The notes under the pieces were generated by a model, which saw nothing but the letters and a program-made list of their open reading frames with translations, was not told where the DNA came from and did no database searches. A program made the position numbers and the translations under genes. This document shows positions 1 through 43,198 of a stretch of DNA of 43,198 bases, one piece after another; position 1 is the first letter of the stretch, and each line of letters opens with the position of its first letter. Location of the stretch: the NCBI GenBank assembly GCA_012839095.1, contig DUOA01000028.1, positions 1-43,198 of the forward strand. Reading direction: 5' to 3'. This stretch comes from Clostridiales bacterium. Its GTDB lineage: Bacteria > Bacillota > Clostridia > Caldicoprobacterales > DTU083.

Positions 1-260
1 AGTTTTCCACAACTTTTGTTTGTCGTTATTCAATTTTCAATGTTCACTGTTGCGCCTGTGTCCGCAACTCTACTATAATTTGGTAACTTGGTCCTCTTTT
101 ACATCAAGAGTTTCGCAATTACCTAAATAAAAAAGTATTCATTCCATGTACATATAATTTTTCCGGCGCGGTGTTTTCTCATACCATAGAAAATATGGCA
201 TGATTGATAATGTTATGCATAACAGCTGAAAGCAGCTTGTGAATTTTTTTGCTCAAAATG
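1..260. other. Left-edge non-coding stretch with rRNA-leader-like boxA motif on the minus strand
   Basis: I see no convincing gene here. Read on the minus strand, about positions 45 down to 20 give GAACATTGAAAATTGAATA, which resembles the boxA-type element (CTTTGAAAAC and variants) of Firmicutes rRNA leaders and spacers. An rRNA operon running leftwards off the window is therefore possible, but no rRNA sequence is present and I could not find a convincing -35/-10 pair for it. The stretch also holds a perfect palindrome at 211-224 and a small AGCTG/CAGCT hairpin at 224-237. Confidence 0.3.
211..224. promoter_or_regulatory. Perfect 14-bp palindrome, possible operator
   Basis: TGTTATGCATAACA is a perfect inverted repeat of two 7-base half sites. 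It lies in AT-rich non-coding DNA with no gene immediately downstream on the plus strand. The binding protein is unknown. It could serve a leftward transcript entering the possible rRNA leader, or it may be chance. Confidence 0.3.
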
Positions 261-298
261 AAAAAGATAGCCTTACTGCAGGCTATCTTGGTTTTTAA
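261..298 (-). terminator. Rho-independent terminator of the HPr-like gene
   Basis: AAGATAGCC (264-272) and GGCTATCTT (281-289) form a perfect 9-bp stem with an 8-base loop. Read on the minus strand the stem runs directly into a T-rich tract, which fits termination of the Crh-like gene about 70 bases upstream. The plus strand also has a short T run after the stem, so it may work in both directions. Confidence 0.75.
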
Positions 299-367
299 TC
301 ATGTTTAGTATTAAAATTCCTTCCTTTGTGCTTTACACAAACATAAAAGGGAAATAAGGGCAATTAA

Positions 368-595
368 TTAGATAATAAAGCTCTCAATTTCCTTTAAGAA
401 ATCATCGCAATCATCGCTGTAGATTTCGACTATGACAGGTTTGCTTAAATCGAGGCTGAAAATACCCAATATGGACTTGGCATCAACAACATGGCGGCCG
501 GAACGGAGATCGATTTCATAAGGATATTTGTTTACAATATTTACAAAGTTCTTTACATTTTCCGCCAGGGACAGCTTAATATTTACAGTCTTCAT
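368..595 (-). CDS. Crh-like HPr-fold protein lacking the phosphocarrier histidine
   Basis: This 75-residue protein has the length and pattern of an HPr domain. Residues 38-48 (DAKSILGIFSL) match the HPr region around regulatory Ser46, here Ser41. The segment that should carry the PTS-phosphorylated His15 with its ARPA context reads SLAENVKNF and has no histidine. It should therefore not carry phosphate between PTS enzymes. By analogy with Bacillus Crh, it could be phosphorylated on the serine by HPr kinase and act as a CcpA co-regulator; that role is inferred. The start at 595 is chosen over the upstream ATG at 655 because GGGAGG lies just before it. The gene stands alone with its own promoter and terminator. 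Similar histidine-less HPr proteins are, to my knowledge, common in Clostridia. Confidence 0.8.
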   Translation of the reverse strand: MKTVNIKLSLAENVKNFVNIVNKYPYEIDLRSGRHVVDAKSILGIFSLDLSKPVIVEIYSDDCDDFLKEIESFII

Positions 596-632
596 TGAAA
601 TACCTCCCGCATATATATTTTTATACATAATT

Positions 633-662
633 AGTATATCATTACCAGGCAGCAAGTAGCAA
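633..662 (-). promoter_or_regulatory. Sigma-A-type promoter for the HPr-like gene
   Basis: On the minus strand, TTGCTA (662-657) is followed after 18 bases by TATACT (638-633). A TG sits one base upstream of the -10, giving an extended -10. Transcription would start near 626, about 30 bases before the start codon. Confidence 0.5.
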
Positions 663-786
663 TACCCTTTCCAAATATTTTAGCAAAGGTTATTACTTAT
701 TCCCTATGTTTTATTATTAATAATCCGGGTAATACTATTCAGGATACTGTAATTTTTCATTTTTCAGAATAGACAGGAGGTTCATA

Positions 787-1863
787 TTGAAAATCGGAAT
801 TCCGAGAGCCCTGCTTTATTCCATCTACTTTCCTTTGTGGAAGGTTTTCTTTATGGAATTGGGCCACGAAGTAATCCTATCCAATCATACCAATCAGGAG
901 ATTTTAAACAATGGAGTTAAAATTTGTGTGGATGATGCCTGTCTCCCAATTAAAATCTTTCACGGCCATGTAACTGATTTAATCGGCAGGGTGGATGCCA
1001 TTCTGATCCCCCGCCTGATCAGCATCAGGCCGGAAGAATACATATGCCCAAAATTTATCGGCTTACCGGAAATGATAAGGTATTCTGTTCCGGGAAGCCC
1101 TGAACTGCTGGTGATGGACTATAATGCCTACAGCAGCGAGGAAAAAGGTTATGAGGGCATGTACAGGCTGGGCAGAGAACTGGGATCTCCACATTCCAGT
1201 GTAAAACATGCACTGAACAAGGCCGGGCTCAGGCAGGCGGCTTATTTCCGCGAGATGGAAAAAGGCTTTCACCCTATGGAGATTATGAAAAGGATGAACC
1301 ATCCGTCTGAAAGATATAATACATGGTATAAGGACAGCTTCTGTACGAATGCCGGGCTGCCAAGTAAAATGTCTGCAAAAAACTCCAAAGGTACTATCGG
1401 CCTCATTGGTCATCCCTATCTCCTATACGACAGATATATCAACATGAATATCTGTAACAAGCTGGCTGCCAGGGGGTATAAAATACGGTTTCCGGAAAAC
1501 TCCACTCAGGAAAAAGTAGATGGGGCATGCAGCAGGTATCCAAAAAAATTGTTCTGGAGCTATGGCAAGCGCTTGCTGGGAGCCGGATTATCCATGATGG
1601 AAAGCCGGGAAATCAGCGGACTTATTCTTCTGACCAGCTTTGGGTGCGGGATCGATGCATTTATTGATGAACTGCTGATTAGAGCAAATCACAGGGAGTT
1701 CGGAATCCCCCTCACCACCATCACTCTGGATGAGCATACCGGCCAGGCCGGTTTTGATACCAGGCTGGAGGCATTTATTGACATGATGGAATGGAGGAGC
1801 AGGTATGACAATCACATTTCCCCACATGGGGCGCATTTATATTCCGGTCAAGGCCCTGTTTGA
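787..1863 (+). CDS. 2-hydroxyacyl-CoA dehydratase-like protein (COG3580/DUF2229 type)
   Basis: This 358-residue protein starts MKIGIPRALLY, typical of the DUF2229/COG3580 proteins that accompany BcrAD/HgdC-type ATPases. Conserved cysteines appear as CVDDACLP (about residues 47-54) and FGCGIDAF near the C-terminus, plausible Fe-S ligands as in the HgdB/BcrC dehydratase superfamily. The TTG start at 787 is set by AGGAGG six bases upstream. The 3' end overlaps the next gene by 59 bases, and a third gene encodes the matching activase, so the three are translated as a set. In many Clostridia the same modules form one very long protein. The substrate is unknown; the set may be a low-potential electron-transfer or dehydratase-like system rather than a true dehydratase. 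Confidence 0.75.
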   Translation: MKIGIPRALLYSIYFPLWKVFFMELGHEVILSNHTNQEILNNGVKICVDDACLPIKIFHGHVTDLIGRVDAILIPRLISIRPEEYICPKFIGLPEMIRYSVPGSPELLVMDYNAYSSEEKGYEGMYRLGRELGSPHSSVKHALNKAGLRQAAYFREMEKGFHPMEIMKRMNHPSERYNTWYKDSFCTNAGLPSKMSAKNSKGTIGLIGHPYLLYDRYINMNICNKLAARGYKIRFPENSTQEKVDGACSRYPKKLFWSYGKRLLGAGLSMMESREISGLILLTSFGCGIDAFIDELLIRANHREFGIPLTTITLDEHTGQAGFDTRLEAFIDMMEWRSRYDNHISPHGAHLYSGQGPV

Positions 1864-2899
1864 TGATCTGGGAGTACCGGTGGTAGTTCCGCCTCCTGTC
1901 AGCAAGCGGACCCTGGAAATAGGAACCCGGATTTCCCCGGAAATGGCATGCCTGCCCATGAAGATAAATCTGGGCAATTATATTGAGAGCATGGAAAGAG
2001 GGGCGGATACCATAGTTTTAACCGGCAGCTGCGGCCCATGCAGGTTTGGCTATTACGGCATCGTTGAGCAGGAAATTCTTAGGGATCAGGGTTATGAAAT
2101 GGATGTGGTCATTCTTGACGCTCCAGGCCGGGATCCAAGGCCCCTTCTTAAGCAGATACAGAGGATATCAGGCAGCAGCCCATGGACAAAGATTATCCGC
2201 GCATTTCTGAATGCCTCTAAAATAGTGGAAAGAGTTGATGAACTGGCGGATATACTGCTTAGAAAAAGACCCAGAGAGTTGAAAAGGGGAGAAAGCGATG
2301 AACTGCAGTCACGGTTTGAGAGGGAAGTATTGAAATGCAGAGGCAGCAAAGAGATGCTGGATTTTATTGCCGTGTTTAAAGAAAAGGCGGACAGTATACC
2401 TGAAAGGAGGGATGCAAGCCCGCTCCGCATAGGCCTGGTAGGCGAAATATATACTTTAATAGAGCCTTATGTCAATTTGAATATAGAGAATAAGCTGGGC
2501 AGTCTGGGGGTTGAGGTGCACCGCGGGATAACTGCAGCTGATTGGGTAAAAACCCATTTGTCCTTTGATTTGAAATTTAAAAGAGAAAGAAAACTAAAGC
2601 TGAAGAAGTGCGGGAACTACCTTGATTTATGTATCGGCGGACATGCATGGGAAACAATTGCCAGTACGGTTCACTATGCGGATACGGGATTGGACGGTGT
2701 CATTCAGATACTGCCCTTTGGCTGTATGCCTGAAATAGTGGCAGAAAGTATCCTGCCGGCCATATCCAGGGAACGCGGTTTTCCTGTCATGACGCTGACG
2801 GTGGATGAGTTGACGGGGGAAGCAGGCTATATGACCAGACTGGAAGCATTTGTGGATTTGCTGTCTCAGAAGAAAGGAAAGGAATATGAGCAAGCTTGA
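1805..2899 (+). CDS. 2-hydroxyacyl-CoA dehydratase-like protein (COG3581 type)
   Basis: This 364-residue protein begins MTITFPHMG, a characteristic opening of COG3581 proteins. Cysteine motifs include EMACLPMK, GSCGPCRFG (two Cys three apart) and PFGCMPEI near the C-terminus. These are typical of the family and may bind an Fe-S cluster. It pairs with the preceding DUF2229 protein and the following activase. The start at 1805 has GGAGGAG upstream inside the previous gene. The long 59-base overlap upstream and 14-base overlap downstream point to tight translational coupling. By family logic the activase would hydrolyse ATP to pass one electron at low potential to this pair. No acyl-CoA ligase or CoA-transferase lies nearby to suggest a substrate. 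Confidence 0.75.
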   Translation: MTITFPHMGRIYIPVKALFDDLGVPVVVPPPVSKRTLEIGTRISPEMACLPMKINLGNYIESMERGADTIVLTGSCGPCRFGYYGIVEQEILRDQGYEMDVVILDAPGRDPRPLLKQIQRISGSSPWTKIIRAFLNASKIVERVDELADILLRKRPRELKRGESDELQSRFEREVLKCRGSKEMLDFIAVFKEKADSIPERRDASPLRIGLVGEIYTLIEPYVNLNIENKLGSLGVEVHRGITAADWVKTHLSFDLKFKRERKLKLKKCGNYLDLCIGGHAWETIASTVHYADTGLDGVIQILPFGCMPEIVAESILPAISRERGFPVMTLTVDELTGEAGYMTRLEAFVDLLSQKKGKEYEQA

Positions 2900-3881
2900 C
2901 TTATATATCGGATTGGATGTAGGTTCTGTAAGCATAAACCTTATTCTGCTGGATGAAAAGTACCATGTGCTGGAGAAAATTTATTTAAGAACCCAGGGAA
3001 AGCCTGTTGCTATACTCAGTCAGGGCCTGGAAATGCTCAGGAATTCCATACCGGCCGGATGCAGTATAGCCGGAGCAGGGGCTACAGGCAGCGGGCGGGA
3101 GCTGGCAGCTGCCATGGTAGGTGCTGATGTGGTTAAAAATGAAATTACCGCCCATGGAATGGCAGTACTGCAATATATTCCCGATGCTCAAACTATACTG
3201 GAAATTGGTGGACAGGATTCCAAGATTATACTGCTCAGAAACGGGGTGGTATCGGATTTTGCCATGAACACCGTTTGTGCTGCCGGTACCGGTTCTTTCC
3301 TGGACAGGCAGGCTGCCAGACTGGGCATACCCATTCAGGAATTCGGAGCCATAGCCCTTAAATCCTGTTCGCCTGTCCGTATTGCCGGCCGCTGTGCCGT
3401 CTTTGCTGAATCGGATATGATTCACAAACAACAGATGGGCTGCAGTACGGAGGATATCATAAAAGGATTGTGCCAAGCCCTTGTCCGCAACTACCTGAGC
3501 AATGTAGGCAAGGGAAAGGAGATTCTGCCGAAAATTGTATTTCAGGGAGGTGTAGCGGCAAACGAGGGAATCAGAAGATCCTTTGAGGATGCTCTTAAGC
3601 AGCCGGTTGTAGTTCCGGAGCACTATGATGTAATGGGTGCTCTGGGGGCAGCAATTTTAGCCCATAAGGAAATGAAAAAGGGGCGGACAACAAGATTCAG
3701 GGGTTTTCTTTCCATGCAGGAGGATTTTACAGCCAGGTCCTTTTCCTGCAACGGATGTGCCAATTTATGCGAAATAGTTGAGCTGTCCTCCTGTGGCAAT
3801 ATACAGGCCAGATGGGGAGACAGGTGCGGGAAATGGTCAACAGCGGCAAGAGCGGCACAACCGGCTGAAACACTGATCTAA
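2886..3881 (+). CDS. BcrAD/HgdC-family ATPase, dehydratase activase
   Basis: This 331-residue protein belongs to the ASKHA-fold BadF/BadG/BcrA/BcrD family. The phosphate-1 loop appears as GLDVGSVSINL near the N-terminus, with AGATGSGREL and GGQDSKII following. Two cysteines, in NTVCAAGTGSF and GRCAVFAESD, match the pair that bridges a [4Fe-4S] cluster across the HgdC homodimer. It would couple ATP hydrolysis to low-potential electron transfer into the two upstream proteins. The C-terminal 60 residues add a cysteine-rich tail (CNGCANLC, then SSCG and DRCG), beyond the roughly 260 residues of classic HgdC; this tail may hold a further Fe-S or zinc site. The start at 2886 has AGGAAAGGA upstream. 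A start at 2850 would lie entirely inside the previous gene and is less likely. Confidence 0.85.
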   Translation: MSKLDLYIGLDVGSVSINLILLDEKYHVLEKIYLRTQGKPVAILSQGLEMLRNSIPAGCSIAGAGATGSGRELAAAMVGADVVKNEITAHGMAVLQYIPDAQTILEIGGQDSKIILLRNGVVSDFAMNTVCAAGTGSFLDRQAARLGIPIQEFGAIALKSCSPVRIAGRCAVFAESDMIHKQQMGCSTEDIIKGLCQALVRNYLSNVGKGKEILPKIVFQGGVAANEGIRRSFEDALKQPVVVPEHYDVMGALGAAILAHKEMKKGRTTRFRGFLSMQEDFTARSFSCNGCANLCEIVELSSCGNIQARWGDRCGKWSTAARAAQPAETLI

Positions 3882-3904
3882 GAATCAGGAGGGCATTGAA
3901 TATC

Positions 3905-4156
3905 ATGGGTGAAATCTGTCCTGTATGCAACGGATTGTACGAAAGACAAATTATATGCAGCCGCTGCCAGGCAGTAATGGTACAGTCAGGCAGGCTGGAG
4001 GATTACAAAGGCCCATACAGTCCTTATGTGGGAAAGGATACCTTTGTGCTTAATAACACTATTGCATTGACCGGTGACAATTGCTGCATCCACTTGTATA
4101 TTTGTCCTGTATGCAGTCATTTGGAGCATGGTACAGTCTCACTAATTTCAATATAA
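3905..4156 (+). CDS. Small zinc-ribbon-like protein
   Basis: This 83-residue protein carries CPVC at its N-terminus, CSRC about 15 residues later, a CC pair, and CPVC near the C-terminus, a zinc-ribbon pattern. Between them is a conserved-looking DYKGPYSPYV stretch. It follows the activase after 23 bases and is probably the last gene of that operon. The ATG at 3905 is preferred to the TTG at 3896, because AGGAGGG ends only two bases before the latter. Function is unknown; small proteins of this look are common in Clostridia. Confidence 0.6.
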   Translation: MGEICPVCNGLYERQIICSRCQAVMVQSGRLEDYKGPYSPYVGKDTFVLNNTIALTGDNCCIHLYICPVCSHLEHGTVSLISI

Positions 4157-4248
4157 CCTCACTTTATCAAATTCTGACAAGTATGCCGGATCTTGGCCCT
4201 GTTTTGCGAAAAACAGGGTGTCCTTCCGAAGAATATTCGTATTTACCC
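4157..4248. other. Intergenic stretch with a GCGA-capped hairpin
   Basis: CCCTGTTTT (4197-4205) and AAAACAGGG (4210-4218) form a 9-bp stem closed by a four-base loop (GCGA). It could end the upstream operon, but no T tract follows, so it would be a weak intrinsic terminator at best. Short open frames crossing this area show no family resemblance and are taken as chance. Confidence 0.4.
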
Positions 4249-4280
4249 TTGAAATGGACACAGGATTATATTAATATAAT
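4249..4280 (+). promoter_or_regulatory. Probable promoter of the 6S RNA
   Basis: A perfect TATAAT at 4275-4280 lies seven bases before the predicted 6S 5' end. The best -35 is TTGAAA at 4249-4254. The 20-base spacing is long, so the -35 assignment is uncertain, but the -10 is strong and correctly placed. Confidence 0.5.
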
Positions 4281-4286
4281 ATTAGA

Positions 4287-4463
4287 AGATTTCCTGAGAT
4301 GCGCGTTTTTTCTATTGTTTTAACCCACAGCTTGAACACGGGAATCCGCGTTTGCAGGCAGATAACAGGCCCCTTATCAGGGGGAAGTTAGAAGTCAGCA
4401 ACAGGTATCCCACCTGCCTAGGGGCGGGTATTAAAATATTAGGAAGACGGCATCTTGGGAATA
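4287..4463 (+). ncRNA. ssrS: 6S RNA (SsrS), RNA polymerase-sequestering RNA
   Basis: TTCCTGAGATGC (4291-4302) pairs over 12 bp with GCATCTTGGGAA (4450-4461). The helix continues inward: CGTTTTTTC with the purine-rich GGAAGACG side, then TATTGTTTTA against TAAAATATTA. This gives the long closing stem of 6S RNA. The ends resemble the E. coli 6S termini (CTGAGATG and GGCATCTC). Inside are a GCAGG/CCTGC helix and a CCCC/GGGG hairpin at about 4370-4384, leaving open strands that can form the promoter-mimicking bubble. The roughly 177-base length fits the family. 6S RNA binds the housekeeping RNA polymerase holoenzyme and adjusts transcription with growth phase. No open frame here resembles a protein. 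It lies upstream of two tRNA genes that have their own promoter. Confidence 0.75.
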
Positions 4464-4498
4464 TTATTTTGCCCTTTGGCCGGCGCGGGAAAAAGATA

Positions 4499-4528
4499 TT
4501 GACATTTGCTGCAGGGCTGGTTTATAAT
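4499..4528 (+). promoter_or_regulatory. Consensus sigma-A promoter of the tRNA pair
   Basis: A perfect TTGACA (4499-4504) and a perfect TATAAT (4523-4528) are separated by 18 bases. Transcription should start near 4535, about 24 bases before the mature tRNA-Gln. This is among the strongest-looking promoters in the window, as expected for stable RNA. Confidence 0.85.
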
Positions 4529-4558
4529 ATACTTTGTCAGCCAGGGCAGATCTTATAT

Positions 4559-4632
4559 TGCGGAATGGTGTAACGGTAGCACCTACGACTCTGACTCGTA
4601 TTGTCTAGGTTCGAATCCTAGTTCCGCAGCCA
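4559..4632 (+). tRNA. tRNA-Gln (anticodon CUG), CCA encoded
   Basis: The acceptor stem TGCGGAA pairs perfectly with TTCCGCA, followed by discriminator G and an encoded CCA. The anticodon stem TACGA/TCGTA encloses loop CTCTGAC, so the anticodon is CUG, reading CAG glutamine codons. The T arm is CTAGG/CCTAG with a TTCGAAT loop. Confidence 0.95.
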
Positions 4633-4634
4633 AA

Positions 4635-4660
4635 GCCTCGCCTGATGGCGAGGCTGCTTT
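4635..4660 (+). terminator. Hairpin between the two tRNAs, terminator-like
   Basis: GCCTCGCC (4635-4642) and GGCGAGGC (4647-4654) form a perfect 8-bp GC-rich stem with a TGAT loop, followed by TGCTTTTTG. It starts two bases after the CCA of tRNA-Gln and ends eight bases before tRNA-Glu. It may terminate part of the transcripts or mark a processing site; tRNA-Glu has no separate promoter, so read-through must be substantial. Confidence 0.55.
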
Positions 4661-4662
4661 TT

Positions 4663-4737
4663 GCTCCCATGGTCAAGTGGTTAAGACTCCGCCCTCTCAC
4701 GGCGGCAACAGGGGTTCGAATCCCCTTGGGAGTGCCA
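4663..4737 (+). tRNA. tRNA-Glu (anticodon CUC), CCA encoded
   Basis: The acceptor stem GCTCCCA pairs with TGGGAGT (one G-T pair at the end), then discriminator G and CCA. The anticodon stem CCGCC/GGCGG encloses loop CTCTCAC, giving anticodon CUC for GAG codons. The T arm AGGGG/CCCCT with a TTCGAAT loop is standard. Confidence 0.95.
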
Positions 4738-4757
4738 GACGGCTGCACTTAGCCGCT

Positions 4758-4790
4758 AAAAACCTCGACACTGGTCGAGGTTTTTTTCTT
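4758..4790 (+). terminator. Rho-independent terminator of the tRNA transcript
   Basis: CCTCGAC (4763-4769) and GTCGAGG (4774-4780) form a perfect stem with a four-base loop, flanked by five A before and seven T after. This is a textbook intrinsic terminator, and the A/T flanks could extend the stem. Confidence 0.9.
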
Positions 4791-4825
4791 AGAATGTGAA
4801 AATCAGGAAAAGGAGGCCATGGGTA

Positions 4826-5314
4826 ATGAGGTATGCAGTAAGACAGAAGATCTTTTCTTTGCGTGACAGCTTTACGATAAAAGATGAGGCAGGCAATGAC
4901 CGTTATATGGTAAAGGGCAAATTGTTTTCCCTGGGAGATAAGCTGAGGCTATACGATATGAATGGCATGGAACTGGCTTATATCGAGCAGAAACTGTTCA
5001 GGCTGCTGCCCGAATATAATATCTACTACAGTGGTCAGCTCTATGCAACAGTGAAAAGGGAATTCAGTCTTTTTCGGCCCAAATTCCGAATCTACAGTGC
5101 AAGAGCGGAATACCGGGCTGAAGGTAATGTCTGGGGCATGGATTTCAGCATTCTAAGGAATGGAAGTCCGGTTGCCCATATTTCCAAAAGATGGTTTGCT
5201 TGGGCAGATACATACGGTGTGGATATTTCTGAGCAGGAAGATCCGGTTTTTATACTGGCCCTGGTCATAGTAATTGATCAGGTGCTCCATGATCAAAATC
5301 ATAATAATAGCTGA
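4826..5314 (+). CDS. LURP-one-related / Tubby-like C2 family protein
   Basis: This 162-residue protein matches the LURP-one-related (DUF567) pattern. It opens RYAVRQKIFSLRDSFTIKDE and repeats short beta strands such as VKGKLFSLGDKLRLYD and EQKLFRLLPEYNIY, as in the 12-stranded Tubby-like barrel. No signal peptide, catalytic motif or membrane segment is visible. Bacterial members have no settled role; membrane-lipid scramblase-like functions are suggested only by distant eukaryotic relatives. The ATG at 4826 is chosen because AGGAGG lies nine bases upstream; a GTG at 4796 would precede that site. It follows the tRNA terminator and appears to be a single-gene unit. Confidence 0.75.
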   Translation: MRYAVRQKIFSLRDSFTIKDEAGNDRYMVKGKLFSLGDKLRLYDMNGMELAYIEQKLFRLLPEYNIYYSGQLYATVKREFSLFRPKFRIYSARAEYRAEGNVWGMDFSILRNGSPVAHISKRWFAWADTYGVDISEQEDPVFILALVIVIDQVLHDQNHNNS

Positions 5315-5343
5315 ATTGAATAAATTATTAATTGCTTTGAGCT

Positions 5344-5362
5344 TTTGATGTCATGCATCAAA
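5344..5362. repeat. Short inverted repeat upstream of murE
   Basis: TTTGATG (5344-5350) and CATCAAA (5356-5362) are separated by five bases. It lies between the LURP-one gene and murE. There is no T tract, so it is either a weak hairpin or an operator-like site for murE. Confidence 0.3.
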
Positions 5363-5446
5363 TTCCTTCCTTTGCACATGCTAATTTGTATAAAACAAGG
5401 GGTTCATCATTTTGATGCCCACAGTCAGCAAAGGAGAACATTGTGC

Positions 5447-6970
5447 ATGAAGCTTGCAGACCTAATGGAAGGACTACCCGTCATTGAATGGAAGGGTGAC
5501 AGAAATACAGAAGTATCTGATATCTGTTATCATTCGGAAAGGGCGGCAGCCGGCAGTGCTTTTGTAGCTATCGAGGGTCTGAAATCGGACGGCCATAAAT
5601 ATTTAGCCGATGCATTCTCCAGGGGAGCAGTCGCAGCAGCAGTCAGCAAGGAATTCTGTCAGCTTGCGGCATTACGAAGTCTTCCTCAGGGCAGGACAGC
5701 TGTCAGGGTAAAGGACACCCGGGCGGCTTTAAGCAGGATGGCTGCAAATTTTTACGGTAAGCCGTCAGAAGGTTTAACAATGATTGGCGTTACCGGTACC
5801 AATGGAAAGACCTCAATAACCTGGATGATCCATGCAATTTTGCAGCAGCAATATGGCAGTGTGGGACAAATCGGTTCTCTGGGCATTTATTTTAGTCATC
5901 GATGGAAGCCTTCCACCCATACTACACCTGAATCTTTGGAACTTCAGAAGCTGTTAAGAGGAATGCTGAATTCCGGACTTAAGTCATGTGTCATGGAGGT
6001 TTCATCCCATGCCCTTGAACTAAACAGGGTCAGGGATATTGACTTCGATGGGGCAGTTTTTGCCAACCTTACTCATGAGCATTTGGATTTTCACAAATCA
6101 ATGGAACAATACTACATGGCCAAGCGCAAGCTTTTCTATATGACCGGGCAGTTCAATGTAATCAATACAGATGATATTTATGGGAAAAGGCTGGCTTTAG
6201 AGCTTTCATCCGGCAGAGGGACCCGTCTCATCACCTATGGACTGGGAGGAGAAGCACATTTTAAGGCCCATGATATCCGGATACATAAAAACTATACCGA
6301 ATTTTTGCTTGTTACTCCGACGGGTGAAATGCCGATAAAGACCTGCCTGCCCGGAAAATACAATATTTATAACTGCCTGGCTGCAGCAGCTTGTGCTGAA
6401 GCAATGGGGCTGGAACTTACCCAAATCCGGGACGGACTGGAAGGGGTCAGACAGATACCCGGGAGATTTGAGCAGATACCTGCTGAAGGAAATGTAAATA
6501 TAATAATTGACTATGCCCATACCCCGGATGGATTCCGGCAGATTCTTGAAACGGTCCGTCAGACTGCAAAGGGACGAATTGTGATGGTTTTTGGATGTGT
6601 GGGCGAACGGGATAAATCCAAAAGAAGCGTAATGGGGCAAATTGCTTCCAAATACAGTGATTTGTGCATTTTAACCACAGACAACTGCCGTTCTGAGGAT
6701 CCGGAGGACATCATCAATCAAATCAAAAAAGGGTTTATTCCAGGCACAAAACATGTGGAGATTTTGGATCGGGAAACGGCTATCCGCTATGCCATATTAA
6801 GCAGCAAGGAAAACGACACCATCCTTATTACCGGAAAAGGACATGAACAAAGACAGATTATAGGAGATACCGTTTATTATTTTAATGAGAGGGAAATTAT
6901 ATCCGTTGCCTTGCGGGAACGGTCCAGGCAGGCCGTATTAGGGGCAAAAGTGGCGCAGATGCCAGTTTAA
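5447..6970 (+). CDS. murE: UDP-N-acetylmuramoyl-tripeptide synthetase MurE-type ligase
   Basis: This 507-residue protein has the three Mur-ligase domains. The ATP loop GVTGTNGKT is at 115-122. STHTTPES and MEVSSHALEL follow, and Lys226 in YYMAKRKLF is the expected carbamylated lysine. The C-terminal domain has DYAHTPDG, a GERDKSKRS motif and GKGHE. It adds the third amino acid of the peptidoglycan stem peptide to UDP-MurNAc-L-Ala-D-Glu in the cytoplasm. Meso-DAP enzymes carry DNPR; here residues 412-415 read DNCR. The arginine that contacts DAP remains but the proline is cysteine, so DAP is still the likely substrate. The ATG at 5447 has AAGGAGA upstream; longer in-frame starts add an unrelated N-terminus. 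It lies alone, outside a division cluster, so it could be a second MurE copy. Confidence 0.88.
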   Translation: MKLADLMEGLPVIEWKGDRNTEVSDICYHSERAAAGSAFVAIEGLKSDGHKYLADAFSRGAVAAAVSKEFCQLAALRSLPQGRTAVRVKDTRAALSRMAANFYGKPSEGLTMIGVTGTNGKTSITWMIHAILQQQYGSVGQIGSLGIYFSHRWKPSTHTTPESLELQKLLRGMLNSGLKSCVMEVSSHALELNRVRDIDFDGAVFANLTHEHLDFHKSMEQYYMAKRKLFYMTGQFNVINTDDIYGKRLALELSSGRGTRLITYGLGGEAHFKAHDIRIHKNYTEFLLVTPTGEMPIKTCLPGKYNIYNCLAAAACAEAMGLELTQIRDGLEGVRQIPGRFEQIPAEGNVNIIIDYAHTPDGFRQILETVRQTAKGRIVMVFGCVGERDKSKRSVMGQIASKYSDLCILTTDNCRSEDPEDIINQIKKGFIPGTKHVEILDRETAIRYAILSSKENDTILITGKGHEQRQIIGDTVYYFNEREIISVALRERSRQAVLGAKVAQMPV

Positions 6971-6976
6971 TCCCGA

Positions 6977-7004
6977 TTGACAAACCTGCTGTTGATGCTA
7001 TAAT
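6977..7004 (+). promoter_or_regulatory. Sigma-A promoter of the catabolic locus
   Basis: A perfect TTGACA (6977-6982) and perfect TATAAT (6999-7004) are separated by 16 bases, just after the murE stop. The start point would be near 7011, about 85 bases before the first gene of the locus. Such a near-consensus promoter needs repression, which fits the operator directly downstream. Confidence 0.8.
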
Positions 7005-7036
7005 TATAAGGACTTCTTTTTTTAATCATTCTGAAT

Positions 7037-7050
7037 TGTAAACGCTTACA
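7037..7050. promoter_or_regulatory. cre-type operator (CcpA or LacI-family site)
   Basis: TGTAAACGCTTACA fits every position of the cre consensus TGWNANCGNTNWCA. It lies about 26 bases downstream of the predicted transcription start, a position that blocks elongation when CcpA is bound. The LacI-family regulator encoded at 10599 has the same type of DNA-binding domain, so it is an alternative ligand. Confidence 0.75.
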
Positions 7051-7095
7051 TTTAAAACACATCGCTTGTACCAATATCTGTGAGGAGGGCTTAAC

Positions 7096-8253
7096 TTGGA
7101 AAAAGTCAGAATAGGTGTTATAGGGATAGGCAATATGGGGTCTGTCCATGCTTCCTATCTTAAAGCAGGAGAGATACCCAATGCAGAGCTGACGGCAGTC
7201 TGCGATACCAATCCTCAGCGCCTTAAATGGGCTAAGGAAAATTTAGGGGAAGATATTCACTTATTTGACAATGCAGACGCTTTCTTTGCTTCCGGAAAAA
7301 TGGATGCAGTAATGATAGTTACTCCCCACTATCATCATCCACCAATGGCCATCCAGGCACTTGAACAGGGATACCATACCCTGATAGAGAAGCCTGCCGG
7401 GGTATATACAAAGCAGGTCAGAGAGATGAATGAGGCGGCAGAAAAAAGCGGCAAGGTCTTTGGTATTATGTACAACCAGCGCACCAATCCCATCTATCAG
7501 AAGGTAAGGGATTTAGTACAATCGGGGGAATTGGGCGAAATAAAGCGTACTATTTGGATTATTACCAATTGGTATCGTCCGCAGAGCTATTATGATTCCG
7601 GAGGCTGGAGGGCTACCTGGGCAGGGGAAGGCGGCGGTGTGCTTCTGAATCAGGATCCTCATCAATTGGACCTCTGGCAATGGATGTGCGGCTTGCCCAA
7701 ACGGGTCAGGGCTTTCTGCGCCTTTGGAAAATATCATAGCATTGAAGTTGAAGACGATGTTACCGGGTATGTGGAGTACGAAAACGGAGCAACCGGACTG
7801 TTTGTTACTTCCACCGGTGAATCCCCTGGTACCAACCGATTTGAGATTTCTGCAGATAGGGGCAAGCTGGTAATAGAATCCGGCAGGATTACCTTTTGGA
7901 GGCTCAGGGTTCCGGAACGTCAGTTCAATGCCGAATACAGGGGTGGTTTCGGAGAACCGGAATGTTGGAAATGTGAAATCCCGGTTTACGGAGAGGCAAA
8001 AGAGCATAAGGGAATTACTGAGAACTGGGTACAGGGAATTCTGAAGGGAACGCCCTTATTGGCCCCAGGCACAGAAGGAATCAATGGATTGCAGATATCC
8101 AATGCCATGCATCTTTCCGCATGGACCGATTCCTGGGTGGAAATTCCTGTGGACGAGGATCTGTTCTATGAGAAGCTGCAGGAAAAAATAGCCTCCTCCA
8201 CTTTTAAAAAGGCATCGGAAGACATTATTCTGAATACAGAAGGTACCTATTGA
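7096..8253 (+). CDS. Gfo/Idh/MocA-family NAD(P)-dependent dehydrogenase
   Basis: This 385-residue protein has an N-terminal Rossmann fold (GVIGIGNMGSVH at 7-18), the family motif EKPAG near residue 97, and a C-terminal substrate domain. That domain contains GGGVLLNQDPHQLDLW, with the Asp and His positions used for catalysis in inositol and glucose-fructose oxidoreductase relatives. It should oxidise a hydroxyl of a sugar, cyclitol or glycoside; the exact substrate cannot be read from sequence. It starts with TTG at 7096, preceded by GGAGGG. It is the first gene after a consensus promoter and cre site, and the isomerase gene follows after 22 bases. Gfo/Idh and TIM-barrel pairs of this kind occur in inositol catabolism and in 3-keto-glycoside cleavage. 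Confidence 0.85.
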   Translation: MEKVRIGVIGIGNMGSVHASYLKAGEIPNAELTAVCDTNPQRLKWAKENLGEDIHLFDNADAFFASGKMDAVMIVTPHYHHPPMAIQALEQGYHTLIEKPAGVYTKQVREMNEAAEKSGKVFGIMYNQRTNPIYQKVRDLVQSGELGEIKRTIWIITNWYRPQSYYDSGGWRATWAGEGGGVLLNQDPHQLDLWQWMCGLPKRVRAFCAFGKYHSIEVEDDVTGYVEYENGATGLFVTSTGESPGTNRFEISADRGKLVIESGRITFWRLRVPERQFNAEYRGGFGEPECWKCEIPVYGEAKEHKGITENWVQGILKGTPLLAPGTEGINGLQISNAMHLSAWTDSWVEIPVDEDLFYEKLQEKIASSTFKKASEDIILNTEGTY

Positions 8254-8275
8254 ATATTTAGAAAGAGGTGCTCAT

Positions 8276-9049
8276 ATGAATTTTCCCAAAATAGCAGCAC
8301 AGATGTATACGGTCAGAGATTTTTGTAAAACACCTGACGGCATCAGAGAGAGTCTGAAGAAGATTAAAGAAGCCGGCTATGATGCTGTTCAGGTATCAGG
8401 AATTGGCCCCATTGGTCATCAGGAAATGAAGGATATGACAGATGAATTGGGAATTACCATCTGTGCTACCCATATCAGCTTTGACCGGATTAAGGAAGAC
8501 ACACAGGATGTAATTCGACAGCACAAGCTCTGGAATTGCAAGTATGTTGGTGTTGGTGCCATGCCGAGCCCGTATTCAACCAGCAAGGAGGGCTATGTAT
8601 CCTTCGCCAGGGAAGCATCCGAATACGCCAGAATCCTGCATGACAATGGACTGCAGTTTATCTACCATAATCACAGCTTTGAATATCAGAAGTTCGACGG
8701 TATAACCGGTATGGAAATACTATTGCAGGAAAGCGATCCGGAAGTGTTTGGGTTCGAACTGGACACCTATTGGGTGCAGCATGGAGGAGCTGATCCCATT
8801 GAATGGATCTATAAGGTCAGCGGTCGCATGGATGTTGTACATTTCAAGGACATGGCTGTTCAGGTCAGAGATGGACGGGTACAGATTATGACCGAGGTCG
8901 GTGAAGGCAATCTCAACTGGAAGGGTATTATCAAAGCCTGCGCTGAAACAGGCGTGAAATGGGCTGCGGTTGAACAGGATATCTGTCAGCGTGATCCGTT
9001 TGAAAGCCTGGCTATCAGCAGAAGAAACCTGAAAGAAATGGGTCTGTAG
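8276..9049 (+). CDS. Sugar-phosphate isomerase/epimerase family TIM-barrel protein
   Basis: This 257-residue protein has the xylose-isomerase-like (AP endonuclease 2) TIM-barrel pattern. It opens AAQMYTVRDF, followed by EAGYDAVQVSG, IYHNHSFE, GFELDTYWV, VHFKDM and TEVGEGNLNW. The Glu, Asp and His residues in these strands are the usual divalent-metal ligands. Family members isomerise or epimerise sugars, or act as dehydratases/lyases on keto sugars and cyclitols (IolE, IolI and 3-keto-glycoside partners). It would act on the product of the dehydrogenase encoded just upstream. A strong terminator follows, so these two genes form a first transcription unit. A clear AGAGGTG ribosome site precedes ATG 8276. 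Confidence 0.8.
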   Translation: MNFPKIAAQMYTVRDFCKTPDGIRESLKKIKEAGYDAVQVSGIGPIGHQEMKDMTDELGITICATHISFDRIKEDTQDVIRQHKLWNCKYVGVGAMPSPYSTSKEGYVSFAREASEYARILHDNGLQFIYHNHSFEYQKFDGITGMEILLQESDPEVFGFELDTYWVQHGGADPIEWIYKVSGRMDVVHFKDMAVQVRDGRVQIMTEVGEGNLNWKGIIKACAETGVKWAAVEQDICQRDPFESLAISRRNLKEMGL

Positions 9050-9088
9050 ACCTCAGATTTTATCGTATAAAAAGAAAGTTGGAACAGT

Positions 9089-9147
9089 AAGCATTGCAGC
9101 CCATGGAGTTGCTCAAAATGAGCATATCAGGCTGCAATGCTTTTTTG
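9089..9147 (+). terminator. Strong rho-independent terminator after the isomerase gene
   Basis: AAGCATTGCAGCC (9089-9101) and GGCTGCAATGCTT (9130-9142) form a perfect 13-bp stem followed by a run of T. The loop contains a second small stem, TGCTC/GAGCA (9110-9124). It separates the dehydrogenase-isomerase pair from the flavoenzyme gene. Confidence 0.85.
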
Positions 9148-9197
9148 TCTGAATTAAAAGGAATTCTTAGATTAATGGCGAATATGATAAATATTAC

Positions 9198-9211
9198 TGC
9201 AATCGATTGCA
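9198..9211. promoter_or_regulatory. Perfect palindromic LacI-type operator
   Basis: TGCAATCGATTGCA is a perfect 14-bp palindrome with the central CG typical of LacI/GalR operators. It ends just before the GGAGG of the next gene. A TATGAT at 9183-9188 puts the start point near 9195, so the site would cover the start of transcription; no good -35 is visible. The likely ligand is the LacI-family protein encoded at 10599. It does not fit cre at the third and twelfth positions, so it is probably not a CcpA site. Confidence 0.65.
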
Positions 9212-9226
9212 CGGAGGTAAGCCTTA

Positions 9227-10582
9227 ATGACAAAGCATGAGCGTTTTTCCATAAAAACACTGGAGGAATTAAAAAGCAAGGTAACAGAGATGGGTCTTAG
9301 TCTGCCCTTGTGCGAAGATATGAGCATTCTTTTAAAGCCCTTGCAGCTTGGGGACAAGGTTATACATAACCGAATGGCCGTTCAGCCTATGGAGGGTTGT
9401 GACGCAAATGAGGACGGGTCCCCCAGCGAATTGGTTTTCAGGCGCTATGAGCGTTTTACCCGGGGAGGGGCAGGATTGCTCTGGGCAGAAGCAACTGCTG
9501 TTACTCAGGATGGCAGGGCTAATCCCAGACAATTGTTTATCAGCAGGGACAACTTGGATGGATTCAAGCGGCTTGTGGAGAAAATAAAGGAATTCTCATC
9601 TATAGCAGCAGGTCTGCCCTATACGGTTATCCAGCTGACTCATTCCGGCAGATACAGCAGGCCGGCCGGAAAAGCAGAGCCAATTGTTGCGGTAAGTAAC
9701 CCCTGGCTGGATGTGGAAGGAACTGAGTATCGCATTATTACAGATTCAGAGCTGGAAAAGTTGGAAGACGAATTTGTAAAGGCTGCAGTACTGGCCCGGG
9801 AGGCAGGTTTCGATGCGGTAGACATCAAGGCCTGTCACAGATATCTTAATTCCGAGCTTTTATCTGCTTTCACCCGGGAAGGAAAGTACGGCGGTTCCTT
9901 TGAAAACCGTACCCGTTTTTTAACCAATATAGTAGATAAGATCAGGGATAGGCTTGGCAATTCCCTGGATATCGCAGTCAGGCTGAATGCTTATGATGCA
10001 ATACCATATCCGTATGGCTGGGGTGTCTGTAAGGAGGATCACCGTATCCTGGACTTAACCGAACCCAAAAAGCTTATGAAGATACTGTGGGAAAAAGGCG
10101 TCAAGCTGGTAAATGTTACCTGTGGCAACCCATATTACAACCCCCATGTAAACCGTCCCTATGACACTGGGTTTTACACTCCGCCGGAACATCAGCTGGT
10201 TGGTGTGGAGCGGATTTTAAGAACGGGAAAAGAGCTGCAGGAAGCTGCTCCTGAAGCAGTGGTTGTGGGCACCGGTTTCAGCTGGCTTCGTGAGTTTGGC
10301 GGACCGGCAGCGGCAGGTGCTATTGGGGAAGGCTGGTTTAAAATCGCGGGATTCGGACGTCAGGCTTTTGCTTATCCGGATTTTGCCAATGATATAATAA
10401 AAAGAGGCGGAATGCTTCCCTCCAAATGCTGCATAGCCTGTGGAAAATGTTCGGAAATCATGAGATACGGCGGAAAAACAGGATGTGTCATAAAGGACGG
10501 CGAAGTCTATTTGCCGCTTTATAATGAATGCAGAAAAGGTAAACCGAAACTGGTCAGCAGATATATTGCTGAGCATGTGTAG
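9227..10582 (+). CDS. Old-Yellow-Enzyme-like NADH:flavin oxidoreductase with Fe-S motif
   Basis: This 451-residue protein has the FMN-binding TIM barrel of the Old Yellow Enzyme family. Visible segments are LQLGDKVIHNRMAVQPM, YTVIQLTHSGRYS, DAVDIKACHRY and TREGKYGGSFENR. At the C-terminus C402, C405, C408 and C420 follow the clustered-Cys pattern that binds [4Fe-4S] in 2,4-dienoyl-CoA reductase and BaiCD-like enzymes. The second FAD/NAD(P)-binding half of those roughly 640-residue proteins is missing, so electrons must come from another partner. The usual HGxHGYL segment reads KACHRYLNSEL, so active-site specificity is altered. It probably reduces an activated C=C bond or removes a group from a cyclic substrate. 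It opens the second transcription unit of the locus behind a palindromic operator; ATG 9227 follows GGAGG. Confidence 0.82.
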   Translation: MTKHERFSIKTLEELKSKVTEMGLSLPLCEDMSILLKPLQLGDKVIHNRMAVQPMEGCDANEDGSPSELVFRRYERFTRGGAGLLWAEATAVTQDGRANPRQLFISRDNLDGFKRLVEKIKEFSSIAAGLPYTVIQLTHSGRYSRPAGKAEPIVAVSNPWLDVEGTEYRIITDSELEKLEDEFVKAAVLAREAGFDAVDIKACHRYLNSELLSAFTREGKYGGSFENRTRFLTNIVDKIRDRLGNSLDIAVRLNAYDAIPYPYGWGVCKEDHRILDLTEPKKLMKILWEKGVKLVNVTCGNPYYNPHVNRPYDTGFYTPPEHQLVGVERILRTGKELQEAAPEAVVVGTGFSWLREFGGPAAAGAIGEGWFKIAGFGRQAFAYPDFANDIIKRGGMLPSKCCIACGKCSEIMRYGGKTGCVIKDGEVYLPLYNECRKGKPKLVSRYIAEHV

Positions 10583-10598
10583 GGTATAAGCTGAAGTT

Positions 10599-11603
10599 AT
10601 GGTAACCATAAAAGATGTTGCAAGAAAAGCAGGTGTCTCCACCAGTACCGTGTCCCGTACCTTAAGCGGAAGGATTCCGGTGGATCCTCATACAAGAGAA
10701 AAAGTGCTGGCAGCTGTCAGGGAACTCAATTACCAGCCCAATGAACTGGCTAAGGGGTTAAAAGAAGGAAAAACAAAATCCATGGGTCTGATCATGCCAA
10801 ATATCTGCAATCCGGTTTTCCCTTTGGTATCCCGCGGAGTAGAGGACACAGCTAGGAAACACGGGTACACCCTGATTATCTGCAATACAGATGAAGACCC
10901 GATCAGGGAAATGGAATCCATACAAAAGCTTCGTAAGCAATGGGTGGATGGAATTATTCTGGCTGCCTCAGGCAGAGAAAACAGCCATATCCGGGAACTG
11001 AAGGATTCGGGGCTGCCTGTGGTGCTCCTTATTCGCAGGATGGAGGATGAAGTGGATGCAGTGCTGATTGACAATAATGCTTCTGCCTGCCAGGCTGTGT
11101 CTTACCTGCTCGAGACCGGGCACCGCAGGATTGCCATTGTAAACGGAGACAGAAGGCTTCCCCTGTACCGGGAAAGATACCGGGGATACATACAGGCACT
11201 GAAGAAAGCCGGTATTGCGCCGGATCCCGGGCTGGTGCTGGAGGTAACTGATGAGGATTCCTGTTACAATGCCGTATACACTTTTCTGCGCTCCTCTTCG
11301 GATGTTGATGCCATCTTTGCTGCAAACGATCTCAGGGCATTGGAAGCCATGCGGGCAGCAAAGGATGCTGGTTACCGCATTCCGGAGGACATATCAATAA
11401 TGGGATTTGACAACCTGCAGTTCAGCCCATTTCTGGATCCGCCGCTGACTACTGTGGATCAGCCGCTATATCAAATGGGGCAGACAGCTGCTGATCGGCT
11501 TCTTGCCCTCATTGAAGGAACTGCCTCGCCGGAACCTGAAGTCCGGATTATGAAAACTCAGTTAGTGATACGCGAATCAGTTAAGGACAGAACGGTAATA
11601 TAA
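10599..11603 (+). CDS. LacI-family transcriptional regulator
   Basis: This 334-residue protein has a classic LacI helix-turn-helix at residues 3-24 (TIKDVARKAGVSTSTVSRTL). The hinge helix (ELAKGLKEGKT) and a periplasmic-binding-protein-like effector domain follow (SMGLIMPNICNPVF onward, with AIFAANDLRALEAM and ISIMGFDNLQFSPF). It sits inside the catabolic locus, 16 bases after the flavoenzyme gene, which suggests local control. Likely sites are the palindrome at 9198-9211 and possibly the one at 7037-7050. The effector is presumably the substrate or an early intermediate. The ribosome site before ATG 10599 is weak, which would keep repressor levels low. Confidence 0.9.
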   Translation: MVTIKDVARKAGVSTSTVSRTLSGRIPVDPHTREKVLAAVRELNYQPNELAKGLKEGKTKSMGLIMPNICNPVFPLVSRGVEDTARKHGYTLIICNTDEDPIREMESIQKLRKQWVDGIILAASGRENSHIRELKDSGLPVVLLIRRMEDEVDAVLIDNNASACQAVSYLLETGHRRIAIVNGDRRLPLYRERYRGYIQALKKAGIAPDPGLVLEVTDEDSCYNAVYTFLRSSSDVDAIFAANDLRALEAMRAAKDAGYRIPEDISIMGFDNLQFSPFLDPPLTTVDQPLYQMGQTAADRLLALIEGTASPEPEVRIMKTQLVIRESVKDRTVI

Positions 11604-11630
11604 ACAGAGAAGATGAATTCCCTTCTCTGT
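11604..11630 (+). repeat. Intercistronic hairpin without T tract
   Basis: ACAGAGAAG (11604-11612) and CTTCTCTGT (11622-11630) form a perfect 9-bp stem starting one base after the lacI-family stop codon. No T run follows, so termination is unlikely; it may set mRNA stability between regulator and enzyme genes. Confidence 0.5.
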
Positions 11631-11650
11631 CTGGGAAAGGATGATTGAAA

Positions 11651-12436
11651 GTGGAAAACAAGGTTGCCGTTGTTACCGGAGGAGCCCGGGGCATCGGACT
11701 GGCCATATCCATGCAGCTGGCCCGTGAAGGCTGTGCGCTGGCTGTTTTGGGTACATCTTCAGAGGAGAAGGCTATGAATAATATGAAGCCGATACTTGAC
11801 GAAGGAGCCAGGGTTCTTTATGTTCAGGGCAGCCTGGGTAATGCAAAGGACAGGCAAAGATTTTTAAACGCAATTCTGAATCGATACGGAAGAATAGATG
11901 TTCTGGTTAACAATGCCGGGGTGGCACCGAAACAAAGGATGGATCTGCTGGAAACGACTGAGGACAGTTTTGACTTTGTAATGGACATTAACCTGAAAGG
12001 CACTTTTTTCCTGACGCAGGCCATAGCGCGCCAGATGGTGGATCAGTTAAGGAAGGAGGCCGGGCATAACAGAAATCCCATGCCCGTCATTATTACAATT
12101 TCCTCAATGTCGGAATATACAGCCTCTGTAAACCGCGGAGAGTACTGCATATCCAAGGCCGGTCTGGGTATGATGACAAAACTTTTTGCAGACAGATTAT
12201 CGGAAGAGGGAATACTGGTGTATGAAATCCGGCCGGGCATTATAAGGACAGACATGACCCGGACAGTTGCAGAAAAATATGACAGGCTGATAGCAGACGG
12301 CCTGCTGCCGCAAAAACGCTGGGGTGAGCCTGAGGATGTAGCAAATGCTGTATCAGTTCTGTGCTCCGGCAGTCTGGCTTACAGCACCGGTCAGACCATC
12401 GATGTGGATGGCGGGTTTCACATAAGGAGGCTGTAA
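11651..12436 (+). CDS. Short-chain dehydrogenase/reductase
   Basis: This classical SDR of about 261 residues has the cofactor loop TGGARGIG, NNAG in the fourth strand (VLVNNAGVAP), the catalytic serine in ISSMSEYT and the YCISK motif supplying Tyr and Lys. The C-terminal GQTIDVDGGF is typical of the FabG-like group. It would oxidise or reduce a hydroxyl/keto group of a pathway intermediate. The start is ambiguous. GTG 11651 lies nine bases after AAAGGA; the in-frame TTG at 11645 is only three bases after it, so I prefer GTG. The stop is two bases before the next start, indicating coupling with the flavoprotein. Confidence 0.85.
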   Translation: MENKVAVVTGGARGIGLAISMQLAREGCALAVLGTSSEEKAMNNMKPILDEGARVLYVQGSLGNAKDRQRFLNAILNRYGRIDVLVNNAGVAPKQRMDLLETTEDSFDFVMDINLKGTFFLTQAIARQMVDQLRKEAGHNRNPMPVIITISSMSEYTASVNRGEYCISKAGLGMMTKLFADRLSEEGILVYEIRPGIIRTDMTRTVAEKYDRLIADGLLPQKRWGEPEDVANAVSVLCSGSLAYSTGQTIDVDGGFHIRRL

Positions 12437-12437
12437 G

Positions 12438-14426
12438 ATGACTGGGAATCGCATAACCATTTCAGGTCTTAGTATTCCTGTCTGGTCTTTGAACACTGCA
12501 ATAGTAGGCTCCGGGGCAGCTGCGCTGAATGCAGCCGATCGTCTTTTTTCCCTGGGACAAAGGGATATCGCAATCATTACCGAGGGCTGGAAAATGGGAA
12601 CTTCCCGTAACACAGGATCGGACAAGCAGACCTATTATAAACTCAGTCTGGACAGCACTGCTGCAGATTCCGTCATGGAAATGGCTCAGACATTGTACAG
12701 CGGAGGGGCAGTGGACGGCGATCTTGCCCTGGTTGAAGCCGCCCTGTCCGCTCAATGCTTCTACCGCCTGGTAGAAATAGGGGTTCCTTTTCCTCACAAT
12801 CGTTATGGAGAGTATGTCGGATATAAGACAGACCATGATCCCAGGCAAAGAGCTACCTCGGCAGGACCTCTTACCTCCAGACTGATGATTGAAAGGCTGG
12901 AAGAACAGGTTTTACGGAAAAACATTCCCATTTTTGACGGTTACCAGGTTATTGCAATCCTTACTGATAAGGAGGGAAAGCAGTCAAGGGGACTGCTGGC
13001 ACTTAACCTCAATAAGCTGGAGGATCCCAATGAGAGATACGTGGCTTTCAACTGCACCAATGTAATTTACGGCGTGGGCGGACCTGCCGGCCTCTACAGC
13101 GCTACGGTTTATCCCGAGAGTCAGACCGGTGCATCCGGCATTGCGCTGGAAGCCGGAGTAAGAGGCAAAAATCTGACGGAATCCCAGTATGGAATAGCCT
13201 CCGTCAAGTTCCGATGGAATCTGTCCGGTTCATATCAGCAAGTTTTGCCTCGTTATGTTTCCACAGAGGAGGACGGTAGTGATGAAAGGGAATTTCTTCT
13301 TGACTTTTTCCCTTATGCCGGCCGGATGCTGGATGCAGTATTCCTGAAGGGTTATCAATGGCCCTTTGATCCCAGAAAGGCAGCGGATTACGGTTCCTCT
13401 GTCATTGATATCCTGGTGTACCGGGAGAGGATGATAAAGGGCCGCAGGGTCTTCCTGGACTACACCAGGAATCCGGTGGTACCTGCCGGAGAATCACTGG
13501 ACTTTGGCATACTTGGGGAGGAAAGCTATAACTATCTGAAGCAGTCCCATGTTTTATTCGGTACCCCCATAGAAAGGCTCAATTACATGAATCAGCCTGC
13601 AGTTGAGCTTTATAAACAGAATGGGATAGATTTGGAGAAGGAGTATCTGGAAATTGCAGTATGTGCACAGCACAACAACGGAGGTCTGGCCGGCGGCATC
13701 TGGTGGGAAAGCAACATCCGTAACTTCTTCCCTGTAGGTGAGGTCAATGGCACTCACGGTGTCTACCGTCCGGGAGGAAGCGCCTTGAATTCAGGTCAGG
13801 TCGGCAGTACACGGGCAGCTCAATATATTGCTGCAAGGTATTCAGACGGCCCGATGGATCCAGGCAGCTTCTCGGAACAGACCCGGGAAAAGCTGACAGC
13901 AAAAATAAGCCTGGGAGAAAAACTGCTTCAAAAGGCAGGCAGCACAAGCAATGTCAGGCAGATTAGAGAAGAGATCGGCCTCCGTACATCCAGGGCAGGG
14001 GCTCATATCCGTTCTCTGGAGGGAGCAGAGGATGCTTTGAAGGAGGCGCAGGAAGAGCTTATCTCTTTCTCCGACAAGATCCGGCTGTCTTCAGTATACG
14101 AGCTCCCCCATGCCTTTCAGAATCTGGACCTGCTTATAACCCAGCTTGCATACTTTTCGGCCATAGCAGACTATATCCGCCAGGGCGGGAAGAGCAGGGG
14201 CTCCTACCTGGTTTACGATCCCAGGGGTCAGCTTCCTGCGGAAGGGCTGGAGGAAAATTTTCGCTATTCATTGGATACGGGCAGGCTGTCCCGTCAGGTG
14301 CAGGAAGTATTATATCAAAACGGCTCTTGTTCGATTGAATGGAGGCCTGTACGACCCATTCCGTCAGTGGATAATTGGTACGAAAACGTTTGGGCGGCAT
14401 TCCGCAGGGACGAAATAATACGATAA
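12438..14426 (+). CDS. Fumarate-reductase/aspartate-oxidase-like FAD flavoprotein
   Basis: This 662-residue protein has an N-terminal dinucleotide-binding segment (TAIVGSGAAALNAADRL, about 19-35). SRNTGSDKQTYYK follows, like the FAD-contacting segment of FrdA/SdhA and NadB. It also shows NVIYGVGGPAG, AQHNNGGLAGG (similar to the HxxGG region) and FFPVGEVNGTHG with RPGGSALNSGQV near the FAD ribityl site. The last 170 residues are helical, like the C-terminal domain of this family. No signal peptide or heme motif is seen, so it is cytoplasmic. It probably catalyses reduction or dehydrogenation of a C-C bond in the locus substrate. It is tightly coupled to the SDR upstream and 15 bases from the next gene. 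Confidence 0.75.
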   Translation: MTGNRITISGLSIPVWSLNTAIVGSGAAALNAADRLFSLGQRDIAIITEGWKMGTSRNTGSDKQTYYKLSLDSTAADSVMEMAQTLYSGGAVDGDLALVEAALSAQCFYRLVEIGVPFPHNRYGEYVGYKTDHDPRQRATSAGPLTSRLMIERLEEQVLRKNIPIFDGYQVIAILTDKEGKQSRGLLALNLNKLEDPNERYVAFNCTNVIYGVGGPAGLYSATVYPESQTGASGIALEAGVRGKNLTESQYGIASVKFRWNLSGSYQQVLPRYVSTEEDGSDEREFLLDFFPYAGRMLDAVFLKGYQWPFDPRKAADYGSSVIDILVYRERMIKGRRVFLDYTRNPVVPAGESLDFGILGEESYNYLKQSHVLFGTPIERLNYMNQPAVELYKQNGIDLEKEYLEIAVCAQHNNGGLAGGIWWESNIRNFFPVGEVNGTHGVYRPGGSALNSGQVGSTRAAQYIAARYSDGPMDPGSFSEQTREKLTAKISLGEKLLQKAGSTSNVRQIREEIGLRTSRAGAHIRSLEGAEDALKEAQEELISFSDKIRLSSVYELPHAFQNLDLLITQLAYFSAIADYIRQGGKSRGSYLVYDPRGQLPAEGLEENFRYSLDTGRLSRQVQEVLYQNGSCSIEWRPVRPIPSVDNWYENVWAAFRRDEIIR

Positions 14427-14441
14427 CAGGAGGTAATATAC

Positions 14442-15809
14442 TTGACAGTATCAAGCGGTTTTTCAGAAATGGAATTATCCCAACTGCTCAGCCATGGCGG
14501 TTTTTCATGTAATTGCGGTAAGCATCATCATACAGAGGTTGAGAATGTTATAATATGTCATGGAGCTCTTGAACAGATCCCACAACAGCTGGCTGCCCAT
14601 GGTGCAGCCAAGCCCTTTTTGCTGGCAGACGGCAATACCTACCGCGCTGCCGGCCAGAGGGTCGTTTCCATCCTGGAGGAGAATAAGATTCCATACTCCT
14701 GTTACATATATCCCCAGCAGCATCTGGAGCCGGATGAGTTTGCACTTGGTCAGGCAGTAATGAACTTTGACAGGGAATGTGACTGGATAATCGGAATCGG
14801 ATCAGGCACTCTTAATGATATTGCAAAAATTGCAGCGCAATGCACCGGCCGGAAATATATGACAGTAGCGACCGCTCCCTCTATGGATGGCTATGCTTCC
14901 GGAAATTCCTCCATGATATCTGCGGGTATCAAGGTAACTCTGCCCAGTGCATGTCCGACGGTAATCATTGGGGATTTGGATGTGATCTGTCAGGCGCCGA
15001 TGAACATGCTGCAGGCAGGCCTTGGTGATATGCTTGCAAAGTATGTTAGTATCTGCGAATGGAGAATCTCTCACCTCATTAATGATGAGTACTATTGCGG
15101 GAATATCGCTTCTCTGGTTCGCCGTTCACTGAAGAAATGCATACAGAGTGCAGAGAATCTTATAAAACGGGATTCCTCAGCAGTTGCAAGTGTCATGGAA
15201 GGCTTGATTATGTCAGGCATTGCCATGAGCTTTGCAGGTGTTTCAAGACCCGCATCCGGCATAGAACACTATTTCTCCCATATCTGGGATATGAGGGCCC
15301 TGGAGTTCAAAACCAACCAGGATCTACATGGTATACAGGTTGGCATAGGAACAATTCTGACACTGAAAATCTATGAATATCTTAAGGCAGTTCAGCCCGA
15401 CAGAGAAAAAGCACTTGAGTATGTCAATCAATTTGATCTGAAAAAACACCAGCATTTTCTTCATCAGTTTTTGGGTTCCAGTGCTTCCGATTTGACTAAA
15501 TTGGAGCAGAGAGAAGGAAAGTATGACAAGGATAAGCATGCTCACCGCCTGGAACGTATACTGCAGCATTGGAATGACATAATGGAAATCATCAACGAAG
15601 AACTGCCAACGCGGTCTGAAGCAACCGGGCTGCTGAAATCGATCGGAGCTCCTGTAAGTGCGAAAGAATTGGGCTTTTCTGCCGAGTTGGTAAGGCAGAC
15701 CTTTATTGCTACCAAGGATATCCGTGACAAGTATAGTGCAAGCCGTCTCCTATGGGATCTGGGCGAGCTGGACAGGGCTGCTGAACAGCTTATTCAGGTA
15801 ATCCCTTAA
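14442..15809 (+). CDS. sn-Glycerol-1-phosphate dehydrogenase family (EgsA/AraM-like)
   Basis: This 455-residue member of the iron-type alcohol dehydrogenase superfamily resembles bacterial glycerol-1-phosphate dehydrogenases such as AraM. The NAD-binding segment is GSGTLND (120-126), then ATAPSMDGYAS. Metal ligands are expected at Asp196 (GLGDMLAK), His276 (GIEHYFSH) and His296 (DLHGIQVG). An N-terminal CNCGKHHH stretch (23-30) could bind an extra metal. The family reduces dihydroxyacetone phosphate to sn-glycerol-1-phosphate, but in this locus it may act on another polyol phosphate or keto sugar. TTG 14442 is placed by AGGAGG eight bases upstream. It lies between the flavoprotein and glycerol kinase genes, suggesting a shared three-carbon branch. 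Confidence 0.78.
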   Translation: MTVSSGFSEMELSQLLSHGGFSCNCGKHHHTEVENVIICHGALEQIPQQLAAHGAAKPFLLADGNTYRAAGQRVVSILEENKIPYSCYIYPQQHLEPDEFALGQAVMNFDRECDWIIGIGSGTLNDIAKIAAQCTGRKYMTVATAPSMDGYASGNSSMISAGIKVTLPSACPTVIIGDLDVICQAPMNMLQAGLGDMLAKYVSICEWRISHLINDEYYCGNIASLVRRSLKKCIQSAENLIKRDSSAVASVMEGLIMSGIAMSFAGVSRPASGIEHYFSHIWDMRALEFKTNQDLHGIQVGIGTILTLKIYEYLKAVQPDREKALEYVNQFDLKKHQHFLHQFLGSSASDLTKLEQREGKYDKDKHAHRLERILQHWNDIMEIINEELPTRSEATGLLKSIGAPVSAKELGFSAELVRQTFIATKDIRDKYSASRLLWDLGELDRAAEQLIQVIP

Positions 15810-15845
15810 ATATATCTGTTAACTTTGGGAAAAGGGGGAGTATAT

Positions 15846-17330
15846 ATGGGAAAAATGATTCTGGCTTTGGATCAGGGAACTACCAGCTGCAGAGCCATAC
15901 TCTTTGACGGGAATGGCAGGATGATAGGTTCTTCGTCCAAGGAATTCAGGCAGATTTATCCCCGGCCGGGCTGGGTTGAGCACGATCCTGAGGAAATCCT
16001 GCAAAGCCAGCTGGATGTTATTTCCAAGGCATTAAAGGAGAATAATGCAGGTGCTGATGATATTGCCGCTATCGGAATTACCAATCAAAGGGAAACCGTA
16101 GTCCTTTGGGATCGCAATACCGGCAAGCCCATAGGAAATGCCATAGTGTGGCAATGCAGAAGAACTGCAGGAATTTGTGAGCAACTAAAGGCAGAAGGTC
16201 TTGAAGAGATGATTCGGAGCAAAACCGGCCTGGTAATTGATGCCTACTTCTCCGGAACTAAAATCAAATGGATTTTGGATCAGAATCCAGGCCTGAGGGA
16301 AAGAGCCCGAAGGGGAGAAATACTGGCCGGTACCATGGACAGTTGGCTGATCTGGAACCTGACCGGAGGAACCAGGCATGTAACTGATTACAGCAATGCT
16401 TCCCGAACCATGCTCTACAACATACATGAACTTGACTGGGATGAAGAGCTGCTGGATATCCTTGACATTCCGCTTCCTATGCTGCCGGAAGTAAAGCCCT
16501 CCAGCGGTTATTTGGGCAGCACGTATATCAGCCTGCTCGGGAGGGAGATCCCGATTACCGGGGCAGCAGGAGATCAGCAGTCTGCATTGTTCGGACAGGC
16601 TTGTTTTGACACAGGTACAGCCAAAAACACTTACGGCACCGGGTGCTTCCTATTGATGAATACAGGCGGCAAGGCGGTTTTGTCTTCCAATAACCTGCTG
16701 ACTACCATAGCATGGGGAGTTGCCGGTAAAGTTGAATATGCTCTGGAAGGCAGCATTTTTGTTGCCGGAGCAGCTGTTCAGTGGCTGAGGGACGAACTGG
16801 GACTGATAAAAACCGCAGCCGAGAGCGAAGAATTGGCAAAAGCCGTGCCCGATACTCAGGGAGTATTTATGGTTCCTGCTTTTACAGGCCTGGGTGCGCC
16901 TTATTGGGATATGTATGCCAGAGGTGCCATATTCGGTATCACCCGGGGAATCAATCGGAATCACCTGGTGCGTGCCGTACTGGAATCCATCTGCTATCAG
17001 ACCCGGGATATCCTAACTGTTATGGAGGAAGATTCAGGTGTCGCATTGTCATCGCTTAAGGTGGATGGAGGAGCTTCTGCCAATGAGTTTCTTATTCAGT
17101 TTCAATCGGATATTCTGGGAGTGAAGGTGGTACGTCCGGCCAATCTGGAAACCACGGCACAGGGAGCAGCTTTTCTTGCCGGGCTCGAAACAGGTTTCTG
17201 GAAGGACGAGGAAGATATTAAGAATATTTGGAGCGTTGGAAAAGAATTTCTGCCGGAAATGGAAGAGGAGCGGAGATATGCCCTGTATCAGCAATGGAAA
17301 AGGGCGGTTAACAGCTGCCGCAGCTTTTAG
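15846..17330 (+). CDS. glpK: Glycerol kinase
   Basis: This 494-residue FGGY kinase closely follows the GlpK pattern. It has [13 protein letters not shown] at the N-terminus, [13 protein letters not shown], the hallmark [13 protein letters not shown], the [12 protein letters not shown] catalytic region, [12 protein letters not shown] and [13 protein letters not shown]. It phosphorylates glycerol to sn-glycerol-3-phosphate in the cytoplasm. In several Firmicutes a loop histidine (His232 in Enterococcus) is phosphorylated by HPr to activate the enzyme. The matching loop here (219-235) has no histidine, so this control appears absent. ATG 15846 follows AAGGGGGAG. It is the last gene of the locus, 36 bases after the dehydrogenase. 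No glycerol facilitator or GlpD gene lies beside it. Confidence 0.9.
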
Positions 17331-17355
17331 GTACTGTAAGGCCTCCTGAATACCT

Positions 17356-18312
17356 TTACTCGACCTTGTCCAGGTTTTTTATTAATATTCTGCCCTTTAT
17401 ATCTGCCAGGTTGATTTTCTTTTCAGATACAACAAAACGAAAATCACTTATGGCAGCATCAATTTGGCTGTTAAGCAGCTTATCGGGTTTTTTCATTTTG
17501 GTCTTGGCTTCCTGCCAGGCCTTTTTCATTTGATCCAAAAGAGGCTTTGTATCCTCCCATCTGTCCTGCTGTCCGTATGTCAGAATCTGCCGGGTAAGAC
17601 CTTTGATCTGCTTGACTTCAGGCGGCTGATTATGGGAATAGAGCTTCAGGAAATCGGGATAGTATAAGTAGAGGGTATTGGCTGCCAACAGTGTTTTTTC
17701 TTCATTGCGGGCCATAATTTGCTCTGTAAGGGCCATCAATTGATCATCAAAACCTTTAATAGTCTCAGGCATGGCTCCGTCGGACCGGGCCAGGGGTTCA
17801 TAGCTGTTCCACAGCTCATTAAGCCCTTCTACCGTGGATTCCAGCTTGTTCCAGTCCGGCTGGGGCACAGGCTGAGCTGTCGGCATGAGCTGAGCTGCCT
17901 GTTCTCCACCTTGTTTTTCTTCCTGCTTGCCTTGATCTTCTTCCTGCTTATTCTGCTCCTGCTCACCTTGCTGCTTCTGATTTTTTTCTTCATTTTCCTG
18001 CTGTTTTTCTTCTTTCCCGTCAGCAGGCTGCTTTTGATCCTGCCCTTGTTTTTCCAGCTCTTTATCGGGCTGACTTTGCTTTGACGGGCTTTTTGCTTCC
18101 CTTATCTGTCTGGCCCGCATTTGACGAACCTCTTCCAGATCCCGGACAATGCCATCGGTGTCCTTTTCCATTCGGGTCAGTGCTTTAGGCGGATTTTTCT
18201 TCTTATCGCCCTCCTCCTTTTCGGAAGTGGAAGAACGCAGCATGCTGCAACCGGCTAAAACAACTGTCAGAATAAGACAAAGCAGGGTTATAATTTTCCT
18301 TTTTCCGGACAT
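17356..18312 (-). CDS. Lipoprotein with K/E/Q-rich linker, unknown function
   Basis: This 318-residue protein has a lipoprotein signal: KRK, a hydrophobic stretch, then lipobox LAGC with Cys22. Residues 71-140 are an extremely Lys/Glu/Gln-rich low-complexity linker, probably an extended arm crossing the wall. The C-terminal half is predicted helical (TLLAANTLYLYYPDF, QILTYGQQDRWED) and resembles no domain I can name. It would be anchored on the outer face of the membrane. It is convergent with glpK and divergent from purL. GAGGTGAG precedes ATG 18312. Some DNA of the linker is open on the other strand, but only as a repetitive shadow. Confidence 0.7.
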   Translation of the reverse strand: MSGKRKIITLLCLILTVVLAGCSMLRSSTSEKEEGDKKKNPPKALTRMEKDTDGIVRDLEEVRQMRARQIREAKSPSKQSQPDKELEKQGQDQKQPADGKEEKQQENEEKNQKQQGEQEQNKQEEDQGKQEEKQGGEQAAQLMPTAQPVPQPDWNKLESTVEGLNELWNSYEPLARSDGAMPETIKGFDDQLMALTEQIMARNEEKTLLAANTLYLYYPDFLKLYSHNQPPEVKQIKGLTRQILTYGQQDRWEDTKPLLDQMKKAWQEAKTKMKKPDKLLNSQIDAAISDFRFVVSEKKINLADIKGRILIKNLDKVE

Positions 18313-18385
18313 CCAATCTCACCTCTACATTAGTATGGCCAAGCAACTCACGATTTATATAAGCATATGAATGCCAGTTTTTTAT

Positions 18386-18414
18386 TTTACATCTGTAAAT
18401 TTTTATACTATAAT
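18386..18414 (+). promoter_or_regulatory. Sigma-A-type promoter for purL
   Basis: TTTACA (18386-18391) and TATAAT (18409-18414) are spaced by 17 bases. The leader of about 90 bases to the TTG start shows no purine-riboswitch core and no PurBox-like pair that I can recognise. Confidence 0.6.
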
Positions 18415-18508
18415 GAAAACATTGTAGAATATTTTGTAAGTCTTTTTATTTCAATTCACGCTTTGATCTATGACATTATTGACACCATTTTGAATGGAGG
18501 CGCCGTCA

Positions 18509-21500
18509 TTGCCGGTAAAACGAATTTATACAGAAAAAAAAGAAAACTATCAGGTTGAGGCAAAAGCCTTGCTTGAAGACCTGAGATCCAACCTGGGCAT
18601 TAAAGGCCTCAGCAGCGTACGCATTGTAAACCGCTATGATGTGCAGGGAATCAGCGAGGAGGAATATTTGCAGGCCAGGGATATTATTTTCAGCAACCCT
18701 CCTGTGGATCGGTACTACGAGGAAACACTGCCGACAAAAACCGGACAGCTTATGTTTGCCATGGAATATCTGCCCGGTCAGTATGATCAGAGAGCTGATT
18801 CTGCGGCTAAGGGGATTCAGCTGCTTACGCTGGGGGAAAAGCCCATAGTAAAGACAGCCAGGCTCATTCTGCTGGATGGAGAGATCAGTCCGGCAGAGCT
18901 GGATAAAATAAAGAATTACTGTATAAATCCGGTAGAATCCAGAGAGGCATCCCTGGAAAAACCCGACACCCTCGATGCCGGATACGAAGCAGCCAAAGAT
19001 ATCGAGCTGGTGAATGGTTTCATTAACATGACCGATGATGGGCTTGCTGCATACTGGCGGGATACAGGTTTTGCCATGACTCTGGCGGATTTGCGGTTCT
19101 GCCGGAAATATTTCCGGGATACGGAAAAGCGGGATCCAACCATCACTGAACTCAAGGTTATAGATACCTATTGGTCGGACCATTGCCGTCATACTACATT
19201 TCTGACCGGTATCAGACAGGCAGAATTTAAGCAGGGTCCTTATATCGGCAAAATAGAGTCAGCATATCGCAGATACCAGGAAATCCGACAGGAAATATAT
19301 TCAGACAAACCAAAGAATGAGTGTCTGATGGACATTGCCACTATTATAATGAAGAAAATGAGAAAACAGGGTCTTCTTGATGATCTGGACGAATCAGATG
19401 AGGTTAATGCCTGCAGCATAGGGGTAAAAGTGGATGTTGACGGTGAACTGCAGGACTGGCTGCTTATGTTCAAAAACGAGACCCACAACCATCCCACGGA
19501 AATTGAGCCTTTCGGCGGTGCAGCAACCTGCCTGGGAGGCGGTATACGGGATCCTCTTTCCGGCAGATCCTATGTATATCAGGCCATGCGCGTCACAGGG
19601 AGCGCTGATCCCAGGACACCTCTTGATCAGACTATACCGGGAAAACTGCCCCAGAGAAGAATTACCATCGATGCAGCAGAGGGCTACAGTTCATACGGCA
19701 ACCAGGTCGGCGTGGCGACTGGTCAGGTTGCGGAGATTTATCACCCCGGCTACGCTGCCAAGCGTATGGAAATCGGAGCCCTGATTGCGGCAGCTCCCCG
19801 GCAGAATGTTGTCCGTGCCAGACCCCAGACAGGAGATATAGTGATACTGCTGGGAGGCCGGACCGGCAGGGATGGCTGCGGCGGAGCCGTCGGATCCTCC
19901 AAGGCCCATGATGAGGAGTCACTTATTAGTTGCGGTGCCGAGGTTCAGAAGGGAGATCCTCTCACTGAGCGCAATATACTCAGATTGTTCCGCAAACCCG
20001 AGGTTGCCGGAATGATCAAAAAATGCAATGATTTCGGGGCAGGCGGAGTATCAGTGGCCATAGGTGAACTGGCAGCCGGCCTGGATATTAATCTGGATGC
20101 AGTACCCCCGAAATATGAAGGTCTTGACGGAACAGAACTGGCCATTTCCGAGTCGCAGGAGCGGATGGCAGTGGTTCTGGCACCGGAAGATGAAAAAGCT
20201 TTCATCCAGGCCGCCCGGGAGGAAAACCTGGAAGCGACTGTGGTTGCCCGGGTAACGGATACCCGTCGTATGAGAATGAAATGGCGGGGCAGGTATATAG
20301 TTGATATCAGTCGTGAGTTTCTGGACACCAATGGTGTTGAACAGTTCACTGATGTATCCGTTTTGTCTCCATCCACTGACAGGCCTTACTTCAGCGCCCA
20401 AAATACAGATAAGATGCATTGGAAAGAAAAATGGCTTTCCCTTGTCCGGTCATTGAATATCTGCAGTCAGAGAGGATTGGCAGAGCGCTTTGACAGCACC
20501 ATAGGGGCTGCTACCATATTACTGCCCTATGGCGGCAGGTATCAGTTGACTCCTGCTGAGGGAATGGCTGCCAAGATCCCAGTGCTTGGTGGAGAAACCA
20601 ATACCGCCACCCTCATGGCCTATGGATTTAATCCTGACATTTCCACCTGGAGTCCCTTCCACGGAGCAGTATATGCCATTGTGGAGGCAGTTGCGAAAAT
20701 TACTGCCATGGGGGGAGACTACAGAAAAATCCGCCTGACCCTGCAGGAGTATTTCGAAAAGTTAGGTGACGATCCGGAAAGGTGGGGTAAGCCCTTTGCT
20801 GCTTTGCTGGGTGCCATGTATGCCCAGGAAATGCTGGGTATTCCCGCCATAGGCGGAAAGGACAGTATGTCCGGCACCTTCGAGGATTTGGACGTTCCCC
20901 CCACCCTGGTAGCCTTTGCGGTCACAACAGCCAGAGCGGACCAGGTACTCTCACCGGAGTTCAAGTCAGCAGACAGCATGGCGGTATTGATAAAGCTGGA
21001 CAGGGATGAGAATGATCTGCCCGATTTTGAACAGCTTCATCGCAAATATACAAGCATTCAAGGGCTGGTACAAGAGGGGAAGATCAGAGCTGCCCATTCC
21101 GTTCGAGGCGGCGGGATTGCTGAGGCCATAAGCAAAATGTGTTTTGGCAACCGGATTGGGTTTGTATTTGAACCTATTGAGGAAAATATACTGTTCCAGC
21201 CCATGTATGGTTCCCTTATCCTGGAGATTTCCAGGGAAGAATCATTGTCCGACTGGTTCGAAGAATCAGATTTCATCAAACTGGGATACACCTCCGGCAA
21301 TGAAGTTATATCGGTCGATGGTGGGGAATTCCCTTTGGATGAGGTATTTCAGGCTTGGGACAGTCCTTTGGAATCCATCTTCCCTGCCAGTGTTTCCAAG
21401 AAGTCTGAAAAACAGGAATTATTCCGTTATGATAGGAGAAACAGTTATCGTCCTCTAATAAAAATCCCTTCTCCGAAAGTGTTTATACCGGTATTCCCGG

Positions 21501-22267
21501 GAACCAATTGTGAGTATGACACTGCCCGTGCCTTTGAGAAGGCCGGCGGAATCCCGGATATGATGGTATTCCGAAATCTTTCTCCCCGGGAAATTAAGGA
21601 GTCCATTCAGGAATTGGCAAACAGAATAAAAGAAGCCCAGATTCTGATGATACCGGGCGGATTAAGCGGCGGCGGTGAACCGGACGGAGCAGGCAAGTTG
21701 ATTGCAGCAATTTTCCGCAATCCCATAGTCAGTGATGCTGTTTTTGATCTGCTCAGAAACCGGGACGGCCTGATTCTGGGTATAGGTGACGGTTTCCATG
21801 CATTGCTCAAACTGGGGCTTGTTCCATATGGTGAGATTCGGGATGCCGGAGCTGATTCTCCTGCATTGGTCATCAATACCATAGGGCGGCACGTGTCGCG
21901 CATGGTACAGACCCGTGTTGCATCGGTCCTGTCTCCATGGCTGGCTCTGTCCAATCCCGGTGATATCCATACAATTCCCGTTTCCCATAAAGAAGGAAGA
22001 TTAACAGCTGATCCTGAGCTAATCAGAAGTTTGGCTGCCAGCGGACAAACAGCAACCCAATATGTGGACCCGGAAGGTTGTCCGACAGGGAATTATCCTT
22101 ATAATCCCTTTGGTTCATTGGATGCCATAGAAGGAATTACCAGCCCTGACGGCAGGGTATTCGGTAAGATGGGTCATTCCGAGCGTACTGGAGCCAATGT
22201 GGCCAGGAACATGCCTGTATCCGGGGAACAGTTGATTTTCCAATCAGGCGTTAACTATTTCAAATAG
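18509..22267 (+). CDS. purL: Phosphoribosylformylglycinamidine synthase, one-chain type, with inactive-looking glutaminase domain
   Basis: This 1252-residue protein has the single-chain clostridial/streptococcal FGAM synthase layout. After the N-terminal domain come two AIR-synthase-like halves (YWSDHCRHTTF, ETHNHPTEIEPFGG, GGKDSMSGTF) and a C-terminal class I glutamine amidotransferase domain (PVFPGTNCEYD, PGGLSGGGEPDG, GKMGHSER). It converts FGAR to FGAM in purine synthesis. The nucleophile motif, normally GICNGFQ, reads GIGDGFH: Cys is Gly1093, and Asn and Gln are also changed. Glutamine hydrolysis should be lost, so it would rely on free ammonia or another subunit. The synthetase motifs look intact. 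The TTG at 18509 is chosen because GGAGG lies eight bases upstream; ATG 18494 precedes that site. No other pur genes are adjacent, so it may be a diverged second copy. Confidence 0.88.
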   Translation: MPVKRIYTEKKENYQVEAKALLEDLRSNLGIKGLSSVRIVNRYDVQGISEEEYLQARDIIFSNPPVDRYYEETLPTKTGQLMFAMEYLPGQYDQRADSAAKGIQLLTLGEKPIVKTARLILLDGEISPAELDKIKNYCINPVESREASLEKPDTLDAGYEAAKDIELVNGFINMTDDGLAAYWRDTGFAMTLADLRFCRKYFRDTEKRDPTITELKVIDTYWSDHCRHTTFLTGIRQAEFKQGPYIGKIESAYRRYQEIRQEIYSDKPKNECLMDIATIIMKKMRKQGLLDDLDESDEVNACSIGVKVDVDGELQDWLLMFKNETHNHPTEIEPFGGAATCLGGGIRDPLSGRSYVYQAMRVTGSADPRTPLDQTIPGKLPQRRITIDAAEGYSSYGNQVGVATGQVAEIYHPGYAAKRMEIGALIAAAPRQNVVRARPQTGDIVILLGGRTGRDGCGGAVGSSKAHDEESLISCGAEVQKGDPLTERNILRLFRKPEVAGMIKKCNDFGAGGVSVAIGELAAGLDINLDAVPPKYEGLDGTELAISESQERMAVVLAPEDEKAFIQAAREENLEATVVARVTDTRRMRMKWRGRYIVDISREFLDTNGVEQFTDVSVLSPSTDRPYFSAQNTDKMHWKEKWLSLVRSLNICSQRGLAERFDSTIGAATILLPYGGRYQLTPAEGMAAKIPVLGGETNTATLMAYGFNPDISTWSPFHGAVYAIVEAVAKITAMGGDYRKIRLTLQEYFEKLGDDPERWGKPFAALLGAMYAQEMLGIPAIGGKDSMSGTFEDLDVPPTLVAFAVTTARADQVLSPEFKSADSMAVLIKLDRDENDLPDFEQLHRKYTSIQGLVQEGKIRAAHSVRGGGIAEAISKMCFGNRIGFVFEPIEENILFQPMYGSLILEISREESLSDWFEESDFIKLGYTSGNEVISVDGGEFPLDEVFQAWDSPLESIFPASVSKKSEKQELFRYDRRNSYRPLIKIPSPKVFIPVFPGTNCEYDTARAFEKAGGIPDMMVFRNLSPREIKESIQELANRIKEAQILMIPGGLSGGGEPDGAGKLIAAIFRNPIVSDAVFDLLRNRDGLILGIGDGFHALLKLGLVPYGEIRDAGADSPALVINTIGRHVSRMVQTRVASVLSPWLALSNPGDIHTIPVSHKEGRLTADPELIRSLAASGQTATQYVDPEGCPTGNYPYNPFGSLDAIEGITSPDGRVFGKMGHSERTGANVARNMPVSGEQLIFQSGVNYFK

Positions 22268-22311
22268 TAAGAAATAATTACATTGAAAAGAGATCAAGAG
22301 GGGGACTTGTC

Positions 22312-23316
22312 ATGCTTTCTAAAAAAGGCTTAGTATCAGCAACAGTATTTCTGTTGCTGATCTTTTTGCTGACCGGATGTAAATTGTTTCCAAAGGAAGA
22401 GAGTCTGCTGGCTCCACCGGTCATGGAACCGGTTAAGGTTTCTTACAGCACTGTCAAGGCTAAGAGAGGGGATATTGTAAAAACCATCCGGGGTTCAGGC
22501 AGCTTTGTCTCCATCGACAGCAAGTATATGTTCTTTGAGGCCCGGGGCGGCAGGCTGAAGGAGATATATGTAAAACATGGAGACGAGGTCAAAAAAGGGG
22601 ATCTCCTGGCGGAGCTGTATACTGATGACCTGGAAACAGAGATAAAGAGACAGGAATTGAATCTCAGAAAGGCACAGATAACATATAATCAGTTAAAAGC
22701 GAATAATGCCGGCAAATATGATTTGGAAAGGGCTTCCATAGATATTCAGCTGGTCAGGCTCGGCCTGGAGAGTCTGAAAAAGCAAAAGGAAGAAGCTGAA
22801 TTAAGAAGCGATGTGGACGGAGTTGTTACCTATGTGGATACCCGATTGAGCCCGGGCGATATTGTAGGGGCCTTCCAGAACCTGATTCGTATTGCCAATC
22901 CTGATGCTCTGTATGTGGTATATAATGGAAGCAATCTGTCCAATTTTACCATGGGAGCTGAAGTGGAGGTTACCATCGATGAAAAAACTTATACGGGGAA
23001 GGTAGTATCCACTCCGGCCAATGTGCCCCCGGATGGTGATGAAAACCTTAAGAACCTTGTCGGAATTGAAGTGGAGGACTTACCCGAAGAGGTGGAGATG
23101 GGAACCAATGCCCAAATTACCCTGATTCTGGAACAAAGCTATGACACCATTATAGTGCCCAAGCAGGCGGTACGCAATTACATGGGCAGAAAGTATGTGA
23201 ATGTTCTGGAAAACGGCCTAAACAATGAACGGGATGTGCGCATTGGCGTTGAGACTGCCACGGAAGTCGAAATTTTGGAAGGAATTGAAGAAGGAGAAGA
23301 AATTATTCTGAGATAG
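22312..23316 (+). CDS. HlyD/MacA-type adaptor lipoprotein of an ABC export system
   Basis: This 334-residue protein has a lipobox (LLTGC, Cys23) after a hydrophobic signal. A membrane-fusion-protein layout follows: half a lipoyl motif (GGRLKEIYVKHGDEVKKGD), a helical hairpin (about 105-160), the second lipoyl half (LRSDVDGVVTYVDTRLSPGD), then beta-barrel and C-terminal domains (TIIVPKQAVRNYMGRKYV). In Gram-positive bacteria such proteins sit outside the membrane and contact a MacB/FtsX-type permease, which is the next gene, 12 bases on. GAGGGGG precedes the ATG. Substrate unknown: peptide, antibiotic or lipid. Confidence 0.85.
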   Translation: MLSKKGLVSATVFLLLIFLLTGCKLFPKEESLLAPPVMEPVKVSYSTVKAKRGDIVKTIRGSGSFVSIDSKYMFFEARGGRLKEIYVKHGDEVKKGDLLAELYTDDLETEIKRQELNLRKAQITYNQLKANNAGKYDLERASIDIQLVRLGLESLKKQKEEAELRSDVDGVVTYVDTRLSPGDIVGAFQNLIRIANPDALYVVYNGSNLSNFTMGAEVEVTIDEKTYTGKVVSTPANVPPDGDENLKNLVGIEVEDLPEEVEMGTNAQITLILEQSYDTIIVPKQAVRNYMGRKYVNVLENGLNNERDVRIGVETATEVEILEGIEEGEEIILR

Positions 23317-23328
23317 GGGTGATGTATT

Positions 23329-26184
23329 GTGATTCGGATAGTACTTCGTAAAATGCTGAACAACCCCTGGATGATGATCTGCCTTCTCGTAGGTTCCATA
23401 CTGGCAGTAGCTATGGTCAGCAGCATTCCCACATATACTGATGGTGTGCTTCAGCGAATGCTAATCAAGGACGCAGAGGAATATCAACTGCAAACCCGCT
23501 ATTATCCGGGGAGGTACCATGTAAAGGGAAACTTTTACTCCAATTACAGTGCAAAAGACAGGGCAAAAGCTTTTCGGGTTTTTGAACGGCATATTTCCAA
23601 TGAGCTTATACCCAATGTTGATTTGCCCGTAATAGCAGAAACCAGACTGCTGACACTGGATTATTTTACGGCTTTGCCTCAGCAGGAACGGGAGGAAAAG
23701 CCTTTAAAGAGGAATATCAAAATTGAGGGCCTTGAGGCACTGCCTGAGTATGCTGAAATCATACATGGCCGTATGTTTGCTGCTGAAAAACAGGATGACC
23801 TGTATGAAGTGATTGTGACGGAACAGGCGATGAAAGAGCTTGATCTGCGCTTGAATGAGGTTTATGTGGTTAATGATATGATCAAGCGCGTGGAAGAACC
23901 GTTGAAACTGAAAATTGTTGGTGTTTACCAAATAAAGGATTTGAATAATCCATATTGGTTTCAGAATATAGCGGCTTATCGCACCAGCTTTATGATGGAT
24001 TATGATCTGATGATTCAGGATTTTGTCAGCACTGATTCACCTGCTGTAAGCAGTGCACAATGGTACTTTGCCTTTGACTATCATGCCATGACATTGAGCA
24101 GTATCCCGGGTATACTGGAGGCAATACAGTATCACTCCGAATATTACGATGAGTATCGCAGCCTGGAATGGAAGTTCCCCATTGTCAGCATACTGGAGGA
24201 ATATAATGTCAGGGAAGCCCGGCTGAAGCTGACCTTGTGGATGCTCCAGGTTCCCATTCTGCTGATGCTGGCCTTTTATCTGTTTATGGTGGCCCAGCTG
24301 ACAATTGAAAATGAAAAGAATGAGATTGCTGTCATGAAAAGCAGGGGAGCCAGCAGCTTGCAGATTTTCAACACTTATCTGATTGAGAGTCTGATTTTAA
24401 GCCTTATTGCATTAATCCTGGGACCCTTCCTGGGATTATTCCTGTGCAATATTCTGGGAGCCTCCAATGGATTTCTGGAATTTGTGCAAAGAACAGCCCT
24501 GCCTCTCAGTTTGTCAAGCAGGGCGTATCAGTACTCCATGCTGGCTATTGTGCTGTTTATGATAACCATGCTTTTGCCGGCTTCTGCTGCATCCCGCACT
24601 ACCATTGTTCTGCACAAGCAAAAGAAAAGCAGAGTAAGAAAACAGCCATTATGGAAAAAATTGTTTTTGGACGTCGTTTTGCTGGCGGTTTCCGTTTACG
24701 GCCTATACAGCTATGAATTGCGCCAGGATATCATCCAGTCAGCGAATCTGGAAGCATCGTCAGTATCAGTGGATCCTCTTTTGTTTCTCATATCCACTTT
24801 GTTTATAATTGGTGCAGGTCTGGCCTTTTTAAGAATTCACCCGCTGATAATCCGTTTGATATTCTGGCTGGGAAAGAAAAAATGGTCTCCCGTGCTCTAT
24901 GCTTCTTTCATTGAAGTGGGTCGGTCAGGAGGCCAAAACCAATTTCTAATGCTGTTTCTTGTTATGACCCTATCCATAGGAATATTCAATGCAAATGCAG
25001 CCAGAACTCTGAATACCAACTACGAAGAAAGAATCCGCTATGAAAATGGGGCAGACATTGTCATTGAGGCTTACTGGCCTAACACTGCACCGCCGCTTCT
25101 GTCAATGGTGGATGGGGCTGGTCCTCCGGGAATGCAAAGCGGCATGGGTACGGAAGAGCCGGTGCAATACCAGGAACCGCCTTTCGGTCCATATGAAAGC
25201 CTGGAGGGAGTGGACAGTGTCACTAAGGTATTTGTGAAGAACAAAGTAAGTGTAGCCATGAAAGGCAGCAGGGCAAATCGTGCAGTCCTGATGGGGATTA
25301 TTCCCGATGAATTCAGCAGAACTGCCTGGTTCAGAAACGGCCTGCTGCCCCATCATCTGAATGAATACCTGAATCTGATGGCGCAGGATCCACGGGCAGT
25401 CTTGCTGTCTTCATCCTTCCAAACGAAATATGACGTAAAAGCGGGGGATTCCATTTTCATTACCTGGCAGGATCAGGGTTCATTTGAAGGCATTGTATAT
25501 GCTTTTGTAGATTACTGGCCCACCTATAATCCCAATAAAAAGACTCCGCAGAACGAAGAGCCTGATTTTGTTGTCGCCAGCTATTCCTATATCCGGGCTA
25601 AAATGGCATTGGAACCCTATCAGGTATGGTTGTCCAAAGCGCCGGGAGCAACCAGTGAGCAGATTTACGATGATATAGAAAATAAGAAACTAAGCATAGT
25701 ATCTTTGAAGGATACGGATCAAACTATCATAAGGATGAAAAACGATCCCATGGTTCAGGGGACCAACGGTGTTCTCACCCTGGGGTTTATTGTAACAATG
25801 ATCATATGCATGGCAGGGTTCCTCATCTACTGGATACTTTCCATCAACAGAAGGGTACTGAATTTTGGCATATTCCGTGCAATTGGCTTGTCCAGGGGTA
25901 AGATAATCGGCATGCTGACCTGGGAGCAGATTCTGATATCCGGACTGTCCATAATAACAGGTATTGTAATAGGGCTTTTGTCCAGCAAATTGTTTGTGCC
26001 TTTGCTGCAGATAGCCAACAATGCAGCAGAACAAGTGCCGCCCTTCCATGTGGTTACTAATCCTGCTGATTTTGCCAGAATTTACGCAATGGTTTTCTTC
26101 ATGCTGGCAGCAGGGCTTACCGTACTGGGAATGCTTATATCCAGAATCAAGATTGCCCAGGTCATCAAGCTTGGTGAGGATTAA
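23329..26184 (+). CDS. Double-length FtsX/MacB-type ABC transporter permease
   Basis: This 951-residue protein has one membrane segment near the N-terminus (13-33) and a large external domain. Three segments form a first FtsX module (about 303-325, 352-376, 401-420), followed by further hydrophobic segments at about 445-462, 483-515 and 540-560. A second external domain precedes a final FtsX module (about 813-838, 868-893, 921-943). Two permease halves are therefore fused, so one copy may form the whole channel. Both modules carry the cytoplasmic pattern of the family (VMKSRGAS and IFRAIGLSRGKI). It starts with GTG 23329 behind AGGGGTGAT. The adaptor is encoded upstream and two separate ATPases downstream, a layout for mechanotransmission or export. 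Confidence 0.85.
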   Translation: MIRIVLRKMLNNPWMMICLLVGSILAVAMVSSIPTYTDGVLQRMLIKDAEEYQLQTRYYPGRYHVKGNFYSNYSAKDRAKAFRVFERHISNELIPNVDLPVIAETRLLTLDYFTALPQQEREEKPLKRNIKIEGLEALPEYAEIIHGRMFAAEKQDDLYEVIVTEQAMKELDLRLNEVYVVNDMIKRVEEPLKLKIVGVYQIKDLNNPYWFQNIAAYRTSFMMDYDLMIQDFVSTDSPAVSSAQWYFAFDYHAMTLSSIPGILEAIQYHSEYYDEYRSLEWKFPIVSILEEYNVREARLKLTLWMLQVPILLMLAFYLFMVAQLTIENEKNEIAVMKSRGASSLQIFNTYLIESLILSLIALILGPFLGLFLCNILGASNGFLEFVQRTALPLSLSSRAYQYSMLAIVLFMITMLLPASAASRTTIVLHKQKKSRVRKQPLWKKLFLDVVLLAVSVYGLYSYELRQDIIQSANLEASSVSVDPLLFLISTLFIIGAGLAFLRIHPLIIRLIFWLGKKKWSPVLYASFIEVGRSGGQNQFLMLFLVMTLSIGIFNANAARTLNTNYEERIRYENGADIVIEAYWPNTAPPLLSMVDGAGPPGMQSGMGTEEPVQYQEPPFGPYESLEGVDSVTKVFVKNKVSVAMKGSRANRAVLMGIIPDEFSRTAWFRNGLLPHHLNEYLNLMAQDPRAVLLSSSFQTKYDVKAGDSIFITWQDQGSFEGIVYAFVDYWPTYNPNKKTPQNEEPDFVVASYSYIRAKMALEPYQVWLSKAPGATSEQIYDDIENKKLSIVSLKDTDQTIIRMKNDPMVQGTNGVLTLGFIVTMIICMAGFLIYWILSINRRVLNFGIFRAIGLSRGKIIGMLTWEQILISGLSIITGIVIGLLSSKLFVPLLQIANNAAEQVPPFHVVTNPADFARIYAMVFFMLAAGLTVLGMLISRIKIAQVIKLGED

Positions 26185-26195
26185 GGGGGAGAAGC

Positions 26196-26873
26196 ATGAT
26201 TATCCGAACTGAAAACATTTCAAGGCAGTTTCGATCCGGTCAGGAGATCGTACATGCCCTGAGGAATATAAATATAGAGATTCAATCCGGTGCACTTACT
26301 ATTTTAAGGGGAAGATCCGGTTCAGGAAAGACAACGCTGATCAACCTGATGGGAGCTCTTGATCAGCCCAGTACCGGGCATATATTCTTCGATGGTCAGG
26401 ATATTACCAGGCTTTCAGAAGCAAAAAAAGATCAGCTCAGGCGAAATCATATGGGTTTTATCTTTCAGTCCATTGCTCTTATGCCTCTTATGACAGCTTA
26501 CGAAAATGTGGAGTTCGGACTGCGGGTAGCCGGATATAACCCAAAAGACAGAAAGAAGAGAGCTGAGGAGTGTCTGGCCATGGTAGGCCTGCAAAAACGA
26601 ATGAACCATCGTCCACAGGAACTGTCCGGCGGTGAACAGCAGCGTGTTGCCATTGCAAGGGCTGTTGCCCATCAACCCAAGGTGGTTTTCGCCGATGAGC
26701 CGACTGCTGAGCTGGATACCAGCATGGGCCTGCAGGTGGTCAAGCTGCTGAAGGATCTGGTAGAGGAGGAAGGCCTGACTGTCGTTATGACTACCCATGA
26801 TCCCAGTATGATTGATATTGCAGACTATGTTTATACCCTGGATGATGGTATGGTGATAGATTTGGCAGAATAG
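26196..26873 (+). CDS. ABC transporter ATP-binding protein (LolD/MacB type), first of two
   Basis: This 225-residue nucleotide-binding domain has Walker A GRSGSGKTT, a Q-loop in FIFQSIALMPLM, signature LSGGEQQR, Walker B VVFADEPTAELD and switch histidine in TTHD. These are all expected for an active ATPase of the MacB/LolD group. It powers the upstream permease, 11 bases away. Because the permease fuses two halves and a second ATPase follows, the working unit is probably a heterodimer of the two ATPases on one permease chain. GGGGGAG precedes ATG 26196. Confidence 0.92.
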   Translation: MIIRTENISRQFRSGQEIVHALRNINIEIQSGALTILRGRSGSGKTTLINLMGALDQPSTGHIFFDGQDITRLSEAKKDQLRRNHMGFIFQSIALMPLMTAYENVEFGLRVAGYNPKDRKKRAEECLAMVGLQKRMNHRPQELSGGEQQRVAIARAVAHQPKVVFADEPTAELDTSMGLQVVKLLKDLVEEEGLTVVMTTHDPSMIDIADYVYTLDDGMVIDLAE

Positions 26874-26889
26874 GCAGGGGGGCTGAAGA

Positions 26890-27801
26890 ATGATCATATG
26901 TGATAATCTGGTTAAGATATATAAGACGCCCGACCTGGAGGTTGTGGCACTGCAGGGGCTGGATCTCACCGTAGAAAAAGGTGAGCTGATGGCCATTATA
27001 GGTAACAGCGGGAGCGGAAAGTCCACTCTTCTGAACATGCTTGGGGGGCTGGACCGTCCTTCTGCCGGTACCCTGCTGGTAGACGGCCAGGATTTGCTGA
27101 AGTTTGATGACAAAGCGCTGGTTAAATACAAAAGGGAAACAGTGGGTTTTGTATGGCAGAACAATGCAAGAAATCTGATTCCCTATCTGTCAGCGCAGGA
27201 AAACGTGGAAATGCCCATGATACTGACCGGACAGGCTAAAAGAGAGCGGGCCAGAGAGCTGCTGGACATGGTAGGCTTGTCCAATAGAAGAAAAAGCAAG
27301 CTGAGCCAGTTGTCCGGCGGGGAACAGCAAAGGGTGGCCATCGCCATTGGGCTTGCCAATAATCCCAAGCTTCTGCTGGCGGATGAGCCTACCGGCTCAG
27401 TGGATACTAAAACTACCAGGCAGATTATGGAGGTTTTTCGGGAGTTTAACAGGGCTTATGGAGTTACCGTCGTTATCGTCACCCATGATCGTCAGATCTC
27501 CCGCATGGTAGACAGGGTGGTAGCTATCAGGGACGGTAGAACCAGCAGTGAGTTTATTCGCAGGAGATATGCGGATGAAATTGCCGAAATGAAAAAGCTG
27601 GGAACCACCGATGAACCTATGGATGAAGAAACCCATGAGGAACTGGCAGTTTTGGATCGAAGCGGCAGGCTGCAAATTCCCCGGGAGTATCTGGAAGCAC
27701 TGGGATTGAAGGAAAAGAACAAGATCAAGGTGGAGCTGGATGGAGAACGAATAATCCTGCGGCCTCCTGATGAGGTATCGAGCAGCTGGAAGGAAGACTG
27801 A
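26890..27801 (+). CDS. ABC transporter ATP-binding protein with C-terminal AbrB-like domain
   Basis: Residues 1-220 form a full MacB-type ATPase: Walker A GNSGSGKST (38-46), Q-loop FVWQNN, signature LSGGEQQR (141-148), Walker B LLLADEPTGSVD and VTHD. Residues about 251-293 add an AbrB/SpoVT/MazE-like swapped-hairpin motif (LDRSGRLQIPREYL, then LGLKEKNKIKVEL and ERIILRPP), after a charged linker. Such domains usually dimerise and bind DNA, so here it may dimerise the ATPase or give it a regulatory role; that is inference. The gene follows the first ATPase by 16 bases and ends six bases before mtlD, which may be co-transcribed. GGGGGG lies before ATG 26890. Confidence 0.9.
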   Translation: MIICDNLVKIYKTPDLEVVALQGLDLTVEKGELMAIIGNSGSGKSTLLNMLGGLDRPSAGTLLVDGQDLLKFDDKALVKYKRETVGFVWQNNARNLIPYLSAQENVEMPMILTGQAKRERARELLDMVGLSNRRKSKLSQLSGGEQQRVAIAIGLANNPKLLLADEPTGSVDTKTTRQIMEVFREFNRAYGVTVVIVTHDRQISRMVDRVVAIRDGRTSSEFIRRRYADEIAEMKKLGTTDEPMDEETHEELAVLDRSGRLQIPREYLEALGLKEKNKIKVELDGERIILRPPDEVSSSWKED

Positions 27802-27806
27802 AGATA

Positions 27807-28994
27807 ATGAAAAAAGCACTTATTTTTGGAGCGGGAAATATAGGACGCGGTTTTATAGGACAGCTGTTGCATCAATCGGGGTATGAAGTGGTTTTTCTGG
27901 ATATAAACGAAGCTGTCATTAAAAGGCTCAACAGGGACAGGTGCTACCCGATTCATCTTGTATCCAATGAACGCACCCGTCATGTTATCATCAGTAACGT
28001 AAGGGCCGTAGACTCAAGCAATGTTCAGGAAGTTGCCAAAGAGTTTGTCCATGCAGATATTGTATCCACCTCAGTAGGAGTGAATGCTCTGGAGAAAATT
28101 GCTCCTGCAATTGCCCTGGGTCTTAAAAACAGATGGTGTAATGGCAATATGAAACCACTCAACATATTGATATGCGAGAATATGATTCAGGCAGACAAAT
28201 ATCTGCGGAGCAGGGTAGCGGCCTTATTACAAGAGGAAGATCAGCAATTGCTGAGTGAAAAAACAGGATTCGTGGAAGCTTCCATAGGCAGAATGGTACC
28301 ATCGGCAGCAAATGCCGACTCCGGAAATCCACTGGAAATCACCGTGGAGGAATATGAGGAGCTGCCGGTTGACAGAGACGGATTCAAGGGCGAAATACCG
28401 GACATTAAGAATATGATCGCATTTTCACCATTTGATTTTTATATCAAAAGGAAAATTTATGTACATAACATGGGGCACACCTTAACCGCATTCATGGGTT
28501 ATATCAGGGGATTCAGATATATATACAATGCAATAGAGGATGAATATATCAGAAAAATTGTTATAAGCGCCTATAAGGATATAACCGACGCCATGTCCAA
28601 AGAATATGATGTTCCTTTAAGGGAACTGGAACTTTATACCGAGGATTTGATCAGACGATTCGGAAACAGGGCACTGAAAGATACGACAGAAAGAGTAGCT
28701 AAGGATCCCATAAGAAAGCTGTCCAAACAAGATCGCTTTGTAGGTGCTGTTAGGTTGTGCGAAAAACACGATATCCATCCGGCCGGGATCCTGGCCGGCA
28801 TTGCAGCAGGTTTTCTGTATTATAATGACAATGATGAGGCGTCAGTATATATTCATAACTACATAAAGGAACATGGTATAGACTCTGCTGTCGCTCATTT
28901 TACCGGTATTAGCAGGAACGACGAGTCTTTTGATCATATCCTGCAGTTTTACCATAAATTAAAAAACCGTAATTCTTTGGAGGGAGTAATTTGA
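27807..28994 (+). CDS. mtlD: Mannitol-1-phosphate 5-dehydrogenase family
   Basis: This 395-residue member of the polyol-specific long-chain dehydrogenase family has the N-terminal NAD loop of MtlD (FGAGNIGRGFIG), followed by VFLDIN. The C-terminal domain includes YVHNMGHT with conserved Asn and His, and SIGRMVP earlier, as in MtlD. It should interconvert mannitol-1-phosphate and fructose-6-phosphate, or act on a related hexitol or pentitol phosphate. No PTS mannitol permease is nearby. A PfkB sugar kinase overlaps its stop by four bases, so the phosphorylated substrate may be made by that kinase instead. The gene starts five bases after the ABC ATPase stop. Confidence 0.82.
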   Translation: MKKALIFGAGNIGRGFIGQLLHQSGYEVVFLDINEAVIKRLNRDRCYPIHLVSNERTRHVIISNVRAVDSSNVQEVAKEFVHADIVSTSVGVNALEKIAPAIALGLKNRWCNGNMKPLNILICENMIQADKYLRSRVAALLQEEDQQLLSEKTGFVEASIGRMVPSAANADSGNPLEITVEEYEELPVDRDGFKGEIPDIKNMIAFSPFDFYIKRKIYVHNMGHTLTAFMGYIRGFRYIYNAIEDEYIRKIVISAYKDITDAMSKEYDVPLRELELYTEDLIRRFGNRALKDTTERVAKDPIRKLSKQDRFVGAVRLCEKHDIHPAGILAGIAAGFLYYNDNDEASVYIHNYIKEHGIDSAVAHFTGISRNDESFDHILQFYHKLKNRNSLEGVI

Positions 28995-30010
28995 AAAAAG
29001 GAATAGCCGTAGGCGGGAATATTGTAGTTGATTATGTAAAAACAATTGACAGCTATCCAAAGCAGGGAAATCTGTCAACTATTTTTACTGTCAGCAAGGC
29101 TGTTGGCGGTGCCCTGCCAAATGTGCTGCTGGATCTGGCTAAAATGGATTCAAGTATTCCTTTACAGGCCATAGGTCTGGTAGGCAATGATGAAGACGGA
29201 GAGCAGATTATTCGAAATTTGAAACAATACAATATCAACACGGAACTGGTTAAACAGGATGCAAATATCGGCACATCTTTCAGTGATGTCATGACTGTGA
29301 AGAGTACCGGTGCCCGTACCTTTTTCCATTACAGGGGCACAAACCGGCTGCTTGATATGGAACACTTTGATTTCGAGAAGATCGAAGCTGATTTGCTTCA
29401 CATCGGTTACGCTCTTCTTTTGGATTCTCTTGATGCCTCTGACCCTGAATATGGAGTTGTAATGGCCAGGCTTCTGGATAAAGCGCAGAAAAGCGGTCTG
29501 AAAACATCACTGGACGTGGTCAGTGAAAACAGCGACAGGTACTCCCGGATTGTTCCTCCCAGCCTTAAATACTGCAATTACTTTATTGTAAACGAGGTGG
29601 AGGCTTCATTAACTGCAGGGATCCCTCTGCGGGATGAGAAGGATATCCTGCTGGTCGAAAACATGCCTGATGTTTGCAGCAGACTCATGGATATGGGCGT
29701 TAATGATTTGGTAGTAATCCATGCCCCGGAAGGCGGTTATGCCATGGATAGAAGCAGAAAGTACTATCAGCAGGAATCCCTGAAACTGCCCGACGGCTAT
29801 ATTAAAGGAACAGTAGGTGCCGGAGATGCTTTCTGTGCAGGAATACTGTACAGCCTGTATAAAGAGTGGGATGTAAACCGCGCTTTACAGACAGCATCTG
29901 CCGCGGCTGCCTGCTGTCTTTCGGAAATGAATGCTACTGACGGCATGAGGGATATAGCAGGAATAGAAGAATTATATGATACCATGAGCAGGACCAGTCA
30001 GAGCATTTGA
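28991..30010 (+). CDS. PfkB-family carbohydrate kinase
   Basis: This 339-residue ribokinase-fold protein opens AVGGNIVVDYV and has GGALPNVLLDLAKM, an internal VNEVEASLTAG, and the signature GTVGAGDAFCAGI, whose Asp is the catalytic base and whose Gly-rich turn is the anion hole. Specificity cannot be read; candidates are fructose, other hexoses, or a polyol. It starts with TTG 28991 overlapping the mtlD stop (TTGA), behind GGAGGGAG, so the two are translationally coupled. A kinase plus polyol-phosphate dehydrogenase pair suggests a non-PTS route for a polyol or its ketose. Confidence 0.85.
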   Translation: MKKGIAVGGNIVVDYVKTIDSYPKQGNLSTIFTVSKAVGGALPNVLLDLAKMDSSIPLQAIGLVGNDEDGEQIIRNLKQYNINTELVKQDANIGTSFSDVMTVKSTGARTFFHYRGTNRLLDMEHFDFEKIEADLLHIGYALLLDSLDASDPEYGVVMARLLDKAQKSGLKTSLDVVSENSDRYSRIVPPSLKYCNYFIVNEVEASLTAGIPLRDEKDILLVENMPDVCSRLMDMGVNDLVVIHAPEGGYAMDRSRKYYQQESLKLPDGYIKGTVGAGDAFCAGILYSLYKEWDVNRALQTASAAAACCLSEMNATDGMRDIAGIEELYDTMSRTSQSI

Positions 30011-30030
30011 CGGCGGCAATTGCTCTGACT
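29996..30030. terminator. Hairpin between convergent genes, probable weak terminator
   Basis: AGTCAGAGCA (29996-30005) and TGCTCTGACT (30021-30030) form a perfect 10-bp stem. It spans the stop codon of the PfkB kinase gene and ends two bases before the stop of the convergent amidohydrolase. There is no T tract on either side, so termination strength is doubtful. Confidence 0.5.
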
Positions 30031-30032
30031 GC

Positions 30033-31223
30033 CTATTCGTTTATCTGAAAATATGCACAAACTAACTGTGCCATCGCTTTTGCAGCAACCAACAGCGAAT
30101 CTTCATCAATATCAAATTTCGGATGATGGTTAGAATATACCTGTTCCACATTTTTTGGTCTGCATCCGGCGAAGAGGAAAACACCCGGGACTGCCTGAGA
30201 AAAATAGGAAAAGTCCTCCGAACCTGATATGGGCGGAGATTCCACTACCTGTATGATATCAGGATCATTCATGCCTTCCAGGCTTTCCCTGGCCAATAAG
30301 GTTAACTCCGGATCGTTATATAAAGAAGGATATCCCTGAGTATATGTCAGCCGGCATTTTACATCGAACATAGCCTCAAGACCCTTTACCAGCCGATTCA
30401 ACTCTTTGTAAGTCAGCTGCTGTGCTTCCGGGGTCATGTAGCGTACATCGCCTTCCAGTTCGATACTGTCCCTAATGACATTTGAAACCCCCTTGCCATC
30501 AAAGGAACCAACGGTAATCACGCCTAAATCAAAAGGATTTAGGCGGCGGCTGACAATAGTCTGTAAAGCTGTAACGAAATACGAACCGGCTACAATTGCA
30601 TCATTGGCTAAATGAGGGGAAGAGCCGTGACCCCCCGTACCCTGAACATGCAAATGAAAATGTGCCATTCCCGCCATTGAATAGCCGCTGCGCCAGGACA
30701 CAACACCTGAGGGAGCATGTGGAAGCAGATGTATGCCGAAAACTCCGTCCAGATCACCCAGCAGCCCTGATTCCAGCATACCTTTAGCCCCTCCCGGAGG
30801 TTTTTCCTCGGCAGGCTGATGAATAATTTTAATTGTGCCGGGAAGCTTATCCTTTAATTCAATCAGGCAGTCTGCCAGAACCATTAAGTATGCGGTGTGC
30901 CCATCGTGGCCGCAGGCGTGCATTACCCCGTCATTTTTTGATTGAAAGGGAAGACCGGTTTCTTCCTTTATGGGAAGTGCATCGAAATCCGCTCGCAGGC
31001 CAATGGTTTTCCCCGGCTTATTTCCATTGATGGTGACAATAATCCCGTAGCCGCCGCCTGCTTTGGTTTGAATTTCTACGTCCTTGCCTCTGTAAAAGCT
31101 CTCAATATACTGGGCTGTTTTTTCTTCCTGAAAGGATAACTCCGGGTACTCGTGCAGATGGCGGCGGATTTGAATCATCTCATCCTTACGCGATTCCAAC
31201 ATTTTCATTAATTGCTTTCTCAT
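30033..31223 (-). CDS. M20-family metal-dependent amidohydrolase
   Basis: This 396-residue protein follows the M20D pattern of N-acyl-amino-acid and IAA-amino-acid hydrolases: RRHLHEYPELSFQE at the N-terminus, LRADFDALPI, the metal motif HACGHDGHTA, the catalytic pair QPAEEKPPGG, and GSEDFSYFSQ near the C-terminus. The dimerisation domain has the conserved GTGGHGSSPH. It would remove an acyl group from an amine in the cytoplasm; in this locus an N-acylated sugar or amino-acid conjugate is possible. It is the last gene of a minus-strand unit with a URO-D family protein and a regulator. GGAAGGGGTG precedes the ATG. Confidence 0.88.
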   Translation of the reverse strand: MRKQLMKMLESRKDEMIQIRRHLHEYPELSFQEEKTAQYIESFYRGKDVEIQTKAGGGYGIIVTINGNKPGKTIGLRADFDALPIKEETGLPFQSKNDGVMHACGHDGHTAYLMVLADCLIELKDKLPGTIKIIHQPAEEKPPGGAKGMLESGLLGDLDGVFGIHLLPHAPSGVVSWRSGYSMAGMAHFHLHVQGTGGHGSSPHLANDAIVAGSYFVTALQTIVSRRLNPFDLGVITVGSFDGKGVSNVIRDSIELEGDVRYMTPEAQQLTYKELNRLVKGLEAMFDVKCRLTYTQGYPSLYNDPELTLLARESLEGMNDPDIIQVVESPPISGSEDFSYFSQAVPGVFLFAGCRPKNVEQVYSNHHPKFDIDEDSLLVAAKAMAQLVCAYFQINE

Positions 31224-31261
31224 TTATGCACCCCTTCCGGTTATAGGTGAATGCCTGCTTT

Positions 31262-32338
31262 TCAAACCTCCTGATCCTGTCTCCATTCCCGTACGGTTTC
31301 TATCATAGCCAGATAACCTTCAGTAGGCACGTAATCCGGTATGGAGTTTCCGGTACTGAAGGCTATTCCCCCGCGCCCCTTAATCCTGTTAAGGCAGTCT
31401 AAGACATAGTCTCTGATGTATTCCCGGGAATAACGGCAAAGCACATCCGTATCTATCCCTCCGAAATTTGCAATGCGGTCTCCATATTTCTCTACCCATA
31501 CGGTAAAGTGTGCGATTTCATCCTCGTTGGAGTGTTTTGCATCAATGTTGGCAATGTCAATTATATCGTCAAATACACTGAACAGGTTTCCGCAGGAGTG
31601 CAAAAGGAAAGGCTTACCCTTGGAATGAACCTTGTCAGTTATACGGCGGTACTGGGGCAGTATATGGGTGCGTATGTCATCGGCAGACAGCAGAGTAGAG
31701 CTCTTGAATCCCAGATCATCACCAAACCGCAGAATGCAGAACACATCGGAAAATTCATCCATGAAACGATCCCAGATTTTATACTGAACATCACCCATTG
31801 CTTTGAACAGATCTGCATACAGTTCTTCATCATCTGCTTTAATATAGCATAAATCAATATAGCCAACGATATCCTGAACCGCTTCAAACAAACCATTGCC
31901 GACTCCGCCTACCGCTTTCATGCCGGCAGGACATGCAGCTGCAAAATTACGAATTTGATCCGCATACATACTAAAGTAACGCTCAGGTATTTCATCCCAG
32001 GGGTAGCGCTCAAAATCAGATCTGTCTTTAATGCATCCTTCCTTGTGGTCTCCCAGTGCCCCTCCTCCGACCAGGGCACCGCAAAGGCCGAATTCCATAG
32101 AGGCGGTATCATATCCCATCTGTTTCCAGAAGTTCCAGTATTGCCTGAATCCTTCCCGACTATCAGCCCTGTCTTTTGAATTACATAGTTCATATGGATT
32201 GCTGCCGGTAATTTCACGGATAACTTTTTCTCCGATAATATGCTCATAGAGGGGGATTCGATCCACCCAGCGATTGCAGGCAACCTGTACCATGTTGTTA
32301 TAATCCGGTTCGAAAACATACTTTTTAACGAGGTACAT
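31262..32338 (-). CDS. Uroporphyrinogen decarboxylase (URO-D) superfamily protein
   Basis: This 358-residue protein has the late URO-D segments: FLLHSCGNLFSVFDDI, followed by IDAKHSNEDE, then NFGGIDTDVLCRY and GGIAFSTGNSIPDYVP. The HxC pattern in LLHSCGN matches zinc ligands of the methyltransferase branch (MtaA/MtbA-like) rather than the heme enzyme, so it is not a porphyrin decarboxylase. Substrate unknown; methyl transfer is one option, but no corrinoid protein lies in the window. It is co-directional with the regulator upstream and the amidohydrolase downstream (38-base gap). GGAGAT precedes ATG 32338. Two further URO-D proteins lie on the plus strand of the same locus. Confidence 0.75.
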   Translation of the reverse strand: MYLVKKYVFEPDYNNMVQVACNRWVDRIPLYEHIIGEKVIREITGSNPYELCNSKDRADSREGFRQYWNFWKQMGYDTASMEFGLCGALVGGGALGDHKEGCIKDRSDFERYPWDEIPERYFSMYADQIRNFAAACPAGMKAVGGVGNGLFEAVQDIVGYIDLCYIKADDEELYADLFKAMGDVQYKIWDRFMDEFSDVFCILRFGDDLGFKSSTLLSADDIRTHILPQYRRITDKVHSKGKPFLLHSCGNLFSVFDDIIDIANIDAKHSNEDEIAHFTVWVEKYGDRIANFGGIDTDVLCRYSREYIRDYVLDCLNRIKGRGGIAFSTGNSIPDYVPTEGYLAMIETVREWRQDQEV

Positions 32339-32378
32339 ATTAATATCTCCTTTTTAATATGAATTTTTTCTGTAATCT

Positions 32379-33446
32379 CTATCTTTGCTTTTGTTTGGTG
32401 GATTTACGGACGATTAATCGGGTACCCAGTTCAATGTGATTGCAGGGGCGGTTCTGGTCAATGCTTTCACCCAGGAGCTTTGCTGCCTGATACCCTATTT
32501 CATCAAAATACTGTTTTACTGTCGTCAGGGGAATCATGGCTTCCTCAAGGATATCGGAATCATCAAAGCCTATAATGGATACATCTTCAGGAATGCCCAA
32601 TCCTTCCTGATTTAAAAGACGGATGACTTCAATGGCGGTCTTATCATTTGCGGTAACAATGGCAGTGATATCACCTTCACGAATATGATTAAGCAGCCGT
32701 TCGTATTCAGTATCCCTCATAGAGAACAAATAGTTTCTATTAACAGACAGCCCTGCACTGATAAACGCATCCTTATAGCCGCTGTATCTGTCTTTTTCTG
32801 AGCTTAGATTCATGTCCATAGCAATATAGGCAATACCGGTGTGGTTTTGATTCAATAGATATTTAACTGCAGTAAAGATCCCGTCGTGATTGTTGCAGCC
32901 TACATAATTGCTGGGATACAGAGGGGTATAGCGATCAATTAAGACGAAGGGTATATCTTGCTCATCCAGAATCTGATAGCATGGTATACTCTTTTCCGGG
33001 TTCTTGCTGAAGAAAAGGAAGCCCTTTACATTTTTATCTATCAGCTTTCTTACAATAGTAAGTTCATCCGTTTTATTTGTATCGGTACTCTCAATAATCA
33101 ATGAGAAACCATGAGATAAGAAGTACCTCTGCATACTGACAATATACTGCATGTAAGCACTTCCGTTGAGACTGAATCCCGGGAACAGAAATGCCACAAG
33201 CCGATGCTGTTTTTTATCTCCATATGCGGGACTGTCGGAAACAAAGCTGCCCTTTCCCCTTATGCGGTGGATTATGCCGGATGCAACCAGTTCAGACATG
33301 GCTTTTCTGATTGTAATATTACTGACTCCATGTAATTCAGCAAGTTCTTTTTCGCTGGGAATTTTGTCACCGCTGGATAATTCATTGTTATTGATTTTAT
33401 GCATGATGTAATCAATAACCTTTTGATATTTTGGATAGTAAGACAT
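32379..33446 (-). CDS. GntR-type HTH fused to LacI-type sensor domain, transcriptional regulator
   Basis: This 355-residue protein has an N-terminal GntR winged helix (residues about 3-70: PSEKELAELHGVSNITIRK, then GIIHRIRGKGSFV). A periplasmic-binding-like effector domain follows (LVAFLFPGF, ITAIVTANDKTAIEV, VSIIGFDDSDILEE), the AraR-like layout. It probably senses a sugar from the glycan locus. The ATG at 33446 has AGGAGA upstream; a start at 33497 would add 17 unrelated residues. It is divergent from the alpha-mannosidase gene and resembles the regulator at 36473 throughout, so the two are paralogues. Confidence 0.88.
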   Translation of the reverse strand: MSYYPKYQKVIDYIMHKINNNELSSGDKIPSEKELAELHGVSNITIRKAMSELVASGIIHRIRGKGSFVSDSPAYGDKKQHRLVAFLFPGFSLNGSAYMQYIVSMQRYFLSHGFSLIIESTDTNKTDELTIVRKLIDKNVKGFLFFSKNPEKSIPCYQILDEQDIPFVLIDRYTPLYPSNYVGCNNHDGIFTAVKYLLNQNHTGIAYIAMDMNLSSEKDRYSGYKDAFISAGLSVNRNYLFSMRDTEYERLLNHIREGDITAIVTANDKTAIEVIRLLNQEGLGIPEDVSIIGFDDSDILEEAMIPLTTVKQYFDEIGYQAAKLLGESIDQNRPCNHIELGTRLIVRKSTKQKQR

Positions 33447-33503
33447 GAATCTTTCTCCTATAATGCAACTAATGTTCTGCAGTAGTAAATTATACATTAT
33501 AAC

Positions 33504-33519
33504 TTGATAGTATTATCAA
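33504..33519. promoter_or_regulatory. Near-palindromic operator candidate upstream of the GntR/LacI regulator
   Basis: TTGATAGTATTATCAA has 6-base perfect arms TTGATA/TATCAA. On the minus strand it overlaps the region expected to contain the regulator's own promoter (TATAAT lies just downstream), so autoregulation is plausible. I have no independent support. Confidence 0.4.
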
Positions 33520-33669
33520 TAAGGTTTCTGTATCTTGTGTTTATTCAGTATAACCAGTCCGAGCCGCTCTCATTACACTTGCTGGTTACTATATTATATA
33601 TGAAATCATATTTTCATACAATATAAATTTAGAATTATAGTAATTTATGAATTTATTTATTATACTTTA

Positions 33670-33698
33670 TTTACAAATAAGGTATAAGGATATATAAT
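33670..33698 (+). promoter_or_regulatory. Sigma-A promoter of the alpha-mannosidase operon
   Basis: TTTACA (33670-33675) and a perfect TATAAT (33693-33698) are spaced by 17 bases. Transcription would start near 33705, giving a leader of about 50 bases before ATG 33756. Confidence 0.7.
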
Positions 33699-33755
33699 AA
33701 TAATCGGTACATAATTGTCTGCATTATTCATACTATTATACACGGAGGATTTGAC

Positions 33756-36437
33756 ATGTCTGAAATTAAGAAAATCTACTATGTTTCCAGTACCCATTGG
33801 GATAGAGAGTGGCACAGAAGCTTTCAAAGTTTTCGATTTGCTCTGGTAAACAGGATTAATGAGATTATGGATGTATTGGATAAGGATCCATCCTTTACAT
33901 CATTTATTATGGATGGACAAACAATTGTATTGGACGATTATTGCCGGATCGAGCCAGGGAAAAAAGACAGGCTTGTGCGTTTAATTAACGAGGGACGCAT
34001 AATAGTCGGCCCTTGGTATACAATGCCGGATGAGTATCTTGTATCCGGAGAAAGCCTTATCCGGAATCTCATGATTGGTCACAAGCTTGCTGAAGCCTAT
34101 GGCAGCAAGGCGATGAAATATGGTTACATATGTGACATTTTCGGACATATTGCACAAATGCCCCAGATATTCAGAGGATTTGGCATTCAGGGAGCTCTCT
34201 TAGGGCGCGGAACCAACGAACACAATTGTCCTTCACATTTCAGGTGGAAGGCCCTGGACGGCAGTGAATGCATAACCTTCAAGGTACCGGAGGAAACAGG
34301 CTATGCAACCTTCTGGTCTGAGGTATATATTGATTATCTTACAGGAAAAGATCCTGACAAGGAAAACATCATAAAGCGTGCCTGTGCATATATAGAGAAT
34401 GAAAAAAAGCGCTCCGATATTCCATATATTTTGCTGATGGATGGAATGGATCATGAGAGAATCCATGAGATTGCACCCTGGGTTGCTTCCAGATTATCTG
34501 AGATATATGGCTGTCCGGTTGTGTTTGACAATCTGGAGAAACTGGTTGATGATTTGAAGGAATATGTGGAAGAAATGCCCGTAAAACGCGGCGAGTTAAA
34601 CGAAACAGCCCGTAAACAAAGCGGACATAATATGTTGATAACCAACACACTATCCAGCAGATACGATCTCAAGGAAAGAAACGACAGCTGCGAAGCTCTG
34701 CTTGAAAAATGGATGCTGCCTGTTTCAGCCATAGCAGAGTTGGAAGGATTCCATATTCAGAACACCTATACAGACTTGGCTTACAAATATTTGATTCCTT
34801 GTCATGCCCATGATTCCATATGCGGTTGTTCCATTGATTCTGTTCACAGGGACATGCACTATCGTTTCCGTCAGGTGAGTGATATTGGAAACGAGGTTGT
34901 CAATGCAGCTATATGTCATTTGGCAGGAAATACCGATTCCGATCCAGGTTCTGATTACCGAATGCTGAGCATTTTCAACCCGCTTCCTTTCCCCAGGAAG
35001 GAGACCATATTCGTAAAGGTTGATTTCAACAAGGACTTTAAGTCCAAATTTATGGAACAGGCAGGTTGGGAAGTAAAGAACGGATTCAAGCTGTATAACG
35101 AAAAAGGGGAGGAAATACCATACAATCTGACGGATATTTCCTACAATAGTTTTACCGACCGCCCCGGAGAATTTTATCGCAGTCAAAAAGACATCTATAC
35201 CCTGGCCTTTACTGCTGATCTCCCCCCCATGGGTATGGCACAATACCAGATTGTGCCGCAGGATAAGCCAACCAGATACCTGGAAGAACTGTCCTTATCC
35301 GAGGAGGTATGCGAAAATGAGTTTATCCGCTTGGAGATCAATGCCAATGGAACAGTTAATATAGTGGATAAGGAAACAGGCAGAGAATACAGACACCTGC
35401 TCAGCTTTATCGATAATGGTGAGATTGGTGACGGCTGGCATCATGCCAGTCCGATCAGGGACAGGATAATCAGTAGTTTTGGAAGTAATTTCATGATTGA
35501 AAAAATTGATGACGGACCGGCAGCCTGCACCTTCAGGATAACATGCCATATGCGTGTTCCTAAGGAGATCATACGTGGTCCTCACGGAAACAGACGCTCG
35601 GATGAAACTGCCGAGTTGAGAATATCTTCTGACATCACATTGGCAAAAGCCAATCGCTGGGTGGACATAAAGACAACTGTTTACAACAATGTGAAGGATC
35701 ATAGATTGAAAATGCGTATTCCAACAGGAATTACTGCCGGTAAATACTATGTTAATCAGGCTTTTGCCTTTGCAGAAAGGGATACAGGGTTTGACAGGAA
35801 TACCGGTGACTGGAAAGAGCCTGCTCTGGCGGAGAAATCCTTTGACAGCATAGTGATGAAGCGGGATGAAGAAGGATGCGGAATTGCATTTATGTCAGCG
35901 GCCGGACTCCATGAGTGTGCAGCTCTTGACGATGAGGATGGAAGCTTGTATATAACAATGCTGCGCTCTTTTTCCAAGACCCACCTGACAGACGGGGAGT
36001 CGGATGGACAGCTTCAGCAAGCGTTGGAATATCGCTATCGACTGATGCCTGTTCATCCCACAGACAGTTTTGCCCATTTGATAAGAGTGAAAGATTGTCT
36101 GCAGGCGGATATCCGTATGGTTACCAACCGGGTAAAGAATACCAGTAAACCTGCAGCAGAACGAAGTGTTTTCGCTCTGTCCGGTGAGAATGTTGTATTG
36201 TCTTTGTTAAAAAAACCGGAGGATGAGCAGGGCAATTGTGTTATAGTCAGGTTATCCAACTACAGTGACAGCAGTTCTTCAGCACAGTTACTCTGTGCAT
36301 ACGACATAAAGGAAGCCTGCGAAACTGATATGCTGGAGCAGAAGCTGACTGAAGCGGTTTTCCATGGCAATAAGCTGGAAATGGAGTTTGAACCGTGGGA
36401 GATAAAGACATATCGTATTGTTTTTAGTGACAGATAG
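33756..36437 (+). CDS. GH38-family alpha-mannosidase
   Basis: This 893-residue protein has the GH38 catalytic pattern. Zinc ligands His14 and Asp16 lie in THWDREWH. Asp127 in YICDIFGHIAQMP is the nucleophile and a further zinc ligand. CHAHDSICGCSID (349-361) carries the second histidine pair. C-terminal beta domains follow, as in bacterial and vacuolar mannosidases. No signal peptide is visible, so it acts in the cytoplasm on imported mannosides, releasing mannose. It leads a plus-strand operon with a regulator, two URO-D proteins and a propeller-SGNH protein. GGAGG precedes ATG 33756. Confidence 0.92.
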   Translation: MSEIKKIYYVSSTHWDREWHRSFQSFRFALVNRINEIMDVLDKDPSFTSFIMDGQTIVLDDYCRIEPGKKDRLVRLINEGRIIVGPWYTMPDEYLVSGESLIRNLMIGHKLAEAYGSKAMKYGYICDIFGHIAQMPQIFRGFGIQGALLGRGTNEHNCPSHFRWKALDGSECITFKVPEETGYATFWSEVYIDYLTGKDPDKENIIKRACAYIENEKKRSDIPYILLMDGMDHERIHEIAPWVASRLSEIYGCPVVFDNLEKLVDDLKEYVEEMPVKRGELNETARKQSGHNMLITNTLSSRYDLKERNDSCEALLEKWMLPVSAIAELEGFHIQNTYTDLAYKYLIPCHAHDSICGCSIDSVHRDMHYRFRQVSDIGNEVVNAAICHLAGNTDSDPGSDYRMLSIFNPLPFPRKETIFVKVDFNKDFKSKFMEQAGWEVKNGFKLYNEKGEEIPYNLTDISYNSFTDRPGEFYRSQKDIYTLAFTADLPPMGMAQYQIVPQDKPTRYLEELSLSEEVCENEFIRLEINANGTVNIVDKETGREYRHLLSFIDNGEIGDGWHHASPIRDRIISSFGSNFMIEKIDDGPAACTFRITCHMRVPKEIIRGPHGNRRSDETAELRISSDITLAKANRWVDIKTTVYNNVKDHRLKMRIPTGITAGKYYVNQAFAFAERDTGFDRNTGDWKEPALAEKSFDSIVMKRDEEGCGIAFMSAAGLHECAALDDEDGSLYITMLRSFSKTHLTDGESDGQLQQALEYRYRLMPVHPTDSFAHLIRVKDCLQADIRMVTNRVKNTSKPAAERSVFALSGENVVLSLLKKPEDEQGNCVIVRLSNYSDSSSSAQLLCAYDIKEACETDMLEQKLTEAVFHGNKLEMEFEPWEIKTYRIVFSDR

Positions 36438-36472
36438 GAAAGAACAGGACTCCGATAAGGAGGAAGAATGCG

Positions 36473-37555
36473 ATGAAAAAGCTGCCAAAATACAAGTTAG
36501 CAAGGAATTATATCAGGAAAAAGATAAAAGCCGGCGAGTATCTGCCCGGTGACAAACTGCCTACTGAGAGTGAGTTATCCAAAATTCTTGGAGTAAGCAG
36601 CATAACGATAAAAAAAGCGATGACTGAACTGGTAAATGAAGGATTAATATGCAGAATTCAGGGAAGGGGCAGCTTCGTTAATGAATTGAGGGAGAAAAAG
36701 GGCGGTGCTATGCCGCCCTCAAATAAGCTGATTGCTTTTCTCCTGTCTTGTCAGGATGTCAATGACAGCTCCTGTATGCAGATTATGATGGGAATACAGC
36801 GATGCCTTTCATCAGCCGGTTTTTCTCTCATTGTAGAAAATCCGGGAGACGATCCGGAAGAGGAACTTCGGATTATCAGGCGGCTGTTGGATAATGATGT
36901 TGCCGGATTCATCCTCTTTTCCGCAAATCCGGAGCTTTCGCTTGGCAATTACATTTATCTGAAAAACAACAATGTTCCCTTTGTACTCATGGACAGACTG
37001 GTCGATTCCATACCTGTTAATTCGGTAGCCTGTAACAATCAGGACGGTGCTTTTTCGGCAGTTGAATATCTGATTGAACTTCAGCATCGCAGAATCGGTT
37101 TTGTGGCAGACCAGTTTTATCTGAGCTCGGAGAAGGAACGCTTTCAGGGTTACTGCAATGCAATGCAAATGGCGTCGCTTCCCCTGAAAGACAATTTATT
37201 GTTTCTGGATTCGGAAATTAACTATAGAAGTCTCGCGAATATGATTAAATCCGGGGAGCTCACTGCCTTATTTGCTGTAAACGACAGAAAAGGTCTGGAG
37301 CTGATAAATAAGCTGATGGGAATGGGAATCCGCATTCCGGAAGATGTATCTGTAATAGGTTTCGATGACTATGAGGCTTCCAGCCTGGCGCGTATTCCCA
37401 TGAGCACTGTAAGGCAGCACTTTGAAGAGGAAGGTTATACAGCAGCAAAGATCTTGCTTGGTGCAATAGAAGGCTCAGATTCTCAGTTCAATAAAATACG
37501 CATTGGGACAAAGTTGATAATACGCTCATCAACTGAAATTCTACAGTATAAGTGA
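36473..37555 (+). CDS. Second GntR-HTH/LacI-sensor hybrid regulator
   Basis: This 360-residue protein has the same architecture as the regulator at 32379. The GntR winged helix (LPTESELSKILGVSSITIK, then RIQGRGSFV) is followed by a LacI-type sensor (LIAFLLSCQD, ALFAVNDRKGLELI, VSVIGFDDYEASSL, STVRQHFEEEGY). The two paralogues probably respond to related sugars or regulate different arms of the locus. It lies 35 bases after the mannosidase gene, with AAGGAGGAAG before ATG 36473. Its own promoter is not obvious, so it appears part of the operon it may control. Confidence 0.88.
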   Translation: MKKLPKYKLARNYIRKKIKAGEYLPGDKLPTESELSKILGVSSITIKKAMTELVNEGLICRIQGRGSFVNELREKKGGAMPPSNKLIAFLLSCQDVNDSSCMQIMMGIQRCLSSAGFSLIVENPGDDPEEELRIIRRLLDNDVAGFILFSANPELSLGNYIYLKNNNVPFVLMDRLVDSIPVNSVACNNQDGAFSAVEYLIELQHRRIGFVADQFYLSSEKERFQGYCNAMQMASLPLKDNLLFLDSEINYRSLANMIKSGELTALFAVNDRKGLELINKLMGMGIRIPEDVSVIGFDDYEASSLARIPMSTVRQHFEEEGYTAAKILLGAIEGSDSQFNKIRIGTKLIIRSSTEILQYK

Positions 37556-37568
37556 GAGAAAAGGTGTG

Positions 37569-38675
37569 ATGTTCGAAGTGAATTCGAAGGAAAGACTGTT
37601 AACTGCCATTAAGGGGAAAGTGCCGGACAGGCTCCCTGTTACAACCCACCATCTTATGCATTCCTACCTGCATGGGAAGATGGGAGGAATGACCAATCAG
37701 GAATTTTTTGAGTATTTTGGTTTGGATGCCATTCATTGGACAAATTCTGCAGAATATAAGGAAGATCAGTTGGAGAACTGGCGTATAACCAGTGTTGAGC
37801 TGGAAGGCCAGAAATACCCCTCCAGACGATACACTATTCATACGCCTGATGGAATGCTGACCTGTGTATTGCAGTATAATGAACACACTATCTGGGTATC
37901 GGAGCATCTGCTGAAGGATAAAAAGGATATCGATATTCTGGCAAAGCACATGCCCAGTCCTTATTGCGACGTTAAATATATAAAAGAAGAATCATCCAGG
38001 CATCCGAATTCGTTGATAAGAGGCAATATAGTTTGCGCCGATATCTTTGGTCAGCCTGGCTGCTGGCAGGATGCCGCATGTCTCTATGGTATTGAAAAAC
38101 TTATAGTGGAAACTTTTGATGATCCTGCCTGGGTACATGAGCTATTGCAGATTTTACTGAAAAGGAAATTGGATTACGTGAACACTATGTCAGGGGCTCC
38201 TTTTGATATTCTGGAGCTTGGCGGTGGAGATGCCTCTTCAACAGTCATCTCTCCAAAAATATTTGACAGCTTTGTAGCACCCTATGACAGCAAAATTATC
38301 GAATCAGCCCACGAAAACGGGCAAAGAATTGTTTATCATACCTGCGGCGGGATGATGCCCATTTTAGAGAACATAGCTGCTATGAAACCTGATGCCATGG
38401 AGACCTTTACACCGGCGGGCATGGGCGGTGATGCAGACCTGAAGCTGGCGAAGAAACGCATAGGGGACAAAGTCTGTATGATTGGCGGGTTTGATCAGTT
38501 CCATTTTCTGACAGGATGTACTCCGGAGGAAACCCGCAGGGAAGTACGCCGCTGCTTTGAGGCTGCCGGAGAAGGCGGCGGTTATATACTGTCTCCTTCT
38601 GATCACTTTTTCGAGGCGGAGACAAGTTTATTAATGGCATATGCTGATGAAGCACGTAATTGTGTTTATAAATGA
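37569..38675 (+). CDS. URO-D superfamily protein, second copy in locus
   Basis: This protein of about 368 residues has the URO-D opening NSKERLLTAIKGKVPDRLPV, a central SLIRGNIVCADIF region and RIVYHTCGGMMPILENI with the HxCG motif. AMETFTPAGMGGDADL and DKVCMIGGFDQ follow. The HxC motif again favours the methyltransferase-like branch over heme synthesis. The start is ATG 37569 or the adjoining GTG 37566; AAAGG is close upstream. It follows the regulator by 13 bases and precedes a third URO-D gene. The three copies are clearly different sequences, not recent duplicates. Confidence 0.78.
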   Translation: MFEVNSKERLLTAIKGKVPDRLPVTTHHLMHSYLHGKMGGMTNQEFFEYFGLDAIHWTNSAEYKEDQLENWRITSVELEGQKYPSRRYTIHTPDGMLTCVLQYNEHTIWVSEHLLKDKKDIDILAKHMPSPYCDVKYIKEESSRHPNSLIRGNIVCADIFGQPGCWQDAACLYGIEKLIVETFDDPAWVHELLQILLKRKLDYVNTMSGAPFDILELGGGDASSTVISPKIFDSFVAPYDSKIIESAHENGQRIVYHTCGGMMPILENIAAMKPDAMETFTPAGMGGDADLKLAKKRIGDKVCMIGGFDQFHFLTGCTPEETRREVRRCFEAAGEGGGYILSPSDHFFEAETSLLMAYADEARNCVYK

Positions 38676-38762
38676 TTGGAAGGCTATCATAAGTAATATA
38701 AGAAAATAAATATTCCGACCGGCTGATGTAAAGTCATTGAGGAATGATGGGAGATGTATATT

Positions 38763-39728
38763 ATGACACCAAAACAAAGATTTATTGCAGCACTGGAAAG
38801 GCAGCCTGTAGCCGGACATGTACCGCACTTCGAACTTGTGTTTTATCTGACTATGGAATCCATTGGTAAGGTACATCCCACCCACAGAGTATTTCATCAA
38901 TGGGATCAGATGTCCCAGAAAGAAAAGGCCTTGCAGAGAAGGGATGCTGCTCAAACCTATATAGACATTGCCGACAAATACCAGCATGATGCGATTTTTG
39001 TCCATTCCTTTGTCCCAGGTGCAGATGAAATGATTCTCTTATTGGAATCCATTCGTGAAATATCCGGAGATCGGTACTTTCTGATGATGCACGGGGATCC
39101 TACCTTCAGTATTCCGGGAGGAAACAATATGATAGAGGAATCCGTTCTGTTCTATGAACAGCCCGAGCTTATGAAAAGCAGAGCGCAGAAACAAGTGGAT
39201 GAAATGCTTCAGTATGTGGAGACAATTGCTAAAACCGGCTTGTTGGACGGTGTGGGAATGTGCTCGGATTACTGTTTTAACACCAATCCATTTTTAAGGC
39301 CATCCATGTTTGCGGAGTTCGTTACACCTTATCTGGCTAAGACTATTGAAGCATATCGCTCAATGGGATTATACTCCATAAAGCATACTGATGGAAACAT
39401 CATGCCCATTATAGATCAATTGGTACAGTGCAAACCGGATGCACTCCATTCCCTGGATCCCCAGGGGGGAGTTGATTTGGCTTATGTAAAGAAAACATAT
39501 GGTGATCAGGTATGTTTAATCGGTAATGTAAATTGTGCATTGCTGCAAAATGGTACTGAAGAGGAAATGTCTGCTGATGTACTGAGGTCACTTCGTGACG
39601 GAATGAGCGGAGGTTACGGTTATATATTTTCAACGTCCAATTGCATCTATACCGGCCTGGCATTGAGCCGTTATGAGACGATGCATAAATTATGGAGAGA
39701 GCATGGAATTTACCCCGAAGACAAGTGA
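38763..39728 (+). CDS. URO-D superfamily protein, third copy in locus
   Basis: This 321-residue protein opens TPKQRFIAALERQPVAGHVP, a URO-D start. GLLDGVGMCSDYCFNTNP and SIKHTDGNIMPIIDQLV follow; the usual HxCG site reads HTDG, with Asp in place of the cysteine ligand. CKPDALHSLDPQGGVDL and DQVCLIGNVNC come after. The lost ligand suggests a different metal site or a partner role. ATG 38763 is preferred to ATG 38754, which directly abuts the GGGAG ribosome site. It ends 16 bases before the next gene. Confidence 0.75.
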   Translation: MTPKQRFIAALERQPVAGHVPHFELVFYLTMESIGKVHPTHRVFHQWDQMSQKEKALQRRDAAQTYIDIADKYQHDAIFVHSFVPGADEMILLLESIREISGDRYFLMMHGDPTFSIPGGNNMIEESVLFYEQPELMKSRAQKQVDEMLQYVETIAKTGLLDGVGMCSDYCFNTNPFLRPSMFAEFVTPYLAKTIEAYRSMGLYSIKHTDGNIMPIIDQLVQCKPDALHSLDPQGGVDLAYVKKTYGDQVCLIGNVNCALLQNGTEEEMSADVLRSLRDGMSGGYGYIFSTSNCIYTGLALSRYETMHKLWREHGIYPEDK

Positions 39729-39744
39729 GCAGGAGGGCTTAAAC

Positions 39745-41778
39745 ATGGTGTATGAAAATCAGTTATTGGCTGATGTGTTGCTTGAAGCATCAGAAAAATC
39801 ACGGACATTGGATTTGGCTGAAATTGTTCCCATTGGAAAAATAAAAAGAAAAGGCGGAGATGCTTCTGTATTTCTGTCTGTCGACGGAAAGGATTATACC
39901 GAGGTGACAGGTGATGATGCCGACGGTGAGACCGCTCGTTTCATTAAAATAGAGAATCATTCCGGCAGGTGTGCATCTGTAGGAATCTATGCAGGAGCGG
40001 GGTATGTGGCAAGGAGAAACCATTACTGGACTGACAGTTTCAAACGATATGACGGTTGGACCGGAGCTGATGGCATATATTCATTTAATATCACCAATGG
40101 CAGAGACAACTACAACAACTCTGCTAATAACAGAACGCTGTTTTTCTTTAGCGATACACTGGTTTCAAAGGTAGACAGAAAGACATTGGAAAGGGAAAAA
40201 CCCATTTTCATGCCTAACAATACCTATGCATTGTTAGACGGGGAAGACCCGCAGAAGCCTGGTGCATTGCAATTTTACTACAGCAGGGATGAGAACGGCA
40301 ATCCTGCCGGGGTTATCAAGCCATCCAGGGAATGCTATGATTTTGCAGGCCGCGGCGAAGATTTTGAAAAAGCCTATTTCTGGCTGCAGGACGGCGTTGT
40401 TTTGGGTAATAAGCTTTTCTTCATGCCATCGATTATAACAGAGGACAAATCCGGACCGGAAGGTTTTCAGTTCAGGGGATTGGGCGTTACAATAGCAGAG
40501 GCTGACATCATAAACGGCAGGCCGGATTTAGAAAACGCTGTGCAGCATAAGGCGGAATTATGGTACAAGACAGATGAAGTTAACACAATTTATGGCGCAT
40601 GTATTCTTCCCTATTTGAAGGAAGCCGGATTCGACGAAGGGGATGGATATGTTTATATATATGGACATATGACATTCCATATTACAGGAAGAAGAAGTCT
40701 GTGTGTTTCCAGGGTATTGCCGGAGCATTTCGCCGATTGGACACAATGGCGGTTTTTTGACGGGGAAAACTTCGTTGAAGGTATTGCCAACAGCAAGCCT
40801 CTGTTGGATCATGTTTCTTGTGAGATGAGTGTCATACCTATTGCTGCAGGGAAAAACAAAGGTAAGTTTCTGGCTGTCTTTCAATATGATACAAAATCCA
40901 ACTATGTGGCTTACGCATATGGAGAAAATATCTGGGGGCCCTTTTCCAAACCCAGAAAAGTATTCTATTGCGATGAAGATCAGATTCATAAAACCGTGTA
41001 TATGTACAATGCAAAAGCCCACTTGCATTTATCAAGCCCGGATAAAATTCTGACTACCTATAATGTTAACTCAACATCCGCAGAACAGACAACCAAAAAT
41101 GGACACCTATATCTTCCCCGGTTTATAGAATTGGAGGATACAACTATCACTCCATGGGATCGTTTGTTTTACGCTGCATTCAAAATACGGACTGACATGT
41201 TCAGAAAATTGAATCAGACAGCATTGCCGGGCCAGGCTGTGTTTGTAGGTGATTCCATAATAAATGAGTATCCCTTGGAAGAGATGCTCAGAGATCACAT
41301 GCCTGTTTATAACCGGGGCATTGGCGGCGATACCACGAAAGGCCTGCTGACAAGACTGAATGAAAGCATTTTTGAATTAAGGCCATCCAAATTGTTTTTG
41401 CTGATAGGGACCAATGATCTGGTATTTTATTCTGGTGAGGAAAGAATAGTAGAAAACCTTACCTGCTGCATTGATGAGGTAAGGAAAAATCTGCCTGGAT
41501 GTGCAATCCACCTGATTTCAATTTTGCCGGTAAACAATACGGAGCACCCTAAAATAAGTCATGAAGCAGTGGGCTGCCGCAGTAATACAATAATCGAAGA
41601 GGTCAACTTGAAATTGAAGGAGCTTGCCGACAGTAAAAATGTCATTTACATTGACGTTTACAACAGGATGCTGGATGAACAAGGTAATCTTGCTATTGAG
41701 TATACCAGGGAAGGACTTCATCTATCTCCCCGAGGGTATGAGATAATGACGCAAGTACTGGCAGAATTTCTTGGATAG
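39745..41778 (+). CDS. Propeller-like domain fused to SGNH/GDSL hydrolase
   Basis: In this 677-residue protein, residues about 80-460 look like a beta-propeller of the DUF4185 or GH-like five-bladed type (LFFFSDTLVSKVD, GNKLFFMPSIIT, GYVYIYGHMTF, GKFLAVFQYDTK). Residues about 495-677 are an SGNH hydrolase: Ser504 in VGDSI, GIGGD (525-529), Asn557 in IGTND and His659 in GLHLSPRGY. The acid three residues before the histidine is usually Asp and here is Glu656. No signal peptide is visible, so it is probably cytoplasmic. It may remove acetyl or other ester groups from a sugar bound by the propeller. ATG 39745 is set by AGGAGGG; the upstream in-frame stretch overlaps the previous gene. Confidence 0.75.
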   Translation: MVYENQLLADVLLEASEKSRTLDLAEIVPIGKIKRKGGDASVFLSVDGKDYTEVTGDDADGETARFIKIENHSGRCASVGIYAGAGYVARRNHYWTDSFKRYDGWTGADGIYSFNITNGRDNYNNSANNRTLFFFSDTLVSKVDRKTLEREKPIFMPNNTYALLDGEDPQKPGALQFYYSRDENGNPAGVIKPSRECYDFAGRGEDFEKAYFWLQDGVVLGNKLFFMPSIITEDKSGPEGFQFRGLGVTIAEADIINGRPDLENAVQHKAELWYKTDEVNTIYGACILPYLKEAGFDEGDGYVYIYGHMTFHITGRRSLCVSRVLPEHFADWTQWRFFDGENFVEGIANSKPLLDHVSCEMSVIPIAAGKNKGKFLAVFQYDTKSNYVAYAYGENIWGPFSKPRKVFYCDEDQIHKTVYMYNAKAHLHLSSPDKILTTYNVNSTSAEQTTKNGHLYLPRFIELEDTTITPWDRLFYAAFKIRTDMFRKLNQTALPGQAVFVGDSIINEYPLEEMLRDHMPVYNRGIGGDTTKGLLTRLNESIFELRPSKLFLLIGTNDLVFYSGEERIVENLTCCIDEVRKNLPGCAIHLISILPVNNTEHPKISHEAVGCRSNTIIEEVNLKLKELADSKNVIYIDVYNRMLDEQGNLAIEYTREGLHLSPRGYEIMTQVLAEFLG

Positions 41779-41945
41779 AACAATTAGGATTCTAAAGGCT
41801 TTATTCAACTAATATCTATATTATATGTCAGGGTATACTGTTTGTGTTAACATTGCATAAACTATCAGCAACTGATGTATATACTGTAGTTAACAAATGA
41901 TGTACGCGCGGCATATATGATGTTCAATTAATTAGCGTGCCCAGA

Positions 41946-41959
41946 GTTAGTATACTAAC
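41946..41959. promoter_or_regulatory. Perfect 14-bp palindrome, operator candidate
   Basis: GTTAGTATACTAAC is a perfect palindrome about 300 bases before the ABC permease gene. A GntR-type protein, such as either hybrid regulator of this locus, could bind it; the site differs from the one at 33504-33519. Confidence 0.45.
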
Positions 41960-42108
41960 TTCGTGAAAATGGTTAATTATATAAAAAAAACTTGTTGAAA
42001 TATACCTTGTACTATTGAATATCACAGGTATTTATGCTAGAGTAATGATATACTAATAGAAACATAAAGGTATACATTATACATATATGGAAGAGGTGTG
42101 AGCAGGCA

Positions 42109-42216
42109 ATGGAGGATCTCAAGCAGGATTTCAACAGACTGCAGAAAGTCTTTGCATTTTCATATGCTGTACACGATGATAGACACGGCATGCTTGTGAT
42201 ATGTTGCTATGCTTGA
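42109..42216 (+). CDS. Possible 35-residue leader ORF
   Basis: An ATG at 42109 opens a 35-codon frame (MEDLKQDFNRLQKVFAF onward) ending at TGA 42216, 42 bases before the permease start. A GAAGAGGTG lies about 11 bases upstream. The product resembles nothing I know. It could be a leader peptide, a remnant of a longer gene, or chance. Confidence 0.25.
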   Translation: MEDLKQDFNRLQKVFAFSYAVHDDRHGMLVICCYA

Positions 42217-42258
42217 TCAAGACAGAAAAGGGGAAATATTCCATAAGGAGAATCTAAA

Positions 42259-43198
42259 ATGCTAAACTTAAATACAAAGAAAAGCAATGATAATGTTACA
42301 AGAGCAAGAACCGGCAGAAAGGAATCACTGTGGAGAAAAATTATTAAGCAAAAAGCATTGATTTTAATGACAATACCCGGATTATTGGTTGTTCTTATTT
42401 TTAACTATTTTCCAATGTATGGTGTCTTGATTGCATTTAAGGATTACAGTCCGAGGGCGGGCATCATGGGAAGTCCCTGGGCAGGCTTCAAGTATTTTGA
42501 AAGCTTCCTTACTAACCCGATGACACCGGGCATATTTAAGAACACATTATTGCTGGGGATTTATTCTCTGTTCTGGTCTTTTCCGGCGCCGATTATTCTG
42601 GCATTGCTTTTTAATGAACTCAGAGGCAAAAAATTTAAGAAGCTGACACAAACCGTTTCCTATTTCCCGCATTTCATTTCTACAGTAATAGTTTGCGGTA
42701 TGATCAAGGAATTCAGTTCAAGAAGCGGCTTGTTCAATCAGATTAATGCATTGCTTGGAAATTCTCCCGTTTCATTTCTCCTGGAACCTAAGTATTTTCG
42801 CACCCTTTTCATAGGTTCCGGTATATGGCAGAGTGTTGGATTTGGCTCCATTATCTACCTGGCGGCTCTGAGTGGAGTGGATCCGGCTCTTTTGGATGCA
42901 GCTGATATCGATGGAGCCAATAGATTCCATAAAATCAGATATATTAACTGGCCGGCAATAGCGCCAACCACTACGATTTTGCTGATTTTTGCCATAAGCA
43001 ACATCCTGGGAAATGATTTTACAAAAGTTCTGCTGCTTTATTCACCAAAGACATATTCAGTTGCGGATGTCATAGGCACATACACTTTCCGTGAGGGAAT
43101 TCGGGGTCAAAGATTCGAATACTCCACAGCAATTGGTCTGTTGATGTCAGTTATTGGTTTTATATTGATCGTAGCAGCAAATTGGTTCAGCAGACGTG
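42259..43198 (+). CDS. LplB-type sugar ABC transporter permease, partial (cut by window end)
   Basis: The first 313 codons are present and the frame is open at the window edge, so only the last few residues are missing. After a charged N-terminus come membrane segments starting ALILMTIPGLLVVLIF, then NTLLLGIYSLFWSF and others. The EAA loop DAADIDGANRFHKIRYINWP contacts the ATPase. This matches LplB/YtcP-type permeases for complex saccharides in Firmicutes, which normally have a second permease and a lipoprotein binding protein next to them, presumably beyond the window. It would import the mannoside cut by the GH38 enzyme. AAGGAG precedes ATG 42259. Confidence 0.9.
   Translation, partial: MLNLNTKKSNDNVTRARTGRKESLWRKIIKQKALILMTIPGLLVVLIFNYFPMYGVLIAFKDYSPRAGIMGSPWAGFKYFESFLTNPMTPGIFKNTLLLGIYSLFWSFPAPIILALLFNELRGKKFKKLTQTVSYFPHFISTVIVCGMIKEFSSRSGLFNQINALLGNSPVSFLLEPKYFRTLFIGSGIWQSVGFGSIIYLAALSGVDPALLDAADIDGANRFHKIRYINWPAIAPTTTILLIFAISNILGNDFTKVLLLYSPKTYSVADVIGTYTFREGIRGQRFEYSTAIGLLMSVIGFILIVAANWFSRR

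Follow-up and report, generated by a model that had tools for sequence, protein, structure and literature searches.

Loss of the glutaminase nucleophile in a clostridial one-chain FGAM synthase, a probable case of a recurrent shift to free ammonia

To our knowledge, glutamine is regarded as the almost universal nitrogen source of purine synthesis at the PurL step. The PurSQL complex of Bacillus subtilis and Thermotoga maritima and the clostridial one-chain PurL (TIGR01857 type) carry out the same reaction; in the former the subunits are separate and the cysteine of the glutaminase PurQ is intact, in the latter the corresponding class I glutamine amidotransferase (GATase) domain forms the C-terminus of the chain. 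Enzymes with a lost glutaminase cysteine have been described elsewhere. Human CPS1 has Ser294 in the place of the cysteine of its fused ancestral glutaminase domain and uses ammonia only (PMC4655335). Escherichia coli PurF in which the cysteine is exchanged for Ala or Ser loses the use of glutamine and retains only ammonia activity, according to work cited in PMC3261824. For archaeal PurF' proteins, which have Ser instead of Cys, ammonia use has been proposed as a hypothesis, and in the same survey the cysteine of PurQ and large PurL is fully conserved in archaea (PMC3261824). We found no report of a PurL without this cysteine in the open-licence papers that we searched; subscription journals lay outside the search.

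Here we analyze the PurL encoded on a stretch of 43,198 nucleotides (the window; contig DUOA01000028.1 of assembly GCA_012839095.1, here genome G000). It shares with the clostridial one-chain PurL the full-length homology, the N-terminal, linker and synthetase parts, the C-terminal GATase fold and, in its relatives, the operon partners. However, it lacks the nucleophile cysteine, its glutamine site and several synthetase residues are changed, and glutamine use is not expected. With human CPS1 it has in common the fused domain with a replaced cysteine and, as we suggest, the use of free ammonia, but pathway and synthetase are different, and here we see many independent bacterial losses affecting several enzymes at once. 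A PurSQL set also occurs in the window genome, on contig C71.

The PurL of the window and its glutaminase domain

In a profile search the window PurL matches TIGR01857 with 1760.7 bits (cut-off 1057) over the whole model (positions 1-1239 of 1239) and thus belongs to this equivalog. The N-terminal and synthetase parts are well preserved: 223 of 230 columns which are at least 98% conserved in the cysteine-bearing proteins are kept. The features are collected in Table 1.

Table 1. Features of the one-chain PurL gene in the window
Feature	Position	Strand	Evidence
One-chain PurL (FGAM synthase, TIGR01857 type), 1257 aa, glutaminase-dead	18494..22267	+	TIGR01857 full-length match
FGAM synthetase core, conserved	19451..21325	+	TIGR01736 match, 264 bits; 223/230 conserved columns retained (N-terminal plus synthetase)
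Class I glutaminase domain (GATase_5), decaying	21473..22261	+	PF13507, 246 bits; domain model; 12/76 conserved columns lost
Former nucleophile motif GICNGFQ, now GIGDGFH	21779..21799	+	Sequence, alignments
GGT, Gly1098 replacing the catalytic Cys	21785..21787	+	Aligned to Cys of StPurL and of 109 cysteine-bearing homologues
CAT TCC GAG, His1228-Ser-Glu1230, remaining triad residues	22175..22183	+	MGHSER motif kept
Asn68 (Glu in 106/107 cysteine-bearing proteins), co-lost signature position	18695..18697	+	
Val407 (Leu in 106/107), co-lost signature position	19712..19714	+	
Asn494 and Leu496 (Lys, Gln in 106/107), co-lost signature positions	19973..19981	+	
Pro539 (Lys in 106/107), co-lost signature position	20108..20110	+	

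The GATase_5 match comprises residues 994-1256. Within it the motif context reads LGIGDGFHALLKLGLVPYGEI, compared to LGICNGFQALIKLGLVPYGEI in relatives. In an alignment with solved structures Gly1098 (counted from the ATG at 18494) falls on the catalytic cysteine of Salmonella PurL (LALGVCNGCQ), and the neighbouring Asn1099 and Gln1102 are replaced by Asp and His. An earlier note on this DNA had read the exchange of the cysteine and of both neighbours correctly from the sequence and had placed the codon rightly; only its residue number, 1093, was off by five. Of the catalytic triad of class I enzymes the cysteine of the G-x-C-x-G elbow is therefore missing, and His and Glu are present. When the predicted structure of the domain, a model of moderate confidence (mean pLDDT 74, pTM 0.80), was compared with the PDB by Foldseek, Salmonella PurL and Thermotoga PurQ came out on top. 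Together with the PF13507 match this suggests that the fold is probably kept.

The damage to the domain is more than chance. The window PurL has lost 12 of the 76 GATase columns which are at least 98% conserved in cysteine-bearing homologues. In a leave-one-out comparison the cysteine-bearing proteins themselves lose a median of 0 such columns and, at the 95% quantile, 2.7.

The neighbours of the gene are unrelated to purines, comprising an efflux/ABC transporter set and sugar genes. Farther downstream the window encodes three URO-D-family proteins (31262-32338 on the minus strand, 37566-38675 and 38754-39728) near GntR/LacI-type regulators, an alpha-mannosidase and sugar enzymes.

Recurrent cysteine loss and the changes that accompany it

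We collected 135 distinct full-length TIGR01857-type homologues from related genomes and named GTDB contigs. The cysteine is missing in 26 of them, that is, in the window PurL and 25 others (21 Gly, 5 Ser); this is not a frequency, since part of the set was picked for absence of the cysteine. Among the 80 named closest homologues just three are without it. A partial PurL of G005, outside the full-length count, has Asn at this position. The genomes concerned span nine family codes and include a finished one, which we take to be that of Herbivorax saccincola GGR1. A tree from which the glutaminase domain was left out shows 16 changes of the trait, and well supported branches force at least 14 of these. 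Besides the loss in the window, related clostridia have thus lost the cysteine on about 14 further, independent occasions. All trees were made with FastTree, and the association tests below rest on them.

Two further observations concern the distribution of the gene. G238 encodes two one-chain PurLs (on C26 and C31), one with and one without the cysteine, which are not sisters in the tree. G007, which belongs to the window's family and consists of one contig, lacks PurM, has only remnant one-chain PurL fragments (C1:2164778-2165039) and has apparently lost de novo purine synthesis.

Once dead, the glutaminase domain is relaxed and evolves faster. The ratio of the terminal branch lengths of GATase and synthetase is 1.36 for the 26 cysteine-less rows and 1.33 for the window, compared to a median of 0.78 for 101 cysteine-bearing rows (Mann-Whitney p 2.7e-10, calculated on a fixed topology and uncorrected for kinship).

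Synthetase residues have repeatedly changed together with the cysteine. Ten N-terminal and synthetase positions read EDDCALTKQK in 101 of 109 cysteine-bearing proteins, and every cysteine-less protein has between 2 and 9 changes there. In 14 independent pairs K539 (about 11 pairs), K494 (11), L407 (about 10) and T409 (about 10) are lost along with the cysteine and never in the opposite direction. The p values of about 0.001 to 0.002 are optimistic, as the positions were chosen from the same data. Groups of 26 cysteine-bearing proteins drawn at random for comparison showed at most 5 losses at one signature column, the cysteine-less group 21. One cysteine-bearing protein, L103, looks like an intermediate; it has three signature changes and a damaged glutaminase part (GLSVGNE, and Asn for His1165). 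Our guess is that these residues sit along the ammonia path or in the coupling between the domains. We do not claim that they lie on the ammonia exit loop of StPurL (residues 643-680; PMC3815217), as rough numbering puts K539 elsewhere.

Nitrogen supply of purine synthesis in the cysteine-less genomes

In 24 of the 27 cysteine-less genomes we found no separate PurQ with PF13507 searches, the completeness of the drafts being variable; one of the 24, G238, also has its cysteine-bearing one-chain PurL. In G014 the operon runs GuaA-PurC-PurL-PurE-PurF-PurM-PurN-PurH-PurD, and its PurL, PurF (Ser) and GuaA (truncated) are all glutaminase-dead. Similar rows exist in G026, G048, G392 and G005; in all five genomes, none of which has a PurQ, the cysteine-less PurL adjoins PurE or PurC and PurF-M-N-H-D. 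Nearly all cysteine-less genomes that were examined for PurF and PurM have them. From this operon context of the orthologues, and because no other FGAM synthase was found, we infer that the cysteine-less PurL makes FGAM from FGAR and ATP. Judged from the sequences it would thus be a genuine FGAM synthase and no side paralogue, fed most likely by free ammonia, as no PurQ was found in 24 of 27 genomes and several genomes have the gene within a complete pur operon.

The other purine amidotransferases point in the same direction, GuaA most clearly. We counted a GuaA as dead when its Cys or triad His was changed or its glutaminase domain truncated or absent. This applies to 18 of 20 genomes with a cysteine-less PurL and to 1 of 21 with a cysteine-bearing one. 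In nine independent pairs the losses in GuaA and PurL go seven times in the same and never in the opposite direction (p 0.016, or 0.03 if the extra live GuaA copies in G000 and G039 are taken to rescue the loss). GuaA is without any glutaminase domain in G048, G149 and G392 (318-336 aa) and was not found, or not found in full, in G024, G026 and G099. The window genome has on contig C3 a GuaA of 452 aa in which the synthetase part is intact, the cysteine is gone and a large part of the glutaminase domain is deleted.

For PurF the picture is less uniform. It lacks the cysteine in G000, G002, G004, G006, G008, G012 (moved start, or His), G014, G017, G026 (Ser) and G392 (Gly). In a plain table the loss occurs in 9 of 18 cysteine-less-PurL genomes and in 1 of 21 others, but the link does not go beyond shared ancestry in independent pairs and we rejected it. 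The chromosomal PurF of the window genome, in a row PurE-F-M-N-H-D on contig C28, has neither an N-terminal cysteine nor a pro-peptide. Its frame ...NEE*AVIGIYDQ has a TGA at the cysteine position, and a start is possible only at the next GTG, behind GAGG. A selenocysteine at this TGA was considered and rejected because no start codon lies in frame between it and the upstream stop. The old leader codons can still be read upstream (L300:7380-7500), and G006 has the same layout. In G172, G271 and G336 the standard PurF was not found and the only PurF-like protein has about 472 aa and Gly for the N-terminal Cys (GGVFGVVSK); the same protein is a second copy in the cysteine-bearing relatives G214, G242, G254 and G344.

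Further enzymes are affected in some genomes. AsnB-like proteins, for which MCGIAG is expected, read MPGIAG (G099), MSGIAG (G194) and MNNFFG (G006). The TrpG/PabA-like protein of G014 has LGIGLGHQ, with Gly for Cys, beside QFNPES. We found no intact class I amidotransferase glutaminase in G014 (contigs C98 and C89) and no GlmS-like match in the PurF search there, so that this genome is possibly nearly free of glutamine amidotransferases. CTP synthase (PyrG) keeps LGICLGMQ in G000, G021 and G295, so that in these three genomes the loss does not extend to every glutaminase. We also rejected, as a general explanation, that a lost glutamine synthetase is the common cause: the window genome and many other cysteine-less genomes have a GSI-type gene, although six cysteine-less genomes yielded none.

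When the window genome was searched for another purL, purQ or purS, as the earlier note had proposed, a separate purSQL set appeared on contig C71. This contig encodes AsnA, a type III glutamine synthetase (GlnN), NadE, PurC-PurB-PurA-PurS-PurQ-PurL-PurF and GuaA, and further DapF and HisHF. All its glutaminases are intact (GICNGFQ in PurQ, the cysteine in PurF and GuaA). The row is also found in G004 (C248, which ends inside purL), where the proteins are 85-93% identical and the one-chain PurLs of both genomes just 67%, and in G039 (C366), at 77-86% except for PurF, whose match in that genome refers to the other PurF. The synteny purC-purB-purA-purS-purQ-purL-purF-guaA thus spans genomes of two families. 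PurQ and a one-chain PurL occur together only in G000, G004 and G039 among the genomes searched, and all three are cysteine-less. The tetranucleotide correlation to the window is 0.87-0.90 for C71 compared to 0.97 for C28. This is compatible with a horizontally acquired island and also with a common neighbour having contaminated all three bins.

A proposed shift to ammonia and its alternatives

We consider it quite probable that the window PurL is a genuine FGAM synthase with a dead glutaminase half which runs on free ammonia, and that it is one case of a recurrent clostridial shift. The ammonia-dependent enzyme had been among the proposals of the earlier note and is well supported by the sole FGAM synthase in many genomes, the complete pur operons and the decay of other purine glutaminases. 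The enzyme would aminate FGAR with free cytoplasmic ammonia, which we infer from the lost cysteine and the precedents of human CPS1 and PurF (PMC4655335, PMC3261824); the GATase domain would stay as a slowly decaying structural remnant. In this shift PurL, GuaA, in some lineages PurF, and in some genomes AsnB or the TrpG/PabA-like protein have lost their glutaminase sites and would now use ammonia. Probably ammonium-rich anaerobic habitats, for example digesters, make glutamine hydrolysis dispensable, and the glutaminase sites could then be lost by drift, with PurL and GuaA the most prone to it. Herbivorax saccincola is a biogas-reactor isolate (PMC5805879), and, anecdotally, the isolate codes of some other cysteine-less records suggest digester metagenomes. 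Against a full shift, PurF keeps its cysteine in half of the cysteine-less genomes, where the pathway is therefore not wholly off glutamine, and glutamine synthetase and a cysteine-bearing PyrG remain in the window genome.

More tentatively, and here we lean slightly to the negative, certain lineages of anaerobic clostridia may have repeatedly turned purine synthesis to ammonia, together with the majority of glutamine amidotransferases in some genomes, by killing or deleting glutaminases (PurF, PurL, GuaA, AsnB, TrpG/PabA-like) and retuning the synthetases. The window genome, with an ammonia-type set (PurF on C28, the window PurL, GuaA on C3) and, on C71, a glutamine-type set gained by horizontal transfer (PurF, PurSQL and GuaA, with glutamine synthetase), could then switch according to the ammonium supply.

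Among the alternatives, that of a redundant relic is unlikely but the strongest. The intact PurS, PurQ, PurL, PurF and GuaA of C71, the latter two with their cysteines, could have replaced the older PurL, PurF and GuaA, which would then decay without function. With a complete purSQL in the genome, purine synthesis indeed need not pass through the window PurL, and its gene could be in the course of being lost. However, its reading frame of 1257 codons is intact and the synthetase columns are kept as described. The columns lost are mostly the same few as where a cysteine-less PurL is the only copy, the decay is centred in the glutaminase parts and spares the synthetase parts, and C71 itself may be contamination by its tetranucleotide composition.

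Much less probable is a paralogue aminating another substrate, which the earlier note had also considered. Several invariant synthetase residues are changed (K539, K494, L407, Q496), but the position in pur operons without PurQ, the retained synthetase columns and the placement of the window PurL among orthologues in the tree speak against it. We give slightly less weight still to glutamine-derived ammonia provided in trans by another glutaminase, for example the cysteine-bearing PurQ that the window genome does encode. As a general answer this lacks support, given the 24 genomes in which no PurQ was found and G014 with its altered TrpG/PabA-like protein and truncated GuaA domain; moreover, the old GATase domain would still fill the docking place. 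An error in sequencing or assembly, or a chimera from binning, can practically be dismissed: the window stems from a draft genome of 169 contigs and the near relatives G001 and G002 do keep the cysteine, which the earlier note would have taken as a sign of error, but three motif changes, nine more lost domain columns and co-changing synthetase residues, together with the recurrence of the loss in 26 of 135 homologues by at least 14 independent changes and in a finished genome, indicate that the Gly codon is real, as the note had itself argued.

In summary, a free-ammonia PurL would be of interest in several aspects. The many bacterial losses would be a natural experiment on the purpose of the glutaminase domain and the ammonia tunnel, and the co-changing residues would provide a list of what changes once the coupling is no longer needed. 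Family annotation calls these proteins glutamine-dependent, and metabolic models would assign the wrong nitrogen donor. A cysteine-less PurL is possibly a genomic mark of life at high ammonium, and a cultured strain of Herbivorax saccincola (DSM 101079) makes the question directly testable.
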